From: Deltaproteobacteria bacterium
Lineage (GTDB): Bacteria > Myxococcota_A > UBA9160 > UBA4427
Reading direction: 5' to 3'
NCBI GenBank assembly: GCA_029261855.1
Contig: JAJDAN010000083.1
Span: forward strand, 62,001-126,000
Length of the DNA stretch: 64,000 bases
The translations under genes and the position numbers were made by a program. Shown here piece by piece: positions 1 through 64,000 of this stretch; the stretch's first letter is position 1, and the number at the start of each line of letters is the position of its first letter. The notes beneath the pieces are model-generated. The model did not search any database. It had not been told where the DNA came from and saw only the letters and a program-made list of their open reading frames with translations.

Positions 1-73
1 AGCGGCCGTCGAAGCGGGCGTCCCGGGTCTCGAGGGCCCGGTAGCAGACGCTGGCGTCGAGGGATGCGGCCAT
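1..73 (-). CDS. Ada/AlkA-type DNA alkylation repair protein, N-terminal fragment
   Basis: Only the first 24 codons lie in the window; the gene continues beyond base 1. The peptide starts at an ATG (71-73 reversed) and contains C-Y-R-A-L-E-T-R-D-A-R-F-D-G-R. This matches the opening of the Ada metal-binding domain, where residues of the form CYRAxxxRDxRFDG precede the zinc-binding cysteines. Family members are Ada-type alkylation-response regulators or AlkA glycosylases with a fused Ada domain that remove methyl damage from DNA. Which of the two this is cannot be told from 24 residues. Confidence 0.75.
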   Translation of the reverse strand, partial: MAASLDASVCYRALETRDARFDGR

Positions 74-201
74 GGCGGGGGTATAGCCCGGCGCCGGGCG
101 AGAACTGGCCGTTTTCGGACATGGCCGTCCCAGGCCCGCTTCCAGGGGTTCGCGGCGGCCCGGGTCTCAAGCCGCGATGCGTTGCGGGCGAAACCCCTTG
201 T

Positions 202-567
202 ATGTCCATTGCTCGCATGGTGTGTCACGTGGGTCTCGCGTTCTCGTTCGCGACGCTCGGGTCCTTGCCGGTCGCCGCCGACGACGCAGGCGATTGGTCG
301 ACGCGCTTGCTCCAGGAGAAGGCGCGAATCGAACGCTTCCAGCAGCGTCTCGACGCGGCGAAATCCGCCTACGCCAAGGCCCTGGTGTCTCGGGACGCAC
401 CCGAACAGCTGGGCGCGTTGCAGGACGAGCTACGCGCCTCCGCGGATTCGCTGGCGGATGCCGAGCGCGGCTTTCCCGCGCTCGTTCAGGCCGCGCGTGC
501 CGATGGCGCTCCCGAGGAGATCTTGCGTCCTTATCGGTTCGCGTCTCCGCCCGCCGCGACGGAGTGA
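202..567 (+). CDS. small secreted protein with a predicted coiled coil
   Basis: A 121-residue protein of unrecognised family. The ATG at 202 was chosen because it gives a signal peptide (hydrophobic stretch about residues 8-24, likely cleaved near PVAA|DD). Upstream in-frame starts would prepend a proline- and glycine-rich stretch that looks non-coding. The mature part is charged, helical and heptad-like (QEKARIERFQQRLDAAKSAY), so probably a short coiled coil in the periplasm. It ends 22 bases before the LOG-like gene on the same strand. Function unknown. Confidence 0.55.
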   Translation: MSIARMVCHVGLAFSFATLGSLPVAADDAGDWSTRLLQEKARIERFQQRLDAAKSAYAKALVSRDAPEQLGALQDELRASADSLADAERGFPALVQAARADGAPEEILRPYRFASPPAATE

Positions 568-576
568 CGCGACCGC

Positions 577-582
577 TACTCT
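577..582 (+). promoter_or_regulatory. candidate -10 box (TACTCT) of a leaderless promoter
   Basis: TACTCT ends 7 bases before the ATG of the LOG-like gene and no Shine-Dalgarno sequence is visible. The position fits transcription starting at or next to the start codon. No -35 element is recognisable. Confidence 0.4.
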
Positions 583-589
583 CGGCCGC

Positions 590-1723
590 ATGACCGAGAG
601 AAGACGCTACGCGCTGCGCGAGCCCGCGCTCGACGACGCCATCGACGCCCTCGTCGCCCAGGCCGAAGAACACTTCGGTGAGATCGAAGGCAGCGAACTC
701 GTCCGCCAGATGCTCGTGAGCGTGCTGGGGATGGCGCGTGAGGGCGTTCGGGTCGGCGACCTCAAGTTGCTCAACAGCACCATCAAGGAGCTGCGCCACG
801 CGTTTCGGGTCTTCGAGCCCTACCGCGGTGTGCGCAAGGTGGCCGCGTTCGGTAGCGCACGCACCCGCGAGGACGATCCGGAATGGGGCCAGGCCGAGGC
901 GTTCGCCGCGCGCATGTCCCAGGAAGGCTGGATGACGATCACGGGGGGCGGTGGCGGCATCATGGAAGCCGCCCAGCGCGGCGCGGGGCGCGACGCGTCC
1001 TTCGGTGTCAACATCCATCTGCCCTTCGAGCAGCAGCCGAATCCCATCATCGCGGGCGATCCCAAGCTGATCAACTTCCGGTACTTCTTCTCGCGCAAGG
1101 TCACCTTCGTGAAGGAGTCCCACGCCATCGCGCTCTTTCCGGGCGGCTTCGGGACCCACGACGAAGGTTTCGAGTCGTTGACCCTGATCCAGACCGGGAA
1201 GAGCGAGATGCTCCCCGTGGTGTTCATCGACGCACCCGGGGGCTCGTATTGGCGGGACTGGGAGGAGTACGTCCGCAGCCATCTCCACCGCAAACACATG
1301 ATCGGTGATGCGGATCTGTCGCTTTTCCGGGTGACCGACCGGGTCGAAGAGGCGGTGGAGGAGATCCTGGGCTTCTACCGGAACTACCACTCCAGCCGCT
1401 ACGTCGGCGACAAGCTCGTGATCCGGTTGTGCCACGCACTGAGCGAAGAGCAGATCGACACCCTCAACGTCGAGTTCGCGGACCTGCTCCGCCGCGGCCG
1501 CATCGAAGCCAGTCGCCCTGTCGGGCCCGAGGCCGACGAGGTGCCGGGCTTGGCTCGCATCGCCATGCACTTCGACCGTCGCTCGATCGGGCGGCTGCGG
1601 CAGCTGATCGATCGCGTGAACGGCTTCCTCGTCGAGCCGGTGACGCAACCCGACGCGAGTGATCGCGAAATCGTCGAGCTACCGCTGCCCGCCGACGCGC
1701 GGCGTCGTCGCGACGAGCTTTGA
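590..1723 (+). CDS. LOG-family (TIGR00730-like) Rossmann-fold protein
   Basis: A 377-residue protein. The centre carries the nucleotide-binding signatures of the lysine-decarboxylase-like/LOG superfamily: a glycine-rich GGGGGIMEAA and PGGFGTHDE. In LOG proteins these motifs (PGGxGTxxE) bind the phosphoribosyl group and catalyse cytokinin-nucleotide phosphoribohydrolase or AMP/pyrimidine nucleosidase reactions. It is longer than the roughly 190-residue plant-type LOG, with an N-terminal helical extension of about 90 residues and a C-terminal extension of about 120, as in the PpnN-like long forms. The substrate cannot be assigned. The ATG at 590 is preceded by a TACTCT box rather than a ribosome site. 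Confidence 0.8.
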   Translation: MTERRRYALREPALDDAIDALVAQAEEHFGEIEGSELVRQMLVSVLGMAREGVRVGDLKLLNSTIKELRHAFRVFEPYRGVRKVAAFGSARTREDDPEWGQAEAFAARMSQEGWMTITGGGGGIMEAAQRGAGRDASFGVNIHLPFEQQPNPIIAGDPKLINFRYFFSRKVTFVKESHAIALFPGGFGTHDEGFESLTLIQTGKSEMLPVVFIDAPGGSYWRDWEEYVRSHLHRKHMIGDADLSLFRVTDRVEEAVEEILGFYRNYHSSRYVGDKLVIRLCHALSEEQIDTLNVEFADLLRRGRIEASRPVGPEADEVPGLARIAMHFDRRSIGRLRQLIDRVNGFLVEPVTQPDASDREIVELPLPADARRRRDEL

Positions 1724-1774
1724 TGGCCTTGCGACGAGGATGATGTCGCGACGAGCTCTGACGACCCGACGCGA

Positions 1775-2314
1775 TCAGACGACGAGCTTGGCGAGCAGCT
1801 CCTCGAACGCGCGGTCCGCGATGTCCTGCATCTCGGCGTCGGTGCGGTCCTGGATCGGGTGCTCGACGAACACCGCGGCGAGGTCGGCGCCCAGGGCTGC
1901 CTGCTGACGCTCGGCGCCGTCGCAGAATTCAACCGTCGCTACGTAGACCGTCGGCAGGCCGCGCAGCTCCATCTCGGACATGTCGTGCACACTGCACGAC
2001 GTGCAGCTGCCTCAATCGGCGAGGGCTTCGATCACCGCGTCGCACTGGTTGGCGATCTCCGCGCGCAGATCGGCGGGCGCGGGCTTCGTGAAGGTGGGCT
2101 TCTGGTAGCGGCGGACCGTCGCGCCCTGGGCGTTCAGCCCGGCTTCGATGCGGTCGAGGAACAGGTCGCCCCGGGGCTTCGAGATGTCGAGCAGGCCCAC
2201 GGTCTTGCCGGAAAGGCTCTCCAGCCGAGGTACCCGGGCCCGGGCGGCCGGATGAGTCTCGGCGGTGGGGTCGAGCAGGATGCGGTCCTGCGAATTTCGT
2301 CCGGGTGCGCTCAT
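1775..2314 (-). CDS. UGSC family selenoprotein (in-frame UGA read as selenocysteine)
   Basis: A 179-residue protein if the TGA at 2012-2014 is decoded as selenocysteine (residue 101). The first 100 codons run from ATG 2314 and end ...VIEALAD; the frame continues after TGA as GSCTSCSVHDMSE and closes at 1775. The junction is therefore U-G-S-C-T-S-C, the motif that gives the UGSC (seleno)protein family its name; some members carry cysteine instead. Codon use and protein character continue unbroken across the TGA. A hairpin 11 bases after it fits a bacterial SECIS. The start overlaps the stop of the upstream thioredoxin-domain gene by ATGA, so the two are translationally coupled. The redox role is inferred from U/C chemistry; the substrate is unknown. 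If Sec insertion fails, a 100-residue truncated product results. Confidence 0.85.
1982..2000 (-). promoter_or_regulatory. candidate bacterial SECIS hairpin
   Basis: Read on the minus strand, GTCGTGC (2000-1994) pairs perfectly with GCACGAC (1988-1982) around the loop AGTGT. The stem starts exactly 11 bases after the UGA, the spacing found in the E. coli fdhF SECIS, and the loop contains a G-U pair of bases as SelB sites usually do. A competing shorter stem (CTGCAC/GTGCAG) overlaps it. The identification rests on position and structure only. Confidence 0.65.
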
Positions 2315-3810
2315 GCGTGGATCTCCTGGATGACGGGCTGGCTTCCCTTGTCGCCGTTGACCCAGCCGCCGATGATGGCCGAGAACAGCCCGGCACGTCC
2401 ACCGGCGTGAACGATCAAGATGCCTCCCGGTCGGAACTTCGGGATGGTCGCGTCCCGCAGCGCCTCCGGCAGCCCCTCTTCGATGCCGTCGGCACCGCGG
2501 ATGAGCTCGCGCCCCGGGAGCATCAGGTTCGCGTGCAACGCTTCGAGCAGCTTGGCCTTGTCCCAACCGGCCTGGTGGAAGACGCGCGCGTGTTCCGGGC
2601 CGATCACGAGCATGCAGTCGAAGGCCATCGCCATCTTGGGGTGCTGCACGGTTCGCAGGTTGACCGCCAGCGAGCGGGCGAGAGATTCCGGTGTGCGCGA
2701 AATCTGGTCGACTACGTTGCGCGGACCTTCGCCCGGGAAGAGGGTGACGGTGTCGATGCCGGCGTCGAAGCCCAGGTCCGTCGAGAGCGGGGTCCACGGC
2801 GAATCTTCTTCGTCTTCCGCAAAGCAGAACGAGAGCTTGCCCGGGTTGCCGAAGGTGGCGCGGTCGACCTCGCCCGGAAGCCCGCCGCCGACGTTGCGAA
2901 CCACCAGCTGAAGGGCGCGGCCGATGGTGAGATTTGCCCGGTTCCCCTGACCGAGGGCGTTGATGCCCGCGTTCATGCCAATCACGCGGCGGATGGGTCC
3001 GTTCACCACCAGCACCGGTCCGGCGCCCATGGTCGTTGCGAGCAGCCCGTGCATGTTGAAGGCGTCGGTGCAGGCCGCTTCGACGGCGGCGATCACCACC
3101 GGCAGGTACTCGGGGCGGCAGCCCGCCATGACCGCGTTGATGGCGATCTTCTCGACGCTGCACGGCGCGAGGTTCGGGGGCACGACCGCGACGACCTCGT
3201 CCGGCTTGCGCGTGGTTCCGCCGAGCATCTGCATGACACGCTCTGCGGTGGGGGGCACCAGCGGGAGCCCGTCGCTCCAGCCCCGGTTCCACATGGCTTC
3301 GAAGGGGTCTTCGGCAGCGCCCAGCTCGACTCGGCGCGCCCGCAGTACCGAGCCGCCGAAGCGCGCGGCCAGCTCGGCTTCCCGGTCGGGGTCGACGGAC
3401 AGCGATCCGCAGCCGGGCCGCCATTCCGGCAGGTCGAGGCCCAGGTCCGTCACACCCGAGAGCGCCTCCCACTCGCCGCGCTGCCAACCGACGGCGCGCT
3501 CGACTTCGCTGCCTTTCTCGACGCGCAGCAGGGTGGGGACCGCTTCGATGTCGTAATGCCAGGACCGACGCAACGAGGTGTCGTCCGTGGGGTCGAGGCC
3601 TTCCGGGAAGACCGGGTCGTCCTGGGTGTAGATGGTGAGCGCGACGCCCGCGGCGCGAAGCTGCGCGAGGGCGGGCAGCAAGGTCACACAGGTCGGGCAG
3701 TCGCGCTTGACGAAGGCCACCACGCCGTCGGGCAGGGCGGGGCGTTCCGTTTCCGGTGTGGCCTCAGGTGTGGCACCGACGCTGCCTGCAACGGGGGGTG
3801 CGTTGCTCAT
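2311..3810 (-). CDS. thioredoxin-domain protein fused to UGSC-associated domain
   Basis: A 499-residue protein. Residues about 28-125 look like a thioredoxin fold with the redox motif CPTC (C38, C41) followed by a cis-Pro segment (EAVPTLLRVE). The remaining 350 or so residues form a second domain with the sequence NRGWSDGLPLVPPTAERV and several glycine-rich stretches (NVGGGLPGEVD, GGILIVHAGGRAG). To my recollection similar proteins neighbour or are fused to UGSC proteins. The next gene is the UGSC selenoprotein, overlapping by 4 bases, so a joint thiol/selenol redox function is likely but unproven. A TATCGT box 7 bases before its ATG suggests a promoter of its own inside the end of the HupE gene. 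Confidence 0.75.
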   Translation of the reverse strand: MSNAPPVAGSVGATPEATPETERPALPDGVVAFVKRDCPTCVTLLPALAQLRAAGVALTIYTQDDPVFPEGLDPTDDTSLRRSWHYDIEAVPTLLRVEKGSEVERAVGWQRGEWEALSGVTDLGLDLPEWRPGCGSLSVDPDREAELAARFGGSVLRARRVELGAAEDPFEAMWNRGWSDGLPLVPPTAERVMQMLGGTTRKPDEVVAVVPPNLAPCSVEKIAINAVMAGCRPEYLPVVIAAVEAACTDAFNMHGLLATTMGAGPVLVVNGPIRRVIGMNAGINALGQGNRANLTIGRALQLVVRNVGGGLPGEVDRATFGNPGKLSFCFAEDEEDSPWTPLSTDLGFDAGIDTVTLFPGEGPRNVVDQISRTPESLARSLAVNLRTVQHPKMAMAFDCMLVIGPEHARVFHQAGWDKAKLLEALHANLMLPGRELIRGADGIEEGLPEALRDATIPKFRPGGILIVHAGGRAGLFSAIIGGWVNGDKGSQPVIQEIHA

Positions 3811-3817
3811 GAAGCCG

Positions 3818-3823
3818 ACGATA
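3818..3823 (-). promoter_or_regulatory. candidate -10 box (TATCGT) of a leaderless internal promoter
   Basis: On the minus strand TATCGT lies 7 bases before the ATG at 3810, inside the last codons of the upstream HupE gene. There is no Shine-Dalgarno sequence between them. Confidence 0.4.
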
Positions 3824-3825
3824 GA

Positions 3826-5043
3826 TCAGAAGTTGCGGCCCACCAGCCAGAAGAGCCCCAGCCCGAAGATGGCTGCGGAGCCGGCTTCGGCGACCCAGCG
3901 ATGGCTCGTGGCATGGGTTCTCGCCAAGGCGTGGAGTAGCGGCCAGGCAACGATCACCACCGCGAGCTGGCCGAGTTCGACGCCGACATTGAACCCGAAC
4001 AGCGCAGCGACCAGACGATCCGTGGGGAGTGCGAGTTCCATCAGGATGCCGGCGAAGCCGAAGCCGTGGATCAGACCGAAAGCGAACGCGACCGCCGCGC
4101 GCAGGCCACCTGGACGCGCGGTCGACCGGAGCAGCGCGAAGTGACACCCGGAGAAGAGCGCGAGCCCCAACCAGGCGACCGGTCGCAGGGCTCCTTCACC
4201 GAAGAGCGAGATCGCCGCACCGAGCCCGAGGGCGAGCAGCACCGCGCGCAGGATCCAGCGGTCGCGTCCGGCCATCAGCCACACGTTCTCTACCGCTACC
4301 AGGGCGATGGAGAAGCCGATCAGGACTTCCACGGAAAGGCTGTCGGGCCGCACCACACCGAGCACCGCCAGGCCCAGGGTGAGGCTGTGTCCGACGGTGA
4401 AGCCCGTGACGAGTCCGGCGACCTCGCGCAGGGACGCGGCGAGCAGCAACAACGCGAGCACGAAGGCGAGGTGGTCCCAGCCCGTGGCGATGTGGAGCGC
4501 ACCGAGCCAGACGTAGCTCGCGAAGGTGCTGGGTGCCGCGTCGCCGGCTTCGCCGTCGATCGCCCATGCGCCGTCGCGACCCGTCACGAGCACGCGTTCT
4601 CGGACACCGGGACTCGCGGTGGGGTCGGCCTGGGTCTGGGCTCGAGCTTCGGGATCGATCCGCAGGAAGTGGGTATGGGACGGCGCGCTCGCGCGCAGCA
4701 GATCGCTCGCGATGGCGCGCGCCCCGGACCGCTCGCAGCGGATGCGCCAGCGGAAGATCGCCCAGCCCTCGGGTGCCGAGGCGGACCGTCGGGCCTCGTC
4801 CGCCAGGCAGGGTGCGCCGTCGACGAAGAGCGCGAGCTCGGCGGGGAAGGCCTGGGTCCAGGGATGCCCGGGCGGCTGACGCGTCAGTTCGAGCAGCTTG
4901 ATGCGAAGCTCGACCTGCGCCCCGGTCTCGTCGAGCCGCCAGGTCGAGTACGACATGCTGCGGGCGTGCCCCGCGGCGGGGCCCGCGAAGGCGAGCACCG
5001 CCGTCGCCACCGTCAGCGCCAACGCGATCCCGCGCGAGGTCAC
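3826..5043 (-). CDS. HupE/UreJ family membrane protein
   Basis: A 405-residue protein. A signal peptide (about residues 1-25) precedes a periplasmic beta-rich region of about 170 residues. Six or seven membrane helices follow, opening with HIATGWDHLAFVLALLLL, the histidine/aspartate signature of the HupE/UreJ-2 family. Short HupE proteins are nickel or cobalt permeases; the long form with a periplasmic domain is usually of unknown role. The start is GTG at 5043, overlapping the stop of the upstream peptidyl-prolyl isomerase gene (GTGA), so translation is coupled. Downstream lie the thioredoxin-domain and UGSC genes with a 15-base gap. Confidence 0.85.
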   Translation of the reverse strand: MTSRGIALALTVATAVLAFAGPAAGHARSMSYSTWRLDETGAQVELRIKLLELTRQPPGHPWTQAFPAELALFVDGAPCLADEARRSASAPEGWAIFRWRIRCERSGARAIASDLLRASAPSHTHFLRIDPEARAQTQADPTASPGVRERVLVTGRDGAWAIDGEAGDAAPSTFASYVWLGALHIATGWDHLAFVLALLLLAASLREVAGLVTGFTVGHSLTLGLAVLGVVRPDSLSVEVLIGFSIALVAVENVWLMAGRDRWILRAVLLALGLGAAISLFGEGALRPVAWLGLALFSGCHFALLRSTARPGGLRAAVAFAFGLIHGFGFAGILMELALPTDRLVAALFGFNVGVELGQLAVVIVAWPLLHALARTHATSHRWVAEAGSAAIFGLGLFWLVGRNF

Positions 5044-5984
5044 GACGACGGGAATCGCAGGTCGGCTTCCGTTCGCAACCGATCCAGATAGCTGCGCAGG
5101 CTCTGGTCCCCGGCGCGACGTCGCATCTCCGCACGAACCTGCGATTCCACCACCTCGAGGGGCTGCGGCGGGCTGGACGCGCGCTCGACCATCTGGAGGA
5201 CGTACCAGGCGGACCCGCCTCGCACCGGGTCGCTCACCTCACCGGTCGTGAGGCGGGTCGCGGCGAGGGCCGGCGTGGGGCCCAGGTATTCGCGCAGCTT
5301 GTTCGCCGGCAGGAAGCCGTCGGGGAGCGGTACGACGCTCGCGGCGCCCAGCGCCTCGCGCACCGCGGCGAGATCTTCGCCTTGTCGCAGCCGCAGGCTG
5401 GCTTCTTCTGCCCTTGCCCGGGCGTCGCCCTGCTCGCGTCCGTCGTCGTCTCGCGAGACGGCGAAGCGCAGCTGGCGCACCCAGTAGCGGTCGGTGCGGG
5501 CGAAGAAGTCGCGGTTGTCGTCGTAGAAGCGCGCGACCTCGTCGTCATCCGGTTCCTGCTGCCCGACACCCGACACGATCGACTCGATCATTGCGGCTAC
5601 CAGGGTATTGCGAACCACGGGGTCGCTGCGGTCGAGCCCCAGTTCCTGCGCGCGTTGGACGAGCAGCTCTTCTTCGATCAGCCGATTGAGCACGTGCGCG
5701 CGGTCGGTGTCCGACAGCGGTTCCCGGCTGTCTTGCGCCAGGGCGGCGAGGGCGCGCTGGTAGTTCGCGTCGCGGATCGCGATGCCGTTCACCGTCGCGG
5801 CCGCGTCCTCGGGCCATGCCGGCCCCGGCGCGTTCTCGGCGATGCCTGCAACGGCGAGGGCGAAGCCCGTCGCGGCGCCGATCGCCAGCAGCCAGCGCCC
5901 CCGTGCAGGGGTGCCTTCCGGGGAACGCTCGATTCGTTTCGGGTCGCTTTCGGACAACGCTTCCTCCGCGGAGCGACGCAGCAT
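5040..5984 (-). CDS. membrane-anchored parvulin-type peptidyl-prolyl isomerase
   Basis: A 314-residue protein. The ATG at 5984 was chosen because it gives a short charged N-terminus and one membrane segment (about residues 31-48, WLLAIGAATGFALAVAG); longer reading frames run into non-coding sequence. A SurA-like helical region (DRAHVLNRLIEEELLVQRAQELG) is followed by a degenerate PpiC/parvulin domain at about residues 150-270. It probably assists folding of exported proteins in the periplasm. It is the first gene of the unit with hupE, the thioredoxin-domain gene and the UGSC gene. PpiC next to long HupE proteins is, as I recall, a recurrent pairing. Confidence 0.8.
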   Translation of the reverse strand: MLRRSAEEALSESDPKRIERSPEGTPARGRWLLAIGAATGFALAVAGIAENAPGPAWPEDAAATVNGIAIRDANYQRALAALAQDSREPLSDTDRAHVLNRLIEEELLVQRAQELGLDRSDPVVRNTLVAAMIESIVSGVGQQEPDDDEVARFYDDNRDFFARTDRYWVRQLRFAVSRDDDGREQGDARARAEEASLRLRQGEDLAAVREALGAASVVPLPDGFLPANKLREYLGPTPALAATRLTTGEVSDPVRGGSAWYVLQMVERASSPPQPLEVVESQVRAEMRRRAGDQSLRSYLDRLRTEADLRFPSS

Positions 5985-6002
5985 AGCCGCCGACCCGGCA
6001 GG

Positions 6003-6020
6003 GGGTACGGGCGCTACCCT
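6003..6020. promoter_or_regulatory. divergent promoter region with short inverted repeat
   Basis: Only 43 bases separate the divergent ppiC and AI-2E permease genes. They contain GGGTA-N7-TACCC (6003-6007 and 6015-6019). The right arm is part of TACCCT (6015-6020), a -10-like box 7 bases before the ATG at 6028; on the other strand the left arm reads TACCC. One regulator could cover both promoters, but this is inference. Confidence 0.35.
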
Positions 6021-6027
6021 GTGCGCC

Positions 6028-7062
6028 ATGGCGACGGTCTCGCAGAGCAATCGCATCCAGAACGCGTGCCTGATGATCCTGGCCGTCGTGGCAGTCGGCT
6101 TCGTGCTGTTCTGGTTTCGTGCGGTCCTGATCCCGTTCGTGTTGGCGGTCTTCGTCGCGTACGGGCTGGCACCGTTCATCGAGATCCAGAACCGCAACTT
6201 CCGGGTTCCGCGCCCGCTCGCGGTGCTGGTCACCCTGGTGGTGGGAACGCTGCTACTTGGACTGGTCGGTGCGCTGGTGTCGTCGTCGATCCAACAGCTC
6301 GCGGACAACACGGACGCCTACCAGCGGCAGCTCGAGCTGATGATCGACCGCATCGAAGAGGCGCCGCTGGTCGCGAAGTTTGCGCCGGACCTCGTCAAGA
6401 ACTTCGACCTGAACGCGATCCTGCCCACCGACCAGCTGCAGCGGATGTTGGTTCGGACCACCAGCGCCATCCTCGACCTGGTTTCCAACGGGCTGATCGT
6501 CCTGATCTTCCTGTTCTTCCTGCTGGCCGGGCAGTCGGCGGTGCAGAGCCAGGGCGTGCGACTCGACGTCGAGACCAGGATCCGTCGCTACATCGTGGTG
6601 CAAACCGTGATCTCGGCCGCCACCGGGATCGCGGTGGGGGTGGTGCTCGCGGCCCTCGGCGTTCCCCTCGCGATGGTGTTCGGGTTGTTCGCGTTCCTGC
6701 TCAACTTCATCCCGAGCATCGGCTCGATCATCGCGACGCTGCTGCCCGTTCCGGTGGTGCTCGTGAGTCCCGAGATCTCGCCCTTCGTCGCGATCCTCGC
6801 CATCGGGGTGCCTGCGGCGATCCAGTTCCTGGTGGGAAACGTGCTGTCTCCGAAGATCTTGGGCGACTCCCTCGAGCTGCACCCGGTCACGATCCTGCTC
6901 GCCCTGATGGTGTGGGGTTCCATCTGGGGGATCGTGGGGATGTTGCTCGCGACGCCGATCACCGCCGTCATGAAGATGCTGATGGAGCGACTCGAGATGA
7001 CCAGGCCTCTCGCGCGCCTGATGGCGGGACACTTCGAGCCGGCTCTCACCGTCGAGAGCTGA
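6028..7062 (+). CDS. AI-2E family (PerM-like) transporter
   Basis: A 344-residue membrane protein with about seven helices. It has the two N-terminal helices (LMILAVVAVGFVLFWF and PFVLAVFVAYGLAPFIE), a soluble amphipathic segment around residues 95-145, and the conserved C-terminal block with NFIPSIGSIIATLLPVP and GNVLSPKILGDSLELHP. These are hallmarks of the AI-2E transporter/PerM family, whose members include autoinducer-2 exporters and Na+/H+ antiporters; the substrate is unknown here. The ATG at 6028 is preceded by a TACCCT box and no ribosome site. Confidence 0.88.
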   Translation: MATVSQSNRIQNACLMILAVVAVGFVLFWFRAVLIPFVLAVFVAYGLAPFIEIQNRNFRVPRPLAVLVTLVVGTLLLGLVGALVSSSIQQLADNTDAYQRQLELMIDRIEEAPLVAKFAPDLVKNFDLNAILPTDQLQRMLVRTTSAILDLVSNGLIVLIFLFFLLAGQSAVQSQGVRLDVETRIRRYIVVQTVISAATGIAVGVVLAALGVPLAMVFGLFAFLLNFIPSIGSIIATLLPVPVVLVSPEISPFVAILAIGVPAAIQFLVGNVLSPKILGDSLELHPVTILLALMVWGSIWGIVGMLLATPITAVMKMLMERLEMTRPLARLMAGHFEPALTVES

Positions 7063-7073
7063 CCCGCGCTGCT

Positions 7074-7970
7074 TCAGGCGAGCAGCGCGATGGCGTGTTC
7101 GAGGCTTCCCGCGAGGCCCTTGTAGCGAGCCGTCGCCTCCGGGAGACAGCCGAGCGCGTGCGCGAGGTCCGCGCGCTCGCGAGGCGCGAGGGAAGCGAAG
7201 GACCGCAGGTAGGTTCGGATCAGGAACAGCGAAGCCCGTTCGGCGGGGAAGGGAACCGTGACCTGGCGCTCGATGCGAAGCCAGCCCGCCGGAGTCTCCG
7301 GGCCGAAGCGTGTGGGCGGGCCCTCGTCCGGGTGGTGGTCGAGGACATCGTCGGAGCAGATCGTCCATACGAAGCGGACGTAGGGACCGCGCTCGACCAT
7401 GGCCGATACCAGGCTGCCAGCCGGTGCGGCGTCGTCGGCGAAATCGGGCACCGGTGCGTGGATCTGCTGGAAGCTCCAGCCGAGGATGCGCTCGGGACGC
7501 CAGCCGCTGGGGAAGCTGACGTAGACGGCGATGGCCCGGTCTCCAGGACCTGGACCGACGAGCTGCACGACGAAGTCCTCCTGGAGGACCGCGCTGAGTG
7601 CCGCGTAGCGACCGTCGAAGTCGCCGATCTTGCTCGAGGCGGTGGCGGCGGTCGCCGCGGCATCCGGGTCCTCCTTTGTTCGTCGAGCTTCCATCCACGC
7701 GAGGACGGCGCGATGCGCGCGGTCCTCCGCCCGGGTACCGCTTGCAATGCGGTAGCGGTCGGGTCGCTTGGCGGCGAGATAGCGAGGTGCCTCGCAGTCG
7801 CGCTGGAAGCTGCGGGCGTCGGCGGCGCCGTTGCCGAAGTCGGTCCCGAAGGGCTGCAGGCGGGGCCGCATGCGGAGCGGAGCGCGCTCTACCGGGAAGT
7901 AGCGCGCGGGCGCTCCGCCGGGCTGCCCGGCTGCCGCCGGGCTACTCGAGTTCGAAGCGGAGGCCGGCAC
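7074..7970 (-). CDS. DUF3445 family protein (haem-dependent oxidative N-demethylase-like)
   Basis: A 298-residue protein. The motifs VLQEDFVVQL, FPSGWRPERILGWSFQQIH and APVPDF match the conserved core of DUF3445, the family that contains the alpha subunit of haem-dependent oxidative N-demethylase; the His in the QQIH-PVP region is a conserved feature. The proposed start at 7970 keeps the RYFPVERAPLRMRPRLQPFG segment that family members have. It overlaps the end of the upstream dehydrogenase gene by 29 bases; a later start would lose this segment. It probably acts on an amine or another small substrate, but none can be named. Confidence 0.75.
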   Translation of the reverse strand: MPASASNSSSPAAAGQPGGAPARYFPVERAPLRMRPRLQPFGTDFGNGAADARSFQRDCEAPRYLAAKRPDRYRIASGTRAEDRAHRAVLAWMEARRTKEDPDAAATAATASSKIGDFDGRYAALSAVLQEDFVVQLVGPGPGDRAIAVYVSFPSGWRPERILGWSFQQIHAPVPDFADDAAPAGSLVSAMVERGPYVRFVWTICSDDVLDHHPDEGPPTRFGPETPAGWLRIERQVTVPFPAERASLFLIRTYLRSFASLAPRERADLAHALGCLPEATARYKGLAGSLEHAIALLA

Positions 7971-9186
7971 TCTTCTGCAGTCGCGTCAGCAGCGCTTCTC
8001 CCATGGCGGCGGCGGGGGTCGAGCAGCCGCCCGGAGACGCCAGCTCGTCGAGGGCGAGACACAGTGCGCTCTCGCCGAGCATCTTCGACGTCGAGCCGTA
8101 GCCCGGGTCCCGATCGCCGGTCACGCGGCCACGCAGGTTCCGTGCGGGGTCGCTCGCATGCCTGCCGAAGAGCAGGATGTCGAAGTGACCGGACTCCCGG
8201 GTCTTGGCGTCCGGGCCCTCTCCCGGCTGGGGCAGCCGCTTGCCGATGAGCCGGCGCAGCGGACGGATCGCCATGGCACCCATGCCGGCGGCGGTCCCGG
8301 CGCTGACTCCGGCGGCCTTGGCCAGGCCCAGCGGCCCGGAGCCCATCAGCACGGCTTCGTCGTAGCGGAAGTCCCGACCGTAGAGGTGGTCGAGCAGGGC
8401 GTTCGAACGTCGCACCACCTTGGTGTTGATGCTCGCCATCACGAAGGGCGCGACCCACTGGCCGAAGTCGGGGTCGTGGCTCGGGCCGAGACGCTCTGCC
8501 GCGTCGGGTCCGCTTCGCTGGTCCTTGGGGTTGATGGCGTAGGGGGCGCTGACGATTCGTCGCACCTCGGGGTCGTGCTCCGCCTCTTCCATCATGTTCA
8601 ACATGCTGGCGATGGTCCCGCCGCTGGCGCCGCCGGCAAAGTCGTTGACGCGGTACTTCACGTGTGAGCAGGGGGCGCCGTTGCGGGCGATCGCCTCGCG
8701 CTGGAGGAAGAAGGTGCCGAGATCCGACGGGATACAGTCGAAGCCGCAGGTGAACACGATGCGCGCTCCGCTCGAGACGGCGTCGTCGTGGTGGCGGTCG
8801 ATCATGCGGCGGATCCACTGCACCTCGCCGGTGAGGTCGCAGTAGTGGGTTCCCGCCTTCACGCAGGCCGCGACGAGCTTCGATCCGTACTGGGCATACG
8901 GTCCGACCGTCGTGCACACCACCCGGGTGCGACCCGCGAGCGCCGCCATGCTGGCCTCGTCGTCGCTGTTGCCGAGCACCAGCGGGAGGGTGCCGGCATC
9001 GCGCCCGGTCTCGCGTTCGATGGTGTCGCGCACGGCTTCCAGCTTGGCGCGGTTGCGCCCGCCGAGGGCCCACCGGAAGGACTCTTCCGCGGATCTTCGC
9101 AACAGGTGCTCGGCGACGAGCCGACCAGTGAAACCCGTTGCGCCCCAGACGACCAGGTCGAACTCGCGCTCGGACTGTTGTTCCAT
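7942..9186 (-). CDS. saccharopine dehydrogenase-like / trans-acting enoyl reductase family oxidoreductase
   Basis: A 414-residue protein. The N-terminus has a Rossmann dinucleotide fold (VVWGATGFTGRLVAEHLL) followed by conserved segments VVCTTVGPYAQYGSKLVAAC, GTHYCDLTGEVQWIRRMID and CGFDCIPSDLGTF. These define the saccharopine-dehydrogenase-like family that includes mycobacterial trans-acting enoyl reductases for polyketide lipids and the eukaryotic SCCPDH proteins. It most likely reduces a lipid-type enoyl or oxo group with NAD(P)H. It leads the DUF3445 gene on the same strand with overlapping ends. Confidence 0.85.
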   Translation of the reverse strand: MEQQSEREFDLVVWGATGFTGRLVAEHLLRRSAEESFRWALGGRNRAKLEAVRDTIERETGRDAGTLPLVLGNSDDEASMAALAGRTRVVCTTVGPYAQYGSKLVAACVKAGTHYCDLTGEVQWIRRMIDRHHDDAVSSGARIVFTCGFDCIPSDLGTFFLQREAIARNGAPCSHVKYRVNDFAGGASGGTIASMLNMMEEAEHDPEVRRIVSAPYAINPKDQRSGPDAAERLGPSHDPDFGQWVAPFVMASINTKVVRRSNALLDHLYGRDFRYDEAVLMGSGPLGLAKAAGVSAGTAAGMGAMAIRPLRRLIGKRLPQPGEGPDAKTRESGHFDILLFGRHASDPARNLRGRVTGDRDPGYGSTSKMLGESALCLALDELASPGGCSTPAAAMGEALLTRLQKSAGLRFELE

Positions 9187-9275
9187 CGCGATGCCCTCGG
9201 GCCGAACCGCGCCGGCCGCACTGCATGCTCACCACACTCTCACCACCATCAGACCACACGATAGGCCAGCCTTGC

Positions 9276-9281
9276 TAGCGT
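9276..9281 (+). promoter_or_regulatory. candidate -10 box (TAGCGT) of a leaderless promoter
   Basis: TAGCGT lies 6 bases before the ATG at 9288, with no Shine-Dalgarno sequence between them. Confidence 0.4.
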
Positions 9282-9287
9282 CGGGCG

Positions 9288-10307
9288 ATGCGGCGCCACG
9301 AGTCTCTCGGCAGGCTCTTCCTCGTGTTCGGGTGTGTGGTGTTCGGGTGTGGGGCGCTCGGCTGTGCGTCGCTCGCGCCGGAGGGGCAGCGTGAGCGCTC
9401 GGTTTCCGAGTCCACCTTCGCGCGCGTGCTCCCCTACCTCGAAGACCTCGCACCCGGCGACAGCCTTCGGCTCTTCGAGCGCGCCCGGGTCGTGCAGGTC
9501 CGACGCTCGAGGCAGGGCGAACGCCCGGTGGTGCTGATTCCGGCCTGGATTCCCTCGCTCTCGGGTGGCGCGGGTGGCGGTCTGTCGATGCTCGGTCAGT
9601 TGATCGGCCGGCGTGGCGACGCCCTCTACGGAAGCCATGTCTTCGGCTTCATGTCCGGTGACCGCATCGTTCCGCGCTTCCAGGTCATGACGCGCGCAAC
9701 CCGCGTCGACGCCGAGACCTTCCGCGACCTGAGCCAGAAAAGGGTGCGGGACATCGGTCTGCTACCCCGGCGTTCGGGTGTCGTCTACTTCCGCGATCTC
9801 CACGTGGTGGCGACCCGCGCCCTCGACTTCGCAGTGCCCGCCGACCCGGAGCTCGAGGCGCCCGCCGACTCGAAGCTCGAGGCGCCGGCCGACTCGAAGC
9901 TCGAGGCGCCGCCGCTACCCGAGAGTGCACAGGCCTTCTATTCCGAGGTGTCTTACCGCGAGATCGCACCGGCTCTCGACGCCCTGCCGGAGGGAACCGA
10001 CCTGCTGTCGATGCTGTGGATCCTCGACGCCGCGTTCGTCAGTCACGACTACGGAGAGACCCACAGCCTCTTCGCCAAGGGGTTCCTGAATTACCGCGCG
10101 GTTCGCACGGTGACCGTCGAGGCGCCGTCCGGTCTGTTCAAGCTGCGGCCCTTCGGCTTCGTCGACGGGGATCAGGAGGTCGTGAAACGCATCCTGATCT
10201 TCGAGAACGATCGCCTGCAGCGGGTCGTTCGCCACGATGGCCGGAGCGATTGGCGCGGCTATCTGGTGGAAGCTCCAGACCAGGCTGCAGGCGAAGTCCT
10301 GGACTGA
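9288..10307 (+). CDS. lipoprotein of unknown function
   Basis: A 339-residue protein with a lipoprotein signal peptide ending in ...GALGC|AS. The export region is itself repetitive (VFGC-VVFGC, from a duplicated 13-base DNA unit). No family is recognised. A proline-rich linker around residues 185-208 consists of three near-identical 8-residue units of the type ADSKLEAP, followed by a globular C-terminal part. The gene converges on the CoA transferase gene with a 12-base gap. Probably outer-membrane or periplasmic. Confidence 0.65.
   Translation: MRRHESLGRLFLVFGCVVFGCGALGCASLAPEGQRERSVSESTFARVLPYLEDLAPGDSLRLFERARVVQVRRSRQGERPVVLIPAWIPSLSGGAGGGLSMLGQLIGRRGDALYGSHVFGFMSGDRIVPRFQVMTRATRVDAETFRDLSQKRVRDIGLLPRRSGVVYFRDLHVVATRALDFAVPADPELEAPADSKLEAPADSKLEAPPLPESAQAFYSEVSYREIAPALDALPEGTDLLSMLWILDAAFVSHDYGETHSLFAKGFLNYRAVRTVTVEAPSGLFKLRPFGFVDGDQEVVKRILIFENDRLQRVVRHDGRSDWRGYLVEAPDQAAGEVLD
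9324..9351 (+). repeat. direct repeat of 13 bases inside a signal-peptide region
   Basis: GTGTTCGGGTGTG occurs at 9324-9336 and 9339-9351 (period 15, five codons). It doubles a V-F-G-C block in the hydrophobic core of the lipoprotein signal peptide. Confidence 0.7.
9840..9911 (+). repeat. three 24-base tandem repeats coding for an ADSKLEAP linker
   Basis: Units 9840-9863, 9864-9887 and 9888-9911 encode ADPELEAP, ADSKLEAP and ADSKLEAP. The near-identity at DNA level points to recent duplication by slippage; copy number probably varies between strains. Confidence 0.8.
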
Positions 10308-10319
10308 GCCGCGCGCGGC

Positions 10320-11510
10320 TCATACCACGGTGGCGGACTCTCGCAGGCTGGCGATCCGGTCCCCGAGACCCAGCTCCCGGAGGATCTCGTCGCTGTGCTG
10401 CCCCAGGGTCGGCGCCGGGCCGCCGATGCGCGCCGGGGTGCCGTGGAAGCGCGGGGCCGGTCGCGTTTCGCGCAGACGTCCCGCGAGCGGGTGCTCGCTG
10501 ACGGCGAAGGTCTGGTTGGCGGTGATCTGCGGATCGTCGGGCAGCTCCTCGAGGGTTCGGACGATTCCCGACGGCACGTCCTCGTCGTTGAGGCGCTCGT
10601 CGGCGTCGGCCATGGGCATCTGGGCCGCGCGTTCCGAGAGCGCGACGAAGATCTCCGTCAGGGCGTCGCCGTTCTGCATTCGCTGGGGGAGAGTGGCGAA
10701 GCGCGGATCCTCGGCGATGTCGGGCAGGCCGAAGGCGCGACACATCCCCTGGAACTCGGAATCGGAGAGGGGTGTGAGGGTTCCCCAGCCGTCCGCGTAG
10801 CGGGTCAGCGCGTAGCGACTCCCGATCGTCGGCTGATGGGCGACACCGTCGCCGAGCAGGATGTGATCGGCTCCGGCGTCGGGCCACAGGAACGCGACGG
10901 CGGTGTCGAGCATCGCGAGCTCGATGTGTTGACCGCCGGCACCGCGATCGCGCGCGAACAACGCCGCGGTGACGGCCTGGGCCGCGGTGTACGAGGTCAG
11001 CTTGTCACACAAGAGCTGTCGAACGAGCCCGGGAGCGCCGCTCTGCGGGTCGTCCTGGCAGACGGAGATCCCCGAGTAGGCCTGGATGATGTTGTCGTAG
11101 ACGCGCTTCTGGGAATACGGTCCTGCCGCACCGAAACCGCTGATCGACAGGTAGATGATGTCCTCGCGACAGGCGCGCAACGCCTCGTAGCCGATACCCA
11201 TGCGGTCGACGACGCCGGGCCGGAAATTCTGGATCACCACGTCGGACTCCCGGGCGAGGGCGTGCACGATCTCGACGCCGGCGGGCTTCGACAGGTCGAT
11301 TCCGATGGCGCGCTTGCCGCGATTCGCGACGTGGAACAGCCCGCACATGCCCGCGCGCGAGCTGCCGACCCAGCGCAGCACATCGCCCATGCCCGGCGGC
11401 TCGACCTTGACGACGCTCGCACCCTGGTCGCCGAGCAAGGTCGCGCACAGCGGTCCGGACAGGACTGCGGACAGGTCGAGGATCTTCACGCCATCGAGGG
11501 GGCCGGCCAT
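10320..11510 (-). CDS. CaiB/BaiF family CoA transferase
   Basis: A 396-residue class III CoA transferase. It opens with MAGPLDGVKILDLSAVLSG, the usual start of the family, and has the CoA-binding segments VVKVEPPGMGD, FHVANRGKRAIGIDLSKPAG and VIQNFRPGVVDRMGIGYE. The catalytic aspartate region is HIELAMLD. These enzymes move CoA between carboxylic acids in carnitine, bile acid or oxalate metabolism and in many catabolic routes; the substrate is not evident. The ATG at 11510 was preferred because upstream codons are unlike the family and GGAG lies about 10 bases before it. Confidence 0.9.
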   Translation of the reverse strand: MAGPLDGVKILDLSAVLSGPLCATLLGDQGASVVKVEPPGMGDVLRWVGSSRAGMCGLFHVANRGKRAIGIDLSKPAGVEIVHALARESDVVIQNFRPGVVDRMGIGYEALRACREDIIYLSISGFGAAGPYSQKRVYDNIIQAYSGISVCQDDPQSGAPGLVRQLLCDKLTSYTAAQAVTAALFARDRGAGGQHIELAMLDTAVAFLWPDAGADHILLGDGVAHQPTIGSRYALTRYADGWGTLTPLSDSEFQGMCRAFGLPDIAEDPRFATLPQRMQNGDALTEIFVALSERAAQMPMADADERLNDEDVPSGIVRTLEELPDDPQITANQTFAVSEHPLAGRLRETRPAPRFHGTPARIGGPAPTLGQHSDEILRELGLGDRIASLRESATVV

Positions 11511-11561
11511 CTCGGTACTCCGTTGCTGGAATTCGCGGGCTGAGACCGACGGTAGCCGGGG

Positions 11562-11567
11562 TAAGGT
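11562..11567 (+). promoter_or_regulatory. candidate -10 box (TAAGGT)
   Basis: TAAGGT ends 7 bases before the ATG at 11575. Its AAGG could instead serve as a weak ribosome site, so the leaderless reading is less certain here than at other genes. Confidence 0.3.
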
Positions 11568-11574
11568 CTCGGTC

Positions 11575-12681
11575 ATGACTCCGAGTGCTCTCGTCGTTGG
11601 CGGCACCGGGCCCACGGGCCCCTACCTGGTGCGGGGACTGTGCCAGCGCGGCTACCGGGTCTCGATCCTGCATCGCGGCTCTCACGAGATCGACGAGATC
11701 CCGGCGGAGGTCGAGCACATCCACACCGATCCGTTCGATCGAGACGCCACGGAGACGGCGCTCGGGGACCGTCGTTTCGATCTGGCCATCGTCACCTACG
11801 GACGCCTGCGGGATCTCGCGGCGTTGCTGGCGCCGCGGGTGGGACGCCTTGTTTCGGTGGGCGGGGCCCCGGCGTACCGCGGCTTCATGGACCCGGGGCG
11901 CTTCGAGCCGGCAGGCATGCCCACCCCGACCCGCGAAGACGCGCCCCTCGTCCGCGAGGAGAGCGAATCGAAGAAGGGCTACTCGATCGTTCGCACGGAA
12001 GCACGTGTGTTCGAGCTGCGCCCGGATGCGACCCACTTCCGGTACCCGTACGTCTACGGTCCCCGGCAACCGATGCCGCGCGAATGGTGCATCGTGCGCC
12101 GCATGCGCGACGCGCGTCCCTTCATCGTCGTTCCCGACGGAGGGCTCACCCTTTGCAGCTTCGGGTACTCGGAGAACCTGGCCCACGCCGTCCTGCTCGC
12201 GGTCGACCGGCCCGAGGTGAGCGCCGGCCAGATCTACAATTGCGCCGACGAAGAGGTGCTCAGCTTGCGCCAGGTGATCGAGGTCCTGGCCAGGGCGCTC
12301 GACTGGAAGGGCGAGCTGGTATCGATGCCGTGGGAGCTGGCGTTGCCCGCCCGGCCCCTGGTCATGCAGCCGATGACGACCCATCGCCTGCTCGACGTCG
12401 GGAAGATCCGCAGCGAACTGGGCTACCGCGATGTGGTCCCGCCGGCGGAGGCCCTGGCGCGGACCGCGGCCTGGCTGCTCGCGAATCCACCGGAACCCGG
12501 AGGCCTCGAGGAAGTCGTGCTGCAGGACCCCTTCGACTACGAGGCGGAGGACCGGCTCGTGCGCCACTGGAAGGCTGCGCTCGCCGGTCTGCCCGAGCCT
12601 GGCTTCGCCGAAGAGCCCGGCTACACGCTGTCCTTCGAAGGGTCGACGCTCACGCGTCGGCGCGACCCGTCACGCCCTTGA
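11575..12681 (+). CDS. NAD-dependent epimerase/dehydratase-like protein
   Basis: A 368-residue protein of the extended SDR/atypical epimerase type. The N-terminus has a Rossmann motif VVGGTGPTGPYLVRGL. Further signs are the segment RYPYVYGPRQPMPREW, a cofactor-side phrase ENLAHAVLLAV and the typical GQIYNCADEEVLSLRQV late in the fold. The standard YxxxK reads as Y-S-I-V-R here (KKGYSIVRTEARV), so the catalytic lysine seems replaced by arginine and activity is uncertain. The ATG is preceded by a TAAGGT box. The last 32 bases overlap the end of the convergent sulfotransferase gene. Confidence 0.75.
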   Translation: MTPSALVVGGTGPTGPYLVRGLCQRGYRVSILHRGSHEIDEIPAEVEHIHTDPFDRDATETALGDRRFDLAIVTYGRLRDLAALLAPRVGRLVSVGGAPAYRGFMDPGRFEPAGMPTPTREDAPLVREESESKKGYSIVRTEARVFELRPDATHFRYPYVYGPRQPMPREWCIVRRMRDARPFIVVPDGGLTLCSFGYSENLAHAVLLAVDRPEVSAGQIYNCADEEVLSLRQVIEVLARALDWKGELVSMPWELALPARPLVMQPMTTHRLLDVGKIRSELGYRDVVPPAEALARTAAWLLANPPEPGGLEEVVLQDPFDYEAEDRLVRHWKAALAGLPEPGFAEEPGYTLSFEGSTLTRRRDPSRP

Positions 12682-13315
12682 TCATCGCGCGGAACTCGTC
12701 GCGCGAGTTGACGTGCGGGAACGCGTGCTCGGGTACGGGCGTGCCGAGGAATTTGCACAGCGGCTCCCAGCCGTCGCCGACCCGGTAGACGAGGAGCCGA
12801 TCCGCGGGAATCGTACGTTGCACTTCCTCGTTGTGCGCTTCGAAGACACCTGTCGCGAACGCACGGTCTTCGAAGCGACCCTCGAAGGTGCCCTGGAAGA
12901 TCAGGCTGTCTGCCATCTGCATGCGCTCGCGAACGGCCGGGTCCTCGGCCTCGCGAGCCCGTTGGATCACCTGGTAGATGGTCTCGAAGGCGCTCTCGTA
13001 CCACTTCTGCGGATCGCGGACGCTGAGCAAGACGGGTGCGTCGGGGAAGACCTGCGACAGCTCGCGCCAGAAGTGGCAGCCGGGCCAGTCGACGAGCGCG
13101 CGGTATCCGTCGACGAGGGACGCCCAGTCGTAGGCGTCGCCTCGCGCCTTGGCGTCGCCCGCTTGCTTCCAGCTCTTCTCGGACCCCGGGTTCTGCATGA
13201 CCTCCATCATGTGATGGCAGGGGTCGTAGCCGAGGGATTCGAGGGCGGACTTGAGGGAGAGGGTTCCGGTGCGACCGAAACCTGCACCGAGGAGCGCGAA
13301 CGAGGGCGTCGACAT
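12650..13315 (-). CDS. sulfotransferase family protein (Sulfotransfer_4 type)
   Basis: A 221-residue protein. The N-terminal PAPS-binding loop is FGRTGTLSLKSALE; this is followed by the segment YDPCHHM and by VLLSVRDPQKWYESAFETIY, a typical 3'-phosphate-binding block. The closing DGWEPLCKFLGTPVP is characteristic of the short bacterial/eukaryotic family often annotated as P-loop sulfotransferase. The acceptor is unknown. The ATG at 13315 was preferred over one six codons upstream because a TAAGCT box lies 8 bases in front of it. Tail-to-tail overlap with the epimerase-like gene is 32 bases. Confidence 0.85.
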   Translation of the reverse strand: MSTPSFALLGAGFGRTGTLSLKSALESLGYDPCHHMMEVMQNPGSEKSWKQAGDAKARGDAYDWASLVDGYRALVDWPGCHFWRELSQVFPDAPVLLSVRDPQKWYESAFETIYQVIQRAREAEDPAVRERMQMADSLIFQGTFEGRFEDRAFATGVFEAHNEEVQRTIPADRLLVYRVGDGWEPLCKFLGTPVPEHAFPHVNSRDEFRAMIKGVTGRADA

Positions 13316-13323
13316 AGCGTGGG

Positions 13324-13329
13324 AGCTTA
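13324..13329 (-). promoter_or_regulatory. candidate -10 box (TAAGCT) of a leaderless promoter
   Basis: On the minus strand TAAGCT ends 8 bases before the ATG at 13315; no Shine-Dalgarno sequence is present. Confidence 0.35.
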
Positions 13330-13365
13330 TCACGAGGCGAGGTGCCGGGGCGCCGGGACTGAGCG

Positions 13366-14388
13366 ATGGTCTGGGGACCGGGGGGATCCCTGTTCATGCA
13401 GTTCACGAACCCGCCCAGGCCACTGCCGACTGCCCTGTACGAAGAGGCGACGCGCGTCTACGTGGAGCGCGTGTGCCCGCGCGCCCGGGCGATCTATCGC
13501 GTCGGGGACTTCCGACATCCGGGTCTATCGGACATCGACTTGCTCGTGGTCCCGACGGGCGCTCGCTTCGACAACAATCCGTGGTTCAGCGTCCGCTTGC
13601 GGCTGCCTCGTGCGATGCAGGCACCGTTCCGGTCGGACCCGGGCATCGTCCCGGCCGACGCGGTCGATGTGCTGCGCTTCACCACCCACCGCGCGCGCAT
13701 CCTTCTCTTCGGGGAAGACCTGGCTGTCGACGTCGAGTGCGTCGACTCACCCGAGCAGCTCTGGTCGATGCTCTTCGAGCGATTGTGCCAGTTCGATCGG
13801 GTGGCTCGGGATGCACGCCGCCGCGGCACCACCGACCTGTCGAAGCTCGTCGCCAAGGCCCGGTCCGTCGCCTATTCCCTCGCCGACATCGACCGATTGA
13901 CCGGAAGCGATCGCTCGGCGTCGTACTGTGCGGACGTCGAGGAGCTGCGCTCCCACTTCTTCGACTTCAAGCTGCAGGAGGCCGGTGCCCGGGCCTGGCA
14001 GTTGTTCGATCGCGGGCTTGCCAGCCTCGAAGACGCGCTCGTTCGGGTCCTGCCGCTCGCTCCCGACCAGCGACCCGCGGACTTCGCGCGCAGCTTCTTG
14101 CTGGGTGCGGCGACGCTCCCTGGGCTTTGCGCGGAGCACCTGGCCGAGCGCCGGGCCGCCGTGCTGCGCGCCCAGCAAGCGTCCAGGGCATTGGGGTTCC
14201 GCAAGGGAGACGTCTTCACGCGAACGCCCTACGCCGAACGCATCGCCGCGCTCAACCGTCGCCACCGGGTGCGCCTGCCCCTGCGCGCGGTCGCGGAGGT
14301 CGCCTACGGCTTGCGCGCCCTGACCCGAGACCTGGGCGGTGCGCCCTCCGGGCCGTCTTCCGCGGAGGGGTCGAGGTCGCTGGAGTAG
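13366..14388 (+). CDS. nucleotidyltransferase-fold-like protein of unknown function
   Basis: A 340-residue protein without a clear family. Residues 46-63 (RVGDFRHPGLSDIDLLVV) resemble the start of a polymerase-beta-type nucleotidyltransferase fold, where a glycine is followed by a D-x-D pair (D56, D58). A third acidic position may lie in LFGEDLAVDVECVD. The rest is mainly helical. An alternative ATG at 13396 would drop the first ten residues. Its last 85 bases overlap the end of the convergent sulfatase-fold gene, a large overlap but both tails keep normal codon character. Confidence 0.55.
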   Translation: MVWGPGGSLFMQFTNPPRPLPTALYEEATRVYVERVCPRARAIYRVGDFRHPGLSDIDLLVVPTGARFDNNPWFSVRLRLPRAMQAPFRSDPGIVPADAVDVLRFTTHRARILLFGEDLAVDVECVDSPEQLWSMLFERLCQFDRVARDARRRGTTDLSKLVAKARSVAYSLADIDRLTGSDRSASYCADVEELRSHFFDFKLQEAGARAWQLFDRGLASLEDALVRVLPLAPDQRPADFARSFLLGAATLPGLCAEHLAERRAAVLRAQQASRALGFRKGDVFTRTPYAERIAALNRRHRVRLPLRAVAEVAYGLRALTRDLGGAPSGPSSAEGSRSLE

Positions 14389-15821
14389 CCCAGGGCTTCC
14401 AGCGCCTGGCGCGTGTTCGTGTCGATGACGTAGTGGCTGCGGGGGTAGGCGTCTTCGCCGAACCCGTCGTACAGGGCCTCGAGCCGCGCGAGCATCCGCC
14501 GCGCGCGCTCGGGCTCGTCGGCTGCGCGGTCGATGCGCTCGTCGGGATCGCGGCGTACGTCGTAGAGACGGAGTCGTGGCTGGTCGTTCTCGTAGTTCCG
14601 GTCGATCAACATCAGCTCCCAGCCGTCCTCGCGGAGCAGGCGTCCGTCGCAGCGCTCGGGGCTGATGGTCTGGGCGAGGATCGGGCGCGGCGGTCCGCTG
14701 CTGCTCGCGCCTTCGAGCAGGGGGCGCAGTGAGCGACCGTCGACGGGTCGCGGGTCCGAGGCGGGCGACAGCGCCAGCAGATCCGCGAAGGTCGGCAGCA
14801 GGTCGACGAGGGACACGTCCTCCTCGATGCGCCTCGCGCTGCGCTGTCCCGGAAGCTTGACGAGCAGCGGCACCCGCAGGACCTCGCGGTGCAGCGTGTA
14901 GCCGTGGGCGAATCCGCCGCGGTCGAACAGCTCTTCACCGTGATCGGCGGTCAGGACCACGAGCGCGTCATCGTAGAGGCCGGCGGCGTCGAGGCCGTGC
15001 AGGAAGCGGGCGAGCTCGTCGGCGGTGTGCCGCACCGCCGTGTCGTACTGCTCGTCGAGGCTGCGGGTGACTTCCGGCGTGACGTCTTCGCGCAGCGCCA
15101 GCCGCCCCTCGCGCAGGATGCCCTGCATGAGTGCACCGCGGAACTCGAAGCCCGGGGAGGGCGCGCGACCGAGCAGGGCGTCCTGCCGCGCGTCGGGTAC
15201 CCGGTACGGGCCGTGGACGTTCATCGGCTGGAGATAGACGAAGAAGGGCGGCGCGGCGGAGCTGCGAACCCAGTCGAGTGCCTCGTCGATCATCTCGCTG
15301 AGATCCGGATAGTCGGCCGTTGCACCGGTGACGTCGCGAAAGTGATGGAAGCCCTGGTCGAAACCGGCTTCGCGCGACACGTGGGGGTTGTAGGAGAAGC
15401 CGGCGGTGTGCCAACCGTCGCGGGCAAGCACTTCGGGCAGCACCTCGAAGTCGCTCGCCAGCGCGGATCCCGTCGCGTCCACCCGGTGTCGCGGCGGGAG
15501 CATGCCGGTGAAGATCGACGCCACGCTCGGCACCGTCCAGGGAGCGGGAGAGAAGGCCGCGTTGAACACGCTGGCGCGTTTGGCCAGGACGTCGAGCGCG
15601 TCGCTGGTCGGCAGCGGGTAGCCCATCTGTGACAGGCGGTCGGCGCGCAGGGTGTCCACGACGATCAGGACGACGTTCGGACCCTCGGCGCGTGGCTCGC
15701 TCGGCGCAGTGGATGCCGTCTGCCGGGAAGTCCCGTCGTCACAAGACCCGGTCAGGACGGCCAGGCTCAGCGCCGCGACGAGCCCCAGCGATGCCGCGAG
15801 TTTGCCGCGCGCTTCAGTCAC
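14304..15821 (-). CDS. sulfatase-fold (alkaline phosphatase superfamily) lipoprotein lacking the formylglycine motif
   Basis: A 505-residue protein with a lipoprotein signal (LTGSC27). The core has metal ligands NVVLIVVDTLRADRL (D56), LTADHGEELFDRGGFAHG and the sulfatase C-terminal domain. Where sulfatases carry C/S-x-P-x-R, this protein has T96-V-P-S-V100, so both the formylglycine residue and the motif arginine are missing. Thr in this place is the nucleophile in LTA-synthase/phosphoethanolamine-transferase relatives. It may therefore be a phosphodiesterase or phosphotransferase rather than a sulfatase. Exposed in the periplasm or outer membrane. The gene start overlaps the next minus-strand gene by 8 bases. 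Confidence 0.8.
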   Translation of the reverse strand: MTEARGKLAASLGLVAALSLAVLTGSCDDGTSRQTASTAPSEPRAEGPNVVLIVVDTLRADRLSQMGYPLPTSDALDVLAKRASVFNAAFSPAPWTVPSVASIFTGMLPPRHRVDATGSALASDFEVLPEVLARDGWHTAGFSYNPHVSREAGFDQGFHHFRDVTGATADYPDLSEMIDEALDWVRSSAAPPFFVYLQPMNVHGPYRVPDARQDALLGRAPSPGFEFRGALMQGILREGRLALREDVTPEVTRSLDEQYDTAVRHTADELARFLHGLDAAGLYDDALVVLTADHGEELFDRGGFAHGYTLHREVLRVPLLVKLPGQRSARRIEEDVSLVDLLPTFADLLALSPASDPRPVDGRSLRPLLEGASSSGPPRPILAQTISPERCDGRLLREDGWELMLIDRNYENDQPRLRLYDVRRDPDERIDRAADEPERARRMLARLEALYDGFGEDAYPRSHYVIDTNTRQALEALGYSSDLDPSAEDGPEGAPPRSRVRARKP

Positions 15822-16578
15822 GCGGGCCTGCGAACAGCGTGCCGGCGGCGACGAACTGGTACAGGGCGACCACCACCAGGCCGACGGTCAGCAGCGTGCT
15901 GAAGCGAAGAGCGGCCTGGGCGGTGGCGTCCCGGGGCCAGCCGAAGCGCTCACGCAGCCGCGGCTGGGTGAGCACCAGGATCACGACTGCGCCGACGGCG
16001 GCGGGCCAGGCCCATTTCGCCTTGAGGCCGCCCGGCAGGACCAGGATCGAGAGCAGGGTCACCACGTAGTAGTACGACGCCATCATGTAGCGGATGTGCC
16101 GGTCGAGTCGGACCTTCGCGGACAGCACGCCCCCTTTCATCTCCTGCCAGTCCATCCAGGCGAAGATCAGGCCGACGACGCCGAACACGAACATCGGCCA
16201 GCGCTTCACGCCCAGGGGCATCATGGCAACGCTCAGGATCACGAGGCCGAGCCAGGCCACGCGGTCGAGACGCGTGACGACGCCGCCATCGCTCCGCTTG
16301 AGCGGTACCGCGCGCCATGCGAGCAAGAGCAGCGAGTAGCCGAACAGGTTGAAGCTGAAGTTCCGGAGGAACTTGTACCCGAGCAGGTCGTGGAGGGTGA
16401 ACGTGAACCAGGTGCCGGACAGGTACATCAACGTCATGCAGACGATGTAGACGAGCCCCAGGCGCCGGTGCGCGCGGCCGCCGACGGTCACCCACAGCGC
16501 TGCCGGGCCGATGATCCCAACCGTCGCGAAGCCCAGCATCTTGTGGGCCACCAGGACCCAGTCGGCGATCTGTTCCAA
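15814..16578 (-). CDS. multi-pass membrane protein (DUF2306-like)
   Basis: A 254-residue integral membrane protein with about seven helices. The N-terminal part (VLVAHKMLGFATVGIIGPAA, then RAHRRLGLVYIVCMT) resembles DUF2306-type proteins: an early histidine in the first helix and an H-R-x-x-G motif after the second. The start is probably TTG at 16578, with GAGG a few bases before it; no ATG is available nearby. It overlaps the start of the sulfatase-fold gene by 8 bases, so the two are co-transcribed. Function unknown. Confidence 0.65.
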   Translation of the reverse strand: MEQIADWVLVAHKMLGFATVGIIGPAALWVTVGGRAHRRLGLVYIVCMTLMYLSGTWFTFTLHDLLGYKFLRNFSFNLFGYSLLLLAWRAVPLKRSDGGVVTRLDRVAWLGLVILSVAMMPLGVKRWPMFVFGVVGLIFAWMDWQEMKGGVLSAKVRLDRHIRYMMASYYYVVTLLSILVLPGGLKAKWAWPAAVGAVVILVLTQPRLRERFGWPRDATAQAALRFSTLLTVGLVVVALYQFVAAGTLFAGPRD

Positions 16579-16642
16579 AGCGACCTCGCCGCTGCGAACG
16601 GATCGCGATGGTAGAGGTCACGCCGGCCAGCGGCCAGCGGCG

Positions 16643-17545
16643 TCAGCCGTCGATGCAGTTCTTGCCGGCCTGCTTGGCGCGGTAGAGATTGAAGTCCGCT
16701 GCCTCGATCAGCGCCGACCGATCGGAACGCTCGCGGGTGAGGTCGGCCAGGCCGATGGAGATCGTGAGGTCTTCGAGCAGCGGAGCTTCGGCGACCCGGA
16801 AGCGCGTCGTTTCCACGGCGCCGCGCAGGCGTTCGGCGAACAAGCGCGCTTGCTCGAGGGTGGTCTCGGGCAGGACCACCGCGAACTCGTCCCCGGACAT
16901 GCGCGCCAGGCACGACTCGCGCCTCACGGTCTGCCGCAGGGTCTCGCCGAGCTGCTGCAGCAGTTCGTCGCCGCCGGGGTGGCCATAGCGGTCGTTGATG
17001 CCCTTGAAGCCGTCGAGATCGAACATCACGAGGGACATGGGACGTTCGTGGCGTTCGGACCGTGCGATCTCCCGGTCGAGGAACTCTTCGAAGTAGCGTC
17101 GGTTGTGCAACCCCGTCAGTCCGTCGACGATGGTGAGGCGGTAGATCTCTTCGTGATACAGGCCTTCGACGTCCTGCCCGTCGAGGTACTTCAGGATGAG
17201 GCTGCCAATGCGGACACGCGCGCCGCTCTGGAGCGGCGCGTCGCGGCGACCCGCGATGCGCCGGTCGTCGAGCCAGGTGCCGTTGGTCGAGCCGAGGTCG
17301 CGCAGCAGGTAGCCGCCGTCGTGCGGCACGATGCGGCAGTGCTCGCGCGAGATGTCGTCGACCTCCGCGACGATGTCGCAGTTCTGACTTCGCCCGAGGG
17401 TGAGGATCTCGTCTCCGAGCGGGATGCGGCGGCCGAGCTGTGCGCCGTAGATCACGACCATGCAGGGCGACACCGAGATCTCGATGTCGTCCCGCCAGCG
17501 GACGGTGGTGGGCTGGATCGTCGCCTTGATTCGCTTGTCGGCCAT
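16643..17545 (-). CDS. FHA-GGDEF protein, probable diguanylate cyclase
   Basis: A 300-residue cytoplasmic protein. An FHA domain fills residues about 30-120 (LGRSQNCDIV, SREHCRIV, GSTNGTW), which binds phosphothreonine peptides. A GGDEF domain follows at about residues 135-295 with LTGLHNRRYFEEFL, FDLDGFKGINDRYGHPGGDELL and the signature M-S-G-D-E-F. The SGDEF variant of GGDEF is found in active cyclases; an obvious RxxD inhibitory site was not seen. It should make c-di-GMP under control of a Ser/Thr kinase signal. The ATG at 17545 begins MADKRIKATIQ. A PilZ receptor gene lies at 56.3 kb. Confidence 0.88.
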   Translation of the reverse strand: MADKRIKATIQPTTVRWRDDIEISVSPCMVVIYGAQLGRRIPLGDEILTLGRSQNCDIVAEVDDISREHCRIVPHDGGYLLRDLGSTNGTWLDDRRIAGRRDAPLQSGARVRIGSLILKYLDGQDVEGLYHEEIYRLTIVDGLTGLHNRRYFEEFLDREIARSERHERPMSLVMFDLDGFKGINDRYGHPGGDELLQQLGETLRQTVRRESCLARMSGDEFAVVLPETTLEQARLFAERLRGAVETTRFRVAEAPLLEDLTISIGLADLTRERSDRSALIEAADFNLYRAKQAGKNCIDG

Positions 17546-17588
17546 CGCTGGCCTTTGGATCGGCCTCGCGGAACCCCGACTGAAGGAC

Positions 17589-19028
17589 TCAAAACTGGAA
17601 GTAGATGAACTCCCCGCCGGCTCCCGATACCAGGATGGCCAGACCCACCAACAGGCCGAAGGCGACCGCCTCGGCGAATGCGCGTCCGGGACGCCGGGCG
17701 AACCAGGCCTGCAGGTCCCGGGCGCGGGGCCGCAGCGCTCGCTCGGCCACGTGCAGCAGCGCCGACAGTGCGACGGCAGCCGCCGCGAGCCGCGGCCAGC
17801 CCGGCAGCTCGCCGGGCACGAACAGGGCCTCGAGGTAGGCGAGGGCGGCGCTCGCGTCCGGCGCGCGGAAGAACACCAGGGTGAGACAGAAGACGTGGAA
17901 GAACAGGAAGATGGCCGGCCCGTCTGCAAGCCGGAGCGGTGCCCGGTGACCCCTCCCCCGCCGCGCGGGCCAGAGCACCAGCAGCACCCCCTGCAACACG
18001 CCCCAGACGACGAAGTGCCAGCCGGCGCCGTGCCACAGGCCGCACAGTGACATGGTGATCAGCTGGGTCGCCGCGATGGCGAGGCGTCCGGCGTGGTCCG
18101 GCACGCGCCGCAGCAGCGCGCGGCTGATCGGAATGAAGAGGTACAGGCTGAGCCAGCGCGACAGGGTCATGTGCCAGCGCTGCCAGAATTCTTGCGGGCT
18201 GCGGGACAGGTAGGGCTCGTGGAAGTTCTCGGGCAGCTCGTAACCGAGCCACAGCGCGATGCCCCGCGCCATGTCGGTGTAGCCCGAGAAGTCGAAGTAG
18301 ATCTGGAACGCGAACGCGTAGAGGCCGACCCAGTGGAAGCGCGCGTTGCCGACGCCCGCGGCACCGAAGAGCTCGTCGGCGAATGGCGCCAGCAGGAAGT
18401 CCGCCACGATCACCTTCTTGGCGATGCCGGATGCCAGCAGCCAGAAGCCCCGTCGCGTTCGCTCGGGCGTGCGCTGCATGCCGGCGGCGAGCTGGGGCAG
18501 CAGCTCGCGACCCCGCAGGATCGGCCCGGCGATGAGCTGCGGAAAGAATGCGATGTACAGCGCGTACTGCGCGAGACCCGACGGCGGTGGGCCGTCCTCC
18601 CGGTAGACGTCGACCGCGAGCGACACGATCTGGAAGCTGTAGAACGAGATGCCGAGGGGAAGCAGGATCTCTGGAACCGGCAGCTCGAGGGACAGTGTCT
18701 GCAGGGCCGGCAGCGCGCTTTCCAACAGGAAGGCGGCGTATTTGAAGTAGAGCAGCAGGCCGATCGTGAAGACGATGGACGCGGCCAGCAGCGCCCTGCG
18801 TCGGCCGCTGCCCGGCGCGGCCGCACGCATGGCCTGCAGCAGCCCGTAGTTCACCCCGATGTCGACGAGCAGCAACGGCAGGTAGGCGGGGAGCCACAGG
18901 CTGTAGAAGACGAGGGAGGCGCCGAGCAGCACCGCATTGGATATCGCACTGCCGCGACCCGACAGGAGTCGCAGCACCAGGAGCAGGGCGCCGAGGAAGA
19001 GCGCGAACTGGAAGGTGACGAACAGCAT
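17589..19028 (-). CDS. MBOAT family O-acyltransferase (AlgI/DltB-like)
   Basis: A 479-residue polytopic membrane protein with about eleven helices. It has the MBOAT landmarks: RSPQEFWQRWHMTLSRWL (H286) and the catalytic histidine region SLCGLWHGAGWHFVVWG (H333). The closest well-known types are AlgI and PatA-like proteins that acetylate exported polysaccharides using a cytoplasmic acyl donor. The upstream gene (one-base TGATG overlap) encodes a membrane-anchored SGNH-like protein, the normal AlgJ/AlgX/DltD-like partner. The pair probably O-acylates a surface glycan. Confidence 0.9.
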   Translation of the reverse strand: MLFVTFQFALFLGALLLVLRLLSGRGSAISNAVLLGASLVFYSLWLPAYLPLLLVDIGVNYGLLQAMRAAAPGSGRRRALLAASIVFTIGLLLYFKYAAFLLESALPALQTLSLELPVPEILLPLGISFYSFQIVSLAVDVYREDGPPPSGLAQYALYIAFFPQLIAGPILRGRELLPQLAAGMQRTPERTRRGFWLLASGIAKKVIVADFLLAPFADELFGAAGVGNARFHWVGLYAFAFQIYFDFSGYTDMARGIALWLGYELPENFHEPYLSRSPQEFWQRWHMTLSRWLSLYLFIPISRALLRRVPDHAGRLAIAATQLITMSLCGLWHGAGWHFVVWGVLQGVLLVLWPARRGRGHRAPLRLADGPAIFLFFHVFCLTLVFFRAPDASAALAYLEALFVPGELPGWPRLAAAAVALSALLHVAERALRPRARDLQAWFARRPGRAFAEAVAFGLLVGLAILVSGAGGEFIYFQF

Positions 19029-20218
19029 CAGTCGTCGTTCGCGTCGGCCAGCGCATCCCGAACCCGGGGCGCCAACGCATCGGCCAGGGCGGCGGGTCCG
19101 TCGAGCGCGCCGTCGTAGGCGAGATGACCCGGGGCGTCGCGGAAGGCTTCTGGCGGGAGCAGCGCATGCAGGTCCACGAAGGTGGCACCGCGGCCGCGCA
19201 CGACCGCTTCGATGCGGCCCAGGCTCTCGGAAAGTCCCGGGCCCTTCACGAGCCCCAGCTGCGCGAGATAGTCGACCTCGATGGGCTCGACGTAGACGAG
19301 CACCGGGATGCCGTCCCGGCGCAGGCGCGCGATGGTGGCGTCGAGCACCTGCAGGACCGGGTGGTCGACGTCGAGACCATCGAGGATCGCCGCGTAGTGC
19401 TCGCGCACGGACGAGGCGCGATAGTGCCGGATGTCCGGGCCGGTGAAGACCCGTTCGATCGTCGTCGCCCGCACCGCCTGGCGGAAGCGGCGTTCGGGCG
19501 TGTCGTCACCGCTGTCGTTGCGCGGCTCGTAGCGACCTCCCTGCAGCCAGGCCTCGAGTTGATCGCGAGCGCGACCCAGCTGCGCCTGCCGCAGGGTGAG
19601 CCAATACCAGGGCTCGTAGCCGCCGGCCTGGACGAGGGCCACGTAGTAGAGCAGTCGGTCGGCGGTCAGGCCCACCGCGTGCAAGGGCAGGGCGAACGCC
19701 TCGACGAGTCGCGCGGGGCCGATGCGCCCGGCAAGCTGGGGACGCGCGTACGCCCCCTGCCAGGCGTCCGAGAAGTGGTCGAGGTTGACGGCGACCACGA
19801 CTCCGGCCGGGCCCGCGTCGGCGATCTCGTCCGCCAGGAAGTAGTACTCGAACGGCCCGGACCCGGGCATGCCCAGGGACTCCACGGGGACGCCCAGGCG
19901 TTGCTGCAAGCGGTCGGGGACCCGGCGGCCCTCGGGATAGCTCACCAGACCAGAAGCGCCGAGGACGGCGACCGCGGGCCGACCCTCCTGCCTCGCGGCG
20001 GCGATCCGCGGCAGTCGCTTTGCCATCATGCGCGAGTAGTTGAACACCAGCGTAGGCCGCCCGAGGCGCGCGTCCCGCAGCCAGGCGATGCCGCCCCACA
20101 CGACGGTCCCGAGGCCGAGCCCGAAGCACGCCAGGAGCAGTCCCGCCCGCAGGGCCCGGCGCGACGCCGACTTCGCGCCTGTGCGCCCGGCGTCGGCCTG
20201 CCCGGGGTTCTCTTGCAT
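19028..20218 (-). CDS. membrane-anchored SGNH-hydrolase-like partner of the MBOAT protein
   Basis: A 396-residue protein with a single N-terminal membrane helix (about residues 23-46). The rest is periplasmic. Sequence signs of an SGNH-like fold are VAVLGASGLVSYPEG near residue 83 as the nucleophile block and a late TFVDLHALLPPEAFRDAPGHL carrying the D and H of a possible triad. The family resembles DltD/AlgJ-type proteins that finish acyl transfer in the periplasm. The stop overlaps the MBOAT start by one base, so the two should be translated together. Confidence 0.7.
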   Translation of the reverse strand: MQENPGQADAGRTGAKSASRRALRAGLLLACFGLGLGTVVWGGIAWLRDARLGRPTLVFNYSRMMAKRLPRIAAARQEGRPAVAVLGASGLVSYPEGRRVPDRLQQRLGVPVESLGMPGSGPFEYYFLADEIADAGPAGVVVAVNLDHFSDAWQGAYARPQLAGRIGPARLVEAFALPLHAVGLTADRLLYYVALVQAGGYEPWYWLTLRQAQLGRARDQLEAWLQGGRYEPRNDSGDDTPERRFRQAVRATTIERVFTGPDIRHYRASSVREHYAAILDGLDVDHPVLQVLDATIARLRRDGIPVLVYVEPIEVDYLAQLGLVKGPGLSESLGRIEAVVRGRGATFVDLHALLPPEAFRDAPGHLAYDGALDGPAALADALAPRVRDALADANDD

Positions 20219-20338
20219 GGCCCGACTCTGCCGCAGATTCCACCCCTTGGCGCGGGGATTGCGCGTTCAATCTCGGCGTCGGGTCCGCCGATGAGTCGGA
20301 AGGACCCGTTCCGTGTGCACGTCCGTGGAGGACACCCG

Positions 20339-21037
20339 ATGTCGACCCCGCAACCGCCGTCACCCATGCGTACCCTGCTCGGACTCAAGGAGCCCGGCAA
20401 GAAGGGCCACATCGTGGTCTGGGACACCGCCGAGATCTCGCTCGGACGCTCGCCGGAAAACGACATCGTGATCGAAGACTCCGACGCGTCGCGCAATCAC
20501 GTCCTCTTCATCCGCACCGCACAGGGGCATCAGGTGCAGGATCTCGGCACCTCGAACGGGACCCAGCTGAACGACTCGCGCCTGACGGAAACCCATCTGC
20601 TCGAGAACAAGGACATCGTGAAGGTCGGCGAAGTCCAGATCACCTTCATCCAGACCCGCAAGGACCCGAGCGCGCTCGGACTCGAGGTCAGCTACGCGTC
20701 GTCACTCAAGGGCTTCACCAACCCGGCCGCGGGCATCGATCCCGGCGCGACCACCCTGGGCCTGGCGGACCCTGTCTCCGGCGAGTTCGACGTGGGCGCT
20801 GTGGGTGACTACGGACTCGCCGCCGACGGCAGCGCCGTGCCGCCGGAAACCCGGGACCTGGATCTCGAATTCAACGACTTCGTTCCCGGGCAGAGCCTGC
20901 CCTCGGCCGAGGATGGCTGCATGTCGGTGACTCTCGAGCTGGAGGGTCTGTCGAAGGACCTTGCCAGCGCTTTGCACGGCATGCTCGGCAAGGTCATCGA
21001 GCTGCCGGCTCTGCGCATCCGCATCAAGTCCGACTGA
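20339..21037 (+). CDS. FHA domain protein
   Basis: A 232-residue cytoplasmic protein. An FHA domain covers residues about 22-105 (ISLGRSPENDIVI, SRNHVLFI, DLGTSNGTQLND), with the Arg, Ser and Asn positions needed for phosphothreonine binding. The C-terminal half is acidic and low in complexity, ending with a predicted helix. GGAGG sits about 10 bases before the ATG at 20339. It is divergent from the acyltransferase pair and next to a TMEM220 gene. The partner kinase is not in the window. Confidence 0.88.
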   Translation: MSTPQPPSPMRTLLGLKEPGKKGHIVVWDTAEISLGRSPENDIVIEDSDASRNHVLFIRTAQGHQVQDLGTSNGTQLNDSRLTETHLLENKDIVKVGEVQITFIQTRKDPSALGLEVSYASSLKGFTNPAAGIDPGATTLGLADPVSGEFDVGAVGDYGLAADGSAVPPETRDLDLEFNDFVPGQSLPSAEDGCMSVTLELEGLSKDLASALHGMLGKVIELPALRIRIKSD

Positions 21038-21043
21038 GCGCGG

Positions 21044-21049
21044 TATCTT
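21044..21049 (+). promoter_or_regulatory. candidate -10 box (TATCTT) of a leaderless promoter
   Basis: TATCTT ends 7 bases before the ATG at 21057 in the 19-base gap after the FHA gene. No ribosome site is visible. Confidence 0.4.
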
Positions 21050-21056
21050 CGCGGGC

Positions 21057-21437
21057 ATGTTCTTGCGCGTCCTGTCCGGAGCGTTCGCGCTTCTCTTTCT
21101 GTTCGGTGCCGCCGTGCAGTGGAACGACCCGGATCCCCTGCGCTGGATGGCCGCCTACGCGGCCGCCGCGGCGGTGAGCGCATCGGCGGCCCTGGGTCGG
21201 CTGCAGCTCGCGCCGACCGCCATCGTCCTGGCCGTCTTGACGGGCTGGCTCGCGCTGTGGTCACCGGCCCTCGCGGACAGCTCACTCGATGCGATGCAGT
21301 CGTTCGGGATGTCGGGCGCGGCACGGGAAGAAGAGGTGCGCGAAGCCTGGGGACTGCTGCTGCTCGTCTTCTGGATGGGTGTGCTGTTCGGCGCGGCCTT
21401 GCGCGGCAGACGCACCGCCGCAGAAGCCAGCCGGTAG
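21057..21437 (+). CDS. TMEM220 family membrane protein
   Basis: A 126-residue protein with four hydrophobic segments. The signature AAVQWNDPDPLRWMAAY after the first helix is characteristic of the TMEM220 family, found in bacteria and animals and of unknown function. The start gives MFLRVLSGAFALLFLFG directly as the first helix. A TATCTT box lies 7 bases upstream. Confidence 0.85.
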   Translation: MFLRVLSGAFALLFLFGAAVQWNDPDPLRWMAAYAAAAAVSASAALGRLQLAPTAIVLAVLTGWLALWSPALADSSLDAMQSFGMSGAAREEEVREAWGLLLLVFWMGVLFGAALRGRRTAAEASR

Positions 21438-21454
21438 CGGGTGCTCCGGGCCGG

Positions 21455-22078
21455 TCAGCCCGGGGGCTGGACGCTCGGACGCTTGCCGAAGTCCTCGCGC
21501 CAACGCGCGACGTTCTCGAAGCCGGCGTCGGTCTCGAGACCGAAGAATCCCATGAAGTTGAGCGGCGCCCACAGCGTGCAGTCGGCGATCGTCACGCGAT
21601 CGCCCGCCACGAAGGGCCTGTTCGCAAGCAGGCCGTCGAGCCAACCCAGCGTGCGCTTCACGGCTGCCATGGAATCCGCTGCGACCGCGGGGTTCGCGGG
21701 CAGGCCCAGGGGAGAGTTGGTGGCGTGCACGGCGCGACCGCCGGCCATCAACACGCCCGTATCCACCACGCGTTCGAGGCTTCGCACCCGGGCGCGTTCC
21801 TCGGGCGTAGACCCGATCAGCACCGGCTCGGGATGCAGCTCTTCCAGGTACTCGATGATCGGCAGCGACTCGGTGACGAAGCTCCCGTCGTCCAGCTCGA
21901 GCACGGGCAGCTTGCCCTGGGGATTGCGCGCCAGGTGTTCCGCGCTCTTGTGCTCGCCCTCGCGCAGGTTCACCGCCACGAGCTCGAGCCCGGGCTCGCA
22001 GCCGCCGCTGCGCTTCTCGCCGAGGTAGACCAGCACCTTCGTCGGGTTCGGCGCGATGGGGAAGTAGTAGAGCTTCAT
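21455..22078 (-). CDS. glutathione S-transferase family protein
   Basis: A 207-residue protein. The N-terminal thioredoxin-like domain has MKLYYFPIAPNPTKVLVYLG and the glutathione-binding segment GKLPVLELDDGSFVTESLPI with the cis-Pro and the E-S pair. The C-terminal all-helical domain carries FVAGDRVTIADCTLWAPLNF, the N-capping/hydrophobic staple motif of GSTs. The catalytic residue cannot be placed with certainty. On the minus strand AGGAG precedes the ATG and a TATCGT box lies about 25 bases further up, so this gene has a normal short leader. Confidence 0.88.
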   Translation of the reverse strand: MKLYYFPIAPNPTKVLVYLGEKRSGGCEPGLELVAVNLREGEHKSAEHLARNPQGKLPVLELDDGSFVTESLPIIEYLEELHPEPVLIGSTPEERARVRSLERVVDTGVLMAGGRAVHATNSPLGLPANPAVAADSMAAVKRTLGWLDGLLANRPFVAGDRVTIADCTLWAPLNFMGFFGLETDAGFENVARWREDFGKRPSVQPPG

Positions 22079-22185
22079 CCATGGACTCCTGTTGCAGGCC
22101 GCCGACACGATAGAGCGCCGGTGGGCGAACACCATCCACCCGGGATGCGTCACCCCGGAGAGCGGCGGGTCGCGCGGGGGCCTGC

Positions 22186-22191
22186 TAGAAC
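22186..22191 (+). promoter_or_regulatory. candidate -10 box (TAGAAC) of a leaderless promoter
   Basis: TAGAAC ends 7 bases before the ATG at 22199; the final base deviates from TANNNT. No Shine-Dalgarno sequence. Confidence 0.3.
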
Positions 22192-22198
22192 GCAACCC

Positions 22199-23140
22199 AT
22201 GTCGGACTCTTCCTTCGTCGGCCGCGCCCGGCGTCGGTTGCGTCTGGAAGTCGAGCGCGCCTCCGGACGCCTGCTGGACGCGCGCCGCCGGCGCCACAAC
22301 GCCGGCCGGTCGTTTCAGCCCATCTTCGTCGCGGGCGCCATCGGGAGCGGCACCAGCCTGCTGGCCGCAAGTCTCGGCCAGCGGCTCCGCGTTGCGGGCG
22401 TGGCCCTCGAGAGTGCGCGCGAAGTCGCGCGCGATTCGTGCCTGTGGATCGACCGGGTGAATCACTTCCCGTCCATCCGTGCGTACGAGGATCGGCTGTC
22501 CCCCGGCCCCGACTGGTCGCTCGTCGAGGCGCGCGAAGACCTGCAGCAGCTGTACCGCGCCAAGGCTCTGGACCCGACCCGGGACTTCATCGTCGACAAG
22601 GGGCCGAACACCAATCTGGTCCGCGCGGGCTTTCTCGCCGAGGCGTTTCCGGGCAGCCCCTTCGTGCTGGTCTTCCGCGACCCGGTGGCCAACATCGAAG
22701 GCTTCCGGCGCAAGTGGCTGACCTTTCACGACGACGCCCTGGCGGAAAACGTGCGCTTCTGGCTGGCCGTGCACGAACGGTTCCTCGACCAGACGGCCGC
22801 GTTTCCGGGCCGACTCGTGACCGTCGAGTACGAAGCGCTGGTGGCGGACTACGAGGCCTCACTCGCGCGCCTGGCCGATCGCCTCGGCGTGCCGCTGGCT
22901 CCCGAGGCGCGGCCCGTGGCCGCGCGCGCCCAGGGAGACGGGCGCGGGCTGCGCGGCGTCGAGTCCGGTCACATCCGCGTCGACCGGGACGCCAACGCGC
23001 GTTCCTGGTCGAGCCTGCAGGCGACCCTCGACCCCCGGCAGATCGACGAGATCCGGAACGCCGTCGCACCGATGCATCGCAGGCTGCAGGACCTCGCGCG
23101 CGCATCGGGCTTCGCCGCCGACGCGGGTGGCCCGACGTGA
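22199..23140 (+). CDS. sulfotransferase family protein
   Basis: A 313-residue protein with the 5'-phosphosulfate loop IFVAGAIGSGTSLLAASL near residue 45 and a later 3'-phosphate block FVLVFRDPVANIEGFRRKW. KGPNTNLV between them is a typical nearby segment. The acceptor is unknown; membrane-lipid or glycan sulfation is possible. The stop overlaps the GTG of the next gene (GTGA). That gene in turn overlaps the DUF420 gene ahead of the cytochrome oxidase operon, so the three form one transcription unit. Confidence 0.8.
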   Translation: MSDSSFVGRARRRLRLEVERASGRLLDARRRRHNAGRSFQPIFVAGAIGSGTSLLAASLGQRLRVAGVALESAREVARDSCLWIDRVNHFPSIRAYEDRLSPGPDWSLVEAREDLQQLYRAKALDPTRDFIVDKGPNTNLVRAGFLAEAFPGSPFVLVFRDPVANIEGFRRKWLTFHDDALAENVRFWLAVHERFLDQTAAFPGRLVTVEYEALVADYEASLARLADRLGVPLAPEARPVAARAQGDGRGLRGVESGHIRVDRDANARSWSSLQATLDPRQIDEIRNAVAPMHRRLQDLARASGFAADAGGPT

Positions 23141-23985
23141 AGACCGCCGTTCTGCGCTGTCCGTCGGTCGTCGCATTGATCGTCGCGGTCGCTGCCTCGA
23201 GTCTCGCGTGCGACGGAGCGTCGAGCCCCGGCGAAGGCCGCGATCGCTATGCGGCGCGCTACCGGGCGGGTCAGGCCGAGTGGGTGCTCGAATCGAGTCT
23301 GCCGAAGGCGCCCCAGAAGAAGCCGCCGATGGTCATCTACGAGGTCAGCGAGTACCCGCCCGGGTCGTGGCCTACGCCCCCTCAGGCGCAGGCCGCCCAG
23401 GACCTCGTCGAACGCTGCTTCGAGGCCGCCAGGCGCCATCGTTGGTTCCAGTTCAAGAACGGCCTCGACCAGGGCTACGAGAAGCTCTTCGCCGACAAGC
23501 GCCATTACGTGAAGCCGGAGTACGTCTTCGACGACATCGTGCTCGACTGCGACCGACCCGAGTTCCTCATGTACTACGACACACCGAAGGGCAAAGGGCT
23601 CGCGGGCCTGATGTTCTACATGGACGATCCGACCGGGTGGGGTCCCCAGATCGGCGGGCCGCTCACGATCTGGCACTACCACGTGTGGGCGCCGATCCAG
23701 TGCATGCAGCGCAAGCTGCTGCTGGTGGGGACTGCCGGCGACGATGACCGCTGCGGGGCGGGCGTCCCCATGCACCGCAGCCCGGAAATGATCCACGTAT
23801 GGTTCATCGACCGGCCGAAGGGTCCCTTTTCGAGCAGCATGTACCTTCCCGACGACGAGCTCGAGCTGCTCGCCCAGCCGCGTCGCGCGCCACCCGTGAA
23901 GTGCGCGGAGGCGCTGGGAACGCAAGCGCCCGGAACCCTCGCAGAAGGCGCCGACCCGTGGATCTGCACTTCCTCCCCGCAGTAA
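23137..23985 (+). CDS. lipoprotein of unknown function
   Basis: A 282-residue protein starting with GTG at 23137 inside the stop of the sulfotransferase gene. The signal peptide ends with SSLAC|DG, a lipobox. The mature protein has several aromatic and His-containing segments (GGPLTIWHYHVWAPIQC, MHRSPEMIHVWFIDRPKGPF) and a few cysteines, reminiscent of a metal- or haem-side periplasmic domain. No family is recognised. Its last 28 bases overlap the DUF420 gene. Given the neighbours it may serve oxidase assembly, but that is speculative. Confidence 0.65.
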   Translation: MKTAVLRCPSVVALIVAVAASSLACDGASSPGEGRDRYAARYRAGQAEWVLESSLPKAPQKKPPMVIYEVSEYPPGSWPTPPQAQAAQDLVERCFEAARRHRWFQFKNGLDQGYEKLFADKRHYVKPEYVFDDIVLDCDRPEFLMYYDTPKGKGLAGLMFYMDDPTGWGPQIGGPLTIWHYHVWAPIQCMQRKLLLVGTAGDDDRCGAGVPMHRSPEMIHVWFIDRPKGPFSSSMYLPDDELELLAQPRRAPPVKCAEALGTQAPGTLAEGADPWICTSSPQ

Positions 23986-24389
23986 ACGCCGGACTGAACG
24001 CGGTTTCGACGGCCCTCCTTCTCGTGGGACGGCGTTTGGCCCGACAGGGGCGCATCGCCGCACACAAGCGGGTGATGCTGTCTGCGTTCGGCGTCTCGGC
24101 GCTGTTTCTGGTCTGCTACGTGGCCCACAAGGCGTCGAAGGACTTCGAGAACACGACCTTCAACGCCGCGGGTGTCGCCAAGGGCGCGTATCTCGTCGTG
24201 CTCTTCACGCATGTGGTGCTGGCCGCGGCGGTGCCCGTGCTGGCGCTGCTGGTGATTCGTCTCGGACTGCGCGACGAGCGGGAGCGGCACCGACGTCTCG
24301 CGCGCATCGCCTGGCCGATCTGGATGTACGTGTCCGTTACGGGCGTGGGGATCTATTTCCTTCTCTACCACCTGAACCCGGGCGCGTGA
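23958..24389 (+). CDS. DUF420 family membrane protein, cytochrome-oxidase-linked
   Basis: A 143-residue protein with four membrane helices, starting with GTG at 23958. The sequence LPAVNAGLNAVSTALLLVGR, HKRVMLSAFGVSALFLVCY and FLLYHLNP agrees with DUF420, whose members (for example CtaM-type proteins) assist haem-copper oxidase maturation. It lies 238 bases before the oxidase operon and overlaps the lipoprotein gene, which fits an assembly role. Confidence 0.82.
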   Translation: MDLHFLPAVNAGLNAVSTALLLVGRRLARQGRIAAHKRVMLSAFGVSALFLVCYVAHKASKDFENTTFNAAGVAKGAYLVVLFTHVVLAAAVPVLALLVIRLGLRDERERHRRLARIAWPIWMYVSVTGVGIYFLLYHLNPGA

Positions 24390-24515
24390 CTGCGGCGATG
24401 GGGGCTTCGTGCAACGATTCGCTGCGCGCTGTGAAATCGGCGGCTCGCTGCCCGTTTCGCAGGAACGCCCGTATCCTGGCTTGCCAGAGGCGTTTTCCCC
24501 ATTGAGGAAGCCCCG

Positions 24516-24592
24516 GGGATTGGCTAATCCCTCCCGCGGTCGGAACGTTGCGATTCCGCCCACTTCCGTCCGCTCGTCCAGCTCCGGACGGA
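24516..24592 (+). promoter_or_regulatory. leader of the cytochrome oxidase operon with two inverted repeats
   Basis: The 238-base gap before the cytochrome c gene contains GGGATT-GGCT-AATCCC (24516-24531). It also contains a perfect 8-base stem TCCGTCCG/CGGACGGA (24565-24572 and 24585-24592) with a 12-base loop, ending 35 bases before the ATG. The first may be an operator and the second would form a hairpin in the mRNA leader. No good -35/-10 pair was found. Confidence 0.35.
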
Positions 24593-24627
24593 GTCCTCAC
24601 CGAATCTCGGAGCAGCAGGGATCATCG

Positions 24628-25308
24628 ATGGCATTGAGAACGAAGCTTGCGGCCTTCCTCGCCGCGCTCGTCGCGAATCTCAGCTTCGCTGCGATCGCAG
24701 TCGCAGAACAGGGAGTCCCGGACCTCGAGAACGGCGCCGAGCTGTTCCAGCTGTGTGCCCAGTGCCACGGTGAAGACGGGAGCGGCAACAAGCTGTTCCT
24801 GGCGCCGGCGATCGCCGGTCTCGACGACTGGTACGTCGAGATGCAGCTGAACGAGTTCCGCACCGGACTTCGCGGCCTCCATTTCGACGACATCGCCGGC
24901 ATGCGCATGCGCCCGATGTCCATCACGCTGCGGACCGATGCGGACATCAAGGACGTCACGGCCTACGTCGCCCAGCTGCCCAAGACGATTCCGGCCAAGA
25001 CCCTCGACGGCAACGCCGATGCCGGCAAGGCGCTCTACACCCTGTGCGGCGCCTGCCATGGTCCGACGGCACAGGGCATCGCCGCCATGAAGGCTCCGGC
25101 GCTTTCGAATCTCAACGACTGGTACCTGGTCGAGCAGCTGACCAAGTTCAAGATGGGCATCCGCGGGACCCGCCCGGGAGATCCCTACGGGGTCCTGATG
25201 GGGCCGAGCAGTCCCATGGCAGTGACCCTCAAGACCGATCAGTCGGTGCGAGACGTGGTCGCGTACATCGTGACCCTCGCGCCTTCCTCTGACCAACCGA
25301 CGAACTGA
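24628..25308 (+). CDS. exported dihaem cytochrome c
   Basis: A 226-residue protein with a signal peptide (cleavage near AVA|EQG). Two cytochrome c domains follow, with haem sites C43-AQ-C46-H47 and C140-GA-C143-H144. Methionines in RMRPMSITL and MGPSSPMAVTL are likely axial ligands in each half. The two halves are similar, as in cytochrome c4/c553-type electron carriers. As first gene of the oxidase cluster it should pass electrons to the CuA centre of subunit II. The operon continues with a 34-residue peptide gene 19 bases downstream. Confidence 0.92.
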   Translation: MALRTKLAAFLAALVANLSFAAIAVAEQGVPDLENGAELFQLCAQCHGEDGSGNKLFLAPAIAGLDDWYVEMQLNEFRTGLRGLHFDDIAGMRMRPMSITLRTDADIKDVTAYVAQLPKTIPAKTLDGNADAGKALYTLCGACHGPTAQGIAAMKAPALSNLNDWYLVEQLTKFKMGIRGTRPGDPYGVLMGPSSPMAVTLKTDQSVRDVVAYIVTLAPSSDQPTN

Positions 25309-25327
25309 CGAACCGGGAGCAGAGAAA

Positions 25328-25432
25328 TTGGCCAAGTCCTATTCGCCCGAAGATCTCGCGCGACGCGCCTTCGGGATCAGCGTTGCCGGAATCGCCCTGT
25401 TCATCGCGGTGGTCTACATCTTCATCCTCTAG
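25328..25432 (+). CDS. 34-residue single-pass membrane peptide in the oxidase operon
   Basis: A short gene beginning with TTG at 25328, 8 bases after GGGAG (25315-25319), and ending with TAG. The product has a charged N-terminus (AKSYSPEDLARRAFG) and one hydrophobic helix up to the C-terminus (AGIALFIAVVYIFIL). Size, membrane topology and position between the cytochrome c and subunit II genes suggest a small accessory subunit of the haem-copper oxidase, like the small fourth subunits of other oxidases. No homologue is recognised by eye. Confidence 0.65.
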   Translation: MAKSYSPEDLARRAFGISVAGIALFIAVVYIFIL

Positions 25433-25469
25433 GTCGTCCGCGGCTTTCGACCCCGCGACTCTCTCTATT

Positions 25470-25495
25470 CCCGAGACACCACTACCCGAGACACC
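25470..25495 (+). repeat. two copies of an 11-base direct repeat
   Basis: CCCGAGACACC at 25470-25480 and 25485-25495 (period 15) in the gap before the subunit II gene, followed by related CCGCGAC repeats. Possibly a protein-binding or slippage site; no function is evident. Confidence 0.5.
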
Positions 25496-25542
25496 GCCCG
25501 CGACACTCACCCGCGACCCAAGACCGATTGTGAGCTGAGCCC

Positions 25543-26283
25543 ATGACCGACCTGATTGCGAACTACGTACCTTCTCTCTCGACGTATTCCGCCGATATCG
25601 ACGGGCTGATCATCCTGATCGCTTGGCTCGTCGGGTTCTGGTACGTCCTCTGCAACATCGTCTTCTTCTATTTCATCTTCCGCTACCGAGCGAAGCCGGG
25701 CGTCCCCACCAGCTACGTCACGGGTGAAGAGAAGGAGCTCAAGCGCTGGATCACCATCCCGCACCTGCTCGTGCTGGTGTGCGACCTGTTCATCATCTAC
25801 GGCGCAGTGCGGGTCTGGGTCGACGTCAAGCAGACGCTCCCCGAGACCCCCTACGCGACGGTCCGCGTCATCAGCCAGCAGTGGGCCTGGAGCTTCGTCC
25901 ACCCGGGCGCCGACGGGAAGCTCGACACCGCGGACGACATCAAGACGGTCGACGATCTCCACATCGTGAAGGACAAGCCCTACATCTACGAGTTGATGGC
26001 GCGGGATGTTCTCCACGACTTCTCGGTGCCGGTCTTCCGGCTCAAGCAGGACGCGATCCCGGGACGCACCATCAAGGGCTGGTTCCAGGCCACCGCAACC
26101 GGCGTCTACGACATCCAGTGCGCGGAGATCTGCGGGATCGGCCACGGGGTGATGGCCGGCAGGATCCACATCAGCACCGAAGAACAGCACGCGGCCTGGA
26201 TCGCAGAGAACACGCCGGCCGCCGCGCTGGCAGACATGCCCCAGGCAGACACCCCGAACCCGAAGGCCCTGGCGGCCCGCTAG
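25543..26283 (+). CDS. coxB: cytochrome c oxidase subunit II
   Basis: A 246-residue protein with two membrane helices and a C-terminal cupredoxin domain. The CuA ligands are complete: H158 (VLHDFSVP), then C193, E195, C197, H201 and M204 in CAEICGIGHGVM. The electron-entry aromatic motif is QQWAWSF. An acidic insert (DGKLDTADDIKTVDD) sits in the loop after it. There is no fused cytochrome c domain, so the separate dihaem cytochrome encoded upstream is the likely donor. The ATG at 25543 begins MTDLIANYVP. Confidence 0.95.
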   Translation: MTDLIANYVPSLSTYSADIDGLIILIAWLVGFWYVLCNIVFFYFIFRYRAKPGVPTSYVTGEEKELKRWITIPHLLVLVCDLFIIYGAVRVWVDVKQTLPETPYATVRVISQQWAWSFVHPGADGKLDTADDIKTVDDLHIVKDKPYIYELMARDVLHDFSVPVFRLKQDAIPGRTIKGWFQATATGVYDIQCAEICGIGHGVMAGRIHISTEEQHAAWIAENTPAAALADMPQADTPNPKALAAR

Positions 26284-26303
26284 CCGGCATTTAGGAGCAA
26301 CCC

Positions 26304-28016
26304 ATGGCTGAATCCGTCCCGGCCGCAGACGTTCACGCTCACGATGACCATGGTCATCACGAGCAGAGCTTCGCGAGCAAGTACCTCTTCTCTACCGATC
26401 ACAAGATGATCGCCATGCAGTACATGTTCACGGGCATGGCGATGGCGTTGATCGGCGGTTTCTTCGCCTACGCGTTCCGCATGCAACTCGCCTTCCCCGG
26501 CATGGACGTCCCCTTCTGGGGGCAGGTGTCGGCAGCGGAGTACAACGCGCTCGTCACCAACCACGGCACCATCATGATCTTCTGGGTGGCGATGCCGGTG
26601 TTGATCGCCGCCTTCGGCAACTACCTCATCCCGCTCATGTGCGGCTGCGACGACATGGTGTTTCCGCGGCTGAACCGGCTCTCGTACCAGATCTTCCTGC
26701 TCTCGGCGGTCGTGCTGATCGCGTCCTTCTTCGTCGAGGGTGGCGCCTTCGGCGGCGCCTGGACCGCCTATCCGCCGCTCTCCGCCAAGGCCGAGTACAG
26801 CCTGACGCCACTTGGATCCACGATCTGGGTCATTGCCGTCGCGCTCGAATTCGTCGCCTTCCTGCTCGGCGGCATCAACTTCGTGACCACTGCCATGAAT
26901 TCGCGTGCCGAGGGCATGGGCATGTACGACATCCCCGTCGTCATCTGGATGATCGTGATCGCGAGCATCTTGTTCATGGCTTCGGTGGGCCCGCTGATCG
27001 CCGGTGCCGTGATGCTGGTCTTCGACCAGACCCTCGGGACGAACTTCTTCGATCCCGACCGCGGTGGCGACCCGATCCTGTGGCAGCACCTCTTCTGGTT
27101 CTTCGGGCACCCGGAGGTCTACGTCGTGCTGCTGCCCGCATTGGGCATCACCGCCGACATCATGGCCACCTTCTCCCGCAAGAAGATCTTCGCGTACAAG
27201 ACGGTCCTGTACACGACCTTCGCGACGGGCGTGCTGTCCTTCATGGTCTGGGCGCACCACCAGTTCATCGCGGGCGTCGATCCCCGCATGGCGCACGTGT
27301 TCACGATCACGACCCTGTTGATCTCGATCCCGATCGCGGAGCTGTGTTTCGTCTACATCGCCACCCTGTACAAGGGCTCGATCACGCTGTCGACGCCGAT
27401 GCTGTGGGCTCTGGCCTTCCTCGGTGAGTTCCTGATCGGCGGTGTCACGGGCATCTTCCTGGGTGCGAGTGGCGCGGATGTCTACTTCCACGACACCTAC
27501 TTCGTGCTTGCGCACTTCCACTACACCTTCTTCCCGATCGCGATCATCGGAACCTTCGCCGGTGTCACCTACTGGTTCCCGAAGATGTTCGGTCGCATGA
27601 TGAACGAAACCCTGGGCAAGATCCATTTCTGGGGGACGGTCATCCCGTTCAACTGCATCTTCATCCCGCTCTTCTTCCTGGGCATGGGTGGACAGCATCG
27701 CCGGATCTACAACTACGAGAACTTCCCGGAGCTGGCGGGCCAGGGCATGCAGGACATCCGGATCTTCGCGACCGTCTCGCTGCTCGTAATGCTCGCCTTC
27801 CAGGTGGTGTTCTTCATCAACTTCATCATGAGTCTCCGCAGCGGCAAGAAGGCTCCGAACAACCCGTGGCGGGCGAACACCCTCGAGTGGCAGACGCCTT
27901 CGCCGCCGCCCCACGGCAACTTCGGTAGCGAGATGCCGAAGGTCTACCGAGGTCCCTACGAATACGGAACGCCCGGCCGCGAAGAGGACTTCTGGCCGCA
28001 GAACGCGCCGAGCTGA
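26304..28016 (+). CDS. coxA: cytochrome c oxidase subunit I
   Basis: A 570-residue haem-copper oxidase core subunit with about twelve helices. Visible landmarks are the low-spin haem ligand in TNHGTIMIFW, the D-channel residues in FGNYLIP and CDDMVFPRLN, the CuB/Tyr-His site GHPEVYVVLLPALG, the CuB histidine pair in WAHHQFIAGVD, and the haem a3/a histidines in DTYFVLAHFHYTFFP. The Glu in GHPEVY-type helix VI context marks an A-family enzyme. The first 20 residues are histidine-rich (VHAHDDHGHHEQ), perhaps a copper-handling tail. It follows subunit II by 20 bases. Confidence 0.96.
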   Translation: MAESVPAADVHAHDDHGHHEQSFASKYLFSTDHKMIAMQYMFTGMAMALIGGFFAYAFRMQLAFPGMDVPFWGQVSAAEYNALVTNHGTIMIFWVAMPVLIAAFGNYLIPLMCGCDDMVFPRLNRLSYQIFLLSAVVLIASFFVEGGAFGGAWTAYPPLSAKAEYSLTPLGSTIWVIAVALEFVAFLLGGINFVTTAMNSRAEGMGMYDIPVVIWMIVIASILFMASVGPLIAGAVMLVFDQTLGTNFFDPDRGGDPILWQHLFWFFGHPEVYVVLLPALGITADIMATFSRKKIFAYKTVLYTTFATGVLSFMVWAHHQFIAGVDPRMAHVFTITTLLISIPIAELCFVYIATLYKGSITLSTPMLWALAFLGEFLIGGVTGIFLGASGADVYFHDTYFVLAHFHYTFFPIAIIGTFAGVTYWFPKMFGRMMNETLGKIHFWGTVIPFNCIFIPLFFLGMGGQHRRIYNYENFPELAGQGMQDIRIFATVSLLVMLAFQVVFFINFIMSLRSGKKAPNNPWRANTLEWQTPSPPPHGNFGSEMPKVYRGPYEYGTPGREEDFWPQNAPS

Positions 28017-28033
28017 GCGAGGCAGGAATCGAC

Positions 28034-28609
28034 ATGGCAATGAGACCGATTGCAACGACGCGCCAGGTCACCGGTATTCCCACCGGTCGGCTGGCGACCT
28101 GGTGGGTGATTGGGTCGGAGATCGTGATCTTCGGCGGCCTTCTCGGGTCGTACCTGATGCACCGCCTCGTCAACATGCAGTGGGCGAACTACGCGGCCCA
28201 CACCAACACCTGGGCGGGCGCGTTCAATACCCTGGTGCTGCTGACCTCGTCGCTCTCGGCGGTGCTCGCGCACCACGCGGCCTCCCACGGTGACGGCAAG
28301 AAGGCCGCGCGTTACCTCTGGATGACCATGGGTGGCGGCGCGCTCTTCGTCGCCGTCAAGGCGGTCGAATGGACCCACGAGATCCAGCTCGGCTACACGA
28401 TCAGCTCGAACGCCTTCTGGGCCTTCTACTACACGGCGGCGGGCCTGCACGCGCTGCACGTCATCGCCGGTGTGATCATCATGGGCATCATCTCGGTGGC
28501 CTGCCTGAAGAACGAAGACCTGCACCGCGTCGAGCTGATCGGGAACTACTGGCACTTCGTGGACCTGGTCTGGATCTTCCTGTTCCCGCTGCTCTACATC
28601 GCCAAGTAA
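28034..28609 (+). CDS. coxC: cytochrome c oxidase subunit III
   Basis: A 191-residue five-helix subunit III. Conserved segments are WWVIGSEIVIFGGLLGSYL, NTLVLLTSSLSAVLAHHA, KAVEWTHEIQLGYTI, GLHALHVIAGVIIMG and the closing NYWHFVDLVWIFLFPLLYI. Short five-helix forms of this type are found in bacterial aa3/caa3 operons. A second, more divergent copy lies 400 bases downstream. Confidence 0.93.
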   Translation: MAMRPIATTRQVTGIPTGRLATWWVIGSEIVIFGGLLGSYLMHRLVNMQWANYAAHTNTWAGAFNTLVLLTSSLSAVLAHHAASHGDGKKAARYLWMTMGGGALFVAVKAVEWTHEIQLGYTISSNAFWAFYYTAAGLHALHVIAGVIIMGIISVACLKNEDLHRVELIGNYWHFVDLVWIFLFPLLYIAK

Positions 28610-28636
28610 CGCGACCAAGTTAGAGAAGGAATTTTC

Positions 28637-28996
28637 ATGTCGGATGATCACGGTCCCGCCCACTACATTCGGATCTGGGCTGTCCTCGTCGCGCTGCTCG
28701 TTGTCAGCGTCGTGGGCCCCATGTTCGAGATCCGAGTGCTGACACTGGTCACGGCCTTCGGGATCGCGGTCGTGAAGGCGTACATGGTGGCGGCGAACTT
28801 CATGCACCTGAAGACCGAGAAGCCTCTCGCCGTCTACATCCTGGCGACCTGCCTGATCTTCATGTTCCTGTTCTTCGCCGGAACCTCACCCGACGTCATG
28901 CGCACCGAGGGCAACAACTGGGAGAAGCCCGGTCTCAAGGCGATCATCGCCGCCGGTCTCGAAGAGGGTGTCGGCATGCACGAAGGTCAGCACTGA
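28637..28996 (+). CDS. cytochrome c oxidase subunit IV (caa3-type)
   Basis: A 119-residue protein with three helices matching prokaryotic oxidase subunit IV: YIRIWAVLVALLVVSVVGPM, VVKAYMVAANFMHLK and YILATCLIFMFLFFAGTSPD. The conserved K-x-x-x-V-x-x-x-F-M-H-L motif is intact. AGAGAAGGA precedes the ATG. It stabilises the oxidase and takes no part in catalysis. Confidence 0.88.
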   Translation: MSDDHGPAHYIRIWAVLVALLVVSVVGPMFEIRVLTLVTAFGIAVVKAYMVAANFMHLKTEKPLAVYILATCLIFMFLFFAGTSPDVMRTEGNNWEKPGLKAIIAAGLEEGVGMHEGQH

Positions 28997-29024
28997 GGAT
29001 CGTCCTGGGAAACGGAGCTCGTTC

Positions 29025-29615
29025 GTGAGCAGCATGGCCCCCACGCTACATGTCGTACCGCCGCCTACACGGCAGCCCGTGATCGAGAGCCAGGTCATCG
29101 GGACGCTGGTCTTCATCGTCACCGAAATCATGACCTTCGCGGGTCTGATCAGCGGCCTCGTGATCGTGAAGGCGAACCACCTCGGCCCCTGGCCGCCGCC
29201 GGACCAGCCGCGGCTGCCCATCGAAGCGACGGGCTTCAATACCCTCGTGCTGCTCGCGAGTGGAGTGGCCCTGTTCCAGGCCTGGCGCGCCTTCAAGCGG
29301 AAGCCGCTCGACGCCAAGAAGCCCTTCGCGCTGGCCATCGGGTTGGGACTCTTCTTCGTCGTCTTCCAGGGCTTCGAGTGGGTGAGGCTGATCGGCGAGG
29401 GCCTGACCCTGACCTCCGGGGCTCTCGGCGCGTTCTTCTATCTGATCGTCGGCGCACACGCGCTGCACGCCGTCGTCGCGATCGTGCTGCTGTGCGTCTT
29501 CTATCGGCGACTCACCCGGCTCGAGCTGAAGCCCGGCACCTTCCTCGGCGCGCAGATGTTCTGGTACTTCGTCGTGGGTCTGTGGCCCATCCTCTACGTG
29601 CAGGTGTACCTGTGA
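29025..29615 (+). CDS. second cytochrome oxidase subunit III-like protein
   Basis: A 196-residue membrane protein of the subunit III family, starting with GTG at 29025 (GGAG 7-8 bases upstream). It keeps the family plan (VIGTLVFIVTEIMTFAGLIS, FNTLVLLASGVALFQAWRAF, VVFQGFEWVRLIGEGLTL, GAHALHAVVAIVLLCVFY, FWYFVVGLWPILYVQVYL). It lacks the N-terminal TGIPTGRLATWW-type segment of the first copy, and FWYFVVGLWPI replaces YWHFVDLVWIF. It probably associates with the same oxidase or replaces the first copy under other conditions. Confidence 0.85.
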   Translation: MSSMAPTLHVVPPPTRQPVIESQVIGTLVFIVTEIMTFAGLISGLVIVKANHLGPWPPPDQPRLPIEATGFNTLVLLASGVALFQAWRAFKRKPLDAKKPFALAIGLGLFFVVFQGFEWVRLIGEGLTLTSGALGAFFYLIVGAHALHAVVAIVLLCVFYRRLTRLELKPGTFLGAQMFWYFVVGLWPILYVQVYL

Positions 29616-29845
29616 TCCGATCGATCTCGCTCTTGTCTCTTGCAACCGCGGTGGTACTGCTGGTGCTGTCGCCCGAGACGGCCGAGGCTTGCGCGGTCTG
29701 CTTCCAGTCCAAGAGCGACGCCAGCCGCGTCGCCTTCATCGCGAGCACCGCCGTCATGACCTTCCTTCCGCTGCTCGTCATCGGCGGGGTCGCTTGGTGG
29801 GTCCGGCGCCAGTTCGTGAAGGCCGGAGAGCAAGCGCAGAGCTGA
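29612..29845 (+). CDS. 77-residue membrane protein with a CxxC motif
   Basis: Starts with GTG at 29612 inside the stop of the preceding gene (GTGA). A signal-type helix (residues 5-22) leads to EACAVCF, a CxxC motif just outside the membrane. A second helix (AVMTFLPLLVIGGVAWWV) and a basic tail follow. Small proteins with this plan close several bacterial oxidase operons. A copper- or redox-related assembly role is an inference from the CxxC and context. Confidence 0.7.
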   Translation: MIRSISLLSLATAVVLLVLSPETAEACAVCFQSKSDASRVAFIASTAVMTFLPLLVIGGVAWWVRRQFVKAGEQAQS

Positions 29846-29940
29846 GGGCCGGCCCCCTTGGGCGCCCCACGCGCGTTGTGCCACTCTCTTGGGGCGACGA
29901 CTCCGCATGTCTCTGCATGCGTGTCCGCCCGGAGGAACCG

Positions 29941-31281
29941 ATGGCCGAATCCAGCGCCGCTTCGAACGCTCCCTTTCACCTGACCGGCAACTTCGCCCCG
30001 GTCTCCGAAGAGCGCACCGAGACCGCCCTGGCGGTGACCGGCGCGATCCCGCCCGAGCTCTCCGGCCGCTTCTTCCGCAACGGTTCGAATCCCCAGAGCG
30101 GCTGGTCTCCGCACTGGTTCCTGGGCAACGGCATGGTGCATGGGGTCGAGATCCAGAACGGCCGCGCCACCTGGTACCGCAACCGCTACGTGAAGACGCC
30201 GTTGCTGGCGGACCCCGAGCGCAACCGCATCGGCGAAGACGGGCTCATCGATCGCCACTATTCCTGCGCGAATACCCACGTCATCTCGCACGGCGGCAAG
30301 ATCCTGGCCCTCGAGGAGGGCTCGTTCCCCTTCGAGCTCACGAAGGATCTCGAGACCGTCGGCGCGTGGGACTACGAGGGCCGCCTCGACACGGCCATGA
30401 CCGCGCACCCGCGCATCTGTCCCGAGACGGGTGAGCTGCTCTTCTTCGGCTACGGCTCGACGCCGCCCTATCTCGTCTACTACCGGGTCGCGCGCGACGG
30501 CACCCTCGTGCAGCGCGAGGAGATCGACGTCAAGGGTCCGACGATGATGCACGACTGGAACGTCACCCGGAACCACGTGATCTTCATGGACCTACCCGTC
30601 ATCTTCGACATGGAGCTGGCCGGCAAGGGCGGCTTCCCGATCCGCTGGAGCGACGACTACGGCGCCCGCCTCGGCGTCATGCCGCGGGACGGTACGAACG
30701 ACGACGTCGTCTGGTACGAGATCGACCCCTGCTACGTCTTCCATCCCATGAACAGCTACGAGGACGGCGAGCGCATCGTGCTGGACGTCGCACGTTTCGG
30801 GAAGCTGGCGTTCGGACCCCAGGACGGCGAGGGAACGCCGTCCATGCTGCACCGCTGGGTGATCGACCAGAAGGCCGGCACGGTCTCGGACACGCCCCTC
30901 GACGACAGCCCGGCGGACTTCCCGCGTGTGCACGACCGCGTCGTCGGGTTGCCGCACCGATACGGCTACATGGCGGGCATGGGGAACGGCCCCGAATCCC
31001 TGGGCGCGAGCCTGTACAAGTACGACCTGTCGACGGGCAAGCGGCTCACCCATGATCTCGGGGGGTGCCAGTCGGGTGAGCCCGTGATGGCGGCCGCACC
31101 CGGCGCCCGGGGAGAAGACGAGGGCTGGGTGATGACCTTCGTCTACGACCCGACCACCGACAAGAGCGACCTGGTGCTGATCGATGCCACCGACTTCGAG
31201 AAGAAGCCGGTGGCGCGTATCCACCTGCCTACTCGCGTGCCCTTCGGCTTCCACGGCAGCTGGATCCCCGACGAGGCCTGA
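29941..31281 (+). CDS. carotenoid oxygenase family protein
   Basis: A 446-residue enzyme of the carotenoid-cleavage dioxygenase family. All four iron-binding histidines are visible: H156 (TAHPRI), H204 (MMHDWNVTRNH), H268 (FHPMNSYEDG) and H438 (GFHGSW). FFRNGSNPQSG and WFLGNGMVHGVE near the N-terminus are also typical. It splits a carotenoid, apocarotenoid or stilbene double bond with O2; the substrate is open. It starts 95 bases after the last oxidase gene on the same strand, so it may be transcribed with it or from its own promoter. Confidence 0.92.
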   Translation: MAESSAASNAPFHLTGNFAPVSEERTETALAVTGAIPPELSGRFFRNGSNPQSGWSPHWFLGNGMVHGVEIQNGRATWYRNRYVKTPLLADPERNRIGEDGLIDRHYSCANTHVISHGGKILALEEGSFPFELTKDLETVGAWDYEGRLDTAMTAHPRICPETGELLFFGYGSTPPYLVYYRVARDGTLVQREEIDVKGPTMMHDWNVTRNHVIFMDLPVIFDMELAGKGGFPIRWSDDYGARLGVMPRDGTNDDVVWYEIDPCYVFHPMNSYEDGERIVLDVARFGKLAFGPQDGEGTPSMLHRWVIDQKAGTVSDTPLDDSPADFPRVHDRVVGLPHRYGYMAGMGNGPESLGASLYKYDLSTGKRLTHDLGGCQSGEPVMAAAPGARGEDEGWVMTFVYDPTTDKSDLVLIDATDFEKKPVARIHLPTRVPFGFHGSWIPDEA

Positions 31282-31407
31282 TGGCGTCCCGGAGCCCGGG
31301 CCGTCCAGCGGGAAGGCCCCCAGGACTACGGTTTCGCCCGGTAGTTGCCGATCAGCCAGTGCAGGGTGGGTCCGGACAGGGTGGGTCGCCCGCGGAGGCC
31401 TGGCGCA

Positions 31408-32085
31408 TTGGATCGCCCCAACGTCCACATCAGCTTCTCGAAGCAGTACACCTACTACCACCGGGTCCTGGCCGGCCTGGTGGTCAAGTACACCCCGTGG
31501 CAGGGACAGGTCGTCGATCTGGGCTGCGGCTTCGGCCATCTGCTCGCGCTCCTCGCCGAAGCCGATCCCTCCTTCGGACTCGTGGGGGCGGACGTCACCG
31601 AGGCGTGCATCCTGGGCACCCGCGAACGAGCTCCGAGCGCGCGTACGGTTCAGCTCCGAGAGGGGGCGATCGACTACGACCTCCTCGGTGAAGACGTCGA
31701 CACCTGCATCATGGCGCACTCCCTCGAACACATGCTCGACCCGGTCGGCACCATTCGCGAGCTGATGGCACGGCTGAAGCCGAAGGGGCACCTGGTGCTC
31801 GCGGTTCCGAATCCGGTCCGGCCGACGGTCTTCTTCGGGAATCTGCGCAGGAAGCACTACGTCAACCGGGGGCACGTGTATGCCTGGGACCGTTCCCACT
31901 GGATGAACTTCCTGGAGGGGATTCTCGGCCTCGAGGTGGTCGAGTACGCATCCGACGAGGTGAAGCTATTCTCGGGGCGCGTGTTGCGGGTTGCGCCGTT
32001 CCTGAAGAAGCTCGAGATCGCGCTCTCGCGCGGAGTTCCCTGGTGGTCGTTTTCGAACATCGCGGTCGTTCGCAAGGCTGAATGA
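31408..32085 (+). CDS. class I SAM-dependent methyltransferase
   Basis: A 225-residue protein. The start is probably TTG at 31408, as GGAGG (31394-31398) lies 9 bases upstream; upstream codons are not protein-like. Motif I is VVDLGCGFGHLLALL; motif II/III are present as DVDTCIMAHSLEHM and LKPKGHLVLAVPNP. The type (Methyltransf_23-like) often modifies sugars or lipids in surface-polymer clusters. It overlaps the flippase gene by 4 bases (ATGA), tying it to that cluster. Confidence 0.82.
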   Translation: MDRPNVHISFSKQYTYYHRVLAGLVVKYTPWQGQVVDLGCGFGHLLALLAEADPSFGLVGADVTEACILGTRERAPSARTVQLREGAIDYDLLGEDVDTCIMAHSLEHMLDPVGTIRELMARLKPKGHLVLAVPNPVRPTVFFGNLRRKHYVNRGHVYAWDRSHWMNFLEGILGLEVVEYASDEVKLFSGRVLRVAPFLKKLEIALSRGVPWWSFSNIAVVRKAE

Positions 32086-33398
32086 GCTTCTTCCGCAACC
32101 TGGCGGGTGTCCTGCTCACGAGCGCGGTGGGCGTCCCGATCGGGATGGTGACGAGCATCCTGCTTGCTCGCCTCCTCAGTACCGACGATCGCGGCTTCTA
32201 CGCCGTGGCGATGAGCTTCGCGACCGTCACCACGATGCTGACCCAGTTCGGCTGGCCCACCGCGTCCATCGACCGGTTGCGGCGTGGTGGACGACCGGCA
32301 GCGGAGGTCTCGGGCGGCTCGCTCGTCTTTCTGGGTCTCGTTTCCACGCTCGTCGTAGCGCTGGCGTTCGCCGCCGAGGCGCCCTTGCGCGAGCACTTGC
32401 TGAGCGATCTGCCCTTCGTCGTCTTCGCCGCCGCCCTGGTGACGGTTCCGCTGCGGATGCTCGCCAACGGGTTCGGATCGATTGCCCGGGCGATCAACCG
32501 CTTTCAGGACGAGAACTGGTACGCGTTCGCACTGCGTGTCGCGAATCTCATCGCCGCACTCGTCGTCCTGGCATGGCTGGGGGGGGCGCTGACCGGGCTG
32601 ATGCTGGCGATCGCCTCCGCGTACGCGGTGCTCGTGGTTGCTCTCGTCGCTGTCGTTCTGCGACGGACGGGCCTGCACTTCGCACTGTCGGCGGAAGAGC
32701 TGATGCTCACCTTGCGCTTCGGGCTGAAGACCCACGCGATGACCGTGGCCGGCAGACTGCACGAGAGGCTCGATATCTTCATGCTGGCCGCGCTGCTGGC
32801 CGAGCCGACCCAGATCGCGTTCTATGCGATCGCGAAGGGCATCATTCAGATCATCCAGATGCTCCCGAGCTCGTTCGGGAAGGTGGCGTATCCCGAGCTC
32901 GCGGGGCTGGCTCCCGGTGCGGCGAGCGAGTTCGCCGCCAGTCTCGTCCGACAGAATCTGCTGCTGCTGGTCCCGATCGGGATCGTCCTCGGGGGTGCGG
33001 CGCCGGTCCTGCTACCGCTCCTGTACGGAGAGCCCTATGGGGCATCGACCCTGCCATTCCTGCTGCTGTTGCCGGGCACGCTGCTCCTGGGCGCCGCCGG
33101 GGTGCTGGCGCGCTACTTCACCGGGACGGACAACCACCGGCCGAACATCATCACGCGCTTCGTCAGCCTCGCAGTCAACGCCCTCCTCAATTATCTGTGG
33201 ATCCCGCGTTTCGGAATCGAGGGCGCGGCTGCAGCCGCGCTCGTTTCGTACACGGTGGACGCCGTTGGGCTCGTCTTCATCTTCGTCGTGCAGAGTGATT
33301 CCAGCTTCGGGGATCTCGTTCGCATCCGTGATTCCGACTTCGATCCCTATCGGAAGCTGCTTCGGCGAGCCGCACGAGCGTGGCGGCGGGGCGCCTGA
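32082..33398 (+). CDS. polysaccharide flippase (Wzx/MATE-like)
   Basis: A 438-residue protein with twelve or so hydrophobic helices. It starts with FFRNLAGVLLTSAVGVPIGMV and LLARLLSTDDRGFYAVAMSF, which is typical of lipopolysaccharide/polysaccharide flippases of the MVF superfamily. It should move undecaprenyl-linked sugar repeats across the inner membrane. It lies between two methyltransferases and is followed by a sulfotransferase, which suggests a methylated and sulfated cell-surface glycan. No polymerase or glycosyltransferase is encoded immediately next to it. Confidence 0.87.
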   Translation: MSFFRNLAGVLLTSAVGVPIGMVTSILLARLLSTDDRGFYAVAMSFATVTTMLTQFGWPTASIDRLRRGGRPAAEVSGGSLVFLGLVSTLVVALAFAAEAPLREHLLSDLPFVVFAAALVTVPLRMLANGFGSIARAINRFQDENWYAFALRVANLIAALVVLAWLGGALTGLMLAIASAYAVLVVALVAVVLRRTGLHFALSAEELMLTLRFGLKTHAMTVAGRLHERLDIFMLAALLAEPTQIAFYAIAKGIIQIIQMLPSSFGKVAYPELAGLAPGAASEFAASLVRQNLLLLVPIGIVLGGAAPVLLPLLYGEPYGASTLPFLLLLPGTLLLGAAGVLARYFTGTDNHRPNIITRFVSLAVNALLNYLWIPRFGIEGAAAAALVSYTVDAVGLVFIFVVQSDSSFGDLVRIRDSDFDPYRKLLRRAARAWRRGA

Positions 33399-33429
33399 CA
33401 GGGTCGGGCGGTCGAAACACGCGATCCGA

Positions 33430-33435
33430 TATAGT
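33430..33435 (+). promoter_or_regulatory. candidate -10 box (TATAGT)
   Basis: TATAGT, close to consensus, in the 87-base gap between the flippase and the next methyltransferase gene. It would give a leader of about 45 bases that includes AGGAG. No -35 match was found at the normal distance. Confidence 0.35.
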
Positions 33436-33485
33436 CGGTCGCTCTTCGTTCCATCAGCGATCGCCCCTGTCGCCAGGAGATTTCG

Positions 33486-34091
33486 GTGCAAGACCAGCTG
33501 TCGAGACTTGCAGGGTGGTGGCTCGAACGAAGGTCCCGCAAGCGCTTCGCCGGCAGCATCTTCGACCGCTTTCGCGGGCTCGAGCCGCTGCTCGCCGACT
33601 GCGCCGGAGAGAGCGTCCTGGACATCGGGTCCTGCGACGGCCTGGTCGCCTACGAGTTCGCGCGTGCGGGTGCGGCGGTGGTTCACGGCTTCGAGCTCGA
33701 CCCGTCGGACGTGCGCTTCGCCCGGCGTCTGTTTCGAGACGTGCCCGGCGAGAGTCGATTCGTCGTCGCGGACCTGGCCGGGAGCGGCGCAGCGTTCGAG
33801 CGCCGATACGGACGAGGACTGCTCCCGGACTACGACACCGTGCTCTTCCTTGGCGTCTACCACCATCTGGTTCGTCAGTCGTCCCGTTCCGCAATTGCAG
33901 AGCTGCTGTCTTTCCTGCTGCGACGAACGCGCCGACGCCTGGCGATCCGGACGAAGTTGATCGACGACATCGAGCCGGTGGTGGTGGCCGCGGGCTTCGT
34001 TGCGTCCGGTCCCGAGTACCCCGCCTTCGGAGATCTGGGGCCTCTTCGTATCTACGAGCGGGAGAGCGTCTCCCGAAGCGCCGGGAGCTGA
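33486..34091 (+). CDS. class I SAM-dependent methyltransferase
   Basis: A 201-residue protein starting with GTG at 33486, with AGGAGA about 7 bases before it. The SAM-binding motif is ESVLDIGSCDGLVAYEFARAG with the acidic motif II in HGFELDPSDVRFAR. Motif IV is DYDTVLFLGVYHHL, as in Methyltransf_11/FkbM-like enzymes. It is encoded between the flippase and a sulfotransferase gene and probably modifies the same glycan. Confidence 0.8.
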   Translation: MQDQLSRLAGWWLERRSRKRFAGSIFDRFRGLEPLLADCAGESVLDIGSCDGLVAYEFARAGAAVVHGFELDPSDVRFARRLFRDVPGESRFVVADLAGSGAAFERRYGRGLLPDYDTVLFLGVYHHLVRQSSRSAIAELLSFLLRRTRRRLAIRTKLIDDIEPVVVAAGFVASGPEYPAFGDLGPLRIYERESVSRSAGS

Positions 34092-34099
34092 GCCCCACC

Positions 34100-35032
34100 A
34101 TGTCCGAACGGGCCCCGTTGCTCGTCCACGTCGGTTACCACAAGACTGGTTCGACCTGGCTGCAGCAGTCCCTGTTCACGGACGCCGAGTCGCGCTTCAG
34201 GCTCCCCTTCGGACGCCTGGACGTCAACGAGCGGATCGTGGCGCCGAATCATCTCGTATTCGACGCGCAGCCCGCGCGAGACTTCTTCGAGCCTGAGCTC
34301 GAAGCCGCGCGTGCCGCGCAGCGCATTCCCGTGATCTCGAACGAGCGGCTCGTCGGCAATCCGCACTCGGGGGGCTGGGACAGCCGCATCCTTGCGGAGC
34401 GGTTGCGCGCCGTGTTCCCAGAGGCCCGGGTGCTGCTGATCCTGCGCGAGCAGCGCAGCGTGATCCGATCGATCTACTTCCAGTACGTGCGCGAAGGCGG
34501 GCCGATGTCGCTCGCGGGCTATCTGCATCCGCCACGTGCAGGCGCGTACCGGATTCCGCTCTTCGACTTCGACCACTACGCCTATCACCGACTCGTGACC
34601 CTCCATCAGGAGCTCTTCGGTCGCGACCGGGTGCTGGTCCTGCCGTACGAGCTGCTGTCCGCGCGCCCCCGCGACTTCGTCGAGCGCTTGTGCGCATTCG
34701 CGGGCGCCGACGTTCCCGAGCAGCTTTCGAACGCACCCCGAAACGTCTCCCTGTCCGCGTTCTCGGTCGCCCTCAAACGAAGGCTGAACCGCTTCTTCGT
34801 GCGAGACCGGCTGAACCCCGGCGCGCCGCTGGCGTTCGATCGAGCCAACTGGGCACTGGTGCGCGCGACAGCGATCCTCGACCGCCACCTCCCGGCCGCG
34901 ATCGCTCGGCGCTTCGAAGGCCGGATCCGCGACTCCATCGAGGACGAAGTCGGGGATCGCTACGCGTCGAGCAACCAGGAGAGCTCCGAGCGCATCGGAA
35001 TCGATCTGTCGGAGTACGGCTATTCGATCTAG
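34100..35032 (+). CDS. sulfotransferase family protein
   Basis: A 310-residue protein. The PAPS loop VHVGYHKTGSTWLQQSLF is near the N-terminus and the 3'-phosphate block is ARVLLILREQRSVIRSIYFQY. The form VGxHKTGSTxLQ is common in bacterial sulfotransferases found in polysaccharide clusters. It starts 8 bases after the methyltransferase gene and closes the flippase cluster. It likely adds sulfate to the exported glycan, though in bacteria this step is usually cytoplasmic, before export. Confidence 0.85.
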   Translation: MSERAPLLVHVGYHKTGSTWLQQSLFTDAESRFRLPFGRLDVNERIVAPNHLVFDAQPARDFFEPELEAARAAQRIPVISNERLVGNPHSGGWDSRILAERLRAVFPEARVLLILREQRSVIRSIYFQYVREGGPMSLAGYLHPPRAGAYRIPLFDFDHYAYHRLVTLHQELFGRDRVLVLPYELLSARPRDFVERLCAFAGADVPEQLSNAPRNVSLSAFSVALKRRLNRFFVRDRLNPGAPLAFDRANWALVRATAILDRHLPAAIARRFEGRIRDSIEDEVGDRYASSNQESSERIGIDLSEYGYSI

Positions 35033-35054
35033 TCGCACTGGCCAAGCGACGGGG

Positions 35055-35867
35055 TCAGCGCCCCTCGAACACGGGCGGGCGCTTCTCCCGGATGGCGTTC
35101 ATGGCCTCGCGGCCGTCTTCCGTGGCGAGGCCCCGGCGTGCGTTGGCGATCTCGGTGCGCAGGTGGCCTTCGAGGTCCGAAGGGGTGGTTGCCTGGCCCA
35201 GCATGCGCTTGGTCTGTCGCGCCGCGATGGGCGCGACGCTCGCGAGGCGCTCGCAGTACGCCGCGAAGTGGTCCGCGAAGCCTTCGTTGTCCACCACCTC
35301 GCCGACGATGCCGAGCGAGAGCGCCTGGTCGGCGGGGATCATTTCCTGTTCGAGCAGGAAGCGGAGGGCGCGCTCGTAGCCGATGGCCTGGGGGAGCGTC
35401 CACGTCAGCCCGCCGTCGGGAGAGGTCCCGGCACGGGCGTAGCCGGCCAGGAAGCGTGCGCTGCGGCTGGCGATTCGGATGTCCGCTGACATCGCGAGGG
35501 AGAAGCCGGCGCCGACCGCCACCCCGTTGACGCCGGCGACGACCGGCTTGTCGCAGTGCAAGCGCATGGAAACCGGGAAGCGGCTCACCCAGCCGAGGTC
35601 GTCGACGATCTGCTCCTGGGGGCTCAGGGGGAGCGCCGGTGCGCTCGTCGAGACGGGCCGCGGTCCCAGATCGAGGCCCGAGCAGAACGCATCCCCGTTG
35701 CCGGTGATGCCGACGACGCGAACCTCGTCGTCCCGTGCCGCCGCTTCGACGGCTTCGACGATGGCCCATCCCAGCTCGTCGTTCAGGGCGTTCTTGCGGT
35801 CGGGCCGGTTCAGCCGGATGACCCGGACGCTTGCCCGATGTTCGATCTCGATGACCGAGGGGCTCAT
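35055..35867 (-). CDS. enoyl-CoA hydratase/isomerase family protein
   Basis: A 270-residue crotonase. Visible family features are LNRPDRKNALNDELGWAIVE, the oxyanion-hole block ITGNGDAFCSGLDLG and GVNGVAVGAGFSLAMSADIRI, and the second block GTSPDGGLTWTLPQAIG. The catalytic glutamates of classic hydratases are not both obvious, so isomerase or another crotonase chemistry is possible. On the minus strand GAGGAG is 7-8 bases before the ATG and could pair with an upstream TGCTCCTC. The neighbouring genes encode a dehydrogenase and a thiolase of the same pathway. Confidence 0.9.
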   Translation of the reverse strand: MSPSVIEIEHRASVRVIRLNRPDRKNALNDELGWAIVEAVEAAARDDEVRVVGITGNGDAFCSGLDLGPRPVSTSAPALPLSPQEQIVDDLGWVSRFPVSMRLHCDKPVVAGVNGVAVGAGFSLAMSADIRIASRSARFLAGYARAGTSPDGGLTWTLPQAIGYERALRFLLEQEMIPADQALSLGIVGEVVDNEGFADHFAAYCERLASVAPIAARQTKRMLGQATTPSDLEGHLRTEIANARRGLATEDGREAMNAIREKRPPVFEGR

Positions 35868-36222
35868 GTTGGTGCTCCTCTACTCGCGCGCGGAGGAGCA
35901 TTCTAGCCCTGGCAGCGCGGCTCTGGCCGACTTGACCGGCAGTCAGGCGCAGCGCGTCCGCAACCCGCCGGCAGCCCGTCGGGTTTCGGCATTCGAGATG
36001 ACTTCCCCTGTGTTTCCGGTGGCTTGTGTTGACGCACTGCCTCGCATACGAGAAAGTACGAGGGCCGGTCCAGTGCACCTGCGCGGGCCAGGCAGGCCGT
36101 CACGATCCTGTGCGAAAGTCCACTCACCAAATACCCATCGAGAGTCAGCGAGCCTGCGCCGCCCGTCCGACGGCAAGCGATTCGTGTCCCCGCCACCCCC
36201 AGCCACCGGAGCCCGTCCCCAC
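35868..36222. other. 355-base divergent intergenic region
   Basis: This gap separates the crotonase gene (minus) from the hydroxyacyl-CoA dehydrogenase gene (plus). It contains an inverted repeat at the crotonase side (35873-35900). A plus-strand -35-like TTGACG lies at 36029-36034 with no convincing -10 at the normal distance. No conserved reading frame or long repeat was seen in the remainder. Confidence 0.5.
35873..35900 (-). promoter_or_regulatory. inverted repeat that can sequester the crotonase ribosome site
   Basis: Perfect 8-base arms TGCTCCTC and GAGGAGCA separated by 12 bases. On the minus strand the downstream arm is the Shine-Dalgarno sequence of the crotonase gene (GAGGAG, 7-8 bases from ATG). 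Pairing would hide it. It could alternatively be a repressor operator. Confidence 0.45.
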
Positions 36223-37569
36223 ATGTCTTCGAATTCGTCCCCCACCGGCGCCTCCGCGCGCAAGATCCTCTCGAGCCGGAACATCGAGCGCGTCGTCGTG
36301 CTCGGTGCCAACGGCACGATGGGTTATGGCAGCGCCGCGCTGTTCACCCAGGCGGTTCCGCACGTCACCTTCCTCGCGCGCACCAAGGCCAAGGCCGATG
36401 AGGGCCTCGCCGCCGCCATCTCGCAGGTGCGCTCGCCGACCGTCGCTTCCCGCGCCGAAACAGGCGACTACGACAAGGACCTCGAGGCGGCCGTCGCCAA
36501 GGCCGACCTGGTCTTCGAGGCCCTGACCGAGGATTTCGACATCAAGAAGGCGATGTTCGATCGCGTGGAGAAAGCGCGCCGGGACGACTCCATCGTCGCC
36601 ACGGTGACCTCCGGCCTCTCGATCAACTCCCTCTGCGAAGGCCGCGGTGACTCCTTCCGCAAGAACTTTCTCGGCCTGCACTTCTTCAACCCGCCGAACG
36701 TGATCACCGGAACCGAGCTCATCGCCGGAAACGACACGGACCCGGCGGTGGTCGACTTCGTCGACGTCTTCTCCCGCGTCCGCCTGGGCCGTGAGATGAT
36801 CCGCACGGCCGACACGCCGGCCTTCGCGGGCAACCGCGTCGGCTTCAAGGTGCTCAACGAGGCCGCCCAGCTCGCCGAGACGCTCGGGCCCGTGCTCGTC
36901 GACAAGCTCGTCGGGCCCTATACCGGACGCGCGCTCACGCCCCTGGCCACCATCGATCTCGTCGGCTGGGACATCCATCGCGCCATCGTCGACAACGTCT
37001 TCGAACTCACCAACGACGAAGCCCACGCGACCCTCGAGCTGCCCGCCTACATGGCGAAGCTGATGGACAAGGGTGTGCTCGGCGACAAGACCGGCGCCGG
37101 CTTCTTCAAGCGCGACGGCAAGACCCGCCTCGCCCTGGACGTCGCCTCCGGCGGCTACAAGCCGGTCAGCGAGATCGCTCTGCCGGACCTCGGCTACATC
37201 GACGACGTGGCGAAGCTCTACCACCAGGGCCGCTACGAGGAGGGGATCCAGATCTTCCTCGGGGCCGATGGGGACGAGGCCGCGCTCGCCCGCAAGGTGA
37301 TCGCCGGCTACATCAGCTACGCGTTCCACCGGGCCGGTGAGGTGACGGAGACCATCACCGGGATCGACCTGATCATGGGCGCGGGCTTCAACTGGGCGCC
37401 GCCCAGCGTGCTCGTCGACACCATGGGTCCCGCCTCGGCGGTGGCCATGATCGAGGAGGCCGGGCTGCCCGTTCCGGAGATCCTGTCGAAGGCCGCCGCC
37501 AGCGGCGAGCCCCGGCGCTTCTTCGATCATCCCGCGATCAACATCGGCAAGTACTTCGTCGCGGGCTGA
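36223..37569 (+). CDS. 3-hydroxyacyl-CoA dehydrogenase family protein
   Basis: A 448-residue protein. The NAD fold starts with VVVLGANGTMGYGSAALF. LVFEALTEDFDIKKAMFDRV and the catalytic His segment FLGLHFFNPPN (H153) follow. A pair of C-terminal helical domains (FAGNRVGFKVLNEAAQLAE and WDIHRAIVDNVFE) is present. The length corresponds to the dehydrogenase half of FadB-type enzymes without the hydratase part; the separate crotonase gene nearby may supply it. It oxidises 3-hydroxyacyl-CoA to 3-ketoacyl-CoA with NAD. Confidence 0.9.
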   Translation: MSSNSSPTGASARKILSSRNIERVVVLGANGTMGYGSAALFTQAVPHVTFLARTKAKADEGLAAAISQVRSPTVASRAETGDYDKDLEAAVAKADLVFEALTEDFDIKKAMFDRVEKARRDDSIVATVTSGLSINSLCEGRGDSFRKNFLGLHFFNPPNVITGTELIAGNDTDPAVVDFVDVFSRVRLGREMIRTADTPAFAGNRVGFKVLNEAAQLAETLGPVLVDKLVGPYTGRALTPLATIDLVGWDIHRAIVDNVFELTNDEAHATLELPAYMAKLMDKGVLGDKTGAGFFKRDGKTRLALDVASGGYKPVSEIALPDLGYIDDVAKLYHQGRYEEGIQIFLGADGDEAALARKVIAGYISYAFHRAGEVTETITGIDLIMGAGFNWAPPSVLVDTMGPASAVAMIEEAGLPVPEILSKAAASGEPRRFFDHPAINIGKYFVAG

Positions 37570-37657
37570 GCCTTCGGCTCCCCCCGCGGCATCGAAAGAA
37601 CCTCACGCTCTACGCCACCGGGTCAGCGAAAGGGCCCCCAGGAAAGGAACCCGAAAG

Positions 37658-38884
37658 ATGTCCGAAGTCTACGTTCTCGGCGGATACCAGACGGATTTTG
37701 CGCGCAACTGGACCAAGGAGAAGAAGCACTTCTCGGCGCTGATGCGCGAGTCGGTGCTCGGCGCGCTCGCCCACTGCAAGATCGATCCCGAAGAGGTCGA
37801 GAGCGCGCACGTCGGGAACTTCGCGGCAGAGCTCTACTGCATGCAGGGCCACCTCGGCGCGTTCTTCACCGAGGTCCATCCCGCCTTCAGCGGGCTGCCG
37901 ACGGGCCGGCACGAAGCCGCATGCGCCTCGGGCAGCATCGCGATCCTGGCGGCGTCGGCGGAGATCGAAGCCGGACGCTACGACCTGCAAGCGGTCGTGG
38001 GCATCGAGCAGATGAAGACGGTGTCGGCGGGTGAGGGCGGTGCCTATCTCGGTACCGCGGCATGGTACGAGGAAGAAGCCGAGGGCGTCGAGTTCCCGTT
38101 CCCCAAGCTGTTCGGTCGCCTCGGTGACGAGTACGACAAGCGCTACGGACTCAAGGACGAGTACCTCGCCGAGATCTCGAAGATCAACTACGCGAACGCC
38201 AAGCTCAACCCGAACGCCCAGACCCGCACCTGGTACATGAACAAGGAGCACGCGCTCTGCCGCACGGACGACAATGCGGCGGTGGGCGGACGCATCCGCA
38301 TCGCGGACTGCTCCCAGGTGACCGATGGCGCGGTCTGTACCTTCCTCGCGTCCAAGGCCTTCGCGACGAAGTACGCCGAGCGTCAGGGCATCCAGCTCGC
38401 CGACATCCCGAAGATCAAGGGCTGGGGGCACAACACCTCCCGCCTGCGCTTCGCCGACAAGGTGATGGAGAGCCGCGAGGACCGCTACGTCCTGCCCCAC
38501 GTCCGCAGCACGATCACCAGCGCCATGAAGCGAGCGGGCATCGCCGACGTGAACGGCATCGACGGCATCGAGACCCACGACTGCTTCACCACGTCCGAGT
38601 ACATGGCCATCGACCACTTCGGCATCACGGAGCCGGGAGAGAGTTGGAAGGCAGTGGACGCGGGCTGGCTGGAGATCGACGGCAAGTACCCGATCAACCC
38701 GAGCGGGGGTCTGATCGGCGCCGGCCACCCGGTGGGCGCGACGGGCGTACGCCAGCTTCTCGACGGCTATCTGCAGGTGACGGGACAGGCCGGCGACTAT
38801 CAGATCGACGGTGCCAAGACGATCCAGACCCTCAACATCGGCGGCAGCGGCACGACCAGCTGCAGCTTCGTCGTTGGGGTCTGA
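37658..38884 (+). CDS. thiolase family protein (acetyl-CoA acetyltransferase)
   Basis: A 408-residue SCP-x/thiolase-type enzyme. The acyl-enzyme cysteine is C89 in RHEAACASGS, the His site is GGLIGAGHPVGATG, and the C-terminal NIGGSGTTSCSFV replaces the CxG of degradative thiolases. In this subtype the closing motif is often degenerate, so the reaction may be condensing or cleaving with unusual acyl chains. Good Shine-Dalgarno (AGGAA) in front of the ATG. It completes the set crotonase, dehydrogenase, thiolase. Confidence 0.9.
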   Translation: MSEVYVLGGYQTDFARNWTKEKKHFSALMRESVLGALAHCKIDPEEVESAHVGNFAAELYCMQGHLGAFFTEVHPAFSGLPTGRHEAACASGSIAILAASAEIEAGRYDLQAVVGIEQMKTVSAGEGGAYLGTAAWYEEEAEGVEFPFPKLFGRLGDEYDKRYGLKDEYLAEISKINYANAKLNPNAQTRTWYMNKEHALCRTDDNAAVGGRIRIADCSQVTDGAVCTFLASKAFATKYAERQGIQLADIPKIKGWGHNTSRLRFADKVMESREDRYVLPHVRSTITSAMKRAGIADVNGIDGIETHDCFTTSEYMAIDHFGITEPGESWKAVDAGWLEIDGKYPINPSGGLIGAGHPVGATGVRQLLDGYLQVTGQAGDYQIDGAKTIQTLNIGGSGTTSCSFVVGV

Positions 38885-38911
38885 GGGGTCTGAGGGGTCT
38901 GAAAGGTCTGT
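38876..38911 (+). repeat. 9-base tandem repeat across the thiolase stop codon
   Basis: GGGGTCTGA occurs three times in a row (38876-38884, 38885-38893, 38894-38902) and once more in altered form (AAGGTCTGT, to 38911). Each unit carries an in-frame TGA, so the thiolase stop is effectively tripled. Slippage origin is likely. Confidence 0.75.
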
Positions 38912-38912
38912 G

Positions 38913-38926
38913 GGGCCCTAGGGCCC
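38913..38926. repeat. 14-base palindrome GGGCCCTAGGGCCC
   Basis: A perfect palindrome between the thiolase gene and the next sulfotransferase gene. It could form a cruciform, bind a dimeric protein or act as a weak terminator stem; there is no T-tract. Confidence 0.5.
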
Positions 38927-38944
38927 GCAAGCGATCGACGTCTC

Positions 38945-39841
38945 ATGATCGATGAACAGGGCCGGCTGTTGCCGGACTTCCTGATCGTCGGCGCGATGCG
39001 CGGCGGGACGAACGGGCTGGGTCACGCCCTGGCGGCGCACCCCGAGGTGTCGATCGCGAAGGGCGAGATCCACTTCTTCGATCGCGACGAGCAGTGGCGA
39101 CGGGGAGCGGACCACTACGCGACCCGCTTCCGGCTCGCCGGCAACCAGAAGGTGTGTGGCGAGCGAACACCTGCCTATTCGGATCCGACCCGCCCCGGCA
39201 TCACCCCGCCCATCCCGGAGCGGATTGCGGCGCTGCTTCCCGACGCGAAGCTGATCTGGTCCCTGCGCGATCCGGTGGAGCGCGCCTGGTCCCATCACTG
39301 GCACGAGGTCGACCGCGGGCGCAGCGGAGATTCCTTCGAGGACGCGCTCGTCCGGCAGGAAAGGAGCGGCGAGCGGCGCCATCCGCTGTACCTCGAGCGC
39401 GGGTTGTACGCCCGGCAGGTCCGCGCCTTCCTCGAGCACTTTCAGCCCGCGCAGATGCACTTCATCCTGGCGGAGTCGCTCTTCGCGGACCGCCAGGAGA
39501 CCCTGCGCGGCGTCTACCGCTTCCTCGGCGTCGCCCCGGAACTCCCGAACGCTGCGGCCTGCATGGACGCTGCGGACGGAGCAGACGTCGTTCGCAACAG
39601 CAGCAAGCGCGTGTCGCGTCTGGGCTTTCTGGACCGCCTCGTGGGTCGGAGCGGCCGCACTCGCTTCTCTCGGCGCGTCCAGCGCGCCAACAAGTGGTTC
39701 GCGTCGGTGGATCGCCCGGCCATGCTGCCCGAAACCCGGGAGCGACTGCTCGACTTCTATCGACCCTTCGACGAGGATCTCGCCAAGCTCACTGGCCTCG
39801 ACCTCGGCGTTTGGGGCACCCATTCGGAGCGAAACCGATGA
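38945..39841 (+). CDS. sulfotransferase family protein (heparan-sulfotransferase-like)
   Basis: A 298-residue protein. The P-loop is FLIVGAMRGGTNGLGHAL near residue 13, with the partner block AKLIWSLRDPVERAWSHHWHE; KEIHFFD-type context (KGEIHFFDRDEQW) and GERTPAYS fit the NDST/heparan family of bacterial sulfotransferases. In this P-loop the usual K-x-G-T-T/S is R-G-G-T-N. It overlaps the metallo-beta-lactamase-fold gene by 4 bases, so the two are co-translated. Confidence 0.85.
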   Translation: MIDEQGRLLPDFLIVGAMRGGTNGLGHALAAHPEVSIAKGEIHFFDRDEQWRRGADHYATRFRLAGNQKVCGERTPAYSDPTRPGITPPIPERIAALLPDAKLIWSLRDPVERAWSHHWHEVDRGRSGDSFEDALVRQERSGERRHPLYLERGLYARQVRAFLEHFQPAQMHFILAESLFADRQETLRGVYRFLGVAPELPNAAACMDAADGADVVRNSSKRVSRLGFLDRLVGRSGRTRFSRRVQRANKWFASVDRPAMLPETRERLLDFYRPFDEDLAKLTGLDLGVWGTHSERNR

Positions 39842-40923
39842 AGCGTCTCCTCCCGCATGTGCCCGTACCCGTCGTCCTCGCGGCCCTCGTCGCATTCGGA
39901 CCGCTGCTCGCTTGCGACGATGTCCAGGACCGGATCATCTCCCGGGCCGTGGAGAGCCGCACCCGGGACTTCGACCGGTCCGAGTGGCTCGAAGACGGTG
40001 CGATGCACGTCGTGCTGTGCGGCACGGGCTCGCCGCTCGCGGACCCGAACCGGGCGGGGCCCTGCACTGCGGTGGTCGCCGGTGGCGCGCTCTTCATCGT
40101 GGACACGGGCCCCGGGTCGACCGAACGGCTGCTGACCGACCGCATGCCCCTGGGCGCACTGCGCGGCGTCTTCCTGACCCACTTCCATTCGGACCACATC
40201 GGCGAGCTCGGCGAGCTCGGGATGCAGAGCTGGGCCGTCGGGGGACGCAGCGAGCCCCTGGACGTGTTCGGTCCGGTCGGTGTGTCCCGCGTCGTCGACG
40301 GCTTCGTGGCCGCCTACGCACTCGACACCGAGTATCGCGTTGCCCACCACGGCGCTGACGTGATGAACCCGCGCGGCGCCGAGATGATCGCCGTGTCCTT
40401 CGCGCCGGACGCGGACGGCAGTCCGACGCAGGTGCTCGAGCACAACGGTGTGACCGTCACCGCGGTTCTCGTCGATCATGCGCCCATCGCGCCCGCGGTC
40501 GCCTATCGCTTCGACTGGGGTGGCCGCTCGCTGGTGATCAGCGGCGACACGATCCCCACTGCGAATCTGGTACGCCTCGCTCAGGGCGCCGATCTGCTCG
40601 TGCACGAGGTGCTCGCCGAGTCCGTGGTGAAGATCATCAGTGCAACGGCAGGGGCGAACGACCGGCCGCGGATCGAGAAGCTCACGGCCGACGTGCTCGA
40701 CTATCACACCAGCCCGGGCGACGCGGTGGAGCTGGCCAAGCAGGCCGAGGTCGACACCGTCGTCTTCTCGCACATGGTGCCGCCCGTCCCGGGGCCCCTC
40801 GTCGGGACGATCTTCCTGCGCGGGGTCGAGGACGGCGGTCAGGTCGAGGTCGTGCTGGGAGAAGACGGCATGCACTTCCGCCTCCCCCGCAACAGCGACG
40901 CGATCGAGCTCGAGTCGCTCTGA
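39838..40923 (+). CDS. metallo-beta-lactamase-fold lipoprotein (RNase Z/arylsulfatase-like)
   Basis: A 361-residue protein with a lipoprotein signal (GPLLAC26). The MBL metal site THFHSDH (H115, H117, D119, H120) is intact and a second set follows in SGDTIPTANLV, VHEVL and VFSHMVPP. The overall plan (GTGSPLADPNRAGPC near the start) is that of the RNase Z-like/AtsA-type branch, which in secreted form hydrolyses phospho- or sulfo-esters. Its linkage to a sulfotransferase suggests sulfate-ester turnover, by inference only. Confidence 0.82.
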   Translation: MKRLLPHVPVPVVLAALVAFGPLLACDDVQDRIISRAVESRTRDFDRSEWLEDGAMHVVLCGTGSPLADPNRAGPCTAVVAGGALFIVDTGPGSTERLLTDRMPLGALRGVFLTHFHSDHIGELGELGMQSWAVGGRSEPLDVFGPVGVSRVVDGFVAAYALDTEYRVAHHGADVMNPRGAEMIAVSFAPDADGSPTQVLEHNGVTVTAVLVDHAPIAPAVAYRFDWGGRSLVISGDTIPTANLVRLAQGADLLVHEVLAESVVKIISATAGANDRPRIEKLTADVLDYHTSPGDAVELAKQAEVDTVVFSHMVPPVPGPLVGTIFLRGVEDGGQVEVVLGEDGMHFRLPRNSDAIELESL

Positions 40924-40939
40924 GCGGCGCGTTTTCGGG

Positions 40940-42064
40940 TCAGGGCGCGACCGCGCCGGGGTCGTGGAAACCGTGCGGGTGATAGGTACCGATGCAGATG
41001 TTCTCGAGCAGGCCGTAGCCCGTCTCCCCGGTACTCAGCTCGTAGCGGGACAGCGTCTCGAAGAGCGGCGCCCACTTGGCGCGCTCGGCGCGGGTCGATA
41101 GATCGTAGGTGAGGCCCTGCACCACGTTCTCGCCCTGGTAGCCGCCCAGCGTCCAGTCGGGCTGGGGGATGTAGCCCGAGCCCGCCGCCAGGTACAGGGT
41201 GCGAAGGGGAGTCGCCTCGATGGTGATCGTCTTGCCGTCGGGATCGTCGACTTCCACCGTCACGCCCTCGATCTCGCGGCCGCCCGACTGATAGCGGTAC
41301 TCGAAGCGGGGTGAGCCCAGGGGCTCGGGGTCGGCGCCGGAATCGATCAGCGGCACCCGCACCGACTCCTCCACCAGGCGATTGCCGTGCTGGTCCGCTT
41401 CGACGAAGAGCTTGATGAGTCCGTTCGGCGTCTGGATCGGCATCCACACGTGAAAGAAGCCGAAGCCCTGGGCGGCGTGTTTCACCCGGATACCCGGCGC
41501 TTCGGGTTCGCCCACCGGCCGCACGCCCCAGGAATGGTCGCGCACGCCCTGCCAGCGGTCGGGGGTCACCTCGTAGTGCTGCCCGGCGACATCGAGGGTT
41601 CCGGTCCAGCTGCCCACCTGGGAATAGCGGGAAGTGTCCATCTGGACGCGGCCGTGGGGCTGCCGCTGGAAGGTCTTCGGCTCTTCGAGGGCGACGACCG
41701 TGCCGTCGAAGACCAGATCGAAGGACAGGTTCCATTCGTTGGGCTCGCACCAGACCCGCAGTTTTCGCAGTCCCTCGAGTACCTCGACCCCCAGCGGGCC
41801 CACGCGGGTGCTCAGGCGGTCGCCGCCGAGCTCGCGCGAGGCGCGCACGACGTACTGCTTGTCGCCGTGGGACACCGCCACGAAGGCATCCGCCGTACCG
41901 AGGTTGGGGTACTGCCCCATGCCCAGGATCAGGAACAGCTCGTCGCTGCACGAGTGCATGTTGAAGTAGTAGCGGTCGTAGAAGTTGCGATCGCTCGTGT
42001 AGACGTGGTCGAAGGTCTCGCTCGTCTGGTGCGCGAGGTACTCGTCCATGGCGCTGAGGGGCAT
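40940..42064 (-). CDS. CrtC/AttH-like (DUF7064/7065-type) protein
   Basis: A 374-residue cytoplasmic protein made largely of beta strands. The phrase GVRDHSWGVRPVGEP in the middle is similar to the D-H-S-W-G motif of hydratase-like lipocalin-fold proteins (CrtC carotenoid hydratase, AttH) and of DUF7064/DUF7065 sequences. It is preceded by FYDRYYFNMHSC, which also recurs in that group. No catalytic assignment is made. It probably handles a hydrophobic molecule. The carotenoid oxygenase is 10 kb away and need not be related. Confidence 0.6.
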   Translation of the reverse strand: MPLSAMDEYLAHQTSETFDHVYTSDRNFYDRYYFNMHSCSDELFLILGMGQYPNLGTADAFVAVSHGDKQYVVRASRELGGDRLSTRVGPLGVEVLEGLRKLRVWCEPNEWNLSFDLVFDGTVVALEEPKTFQRQPHGRVQMDTSRYSQVGSWTGTLDVAGQHYEVTPDRWQGVRDHSWGVRPVGEPEAPGIRVKHAAQGFGFFHVWMPIQTPNGLIKLFVEADQHGNRLVEESVRVPLIDSGADPEPLGSPRFEYRYQSGGREIEGVTVEVDDPDGKTITIEATPLRTLYLAAGSGYIPQPDWTLGGYQGENVVQGLTYDLSTRAERAKWAPLFETLSRYELSTGETGYGLLENICIGTYHPHGFHDPGAVAP

Positions 42065-42159
42065 GGGGTTCTCCTGGCTGCGTCGGGGTGTCGCGACCGG
42101 GATGCTAGCGACCGAGACGGCGCTTTCGGGGACGCAGCCGATTCGGGCATGAAGGCGGT

Positions 42160-43164
42160 TCAGAGGCCTCGCAGGTCGAGGGCCACGTAGGGCGCGCCCC
42201 GGGCCAGGCGGTCGCGTACGTGGACCCAGCGACGCCGGACCTCCGCGTCCGGGCTGGCGTGGCGGCGATGCGTGAAGGCGTCGACGGCGAGCTCGCGGAA
42301 CTCGAGCAGGTCCGGCAGCAGCGCGAGTCCGTCGTCGCCGAAGGGGTGCTCTTCGCGGTAGCCCTCGAGCAGTCTCTCGAGGAAGCGTCTCGCGAAGGCG
42401 GTGCGCTCGGCCTCCGGCTCGTAGCGACGATCCCAGAGCGAATAGTAGAGCGCGTGGGCGACGTCCATGGCCAGCGGCCCGCGACAGCAGTCGTCGAAGT
42501 CGTAGACGTCGATGCCGGTCTCGTGCAGGAAGATGTTCCCACGGTGCACGTCTCCGTGGATCAGGCCGTAGCCTTCCGGGGGGACGCGACGGCCGCGGAG
42601 CCCGCGCACGACCTCCGAGAAGCGGCGCGCGAGCGGGGCGTCTTCGTCGCCCCAGGACGCGAGTACGCGCTCGGGTGGGTCGAGCTCGTGCCAGTGGAGA
42701 CGCAGAGCCTCCCCGGCAGGCGGGCTGTAGTCCGCCGATACCCGATGAAGGGTCCCCATGAAGCCGCCCATCTGTCGGAAGACCGCATCCCCGAACCCCT
42801 CCAGGGTGCAGGGCTCGCCGCGTACCCGGGCGAAGCAGGCAGCGGTGATCTCGTCGCCGACCGAGACCGTATGCGCGCCGTCGCGAGAGGGCAGGGGACG
42901 ACAGACGGGCAGCCCGGCGTCCACCAGGAAGCGCAGCCACGAAATCTCGGCCTGCACGTCGTGGGCGGCGCGGTCGTCGCGACGGGTGAGTCGGAGGAAG
43001 CAGGTGTCGCCGTCTTGCCCGGTGTCGTGGCGGTAGACGACATTGGCGACATCCCGCACGAATTCGAGCGCAGCCGGATCGAGCCCGAAGGCTTCCGCGG
43101 CGCGTTGCAGGGTCGAGGCTTCCAGGGGACGGCGGGACACGGCGGCAGCGACTGTGTGGCACAC
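42160..43164 (-). CDS. aminoglycoside-phosphotransferase-fold kinase-like protein
   Basis: A 334-residue protein with the APH/choline kinase signatures GLIHGDVHRGNIFLHE (catalytic loop) and VYDFDDCCRGPLAMDVAHAL (metal-binding DFDD). The N-lobe lysine is weakly defined (VYRHDTGQDGDTCFLRLTRR). These proteins phosphorylate small molecules such as homoserine, choline or thiamine. The start is taken at GTG 43164, which lies in a short palindrome GTGTGGCACAC (43154-43164) facing the divergent diesterase gene; a later start is possible. Confidence 0.8.
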   Translation of the reverse strand: MCHTVAAAVSRRPLEASTLQRAAEAFGLDPAALEFVRDVANVVYRHDTGQDGDTCFLRLTRRDDRAAHDVQAEISWLRFLVDAGLPVCRPLPSRDGAHTVSVGDEITAACFARVRGEPCTLEGFGDAVFRQMGGFMGTLHRVSADYSPPAGEALRLHWHELDPPERVLASWGDEDAPLARRFSEVVRGLRGRRVPPEGYGLIHGDVHRGNIFLHETGIDVYDFDDCCRGPLAMDVAHALYYSLWDRRYEPEAERTAFARRFLERLLEGYREEHPFGDDGLALLPDLLEFRELAVDAFTHRRHASPDAEVRRRWVHVRDRLARGAPYVALDLRGL

Positions 43165-43205
43165 TCGATCGCGCGTCGCACGCTTCTGACCGACTCTGCG
43201 GGTGC

Positions 43206-43901
43206 ATGTCCTCTCGTTCCCTCAATCCGATCGGGTTCGCCCACCGGGGTGCCCGGGCGCACGCGCCCGAGAACACCCTCGACGCATTCGCGCTGGCGCT
43301 CGAGATGGGCGCGAGCGGTCTCGAATCCGACGTCTGGCTCACGGCGGACGGCGTCGCGGTGCTCGACCACGACGGCGACGTGGGTGGGGTGCCCATCCCG
43401 ACCCTCGAACGTCGTGCGCTGCCGGGGCACATCCCGAGCCTCGAGGACCTGTATCGGGAGTGTGGTGTCGGCTTCGAGCTTTCCCTGGACGTCAAGCACG
43501 TAGCGGCCGCGCCAGAGGTGATCCGAATCGCCACCGCCGCGGGGGCCGCTGGCCGTTTGTGGCTTTGCCACTGGAACTGGAAGCTGCTGGTGCCCTGGCG
43601 CGATGTGTCGGCGGAGGTCCGGCTGGTGGATTCGACGAATACGGTGCACATGCGCACGCCCGCAGACGAACGCGCCCGGCGCATGCAGAGGCTCGGGATC
43701 GACGCCGTCAACCTGCACCACAGTCAGTGGACGCCGGATCTGCGCGACGCGCTCGCGGCCCGCGGTCGTCTCGCGTTCGCCTGGGACCTGCAGACTTCAC
43801 ACGACCTGGAAGCCGCCCTCGTCCTTGGCGTCGATGCGGTCTACTCCGACCACGTCGACACCATGCAGGCCGCGCTGGAGCTACACTCGGGGGCACGCTG
43901 A
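43206..43901 (+). CDS. glycerophosphodiester phosphodiesterase
   Basis: A 231-residue protein of the GDPD family. It begins GFAHRGARAHAPENTLDAFA, the catalytic-His/Glu segment, then GLESDVWLTADGVAVLDHDG with the D-x-H metal site, and ends with an HSGAR tail. It hydrolyses glycerophosphodiesters to alcohol and glycerol 3-phosphate, in phospholipid turnover. No signal peptide is seen, so it should act in the cytoplasm. The membrane dipeptidase gene follows 35 bases later. Confidence 0.92.
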   Translation: MSSRSLNPIGFAHRGARAHAPENTLDAFALALEMGASGLESDVWLTADGVAVLDHDGDVGGVPIPTLERRALPGHIPSLEDLYRECGVGFELSLDVKHVAAAPEVIRIATAAGAAGRLWLCHWNWKLLVPWRDVSAEVRLVDSTNTVHMRTPADERARRMQRLGIDAVNLHHSQWTPDLRDALAARGRLAFAWDLQTSHDLEAALVLGVDAVYSDHVDTMQAALELHSGAR

Positions 43902-43936
43902 GGCGCCCCTGAAGCAAGAAAGAGACGCGAGAAGCA

Positions 43937-45103
43937 ATGAGTCGCTGGATCGGAATCACACTCGCGGTCGGGATCGCCGGGCTGCTCCTGCTGTTCGTGC
44001 TGCTGCCGGGAATCGTCGAGCAAGTCGCCCAGGGCGTCGTGCCCCATGCACCGCACGAAGTCTCGCCGGCGGCGCGAGAGCGCCATGCCGGGCTCGTGGT
44101 GGCAGATTGGCACGCGGACAGCCTCTTGTGGCACCGCGATCTGCTGACCGAGTCCGATCGGGGTCACGTGGACTTTCCGCGACTGGACGCAGGCAACGTG
44201 GCGATCCAGGTGTTCACGGCGGTCACCCAATCACCTCGGGGCCAGAACTACGACAGCAACGACGCGAGCTCCGACAACGTCAGCGCCCTCGTGGTCGTGC
44301 AACGCTGGCCGCTGCGGACCTGGTCGAGTCTGGCGGAACGCGCCCTGTACCAGGCGGAGCGCCTCGAAGGCTACGCGTCGAAGGCGCCCGATCGGGTCGT
44401 CGTCGTGAAGAGCGCCGCCGATCTGCGCCGGGTGCTCGACGCGCGCCGACGGGGCCCGACGCGGCCGGTCGCGGCGCTGCTCGGGATCGAAGGCGCCCAC
44501 GCCCTCGACGGGGATCTCGACAACCTGGATCGCTTCGACGCGGCGGGCTTCCGCATGATCGGTCTGCAGCATTTCTTCGACAACCGCCTCGGTGGCTCGC
44601 TGCACGGCAAGAGCCGGCAGGGTTTGACGGACTTCGGACGCCAGGTGGTTCGCGCGCTCGAGGCCCGGCACATCCTGGTGGACGTCGCGCATTCGTCACC
44701 GAGAGTCGTCGAGGACGTCCTGGCGATGGCGACGCGCCCGGTCGTCGTATCGCACACGGGGATCAGCGCCGTCTGCCCGAGCCCGCGCAACCTGTCCGAC
44801 GCCTTGATGCAGAAGATCGCCCGGGCAGGTGGGCTGGTGGCCGTCGGCTTCTGGGACGCCATCTGCGACACGTCCCCCAGCGGGGTCGCGCGGGCGCTCC
44901 GGGCGGCCATCGACCTCCTCGGGGAGGATCACGTGGCGCTCGGCTCGGACTTCGACGGTGGCACCTGGACGACCTTCGACGCCGCGGAGCTGGCGGCGGT
45001 CACCCAGGCGCTGATCGACGCTGGCTTCAGCGATACGGAGATCGAGAAGGTCATGGGCGGCAACACGGTACGCTTCCTGCTTGCGCAGTTGCCAGAGAAC
45101 TGA
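43937..45103 (+). CDS. membrane dipeptidase (peptidase family M19)
   Basis: A 388-residue protein with one N-terminal membrane helix (about residues 8-26) and a periplasmic renal-dipeptidase-like barrel. Zinc ligands are visible in VADWHADSLLW (H-x-D), the bridging GIEGAHAL Glu, ILVDVAHSSP and VVVSHTGISAVC, and the substrate-side DHVALGSDFDGG. M19 enzymes cleave dipeptides, including D-amino-acid and LD-peptide substrates. It precedes an SDR gene by 38 bases on the same strand. Confidence 0.9.
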   Translation: MSRWIGITLAVGIAGLLLLFVLLPGIVEQVAQGVVPHAPHEVSPAARERHAGLVVADWHADSLLWHRDLLTESDRGHVDFPRLDAGNVAIQVFTAVTQSPRGQNYDSNDASSDNVSALVVVQRWPLRTWSSLAERALYQAERLEGYASKAPDRVVVVKSAADLRRVLDARRRGPTRPVAALLGIEGAHALDGDLDNLDRFDAAGFRMIGLQHFFDNRLGGSLHGKSRQGLTDFGRQVVRALEARHILVDVAHSSPRVVEDVLAMATRPVVVSHTGISAVCPSPRNLSDALMQKIARAGGLVAVGFWDAICDTSPSGVARALRAAIDLLGEDHVALGSDFDGGTWTTFDAAELAAVTQALIDAGFSDTEIEKVMGGNTVRFLLAQLPEN

Positions 45104-45141
45104 CACCGGGCGAGCGGCGGCGGCAGGTCGGGAGACGCTTC

Positions 45142-45969
45142 ATGGATACCGAGCTCGCAGGACGGACGGTGATCGTGACCGGCGCCAGCGGCGGCATTGG
45201 CCGGGGACTGGTCCTGGCCTTCGCGGCCGAAGGGGCCCGCGTGGTGCTGGCCAGTCGAGACGAGGCCAAGTGCAAGGAGGTCGCTGAGGCCGCGGCGGGA
45301 TTGCCGGGCGAGACCTGGGTCGTTCGCACGGACGTGACCGACCGGGCGTCGGTCCAGGACCTGGTCGCGCGCACGGGCGAACGCTTCGGGGAGCCCGACG
45401 TGCTGGTCAACAATGCCGGCGGCGTCGCCTACCCCCGCGCCTTCCTCGACAAGCCCGAGGACGAAGCCGACTGGGAGATCGACCTCAACATTCGTGGCGT
45501 CGTGCACTGCACCCGCGCCGTGGGCGCGGGGATGGTGGCCCGGGGTGCGGGCAGCATCGTCAACATCACGTCGAATTCCGCGCTGCTGGGCGAGGCGGGC
45601 AACATGGTGGCCAACTACGCGGGCACCAAGGGCTATGTGATGTCCTTCTCGAAGGCACTCGCCTACGAGTGGGGCCCCCTCGGCGTACGCATCAACTGCA
45701 TCGCACCCGGCTGGATCGTGCCGTGGAAGGAAGAGCACGTCGGCGAGGGCAGTTTCTGGCGGAAGTACGGCTACGAGTTCTTCGGGACGCCGGACCAGAT
45801 GACCGAGCAGGCCGAAGACGGTGACCTCTTCAACGCGGGCGGCCAGCCCATCAAGCGGATCGGCCGGCCCGAGGACATCGCCGACCTGGCCGTGTTCCTG
45901 GCGTCGCCGCGTGCCGCGCATCTCACCGGACAGCTGGTGAGCGTCGGTGGCGGGGCGTACATGCCGTGA
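45142..45969 (+). CDS. SDR family oxidoreductase
   Basis: A 275-residue classical short-chain dehydrogenase. The cofactor motif is TGASGGIGRG; LVNNAGG follows, and the active site is Ser144/146 region with Y159-AGT-K163. An insertion of about 25 residues near VGEGSFWRKYGYEFF distinguishes it from standard 250-residue members and may shape the substrate pocket. The stop overlaps the GTG of the NTF2-like gene (GTGA), so the two are coupled. Confidence 0.92.
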   Translation: MDTELAGRTVIVTGASGGIGRGLVLAFAAEGARVVLASRDEAKCKEVAEAAAGLPGETWVVRTDVTDRASVQDLVARTGERFGEPDVLVNNAGGVAYPRAFLDKPEDEADWEIDLNIRGVVHCTRAVGAGMVARGAGSIVNITSNSALLGEAGNMVANYAGTKGYVMSFSKALAYEWGPLGVRINCIAPGWIVPWKEEHVGEGSFWRKYGYEFFGTPDQMTEQAEDGDLFNAGGQPIKRIGRPEDIADLAVFLASPRAAHLTGQLVSVGGGAYMP

Positions 45970-46364
45970 GTGCCGCCGACAACAAGCGTCTGGTTCGTCG
46001 TTACTTCGATGCGGTTCGCGCCGGCGACCCCGGGCTCGGCGACCTGCTGGCCGACGACGTGACCTGGTGGGTCCCCCCGAGCTCGCCGCTCGGCGGTCTG
46101 CACAGCGGCAAGCCTGCGGTGCTCGAGATGATGTCGAGCGGGACGGGCCTCTACGACGCCGAGCATCCCATGGAGCTCGCCATCGAGAGGATCCTCGCCG
46201 AGGACGACTGGGTATCCGTCGAGCTCACCCTGGACGCGCGGACTGCTGCGGGCGAGACGTACCGCAATCACTACCACTTCGCGTTCCGCGTCGTCGACGG
46301 GTGCATCCGGGAAGTTCGCGAGCACCTCGACACCCTCTACGCGCAGCAGAAGCTGTTCTCCTAG
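45966..46364 (+). CDS. SnoaL-like/NTF2-fold protein
   Basis: A 132-residue protein, GTG start at 45966. NKRLVRRYFDAVRAGD and LLADDVTWWVPPSSPLGG, ending VVDGCIREVREHLDTLYA, are typical of the nuclear transport factor 2-like fold (SnoaL and ketosteroid isomerase type). It is translated together with the SDR and perhaps isomerises or dehydrates the same product. The catalytic residues are not certain. Confidence 0.85.
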   Translation: MSAADNKRLVRRYFDAVRAGDPGLGDLLADDVTWWVPPSSPLGGLHSGKPAVLEMMSSGTGLYDAEHPMELAIERILAEDDWVSVELTLDARTAAGETYRNHYHFAFRVVDGCIREVREHLDTLYAQQKLFS

Positions 46365-46501
46365 TCCGGTCGCCCCGGAAGACACGAAACGCGGGCCGAA
46401 AACGAGGGACGTGTTCGCATCCGGCGGCTGCATTCCTGACGCAGGACCCCTGCGCTACCCGTGACGCTGTGGGGGGCGGCGGAGCGACGCGGGGAGGAGC
46501 C

Positions 46502-47272
46502 ATGCGGCAGGGCGGGTGGAGCGGTTTCCTCGTCGTGGTCCCGATCCCGGTCCCGGTCGCTGTGATCGTCACCGTCGTGCTGAGCCTTGCCGCCGCCGAA
46601 GCCCGGCCGGACACGCTGCCCCCGGTGGGCGCGCACACCCCCTGGCAGTTGGCGGAGCGCGACGAGGATCCGTCGGCGGGCTGGGCGGTCTACAAGCGGC
46701 GCCTCGCGGACTCGGAATTCGACGCCTTCCGGCTGGAGGCCGTGATCGATGCGCCGCCGGGGCAGGTGGCGGCGGCGTTTCGGAGGGTCGTCGCCGACCC
46801 CGAGCGGAGCCAACGCCACACCACGAAGACCGTGCTGCGGGACGAGGGGGACGTCCTCGTGGTGTACTCGTACATCGAGATGCCTCTCGTGAACGACCGG
46901 GACGTCATCTCGCGCTGCGAGCGTGTCGCCTCGTCTGAAGCGGGGGCTTTCCGCTTCCAGTGGCGCGCCACCGACCAGGGCCCGGCGCCCGCGCCGGGTG
47001 TGGTGCGGATCGACAAGTCCGATGGCTCCTGGGAATTCAGGCCGTTGTCCGGTGGCGTCGCGTCCGCCGATGCGCGAAGCGAGAAGACGCTTGCCACCTA
47101 CGAGGGTCACACGGAGATCGGGGGGGTCGTGCCCGCCTGGCTCGTCAATCGGCTGATGCTCGACACCGTCGTGGACGGTCTCGTCCAGCTGCGTGCCCAG
47201 GTCGACGAAGACCAGCGCACCCAGGGAGTCGGGCCGTTGGGACGGCTGGCGCCTGTCTCGAAATCGCGCTGA
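46502..47272 (+). CDS. START domain protein, exported
   Basis: A 256-residue protein with an N-terminal signal peptide (cleavage near AAAEA). A START/SRPBCC-type lipid-binding domain spans about residues 55-250. Typical phrases are WAVYKRRLADSEFDAFRLEA, VVYSYIEMPLVNDRDVISRC and the final helix GVVPAWLVNRLMLDTVVDGL. GGGAGGAG precedes the ATG. It probably binds or transfers a lipid in the periplasm. Whether it acts with the preceding SDR/NTF2 pair is not known; a 137-base gap separates them. Confidence 0.85.
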   Translation: MRQGGWSGFLVVVPIPVPVAVIVTVVLSLAAAEARPDTLPPVGAHTPWQLAERDEDPSAGWAVYKRRLADSEFDAFRLEAVIDAPPGQVAAAFRRVVADPERSQRHTTKTVLRDEGDVLVVYSYIEMPLVNDRDVISRCERVASSEAGAFRFQWRATDQGPAPAPGVVRIDKSDGSWEFRPLSGGVASADARSEKTLATYEGHTEIGGVVPAWLVNRLMLDTVVDGLVQLRAQVDEDQRTQGVGPLGRLAPVSKSR

Positions 47273-47280
47273 GTCCGGGG

Positions 47281-47286
47281 TACGGT
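47281..47286 (+). promoter_or_regulatory. candidate -10 box (TACGGT) of a leaderless promoter
   Basis: TACGGT ends 6 bases before the GTG at 47293. It supports this GTG as the true start of the glycosyltransferase-like gene. Confidence 0.4.
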
Positions 47287-47292
47287 CCTCGC

Positions 47293-48135
47293 GTGGCCGC
47301 CAATGCGTCGTTGCGGATCCGGAGGTCCTGGCGTCGCTGGCGCAAGCTGCTGCTGGCGCGGAAGCAGGCGCCCGGCCACGTGGTCGTCCACAAGCGGCTC
47401 CTGCGCGACGGGTTTCCCGGCTGGCTGGTCGTGCGCCTGCTCTGCGGAGGCGTCCGCGGCCGCGTGGTCTGTCCTCCGGAGCTGACCCTCGTCACCGTCC
47501 ACAACCGGGACGGGGAGACGCTCTTCGAACGCAGCGCCCGTTACCTGGGAATGCCCTGTATCGTCGCGCGGGTGCCGCCTGCGACGCCCTGGCGGCACAC
47601 GCTGAAGATCACGGCGCTGCTCGACCTGGTCCGGAAGCAGCCGCCCACCGAGTACCTGCTCTTCTGCGACGCCGACGACTGCGTGATCCGCGATGACCCG
47701 CGTCGCGCCATCCAGTTGCTCGAGGCGTCAGGCGCGGATCTGCTGTTCTCGGACAGTGTGAACGACACCTTCTACGAGTTCATGCCCGAGGTGCGGGACT
47801 GGGTCGATCGCGTGGTGCCGGCGGACCCGGCCTGGGGCGCCTACCTGGGGGCCGGCGTGTTCGTCGCGCGCTGGGACTTCCTCGAGGGCTACCTGAGCGA
47901 GGCTGCTTCCTACGTCCGGTCTCCGGACGATCCCGATGCACCGCCGCCGATCGCCTGGGATCCTCGCTTCCCGGATTCGATCATCGCCACGGAACGCTTC
48001 CCTCACGGGGTCGACGACGACGAGGCGATCCATCGCTTCCTGCAGCCGCGCCACCACCCGCGCGTACAGGTCGACTGGAGCGGAAAGCTCGCGCTGCGCG
48101 GCAAGCGGCGCGCAGCAGAGGCCGATCGCGCCTGA
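47293..48135 (+). CDS. glycosyltransferase-like protein, first of a tandem pair
   Basis: A 280-residue protein of unrecognised family, starting with GTG at 47293. It contains EYLLFCDADDCVIRDDPRRAI (D126-x-D), the DxD-type metal/nucleotide-sugar motif of GT-A glycosyltransferases. Conserved blocks shared with the next gene are VVHKRLLRDGFP, LTLVTVHNRDGETLFERSARY, FYEFMPEVRDWVD and HRFLQPRHHPRVQVDW. The stop overlaps the start of the second copy by one base (TGATG). Basic N-terminus without a signal peptide, so cytoplasmic. Confidence 0.6.
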   Translation: MAANASLRIRRSWRRWRKLLLARKQAPGHVVVHKRLLRDGFPGWLVVRLLCGGVRGRVVCPPELTLVTVHNRDGETLFERSARYLGMPCIVARVPPATPWRHTLKITALLDLVRKQPPTEYLLFCDADDCVIRDDPRRAIQLLEASGADLLFSDSVNDTFYEFMPEVRDWVDRVVPADPAWGAYLGAGVFVARWDFLEGYLSEAASYVRSPDDPDAPPPIAWDPRFPDSIIATERFPHGVDDDEAIHRFLQPRHHPRVQVDWSGKLALRGKRRAAEADRA

Positions 48136-48941
48136 TGGCGAGCCCGAGGAAGTGGTGGCAGCGGGGCCGCAAGCTGATGCAGTTCCGGCGCATCGCCGAG
48201 TCGGTGGTGATCCACGACCGTCTGCTGAAGCGTCCGATCCCGAGGGCGCTGTTGCTGAGGGCGCTGTGCGGACACGCACGCGGTCGCTACGCGATGCCGG
48301 CGGACCTCACGATCGTCGTCGCCCACGACTACCCCCACGAGAGCGTGATGGAACGCAGCGTCCGCTATGTGACGGGCTCCCCGTGTGCTCTCGCACGCAT
48401 CGAGCCGGCGGACCGCTGGCGCTTCACGCAGAAGGTCACTGCCCTGCGCGACTTCCTCGCGACAGCCCCGCGCAGCGAGTACCTGCTCTTCGCGGACGCC
48501 AACGACTGCGTGCTGCGCGACGACCCCCAGCGCGCGATCGACCTGCTGACCGAGTACGACTGCGACCTGCTGTTTTCGAGCTCGCATGCGGCGGAGCAGT
48601 ATGAGTTCATGCCCGAGGTGAGGGCCTGGGTGGACGAGACTTTTCCCGGGCCCTCGCGCGGCGGTCCCTACCTGAATTCGGGTTGCTTCGTCGGACGTTG
48701 GGATTTCGTCCGGGAGGTCGTCGACGCGGCTTGCCACTTCATCTTCGAGCCGGGCGACCCCGAGACGCCGCGCGCAACGGCCTGGAAGAAGCAGGGTGCC
48801 GCGCGGGCAACCGAGCGATACCCCTACGGCATCGAGGTCGACCAGGACCTCTACCGTTACCTGCAGCCTCGCTTCCACCCCCGTCTTCGGGTGGACCCGG
48901 ACTGGAAGCTGGCGATCCGGAGCCGCCAGGGGGTGCTCTGA
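48135..48941 (+). CDS. glycosyltransferase-like protein, second of a tandem pair
   Basis: A 268-residue paralogue of the preceding protein (shared order of blocks throughout). The DxD motif has changed to FADANDCVLRDD (D121-A-N-D124), so one acidic residue is asparagine. It keeps VVIHDRLLKRP, LTIVVAHDYPHESVMERSVRY, YEFMPEVRAWVDE and YRYLQPRFHPRLRVDPDW. The two may work as a pair or one may have lost catalysis. It is translated from the TGATG overlap. Confidence 0.6.
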   Translation: MASPRKWWQRGRKLMQFRRIAESVVIHDRLLKRPIPRALLLRALCGHARGRYAMPADLTIVVAHDYPHESVMERSVRYVTGSPCALARIEPADRWRFTQKVTALRDFLATAPRSEYLLFADANDCVLRDDPQRAIDLLTEYDCDLLFSSSHAAEQYEFMPEVRAWVDETFPGPSRGGPYLNSGCFVGRWDFVREVVDAACHFIFEPGDPETPRATAWKKQGAARATERYPYGIEVDQDLYRYLQPRFHPRLRVDPDWKLAIRSRQGVL

Positions 48942-49015
48942 GCCCGGATCCTGCCGGTTCGGCCCAGCCGGAGACGGACTCAGCCTGACCCGCCGGGCAT
49001 CCGATACGCCCGGTC

Positions 49016-50566
49016 ATGAGAAGCGCCGCGCTCCCGCGTTTGCCCGTCTGGGCCGTCTCCTGCCTGAACTCGCTCGTGGTCCCCGTCGCGGGCCTCGTCG
49101 CGGTCCTCGGAGTGGCCGGGCCGAGCCTCGCCGAGACGCCCTGCACCTACTACGCGGCGCCCCTCGAAGAGGACGGCGGCCGGGTCCCCGAAGGCCAGCC
49201 CTATGCGGTGCGCTTTGCCATCGGCACGCCGGACGAGCCCATCCCGGTGAGCGACTTCTGGAACCGAAAGCTCGTGAAGCCGGGCACCGTCCTGTGTCTG
49301 ATGGACGGCGAGTACCGTGGCAAGCGATCGATGATCCGACCGATCCCGGACCAGTTCGCGGGAGAATCGGGGGCACGGGTCGTCGTGCGCGCGGTGAATG
49401 ACGGCCGGGTCTGGATCGACGGCGAGTTCCAGCACAGCCCCCTTCGCCTCGAGGGGCACCACTACTGGACGGTCGAGGGGATCAACCTCTACAACAGTCG
49501 CGGCCCGGCCGTCGGTATTTCCGGGCACGGGCAAAACGGCGACAAGGACCAGGTGCCGATCCGCCACGTCGTGCTGAGGCGTCTCGTGGGTTGGCGTGAC
49601 TTCCTGCCATTCGGAACCGAAAGCGAGTACGACGAGGCAGGCGGGAAGAACATCCACATCTTCAGCATCGCCGATGCCTCGGACGTGGTGGTCGAGGACT
49701 GCGCGGGCTTCGGGTGGGCGCGCAAGATCTTCCAGAACTATCGCAGCAAGCGAGTCGTGTTCCGGCGCAACTGGGCGCGCTGGGACGGAAGGTATCCCTA
49801 CCAGGGCGGCAACAAGTTCGCCTTCTCGTGCTCCTATACCGCGTACGACGCGATCTGCGAGAACCTGATCGCGACCGTCGGCGGATCTCGTGACGACGCC
49901 GCACAGCCCGCCGACTACGCACCGGGCGTCCATCTGATCGCCACGGACGGCGTCAGTGTCGGCATGCGCTGGATCGAGCCGGGGAATCGCGACCCCTTCG
50001 ACCTTCGCCTTCGCATCCTCGGAAGCCTCGCCTACGCGCCGTCGGATGCGGTGCTCACGCGGGTGACGGGAATGCTGATCGGGGGCAACGTCTACCCTTC
50101 GAAGGGACAGAAGGGCGTCACCATTTCCGACAGCGTCGCGGCCATCGGCAATACCGAGAAGCCCTCGGCGACCCTCCAGAACTGCGACGACGACCCGGAA
50201 GAGCACCCGGACGGTTGTTCCTGGCTGCTGATGGACGATCGCGCCAAGGCGCCGCTGCGGGTCGAAGCGACCACGCTGATCGCCGCAGCCGTCCCGCCCA
50301 CTCGCATCGGCAAGGATTGGAAGCTCGACGACGTGATCGCCCGCCCCTGGGAGCGGCGCGGAGACATCTACCGAAGCGCGAACGGAGGCACGCCGCTCTG
50401 CCATCGCTATGTCGATGGCCGCGAGACGCCGCTGCCGCTCTGGCCCTGGCCCATGCAGGACCGGATCCTCGAGGCGACCCAGCGTTCGGCCTGGTCGACG
50501 GCCGACGTCATGGGCGAGATCAGCGCGTTGTTCGGCGAACCCCCCGCGGAATGCACCGCGCGCTGA
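49016..50566 (+). CDS. secreted right-handed beta-helix protein
   Basis: A 516-residue protein with a signal peptide (cleavage near SLA|ETP). The middle (about residues 100-400) has repeated short strands with GI-x-L-Y-N and VVFRRNW turns typical of right-handed parallel beta-helix (pectate-lyase-like) folds, often with polysaccharide lyase or hydrolase activity. It has a few cysteines and a Trp-rich tail. No catalytic set is assigned. Placed directly after the glycosyltransferase-like pair, it could act on the same glycan. Confidence 0.65.
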   Translation: MRSAALPRLPVWAVSCLNSLVVPVAGLVAVLGVAGPSLAETPCTYYAAPLEEDGGRVPEGQPYAVRFAIGTPDEPIPVSDFWNRKLVKPGTVLCLMDGEYRGKRSMIRPIPDQFAGESGARVVVRAVNDGRVWIDGEFQHSPLRLEGHHYWTVEGINLYNSRGPAVGISGHGQNGDKDQVPIRHVVLRRLVGWRDFLPFGTESEYDEAGGKNIHIFSIADASDVVVEDCAGFGWARKIFQNYRSKRVVFRRNWARWDGRYPYQGGNKFAFSCSYTAYDAICENLIATVGGSRDDAAQPADYAPGVHLIATDGVSVGMRWIEPGNRDPFDLRLRILGSLAYAPSDAVLTRVTGMLIGGNVYPSKGQKGVTISDSVAAIGNTEKPSATLQNCDDDPEEHPDGCSWLLMDDRAKAPLRVEATTLIAAAVPPTRIGKDWKLDDVIARPWERRGDIYRSANGGTPLCHRYVDGRETPLPLWPWPMQDRILEATQRSAWSTADVMGEISALFGEPPAECTAR

Positions 50567-50578
50567 CGAAGCGCAGCG

Positions 50579-51223
50579 TCAGGCGGGACGACCGGCTCCC
50601 ATGACCATGCTCTTCCACAGGTAGGGCAGCCGGCCCGCGCCTCGGAAGCAGAGCTTCTCGAAGCCGGCGTCGGCGAGCAGCTGTGACAGACTGTCCTTGC
50701 TGAAGAACTTGATGTGGCCAACTGCGCGCAGGGTGTGGTGGTGACGGTCCCAGTGTCCGCTGGCGGAAATCAGCAGGTTCTTGAGATAGCCGTGGTACGG
50801 CGTCGAGCAGACGAGACGACCGCCGGGTCGCAGCGCCGCGAAGCAGGCCTCCGCCCATACCCGGGGCAGGAACAGGTGCTCGACGACCTCGGTGCTGATC
50901 ACCAGGTCGAAGGGGTCTTCGCCCAGGTCCGCGAGCAGATCGGGGCCGATCTCGATCCGCTCGAAGCGGGCACCCGCGACCTCGCGTCGCGCGTTCTCGA
51001 TGCGCTCGGTCGATGCGTCGATGCCCACGACACGGTGATTCGAGCCAGACAGACGCGAGGCCCAGTAGCCGTTCCCGCATCCGACATCGAGGATCCGCAG
51101 GGGGCCGGGACTGTCCGCGAGGAGTGAGGCAATCGGCCCCTCTAGCCACGCGAAAGCACCACCGGGTCCCGAGAAGACGTGACCGTACTCGGGGATCGTC
51201 TGTGCAGCCGCCGGCGCAGTCAT
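50579..51223 (-). CDS. class I SAM-dependent methyltransferase
   Basis: A 214-residue protein. Motif I is LRILDVGCGNGYWASRLSG with the acidic VVGIDASTERIENAR, then DPFDLVISTEVVEHLF and LRPGGRLVCSTPYHGYLKN, as in UbiG/Methyltransf_23-type enzymes. The sequence HWDRHHHTLRAVGHIKFFS is typical of the glycan- or lipid-linked subgroup. It converges on the beta-helix gene with a 12-base gap; GGGAAGG precedes the ATG. Confidence 0.85.
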   Translation of the reverse strand: MTAPAAAQTIPEYGHVFSGPGGAFAWLEGPIASLLADSPGPLRILDVGCGNGYWASRLSGSNHRVVGIDASTERIENARREVAGARFERIEIGPDLLADLGEDPFDLVISTEVVEHLFLPRVWAEACFAALRPGGRLVCSTPYHGYLKNLLISASGHWDRHHHTLRAVGHIKFFSKDSLSQLLADAGFEKLCFRGAGRLPYLWKSMVMGAGRPA

Positions 51224-51396
51224 TGCCTTCCCTCATCGGTTCCGTCCCAGGCAGCCTTGAGCCGCCGCCGGGAAGGCGGACGGCGACAGATCAGGGCCCC
51301 GATGCGAGCCATTCGCGTGCCCCCGTTGAAGTCGGCCGGGTCTTGGGTGACTTTTGGACGCGTGCCGTCGCGCCCCCAGGCGCGGGCCGGGAGCAA

Positions 51397-52959
51397 GTGG
51401 GAACCATCGTCACAGTCAAGCAGGGAAAGCTGCAGGGTGAGGTGCAGCGGGGGATCGCCACGTTCCGGGGCATTCCCTTCGCCCAGCCGCCCACGGGAGA
51501 GCTGCGCTTCCAGGCGCCACAACCTCCCAAGCGCTGGAAGGACGTGCGTCGCGCCACCGCCTATGGTCCCGCGGCTCCGCAGATCGGCCCCGTGAACCGG
51601 TTGATCCGGACGATCATCGGCGCGGCCGGCAGCAAGCAGAGCCAGGACTGTCTCTACCTCAATGTCTGGACGCCGGGTTGCGATCGGCGACGGCGTCCGG
51701 TGATGGTCTGGATTCACGGCGGCGCGTTCATTCTCGGGTCCGGATCGACGCCCATCTACCAGGGCGGCCGGCTCGCGAAGCGCGGCGACGTGGTCGTGGT
51801 GACCATCAACTACCGACTCGGAGCACTCGGCTTCCTCAGCTGGGAGGGCATCCGCGGGGGTGGCGAGGCCCCGCCCGCGAACCTCGGGCTCCGCGACCAG
51901 ATCGCAGCGCTCGAATGGGTCCGCGACAACATCTCGAAGTTCGGCGGCGACCCCGAGAACGTCACCCTATTCGGAGAGTCCGCGGGCGCGATGAGCACCG
52001 GTACATTGCTCGGAACTCCCGCAGCCCGCGGCTTGTTCCACAAGGCGATCCTGCAGAGCGGCGCCGCGCACAACGTGTCCGCGGCGGACGTCGCGGCGCG
52101 CGTCGGCGAGCAGTTCGTCGACTATCTCGAAGTGCACGGCGATCCCGTCAAGGAACTGATGGAGCTGCCGGTGACCCAGCTCATGCGCGCCCAGGCGCGC
52201 ACGACCGCACGGGTGGGTCTCGAGGACGGCATGATGGCCTGGCAGCCGTGTGTCGATGGGGACCTGATCCCCGAGGATCCGCTCAAGGCCATCGCCCGGG
52301 GCGACTCTGCAGACATCCCGATCCTGATCGGGACGAACCGCGACGAGTTCAAGCTCTTCATGGCCGCGGATCGCATCCGTCTGGACGACCGCAGGCTCGA
52401 GGAACGACTCCGCAGCCTGATGCCGGGAGTCGACTCCGAGGGGAACGCCATCGCCGACAAGGCGCTCGAAGCCTACGCGCGTGCGGTGGGACCTCGGGGA
52501 CGTGAAGCGTCCGAGCGCTGGGCGGCGTTCCAGAGCGACCGCATCTTCCACTATCCGGCCGCCCGTCTGGCCGACCTGCAGGCCGATCACCAACCCCGCA
52601 CCTACGCCTACCTCTTCGAATGGGTGCCGCCGGTGCTGGGCCGGGCCCTGGGTTCGTGCCACGGACTCGAGCTTCCCTTCGTGTTCGGGGGCGTCAAGAC
52701 CGCCCTGATGCGCGCCGGCCTGGTCGCGAACCCCGGTGCAGCGCGATTGTGCGACAAGATGCAGGACGCCTGGATCGCGTTCGCGCGCAACGGCGAGCCC
52801 GGTCACGACGCGCTGCCGGACTGGCCCGCCTACTCGCGCTTCTGCCGCTACACGATGACCCTGGGCGACCACTGCACCCTGCGCGAAGATCCCCACCGCA
52901 AGGGCCGCGAGTTCTGGGAACCCCTCGCCCGCCACGGCGAAGCGGCCCGCATGTTCTAG
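51397..52959 (+). CDS. carboxylesterase/lipase family protein
   Basis: A 520-residue type B carboxylesterase. The start GTG at 51397 was chosen because the product then begins MGTIVTVKQGKLQGEVQRG, the usual first strand, with GGGAG in front. IHGGAFILGSG is the oxyanion hole, FGESAGAMS carries the nucleophile S195, NRDEF the acidic residue and SCHGLELPFVF the histidine. No signal peptide, so cytoplasmic. It leads the wax ester synthase gene by 29 bases and may release fatty acids for it. Confidence 0.9.
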   Translation: MGTIVTVKQGKLQGEVQRGIATFRGIPFAQPPTGELRFQAPQPPKRWKDVRRATAYGPAAPQIGPVNRLIRTIIGAAGSKQSQDCLYLNVWTPGCDRRRRPVMVWIHGGAFILGSGSTPIYQGGRLAKRGDVVVVTINYRLGALGFLSWEGIRGGGEAPPANLGLRDQIAALEWVRDNISKFGGDPENVTLFGESAGAMSTGTLLGTPAARGLFHKAILQSGAAHNVSAADVAARVGEQFVDYLEVHGDPVKELMELPVTQLMRAQARTTARVGLEDGMMAWQPCVDGDLIPEDPLKAIARGDSADIPILIGTNRDEFKLFMAADRIRLDDRRLEERLRSLMPGVDSEGNAIADKALEAYARAVGPRGREASERWAAFQSDRIFHYPAARLADLQADHQPRTYAYLFEWVPPVLGRALGSCHGLELPFVFGGVKTALMRAGLVANPGAARLCDKMQDAWIAFARNGEPGHDALPDWPAYSRFCRYTMTLGDHCTLREDPHRKGREFWEPLARHGEAARMF

Positions 52960-52988
52960 AGAGTTCAGGTTCGACAGGAGGGTCCGCG

Positions 52989-54371
52989 ATGTCTCGCCCC
53001 GACCGACTCGGGATGCAGGACGCCTCGTTTCTCTATATCGAGAACGAGTCGAGTCACATGCACATTGCTTCCGTCGCCATCTTCGACGGCCCGCCGCCCC
53101 ACGCGGACGAGGTGGAGGCGATGATCTCGTCGAAGCTCCACCACGTGCCGCGCTATCGGCAGGTGGTGCGCTTCGTCCCGCTCGACCTCGGTTCGCCGGT
53201 CTGGTGCGACGACCCGCACTTCAATCTCGGGTACCACGTTCGCCACACGGCCTTGCCGTCGCCGGGGAGCGAGGATCAGCTCCAGACCCTGGTCGGGCGT
53301 GTGATGTCGCAGAAGCTCGACCGCAGCAAGCCGCTCTGGGAGCTGTGGGTGGTCGAGGGTCTCGAGGAGGATCGCTGGGCGATCCTGTCGAAGACCCACC
53401 ACTGCATGGTCGACGGCGTAGCGGGCACCGACCTCATGACGACCCTGATGGACGATGCACCCGACACCCAGCATCCGGCGCCGGCACGCTTCCGGGCCGC
53501 CGACCTGCCTTCGCCGGTCGGCCTCTTGACGGGAGCCATTCGCGACGGTCTCTCGAGCCCCGTCGCGGCGGTGCGCGCGATTCGTGGCGCGCTCGCGGCG
53601 CCGAGGCGCTTCGTCGAGCAGCTCGGCGATCTCGGCGAGGGCCTTGCGACCTTCACCTCCTTCGGGAGCGATGGCGCCGAGTCGTCGCTCAACGGCCCGA
53701 TCTCCCCGCACCGTCGCTGGTGCTGGGCCGACAGCGAACTCGCCGACATCAAGAAGATCCGCAGCATCCATGGCGGCACCGTGAACGACGTGGTGCTCGC
53801 CATCATCACCCGCGGCTTCCGCGATCTGCTGCGAAAGCGCGGCGAGCCCGTGAAGGACCGCTTCGTTCGCACCCTGGTTCCGGTATCGATCCGAAAGGAG
53901 GACGAACGCGGTTCCTACAACAACCGGGTGTCCGCCATGTTCGCGGAGCTGCCGGTCGGCATCGCCGACCCCGTGGAGCGGCTGTCGTCGATCCACCTGC
54001 AGATGCGCGATCTGAAGGAGCACCACCAGGCGGTGGCTGCGGAAACCCTGACCTCGATTTCCGGCTTCGCGCCGCCCATGCTGCTGGCGCTCGGGGCACG
54101 GATCTTTTCGGGCCTCGAGCAGCACGCGGTGCAGACGGTGACGACCAACGTCCCCGGTCCCCAGCGCCAGTTGTATGCGGCGGGCCGGCCCATGCGAGCG
54201 GCCTATCCCTACGTGCCCCTCGCCGGCTCGGTGCGGATCGGCATTGCCATCTTCTCCTACGCGGGACACCTGACCTACGGCATCACCGGTGACTACGACG
54301 GCGCGCCGGACATCCAGGTCCTGGCGGACGGCATCGAGGAAGGGATCCGCGAGCTGCTGGCGACGGTCTAG
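52989..54371 (+). CDS. wax ester synthase/diacylglycerol acyltransferase (WS/DGAT)
   Basis: A 460-residue enzyme with the catalytic H137-H138-CMV-D142-G143 motif (HHxxxDG) and the second conserved block NDVVLAIITRGFRDLLRKRGE. Further family marks are MQDASFLYIEN at the start, KPLWELWVVEGL and TNVPGPQRQLYAAG. It joins acyl-CoA to a long-chain alcohol or diacylglycerol to make storage lipids. GACAGGAGG precedes the ATG. The bases after its TAG in the same frame still code for a degraded amidohydrolase C-terminus. Confidence 0.93.
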   Translation: MSRPDRLGMQDASFLYIENESSHMHIASVAIFDGPPPHADEVEAMISSKLHHVPRYRQVVRFVPLDLGSPVWCDDPHFNLGYHVRHTALPSPGSEDQLQTLVGRVMSQKLDRSKPLWELWVVEGLEEDRWAILSKTHHCMVDGVAGTDLMTTLMDDAPDTQHPAPARFRAADLPSPVGLLTGAIRDGLSSPVAAVRAIRGALAAPRRFVEQLGDLGEGLATFTSFGSDGAESSLNGPISPHRRWCWADSELADIKKIRSIHGGTVNDVVLAIITRGFRDLLRKRGEPVKDRFVRTLVPVSIRKEDERGSYNNRVSAMFAELPVGIADPVERLSSIHLQMRDLKEHHQAVAAETLTSISGFAPPMLLALGARIFSGLEQHAVQTVTTNVPGPQRQLYAAGRPMRAAYPYVPLAGSVRIGIAIFSYAGHLTYGITGDYDGAPDIQVLADGIEEGIRELLATV

Positions 54372-54491
54372 CGGCTGGCCGATCTCGTGATCCTGTCGGA
54401 ATCACCGCTGGTCGATCCCGCGCGCATCGACGAGATCGAGGTCGTCGAGACGATCGTGGCCGGAGAGGTCGCGTACCGGCGCGACCCGTGA
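54372..54491 (+). pseudogene. C-terminal remnant of an amidohydrolase (YtcJ-like)
   Basis: Directly after the TAG of the WS/DGAT gene, in the same frame, 38 codons read L-A-D-L-V-I-L-S-E-S-P-L-V-D-P-A-R-I and close with I-V-A-G-E-V-A-Y-R-R-D-P-stop. This is the ending of amidohydrolases of the YtcJ/imidazolonepropionase group (x-A-D-L-V-V-L-D-x-D-P ... T-x-V-x-G-x-V-V-Y). No start codon or upstream part is present; the only GTG is at 54387. It looks like the scar of a deletion that fused this end to the WS/DGAT stop. Confidence 0.7.
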
Positions 54492-54535
54492 GATGGCTCG
54501 GTGTGTGGTGATATCCATACGCGCCTGAACGGACG

Positions 54536-54551
54536 CGTTTGTGCCCAAACG
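54536..54551. promoter_or_regulatory. inverted repeat upstream of the ammonium transporter gene
   Basis: CGTTTG-TGCC-CAAACG (6-base perfect arms, 54536-54551). A related direct repeat AACGG(A/G)CGC at 54528-54536 and 54548-54556 overlaps it. It lies about 50 bases before the start of amtB and may be an operator. No sigma-54 -24/-12 element was found. Confidence 0.35.
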
Positions 54552-54599
54552 GGCGCACTTTCGTGGTAGAACCTTCGGACCCCGGGGCCATCCGCGGGT

Positions 54600-56235
<1,636 letters not shown>

Positions 56236-56273
56236 GGGGTCAAGGGCGTGAGGAGCGTCAGGGGATCCGGCGC

Positions 56274-56900
56274 TCAGGCCCGTTCCAGCTCCAGGATCGA
56301 CCAGCCGCTTCCGGTCTCAGCGATGGCGCTCTTACGCGCCTCGCCCTCGTCGTGAGCGAACACCAGGATCGATCGGGTTCGCGGGCCGGCGTCCATCTTG
56401 ACCCGCACGCGGTAGCGGTCCGGCCGCGGCAGGCCCACGGGCTTGGCGCGGGTTGCCGCCGCGGTCTTCGCCTGGGTTGCGGACCCTGCCCCGGCCTTGC
56501 GTTGGGTTCGGGTCTTGGCCGCGGGCTTGGCATCCGGCGCCGGCTGGGGCGCGGCCGCGACCGGAGGTGCCTCGGGGACGGCGGGGATCCCGAGCAGATC
56601 GCCGAAGTCGTCCGGCGCGTCGGACAGCACGAGGCCGAGCCGCGACGAGACCTCGCCGCTGTTCTTCCGCTTCACTCGCCGGTGGTGCCAGACGATCGCC
56701 TGAACGTGAATGGGTTCCTGACGCGTGGGCTGGAGCAGGACGCTGAGGATGTCTCCCTGGTCCACATCCATTTCGACCTGCACCGACAATCCGCCGACCG
56801 AGACGTCCCGCACCGTTCCGTCCACGGGCTTGCCGCATCCGCTGACCTGGCAGGGGATGGAGCAGCGGACCCGCTGTTCTCTGCGTCGTTCAGCACCCAC
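56274..56900 (-). CDS. PilZ domain protein
   Basis: A 208-residue protein, GTG start at 56900. The PilZ domain fills the first ~100 residues, with R-R-R-E-Q-R (5-10) and D-V-S-V-G-G (33-38), the c-di-GMP-binding motifs. An Ala/Pro/Lys-rich linker (about residues 106-160) leads to a C-terminal region ending ...WSILELERA. It is a likely effector for the c-di-GMP made by the FHA-GGDEF protein. The codons before the GTG stay open for another 14 residues without a start, and the structured stretch at 56940-57109 lies upstream. Confidence 0.88.
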   Translation of the reverse strand: MGAERRREQRVRCSIPCQVSGCGKPVDGTVRDVSVGGLSVQVEMDVDQGDILSVLLQPTRQEPIHVQAIVWHHRRVKRKNSGEVSSRLGLVLSDAPDDFGDLLGIPAVPEAPPVAAAPQPAPDAKPAAKTRTQRKAGAGSATQAKTAAATRAKPVGLPRPDRYRVRVKMDAGPRTRSILVFAHDEGEARKSAIAETGSGWSILELERA

Positions 56901-56939
56901 CCATAGCGCTTCGGTCCCACGGAGCTGGGCTTTAGTACG

Positions 56940-57109
56940 TTAGGCGGGCGCCCGGGAACGCCCCCCAAACAGGCTGGGGGATTCCACCTAATGCGTCCGC
57001 TTCTGGCGCATAGCATCCTGAGGGCGCCGGCGTTTCGCCCTAGGAGCCTTCCCCCAGATGCAGTCTTGGGGAAGGCGACGCCGCAAAGGTCGGAAGACCG
57101 CAGCCGGCG
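56940..57109. ncRNA. candidate structured RNA of unknown type (strand undetermined)
   Basis: Five local hairpins in 170 bases. (1) TTAGGCGG/CCACCTAA with inner CCCCC/GGGGG. (2) ATGCG/CGCAT (56991-57011). (3) AGGGCG/CGCCCT (57021-57041). (4) A 9-base stem GCCTTCCCC/GGGGAAGGC (57046-57076). (5) CGCCG/CGGCG enclosing GGTC-GGAA-GACC (57079-57109) with asymmetric internal loops CAAA and GCAGC. Such a density is unusual even for GC-rich DNA. On the minus strand it would form the PilZ leader. Read on the plus strand, hairpin 5 loosely resembles the GACGCAAAG...GCAGCCGG core of c-di-GMP-I riboswitches, but the matching 5' part is missing. Confidence 0.45.
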
Positions 57110-57126
57110 AGCACGCTGCGGGGGGA

Positions 57127-57157
57127 ATCTGACGACCCGTCAGATCTGGGCTAGATT
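57127..57157 (+). promoter_or_regulatory. promoter with overlapping palindromic operator before the amidohydrolase gene
   Basis: ATCTGACG-ACC-CGTCAGAT (57127-57145) has perfect 8-base arms. Its left arm contains CTGACG (57129-57134), a -35-like element, with TAGATT (57152-57157) as -10 after 17 bases. A dimeric repressor bound there would cover the -35. The transcript would start near 57164 and carry a 39-base leader with AGGAGA. Confidence 0.5.
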
Positions 57158-57202
57158 CGATGGCCGAGCCCGCGATGGCGACGAGACCAGGAGACCCGGC
57201 CC

Positions 57203-58438
57203 ATGCCCACGGGCACGCCCTACATCACGATCACTGCCGACACCCACGCCGGTGCCGCGATCGACAGCTATCGGGACTATCTCGACCCCGGCTTCCGTGA
57301 CGACTTCGATGCCTGGCGCGGGGCGTACAAGAACCCGGCCAAGAGGCACGTCGGCAGCAAGAAGACGAAGAACTGGGACTCGGCGGAGCGACGCACGGAC
57401 CTGGAGCGCGACGGCGTCGTCGGCGAGGTCATCTTCCCGAATACCGTTCCGCCCTTCTACGCCCAGGCGTTCCATATCTCTCCGCCCCCGACGCCGGCCC
57501 ACTATGCGCGGGAGCTGGCGGGCATGCGTGCACACAACCGCTGGCTGGCGGACTTCTGTCGCGAGGAGCCCACGCGTCGGGCGGGGATCGGCCTGATCCA
57601 CCTCAACGACGTGGACGACGCCATCGCCGACGCCAGCTGGATCGCGGAGAACGGTCTGCGCGGAGGCGTGCTGCTGCCCCTGCCTTCGCCTTCGGAGCAC
57701 TGGCTGAAGCCGCTCAATCATCCGGAATACGACCGGCTCTGGGCGGCCCTCCAGGACCTCGACCTCGTGATCAACCAGCACTCGGGCCAGGGGTCGCCCG
57801 AATACGGCGAGGGCCAGGGGTCGAAGGCGTTGTGGGCGCTCGAGATGTCCTTCTTCGTCCAGCGCGGTTTCACTCACCTCATCATGGGGGGCGTCTTCGA
57901 GCGCTTTCCGAAGCTCAAGTACATCCTGACCGAGTCGGGTTGCGCCTGGGCACCGGGCGTCATGCGGCAGCTCGACGCCATGTTCCTCGCATGGAAGGCC
58001 GGCGCGATCGGCGAGATCGACACCTCGAAGGATCCGGCCCTGAAGGAGTTGCCCAGCTTCTACGCGAAGCGCAACTGCTGGTACGGCGCGAGCTTCCCGT
58101 CGCCGCGCGACATCAAGGGGCGGGAAACCGTGGGAGTCGACAAGATCCTGTGGGGCAACGACTACCCGCATTACGAGGGCTGCTACCCGTACTCACGCGA
58201 GAACATGCGCTTCGCCTTCTCCGACGTGTCCGAGAAGGAGGTGCGCATGATGTTGGGGGAGAACGCCGCAGCGCTCTACAAGTTCGACCTCGACGCCCTG
58301 CGTCCGGCGGCGGAGGCGGTCAACATCACGCCCGACCTGGTGCGCGAGCCCCTGGACGAGATCCCCGCCGACTCCACCTGCATTACGTTCATGCGCGCCC
58401 GGGCCGAGAAGCAGTTCGCGGCGGCGCGCGCGAAGTAG
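57203..58438 (+). CDS. amidohydrolase family protein (amidohydrolase_2/ACMSD-like)
   Basis: A 411-residue enzyme. The metal-side sequences are ITADTHAGAAIDSYRDY at the N-terminus, VINQHSGQGSPEYG in the middle and VDKILWGNDYPHYEGCYPYS near the end (the last Asp/His). The alternating-strand TIM barrel of amidohydrolase_2 proteins fits. In place of the usual H-x-H there is D-T-H, which occurs in this subgroup. Members hydrolyse or decarboxylate aromatic acids; the substrate is not known. AGGAGA lies 8 bases before the ATG. Controlled by the promoter and palindrome described at 57127-57157. Confidence 0.85.
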   Translation: MPTGTPYITITADTHAGAAIDSYRDYLDPGFRDDFDAWRGAYKNPAKRHVGSKKTKNWDSAERRTDLERDGVVGEVIFPNTVPPFYAQAFHISPPPTPAHYARELAGMRAHNRWLADFCREEPTRRAGIGLIHLNDVDDAIADASWIAENGLRGGVLLPLPSPSEHWLKPLNHPEYDRLWAALQDLDLVINQHSGQGSPEYGEGQGSKALWALEMSFFVQRGFTHLIMGGVFERFPKLKYILTESGCAWAPGVMRQLDAMFLAWKAGAIGEIDTSKDPALKELPSFYAKRNCWYGASFPSPRDIKGRETVGVDKILWGNDYPHYEGCYPYSRENMRFAFSDVSEKEVRMMLGENAAALYKFDLDALRPAAEAVNITPDLVREPLDEIPADSTCITFMRARAEKQFAAARAK

Positions 58439-58445
58439 GCGAGCG

Positions 58446-59735
58446 TCAGGGCGCGTCGGGGCCCGTCAGGACCTGGCGCCGCGCTTCCAGCTTCTCGATC
58501 TGATCACCCAGCCAGGCCGACAGCCAGAAATTCACGCTTTCCGCGAGCAGGTGGCGGTGTACTGCGATGGCCAGGTCGAGCGCGGCTGCATGGTCCTCCG
58601 GCTGGGACAGCAACACGTCGAGCAGCAGCAGGGCATGCACGGGGTCGCCGGCGTCGAAGCGTTCTCGTGCGCGGCCCACGATGGCGTCCGGGCCGGCGAG
58701 ATCGATCCAGTCGCGGTGGACTTCCCGAGGCGCGACGGGATATAGCTCCGTCGTCGACTGATGGTGGAACCAGCCGGCGTAGTGCTCCCAGATGGCGCGG
58801 ACGCTCCAGGGCACGCTGCCGTAGCCTTCCCCGACGTCGAGCTCGGGAGGGAGCTGGATCTCGCGCATCAGGCTGTGGACGTCGGCGCCGGCGTTCATGC
58901 CCTTCACCGTCTCGTCGTGGACGTACAGAATGGCGCCGTGCAGGCGCTCGAGCTCTTCGCGGATCAGCTGTGCGCCGTGAATCGGTGCATGGTGGCCGAC
59001 CAGCAGATGATCGGGCTCGAGGGCGATCACGCGCTCGACGGCGCGAGCGACGGTGAGCGCATCGCGATAGCGGTCGCCCCGGATCGTGACGAGATTCGGG
59101 AAGTGCCCAAAGAGGCAGCTGAAGAGATTGCCCGGGAAGCAGATGCGGTGGTCCGGTAGCCACACGACGAGGCTGTCGTTCGTCTCGCCGCCGGGAATGC
59201 CGAAGAGTTCGACCCGCAGCCCGCCCAGCTCGAACTCAGTTCGGTCTTCGAAGGTGCGAGTTGGCGTCGGAATGGCCTGGGGCGGAGGCTTGCCGATTTC
59301 CTTCGACACGTAGGCCATCAAATCGGCGAGCTTGTCGCGGAACGCGAAGGCCGAGCGCGCGCCGCGGAAGGCCGCCAGACGCGCGTCGTAGGCCTGGTGT
59401 TCGGCGTTGCCGGCGTGTGCGATGACCTCGGTGCCTTCCTCGCGCAGATAGTCGACGCCGCCGACGTGGTCGACGTGGCCCTGGGTGAGGATGATGGTTC
59501 GGATGGGCGCAGTGGAGACCGAGTCGAAGTTCTGCTTGTGGATGGGCGCTTCCATGGCCATGCCCGTGTTGATCACGATGTTGCCGTCGTCGGTGGTGAT
59601 CAGGAAGCTGTTCGACAGCCCTTCGGACAGGTAGACGAAATCGTTCACGCGCTGGATGCCCAGCTTCGCCGGGTAGGGCTCGCCCGGGCGCGACCGGTAC
59701 AGGGGCTCGCGACGGCTGCGATCCGCGCGGCTCAT
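58446..59735 (-). CDS. alkylsulfatase-like metallo-beta-lactamase-fold protein
   Basis: A 429-residue protein. The N-terminal half is an MBL domain: ILTQGHVDHVGGVDYL carries Q85, H87, D89 and H90, so the first histidine of HxHxDH is glutamine. IPGGETNDSLVVWLPDHRICFPGN and LLVGHHAPIHG supply the other ligands. The C-terminal part (about 150 residues) resembles the dimerisation and sterol-carrier region of linear alkylsulfatases such as SdsA1 (VHDETVKGMNAG, WEHYAGWFHHQSTTELY). QxHxDH also occurs in GOB-type beta-lactamases. It starts 4 bases inside the LLM gene end (ATGA). Confidence 0.82.
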   Translation of the reverse strand: MSRADRSRREPLYRSRPGEPYPAKLGIQRVNDFVYLSEGLSNSFLITTDDGNIVINTGMAMEAPIHKQNFDSVSTAPIRTIILTQGHVDHVGGVDYLREEGTEVIAHAGNAEHQAYDARLAAFRGARSAFAFRDKLADLMAYVSKEIGKPPPQAIPTPTRTFEDRTEFELGGLRVELFGIPGGETNDSLVVWLPDHRICFPGNLFSCLFGHFPNLVTIRGDRYRDALTVARAVERVIALEPDHLLVGHHAPIHGAQLIREELERLHGAILYVHDETVKGMNAGADVHSLMREIQLPPELDVGEGYGSVPWSVRAIWEHYAGWFHHQSTTELYPVAPREVHRDWIDLAGPDAIVGRARERFDAGDPVHALLLLDVLLSQPEDHAAALDLAIAVHRHLLAESVNFWLSAWLGDQIEKLEARRQVLTGPDAP

Positions 59736-60697
59736 GGGCGCCCTGCGAGCCTGCGGAAGGCCTGCGCCACGGGCGCGAGGAAGTCGGTGGCGGCGGAGAG
59801 GTCGTCGGGCAGGGGCAAGGTGGCGCGGAAGTCGGTGATGCCGGCCTCGATCATGGCGGGGACCGGCGCCAGGCTGGGCTCGAGCTCGACCCGGCCCACG
59901 GCGTCGAAGCGGACGGGCAGGTAGCTCGTCACCTGGAAGCCCTCGCTGCTGCGACCGGCGGCCTCGAGGGCTTCGCGGATGCGAGCGAGCCCGGCGACGG
60001 GGTTGTGGGCGTCGTCTCCCCACGGAATCCAGCCGCTCCCGAAGCGGACGATGCGCGCGAGCACGGCGTCGTTCAGTCGTCCGCTGATCCAGAGCGGAAC
60101 GCCCCCCGTTTGCAGCGGCTTCGGCATGGCGTGGATGCCGTCGAACCGGACCTCGTCCCCTTCGTAGCTCGCGCGCTGTTCCTGCCACAGCAGCTGGCAG
60201 AGCTCGAGGGTCTGGTCGAGTCGAGCACCCCGGTGCGCATGCGGTACGCCGTTGGCTTCGTACTCTTCCTTCTGCCAGCCGACCCCGACGCCGAGGTCGA
60301 GGCGGCCTTCGGAAAGGACGTCGAGGGTCGCGGCCGCCTTGGCCAGGTTCGCCGGTCTCCGCAGTCCCGCGATCAGGATGCCGGTCATCAAACGGGTGTG
60401 GGTCGTCAGCGCCGCCCACATGGACAGGACGACCAGGGGGTCGAGCCAGTGGCCGTCGGGTCCGGTGGGTTGTCGTCCGCCTTCGAGGCCGCCCGCCTTG
60501 GGGTCTCCGTAGGCATCGAGGTTCTCTCCGAAGACGACGTGGTCCGAGACCACGAGACGATCGATCCCCGCGGCGTCCGCCGCCCGGGCCTGGTCGAGCA
60601 GCGGGCGCCAGCCGCCCGGGCCGGGGTCCTCTGCGGCGAAATTGAGCGGCTGGATGGAGAGTGCCGGCGTCACGTCGACGAGGGAATGGGGAGTCAT
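59732..60697 (-). CDS. LLM class (F420-dependent-like) flavin/deazaflavin oxidoreductase
   Basis: A 321-residue luciferase-like monooxygenase family protein. VVSDHVVFGENLDAYGDP, TRLMTGILIAGLRRPANLAKAAATLDVLSEGRLDLGVGVGWQKEEYE (given here only by position, about residues 95-140) and the closing barrel segments match the TIGR03619/TIGR03621-type F420 group. It transfers hydride from F420 or a flavin. It is translationally coupled to the alkylsulfatase-like gene. A TAGGAT box is 9 bases before the ATG. Confidence 0.87.
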   Translation of the reverse strand: MTPHSLVDVTPALSIQPLNFAAEDPGPGGWRPLLDQARAADAAGIDRLVVSDHVVFGENLDAYGDPKAGGLEGGRQPTGPDGHWLDPLVVLSMWAALTTHTRLMTGILIAGLRRPANLAKAAATLDVLSEGRLDLGVGVGWQKEEYEANGVPHAHRGARLDQTLELCQLLWQEQRASYEGDEVRFDGIHAMPKPLQTGGVPLWISGRLNDAVLARIVRFGSGWIPWGDDAHNPVAGLARIREALEAAGRSSEGFQVTSYLPVRFDAVGRVELEPSLAPVPAMIEAGITDFRATLPLPDDLSAATDFLAPVAQAFRRLAGRP

Positions 60698-60706
60698 CGA
60701 GGCCGA

Positions 60707-60712
60707 ATCCTA
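60707..60712 (-). promoter_or_regulatory. candidate -10 box (TAGGAT)
   Basis: On the minus strand TAGGAT ends 9 bases before the ATG at 60697. AGGA inside it could also act as a weak ribosome site, so leaderless status is uncertain. Confidence 0.3.
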
Positions 60713-60806
60713 CCGCTTCTGGCGCGGCTGGTGACTGGACGGCATTCAGCGCCGCGCGAGGGCGGGTCGCTTGCGGGGTCATTCCAGGTGCCGGAGGATT
60801 GGCGGG

Positions 60807-61628
60807 ATGACGCAGGCCGGCTCCAGCACGGGAAGACTCGCGGGGCGCACCGCCATCGTTACGGGCGCCGGCGCAGGCATCGGGCGCGGCATCGCTCGCC
60901 GCTTCGCACGCGAGGGCGCGCGAGTCGCCGTCGCCGAGATCGACCCCGAGACCGGCAAGCGCTGCGTCGAAGAGCTGGTGGCCCTGGGCGCCGAAGCCCT
61001 GTTCGTCCCCACCGATGTCGGCCGCAAGCAGGAGGTCGAGTCGATGGTCGAGCAGACCGTCCAGCACTTCGGAAGCGTGGACGTGCTGGTCAACAATGCC
61101 TGGTCGGGCGGAGCGATGGTGCGCAGTGAGTGGATGGACGACGCCCACATGCAGCGCGCGTTCGAGGTCGGAACCCTCGGCGCCTTCCAGGCGATGCGTG
61201 CCTGCTTTCCGCACATGCGGGACCGCGGATACGGACGCGTCATCAACCTGTGTTCCTTGAACGGTGTGAACGCGCACATGTTCACGATCCACTACAACAT
61301 GGCCAAGGAAGCCTTGCGCGCGATCACGCGGACGGCAGCGCGCGAGTGGGCGGACCGGGGGATCACCTGCAACGTGATTTGTCCGGCTGCGGAGACCGAG
61401 GCGTCGACCGAACTACGCAAGCAGATGCCGGCGCTGTTCGAGAAGATCGACCCGCTACTGCCCATGAAGCGCATGGGCGACCCCGAGGAGGACATCGCAC
61501 CCGTCGCGCTGTTCCTCGCCAGTGAGGACTCCCGTTTCGTCACGGGGAACACCCTGTATGCGGACGGTGGGGGTCACATCAACGGCGCCGGCTGGGTGCC
61601 CGAGCTGCCCTTCGACGAGCAGGCGTAG
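60807..61628 (+). CDS. SDR family oxidoreductase
   Basis: A 273-residue short-chain dehydrogenase. Cofactor motif TGAGAGIGRGIARRF, structural motif LVNNAWSGG (a variant of NNAG), catalytic S150, Y163 and K167 (YNMAK). GGAGGA stands upstream of the ATG at 60807. Its C-terminus ends PELPFDEQA. The VOC-fold gene follows on the same strand after 33 bases. Substrate not assignable. Confidence 0.92.
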   Translation: MTQAGSSTGRLAGRTAIVTGAGAGIGRGIARRFAREGARVAVAEIDPETGKRCVEELVALGAEALFVPTDVGRKQEVESMVEQTVQHFGSVDVLVNNAWSGGAMVRSEWMDDAHMQRAFEVGTLGAFQAMRACFPHMRDRGYGRVINLCSLNGVNAHMFTIHYNMAKEALRAITRTAAREWADRGITCNVICPAAETEASTELRKQMPALFEKIDPLLPMKRMGDPEEDIAPVALFLASEDSRFVTGNTLYADGGGHINGAGWVPELPFDEQA

Positions 61629-61661
61629 CGCTTCGCGACGCCCGAGCAGGAGCTTCGAATC

Positions 61662-62153
61662 ATGGACGTCGCCAGCGAGCTTGGACTGCCCCCCATCGAT
61701 CAGGTTGCCTGGATCGTGCGGGACCTCGACCGGGCCCTCGAGACCTTCGGGCCGCTGTTCGGCGAGTTCACCACGATGGACAGCTCCCTCGAGGGATGCC
61801 GCTACCGCGGCCGCCGCGCCGACGTCTCCATGCGCATCGCCTTCGGCCGCTCGGGGCCCCTGGAGATCGAGCTGATCCAGCCGGTCTCGGGCGAGAGCCC
61901 GCACTTCGAGCTGCTCGAGAAGTACGGCGAGGGCGTCCACCACGTGCGCTTTCGGGTGGATGATCTCGACGCTCCTCGCGAGAGACTCGAAGCGCTAGGC
62001 TTCGAAGTCATCTGGGCGCACGAGATGCCGGCGATCCACACGCGCTGGGCCTACCTCGAGGCGCCGACCGGGCAAGGCGGGGCGCTGGTAGAGCTGCTGG
62101 AGATGCCGAGTGGGACGAGCGAATCGAGTGGGACGAGTGAGCCGACTACCTGA
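61662..62153 (+). CDS. VOC family (glyoxalase-like) protein
   Basis: A 163-residue protein of the vicinal-oxygen-chelate fold with two beta-alpha-beta-beta-beta halves: IDQVAWIVRDLDRALETF at the start and GVHHVRFRVDDLDAPRERLEALG later. IELIQPVSGESPHFELLE and AYLEAPTGQGGALVELLE provide the Glu ligands. The pattern matches methylmalonyl-CoA-epimerase-like or dioxygenase VOC proteins. The tail SSGTSEPTT is a degenerate tandem repeat of a 6-codon-like unit. Likely co-transcribed with the SDR. Confidence 0.85.
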   Translation: MDVASELGLPPIDQVAWIVRDLDRALETFGPLFGEFTTMDSSLEGCRYRGRRADVSMRIAFGRSGPLEIELIQPVSGESPHFELLEKYGEGVHHVRFRVDDLDAPRERLEALGFEVIWAHEMPAIHTRWAYLEAPTGQGGALVELLEMPSGTSESSGTSEPTT

Positions 62154-62169
62154 GGCAGACACCCTGCGG

Positions 62170-63150
62170 ATGCTGCGATCACTGGTCCTGGTCACGTTGC
62201 TGTGCGGCGTTGGCGGGGGTTCCGCGTTCGCGGCGCTGCCGGTCGGGTTGACCCCGGATCTGACCCTGACCCACGACGGGGCGACCCGCAGCTACGACGT
62301 GTTGCGCCCGGTGAGCTCGCAAGGGGGCCTGCGTCCCCTCGTCGTCGATCTCCATGGCTTCACGTCGAACGGCGACCAGCAACGTTCGATTTCCGGCTGG
62401 GACGCCATCGCAGCTGCCGAGGGCATCCTGGTGGCCTGGCCGGACGGTCTCGACAGCTCGTGGAACGGCGGGACCTGCTGCGGGACGGCAGTCACGAACG
62501 ACGTCGACGACGTCGGCTTCATCCGGGCCATGGTGGCCGCGGTCCAGGCCGAGGCCAACGTCGACCCCAGTCGCATCTACGTGACCGGTCTCTCGAATGG
62601 TGGCGCCATGACCCAGAGACTGGCCTGCGAGGCAGCGGACCTGTTCGCCGCCGCCGCGCCACTCGCGTTCCCGGTCCCCTACACGAACTTCGCCGGGCAG
62701 TGTCAGCCCAGCGAGCCGATTCCGATCCTGTCGTACATGGGCTTCAGCGACGTGCTCGTGTCCTACGCGGGCGCCGCGCCGAGCTTTGCCGGTTGGCGGG
62801 ACAAGAACGGCTGCGACAGCGCGGGGCCGCCGCCCGAGATCAACGAGGTGTACGGGGGCAGCGATTGCGCGATCGACACCAGCTGCGGCGAGCCGGGCGT
62901 CGAGGTGGGTCTCTGCAGCGTGACGGGCAGTCTCTTCGACCCACCGCTCGATCAATTCAACGGTCACATCCTCTATCTGAACGACGACGCCTTCGACGTG
63001 AGCCAGCGCGCCTGGGACTTCATGCAGGTGCACCGGACGAACCAGTCGCTGCCGGGGGTCTCGCCCTGGCTGCTCGCCGGGGTCCTGGCGGCAACGGGCG
63101 GCGCGCTGCTGGGGCTGCGCGGCGTACGGCGTCGGTCGGCGCGCGCCTGA
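62170..63150 (+). CDS. secreted esterase (PHB-depolymerase/feruloyl-esterase-like) with C-terminal sorting-type tail
   Basis: A 326-residue protein. The ATG at 62170 gives a signal peptide (cleavage near AFA|ALP). An alpha/beta-hydrolase domain follows: PLVVDLHGFTSNGDQQ (oxyanion side), WPDGLDSSWNGGTCC, IYVTGLSNGGAMTQ with nucleophile in GLSNG, and NGHILYLND with the His. Several Cys residues suggest disulfides. The last 35 residues (LPGVSPWLLAGVLAATGG..., then a basic R-R-R-S) form a hydrophobic segment plus arginines after a short L-P-G-V-S motif, similar to IPTL-CTERM/PEP-CTERM sorting signals. Confidence 0.8.
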   Translation: MLRSLVLVTLLCGVGGGSAFAALPVGLTPDLTLTHDGATRSYDVLRPVSSQGGLRPLVVDLHGFTSNGDQQRSISGWDAIAAAEGILVAWPDGLDSSWNGGTCCGTAVTNDVDDVGFIRAMVAAVQAEANVDPSRIYVTGLSNGGAMTQRLACEAADLFAAAAPLAFPVPYTNFAGQCQPSEPIPILSYMGFSDVLVSYAGAAPSFAGWRDKNGCDSAGPPPEINEVYGGSDCAIDTSCGEPGVEVGLCSVTGSLFDPPLDQFNGHILYLNDDAFDVSQRAWDFMQVHRTNQSLPGVSPWLLAGVLAATGGALLGLRGVRRRSARA

Positions 63151-63156
63151 TCGCGA

Positions 63157-63498
63157 TCAATCCCGGCGGAAGCGCCCGTCCTGGGTCGCGGCGAAGCAGG
63201 TGTCGCCTTCTTCCTGGCACATGACCACGTAGACAGCCCGCTTGTCGCAGCCGGCCACACCGATCGTGAACTCGATCCGCTGCAGCCCATCGACGAACGG
63301 CCCCTGAATGGCCGGCTGAATGAAGTCGCTCGACAACACGGTGCCTGTCGCCGCCGGGCACGCCAGATCGAAGCGGCCCCGGTCGAGCGCGGTCTTGAGC
63401 GCAAGCGGTTCCTTGGACGCGATCGCCTGTTGCTGATTCACGCAGCCCGACGCCAATAGGGGCAGGGCGGCGAACGCCAGGATCAACAGTCGCTTCAT
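63157..63498 (-). CDS. small lipoprotein of unknown function
   Basis: A 113-residue protein with a lipoprotein signal (LLASGC|VNQ). The mature part has a few cysteines (DLACPAATG, GVAGCDKRAVYVVMCQEEGDTC), probably disulfide-bonded. No family recognised. It lies between the secreted esterase (convergent) and the edge gene. Confidence 0.65.
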   Translation of the reverse strand: MKRLLILAFAALPLLASGCVNQQQAIASKEPLALKTALDRGRFDLACPAATGTVLSSDFIQPAIQGPFVDGLQRIEFTIGVAGCDKRAVYVVMCQEEGDTCFAATQDGRFRRD

Positions 63499-63517
63499 CG
63501 TCTCTACTCCCGTGTGT

Positions 63518-64000
63518 TCAGCTTCGCCGCGGGCCGCCGTTGCTGCCCGGCCAGCGCGATCCGCTGATGGTGTCGGCGTGGGGCCAGAAGGCTTCCGGAT
63601 CGAGCGCGCCCTCGAGGGTGATGTCGCGGCCCAGGAAGTTCATCCAGTCGAGGTGTGCCGACACCAGCTCTCGTTGGGGCAGCAGGCTCGCGATCGGGTC
63701 CCACGGGCTGTCGCGCAGGACGAGCTCGCCGTCGACGGCCTCGCGATGCGCCGTACCGTAGGTGCTCTTGACGCGGACCACGTGGGGCGGGAAGTCGTAC
63801 GCCTTCTCGGCGCCGCCCACCGCGCGGGAGACCTTGATCCACCACTCGTTCTCTTCGTACTTCTCGGGACCCGGGTCAACGCCCGTGGTCTGACCGGAGA
63901 ATTCGAGGAAGGTGTATCGCTGGTGGCTACAGCGCGCGCGCACACCCGGGCCCACGCGGTAGTACTCGATCTCCGCGGGATACTTGGGCTGACCGTTCAT
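63518..64000 (-). CDS. acetoacetate decarboxylase-like protein, edge gene
   Basis: A 160-residue reading frame that reaches the window edge. The codon at 63998-64000 is ATG, so this may be the true start or an internal Met of a longer gene. The sequence VGGAEKAYDFPPHVVRVKSTYG and the block RDSPWDPIASLLPQRELVSA resemble the C-terminal half of acetoacetate decarboxylase family proteins (G-x-x-x-L-x-x-S-P-x-D-P-x-A-x-L-P). Similarity is by eye and moderate. It is 19 bases from the lipoprotein gene. Confidence 0.5.
   Translation of the reverse strand: MNGQPKYPAEIEYYRVGPGVRARCSHQRYTFLEFSGQTTGVDPGPEKYEENEWWIKVSRAVGGAEKAYDFPPHVVRVKSTYGTAHREAVDGELVLRDSPWDPIASLLPQRELVSAHLDWMNFLGRDITLEGALDPEAFWPHADTISGSRWPGSNGGPRRS

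Follow-up and report, generated by a model that had tools for sequence, protein, structure and literature searches.

The window (the whole stretch of 64,000 nucleotides that was analysed) carries on its minus strand a gene for a UGSC-type protein and, directly upstream, a gene for a larger protein referred to here as its partner (Table 1). The UGSC gene runs from an ATG at 2314–2312 through an in-frame TGA at 2014–2012 to a terminal TGA at 1777–1775, on a strand that the original prediction had left unstated. The frame EALAD-UGA-GSCTSCS is otherwise open, as had been claimed: readthrough gives 179 residues with zero further stops, the residues around the UGA being ...AVIEALAD-U-GSCTSCSVHDMSEMELRGLPTVYVATVEF... 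and the UGSC motif occupying residues 101–104. The anticipated splitting of the gene by a gene caller into pieces of 100 and 71 residues also finds its counterpart in a GTG-initiated ORF of 71 aa at 1775–1990. The protein passes the cut-offs of both Pfam and NCBIfam (144.3 bits against PF24696, cut-off 25; 150.4 bits against NF041046, cut-off 125), which places it, as proposed, in the known but functionally uncharacterized UGSC family. This family and its selenocysteine (Sec) nature have been known since at least 2008, and the accessible part of PMC2398784 describes it as 'UGSC-containing protein'. The window protein shares with the family the UGSC motif with its in-frame UGA and SECIS hairpin, Sec and Cys members both exist, and no difference was found, the protein being an ordinary member of the subgroup with a third Cys and a thioredoxin (Trx)-bearing partner. 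On the Paracoccus ferrooxidans plasmid pFER4, a Sec-type UGSC gene is annotated as two 'hypothetical proteins' (5381–5668 and 5708–5950 of locus L257), a mis-annotation of the split-ORF kind; this plasmid also carries selB, ~3.4 kb downstream of the partner gene, and co-transfer of Sec decoding is possible.

Table 1. Features of the UGSC–partner locus, with positions in the window.
Feature	Position	Strand	Basis
UGSC selenoprotein CDS (predicted), 179 residues, single in-frame UGA	1775..2314	-	PF24696 and NF041046 matches
Candidate apical hairpin of a bacterial SECIS; stem of 7 bp, or 8 counting the closing A-U pair; loop AGUGU, its GU conserved	1982..2000	-	11 nt after UGA; exchanges in homologues; conserved beyond codon constraint
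UGA codon 101, predicted selenocysteine, U of UGSC	2012..2014	-	TGA in 78/81 and Cys in 3/81 phylum homologues; TAG in two Geodermatophilaceae
ATGA overlap of partner stop and UGSC start	2311..2314	-	Direct reading
AGGAG, RBS-like, 8 nt 5' of the UGSC ATG	2323..2327	-	Direct reading
Partner CDS of 499 residues; thioredoxin domain joined to an unnamed domain of ~310 residues	2311..3810	-	
Unnamed partner domain, occurring beside UGSC genes	2314..3330	-	No Pfam, NCBIfam or PDB sequence match
Partner N-terminal part, thioredoxin-like domain; CPTC at 3688–3699 (residues 38–41)	3331..3810	-	Profile E 5e-5; Foldseek prob 1.00; motif in alignment consensus
Gene for a HupE/UreJ_2 membrane protein, 15 nt 5' of the partner start	3826..5043	-	PF13795

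The predicted hairpin GTCGTGC-AGTGT-GCACGAC has its arms at 2000–1994 and 1988–1982, on either side of the loop AGTGT, and it does start 11 nt past the UGA. The claimed identity of this spacing with that of E. coli fdhF is exact, 11 nt having been measured at fdhF codon 140 in NC_000913 (TGA CACGGCCCATC GGTTGCAGGTCTGCACC). The window has 1197 TGA trinucleotides over its two strands, and UGA-101 alone is followed by a perfect 7-bp stem at that distance. The folding energy of the hairpin is unexceptional for its composition (z = -0.15); the structural case therefore depends on conservation, and a synonymous-recoding test was used in place of folding energy, which is uninformative as proof of a SECIS. 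An Rfam scan of the window gave zero matches. In the recoding test, based on 48 distinct 36-mers and 300 trials in which codons were redrawn for the same proteins, at least seven contiguous pairs are kept in 32 of the 48 relatives versus 2.8 expected (maximum 7). At stem pair 17/23, 32 of these 36-mers have C-G and 12 have G-C; at pair 15/25, 36 have U-A and 6 have C-G. The loop GU is retained in 42, with other hairpins or weak ones occurring in some divergent UGSC subgroups. By this comparison the putative SECIS hairpin is conserved beyond codon constraint, with compensatory changes.

The Sec machinery (selC, selA, selB and selD), whose presence had been put forward as a check, was found in full in the genome that carries the window (6.96 Mb, 98.6% complete): a tRNA-Sec of 66 bits, called SeC(tca) by ARAGORN, SelA at 517 bits, SelB at 273 bits and SelD at 338 bits. 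The selD gene (G000:C24:63971–64897, L020) carries one in-frame TGA and its product is apparently a selenoprotein itself. A phylum survey of 284 genomes gave UGSC matches above cut-off in 48, with up to seven matches per genome, and the 80 loci retrieved hold 81 copies. The codon at the Sec position is TGA in 78 of them and a Cys codon (TGT or TGC) in 3, so the exchange of Sec for Cys that was sought at position 101 is seen precisely there in the aligned homologues; none of these ends or is frameshifted at this codon, and the protein is conserved on either side of the TGA. Cys-type copies occur in genomes that also bear Sec-type ones (L060 and L122 in G177, L102 in G276) and, outside the phylum, in haloarchaea and Arthrobacter (plasmid relatives in both), Roseovarius and Variovorax. 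Within the class, a true tRNA-Sec (at least 57 bits) accompanies 39 of 47 UGSC-bearing versus 6 of 12 UGSC-free genomes, the exceptions being mostly incomplete assemblies. UGSC selenoproteins of the Geodermatophilaceae were described as decoded at UAG by a tRNA-Sec with a CUA anticodon (PMC5330540). They belong to the same family with Sec at the same residue, and differ from the window gene, which employs UGA and a UCA anticodon. The Sec codon was indeed found to be TAG in Geodermatophilus obscurus and Blastococcus massiliensis, and both genomes encode a tRNA of the tRNA-Sec family with anticodon CUA (L262, L263; labelled tRNA-Pyl by ARAGORN). This agreement is about the strongest evidence obtainable from sequence. 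The window gene thus appears, with near certainty, to encode a genuine selenoprotein in which UGA-101 would be recoded as Sec via the SECIS hairpin.

The partner gene was not part of the original prediction, and neither were the thioredoxin domain and the link to GrdB discussed below. Residues ~29–118 of the partner constitute a thioredoxin domain with a CPTC motif, according to profile and Foldseek matches to thioredoxins. This part alone finds matches, the ~310-residue domain having zero sequence matches in Pfam, NCBIfam or PDB. Foldseek related the partner weakly to class I fumarases (E 1e-3, prob up to 0.94) and more weakly to cyclic amide hydrolases, with TM values of 0.15–0.37, and a kinship with either was not relied on. 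Homology of the partner to UGSC or to GrdB was also rejected, profile alignments being negative (0.1% probability). Translational coupling of the two genes through the ATGA overlap is expected from its arrangement.

A partner gene lies within 700 nt and on the same strand in 75 of the 81 phylum copies of UGSC, either upstream or downstream. Four of the other copies are of the third-Cys type and their genomes hold exactly one full-length Trx-partner elsewhere; the remaining two are located on contigs of at most 9 kb. When GTDB genomes were scanned with the partner, at least 588 stretches matched and at least 583 of these were confirmed; a complete UGSC gene is present in 75 of the best 80 loci from these matches. 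The pair also occurs in Actinomycetota, Pseudomonadota, Chloroflexota, Acidobacteriota and haloarchaea. On a Vibrio europaeus plasmid (L258:5323–7008) a UGSC-like domain and the partner domain are encoded by a single fused ORF; it has Met at the Sec/Cys position and is adjoined by aconitase X and DUF126 genes. The fusion is perhaps a non-redox descendant, and since the Sec/Cys residue is lost in it, not every pair can use selenol or thiol chemistry. A fusion of UGSC to a domain called 'Unknown_1' appears in the accessible part of PMC2398784, and it may be guessed that this domain is the partner described here. The window's own genome contains a second pair (G000:C56:8533–10128; L009, L025, L059), which lacks the Trx domain, carries the motif UGSCTSWS and lies directly 3' of an Amidohydro_3 gene. 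UGSC and the partner very probably act as one functional unit, because of the same-strand proximity, the recurrence across phyla, the Vibrio fusion and the lone Trx-partner in genomes with unpaired copies.

The third Cys of the motif (UGSCT[ST]C) goes together with the thioredoxin domain. All 38 third-Cys copies with a complete partner have a Trx-fused one (four further copies have a partial partner match), versus 0 of 33 UGSC copies without the third Cys. The third Cys is likewise present in 75 of 75 complete UGSC genes from the best 80 Trx-partner loci, which cover several phyla and were selected for the Trx domain. This correlation may come partly from shared ancestry, that is, from a single fusion in an ancestor instead of repeated independent ones. 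Where no Trx fusion exists, separate genes are found nearby: the order is trxB-trxA-partner-UGSC in Arthrobacter and partner-UGSC-trxB in Roseovarius, and trxB is near the pair in Variovorax. The Arthrobacter TrxA and the thioredoxin domain of the window gave no significant similarity in BLASTP and are therefore at most distantly related. Thioredoxin is a likely electron donor of the UGSC–partner enzyme, because of the correlation of the third Cys with the fusion and the trxA or trxB genes near unfused relatives.

AlphaFold2 modelled the UGSC protein with a pLDDT of 94 as five alternating strand-helix units with U101 between strand 3 and helix 3, and comparison of the model with PDB structures returned generic Rossmann-like matches only. 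The fold is thus predicted to be Rossmann-like; a Trx-like fold of the Sec domain, suggested as a guess in the accessible part of PMC2398784, is contradicted by the alternating beta-alpha order of the model. When the UGSC family was aligned by hhalign with a GrdB of the same class (L215, ...STUGTCTRCGATM...), Sec fell on Sec with 95% probability (E 2e-8, 32% identity over 73 columns), versus 0.1% in two negative controls. NCBIfam models for GrdB, GrdF, PrdB or GrdH reach up to 42 of 75 UGSC members (GrdB 40, GrdF 42, around the Sec), in each case below the cut-offs. The window protein itself scores 20.8 bits against the GrdB model TIGR01917 (cut-off 602.2), over residues 87–129 and not the full length. 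Judged by these profiles, UGSC is a remote relative of the Sec domain of glycine reductase GrdB. A weak GrdB-like PF07355 match without an in-frame stop lies elsewhere in the genome (L236, G000:C84:44744–44989). No GrdE/PrdA-type subunit (PF09338) was recognized in the partner, 0 of 68 partner proteins matching any such model at E up to 0.1, and a PF09338 sequence for the GrdE comparison was absent from the three genomes searched. The partner association, the Rossmann-like fold and the GrdB relation were not found stated in the accessible parts of the family literature, PMC2398784 among them.

The HupE/UreJ_2 gene upstream of the partner is possibly on the same transcript. A relative of it occurs near UGSC in 10 of 160 loci, the window counted, and it is therefore probably outside the system; the HupE/UreJ, PpiC-type isomerase and LOG-type neighbours at the window locus were all discarded as parts of it, as they are not conserved next to UGSC. 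In the wider family, the neighbourhood of UGSC consists of catabolic and uptake genes: amidohydrolases, P450, SDR, acyl-CoA dehydrogenase, CoA transferase, CoA ester lyase, Lyase_1, isocitrate lyase/PEP mutase family, aconitase X and a ComA-like protein, together with TRAP and TTT transporters. The ComA-like (phosphosulfolactate synthase) genes lie near pairs in Natrinema and Arthrobacter (L254:2847–3314 and L255:3668–4456), a possible hint at a sulfonated or phosphorylated C3 substrate. Users of glycine reductase have several substrate-specific B modules per genome (PMC10838667), to which the multiple UGSC copies within one genome can be likened.

On balance the selenol subunit UGSC and its partner would constitute a thioredoxin-driven, GrdB-like two-subunit catabolic enzyme, a reading held with somewhat better than even confidence. 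The UGSC subunit, whose Sec is placed in a UxxCxxC motif where strand 3 ends and helix 3 begins, would contribute the nucleophile, a selenolate, in the manner of GrdB in the glycine, sarcosine and betaine reductases; the substrate would be held by the partner domain. Attack by the selenolate of Sec-101 would leave it oxidised or bound, and Cys104 and Cys107 would resolve it as a selenenylsulfide or disulfide. The partner's CPTC thioredoxin domain would then reduce it again; in relatives separate TrxA/TrxB would do so. The pair is likely to serve a catabolic pathway by reducing a small organic molecule or cleaving it reductively. By analogy with GrdB, bond-cleaving chemistry may be involved rather than plain thiol-disulfide or peroxide reduction, although confidence in this step falls slightly short of even.

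Plain redox chemistry leads to a different view, in which the pair would be a general thiol/selenol enzyme of redox defence or repair (a disulfide, peroxide or sulfoxide reductase), with the partner as scaffold and its Trx domain as reductant. The UxxC motif next to a thioredoxin partner domain is consistent with it, in likeness to many UxxC selenoproteins, and so is the fact that many carriers come from groups that are typically aerobic, among them Acidimicrobiia, Myxococcota and haloarchaea. Reviews also presume redox roles and Trx-like folds for most uncharacterized selenoproteins, as far as the accessible parts of PMC13188914 and PMC2398784 go. Nevertheless, a predicted Rossmann-like rather than Trx-like fold, a Sec region homologous to GrdB and not to redoxins, neighbours that are catabolic enzymes and uptake systems instead of stress genes, and several paralogous pairs per genome with differing neighbours make it unlikely. 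More doubtful still is a non-reductive enzyme, in which the Sec nucleophile would serve addition, elimination or group transfer with an organic acid or a CoA-bound compound as substrate and thioredoxin would only repair oxidised Sec. The weak Foldseek similarity of the partner domain to class I fumarases, and weaker to cyclic amide hydrolases, agrees with it, as do neighbouring genes of the aconitase X, isocitrate lyase, CoA ester lyase and Lyase_1 families, but these fold matches have low TM values, and the recurrent trxB/trxA linkage suggests stoichiometric electron use. An ordinary stop at the UGA, or a decayed pseudogene, with a downstream frame open by chance, has a vanishingly small likelihood, for although standard gene calling splits the gene and the hairpin energy is unremarkable, 78 of 81 relatives share the in-frame TGA within a protein conserved on both sides, the codon is exchanged with Cys and with TAG, and the Sec machinery is complete.

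The preferred reading, a thioredoxin-driven two-subunit enzyme, is best compared with GrdB, GrdF and GrdH of glycine, sarcosine and betaine reductase and with PrdB of D-proline reductase. The Sec regions are alike (UGSCTSC and UGTCTRC, Sec on Sec, with similar downstream G-[IL]-P and HP), and so are the presence of a second subunit, the Trx-dependent system and the several substrate-specific modules per genome. However, UGSC matches these proteins over its C-terminal ~75 residues only and below every curated cut-off, and its carriers are mostly other than the fermentative clostridia. Additionally, the second subunit of glycine reductase is of the GrdE type, whereas the UGSC partner bears no resemblance to it at the HMM level and no pyruvoyl subunit like GrdE or PrdA was recognized. 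A further parallel is FarB/FarE of Cloacibacillus porcorum, which serves monofluoroacetate dehalorespiration (PMC10838667) and pairs a Sec subunit resembling GrdB with a second subunit that is not of the pyruvoyl type, the C-X bond being broken by selenolate attack in the proposed mechanism. FarB differs in lacking the CxxC that UGSC retains, and FarE is related to GrdE, which the UGSC partner is not recognizably.

More tentatively, UGSC and its partner could represent a separate class of thioredoxin-driven selenol/thiol enzymes, with GrdB-type chemistry but without GrdA or a pyruvoyl GrdE, widespread in bacteria and present in a Cys form in haloarchaea, that would be encoded in catabolic operons and cleave C-X bonds in small organic acids. 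The partner, its built-in thioredoxin domain, the GrdB relation and the operon context make the function of UGSC testable, as they narrow it to two proteins, a likely reductant and a few pathway neighbours.
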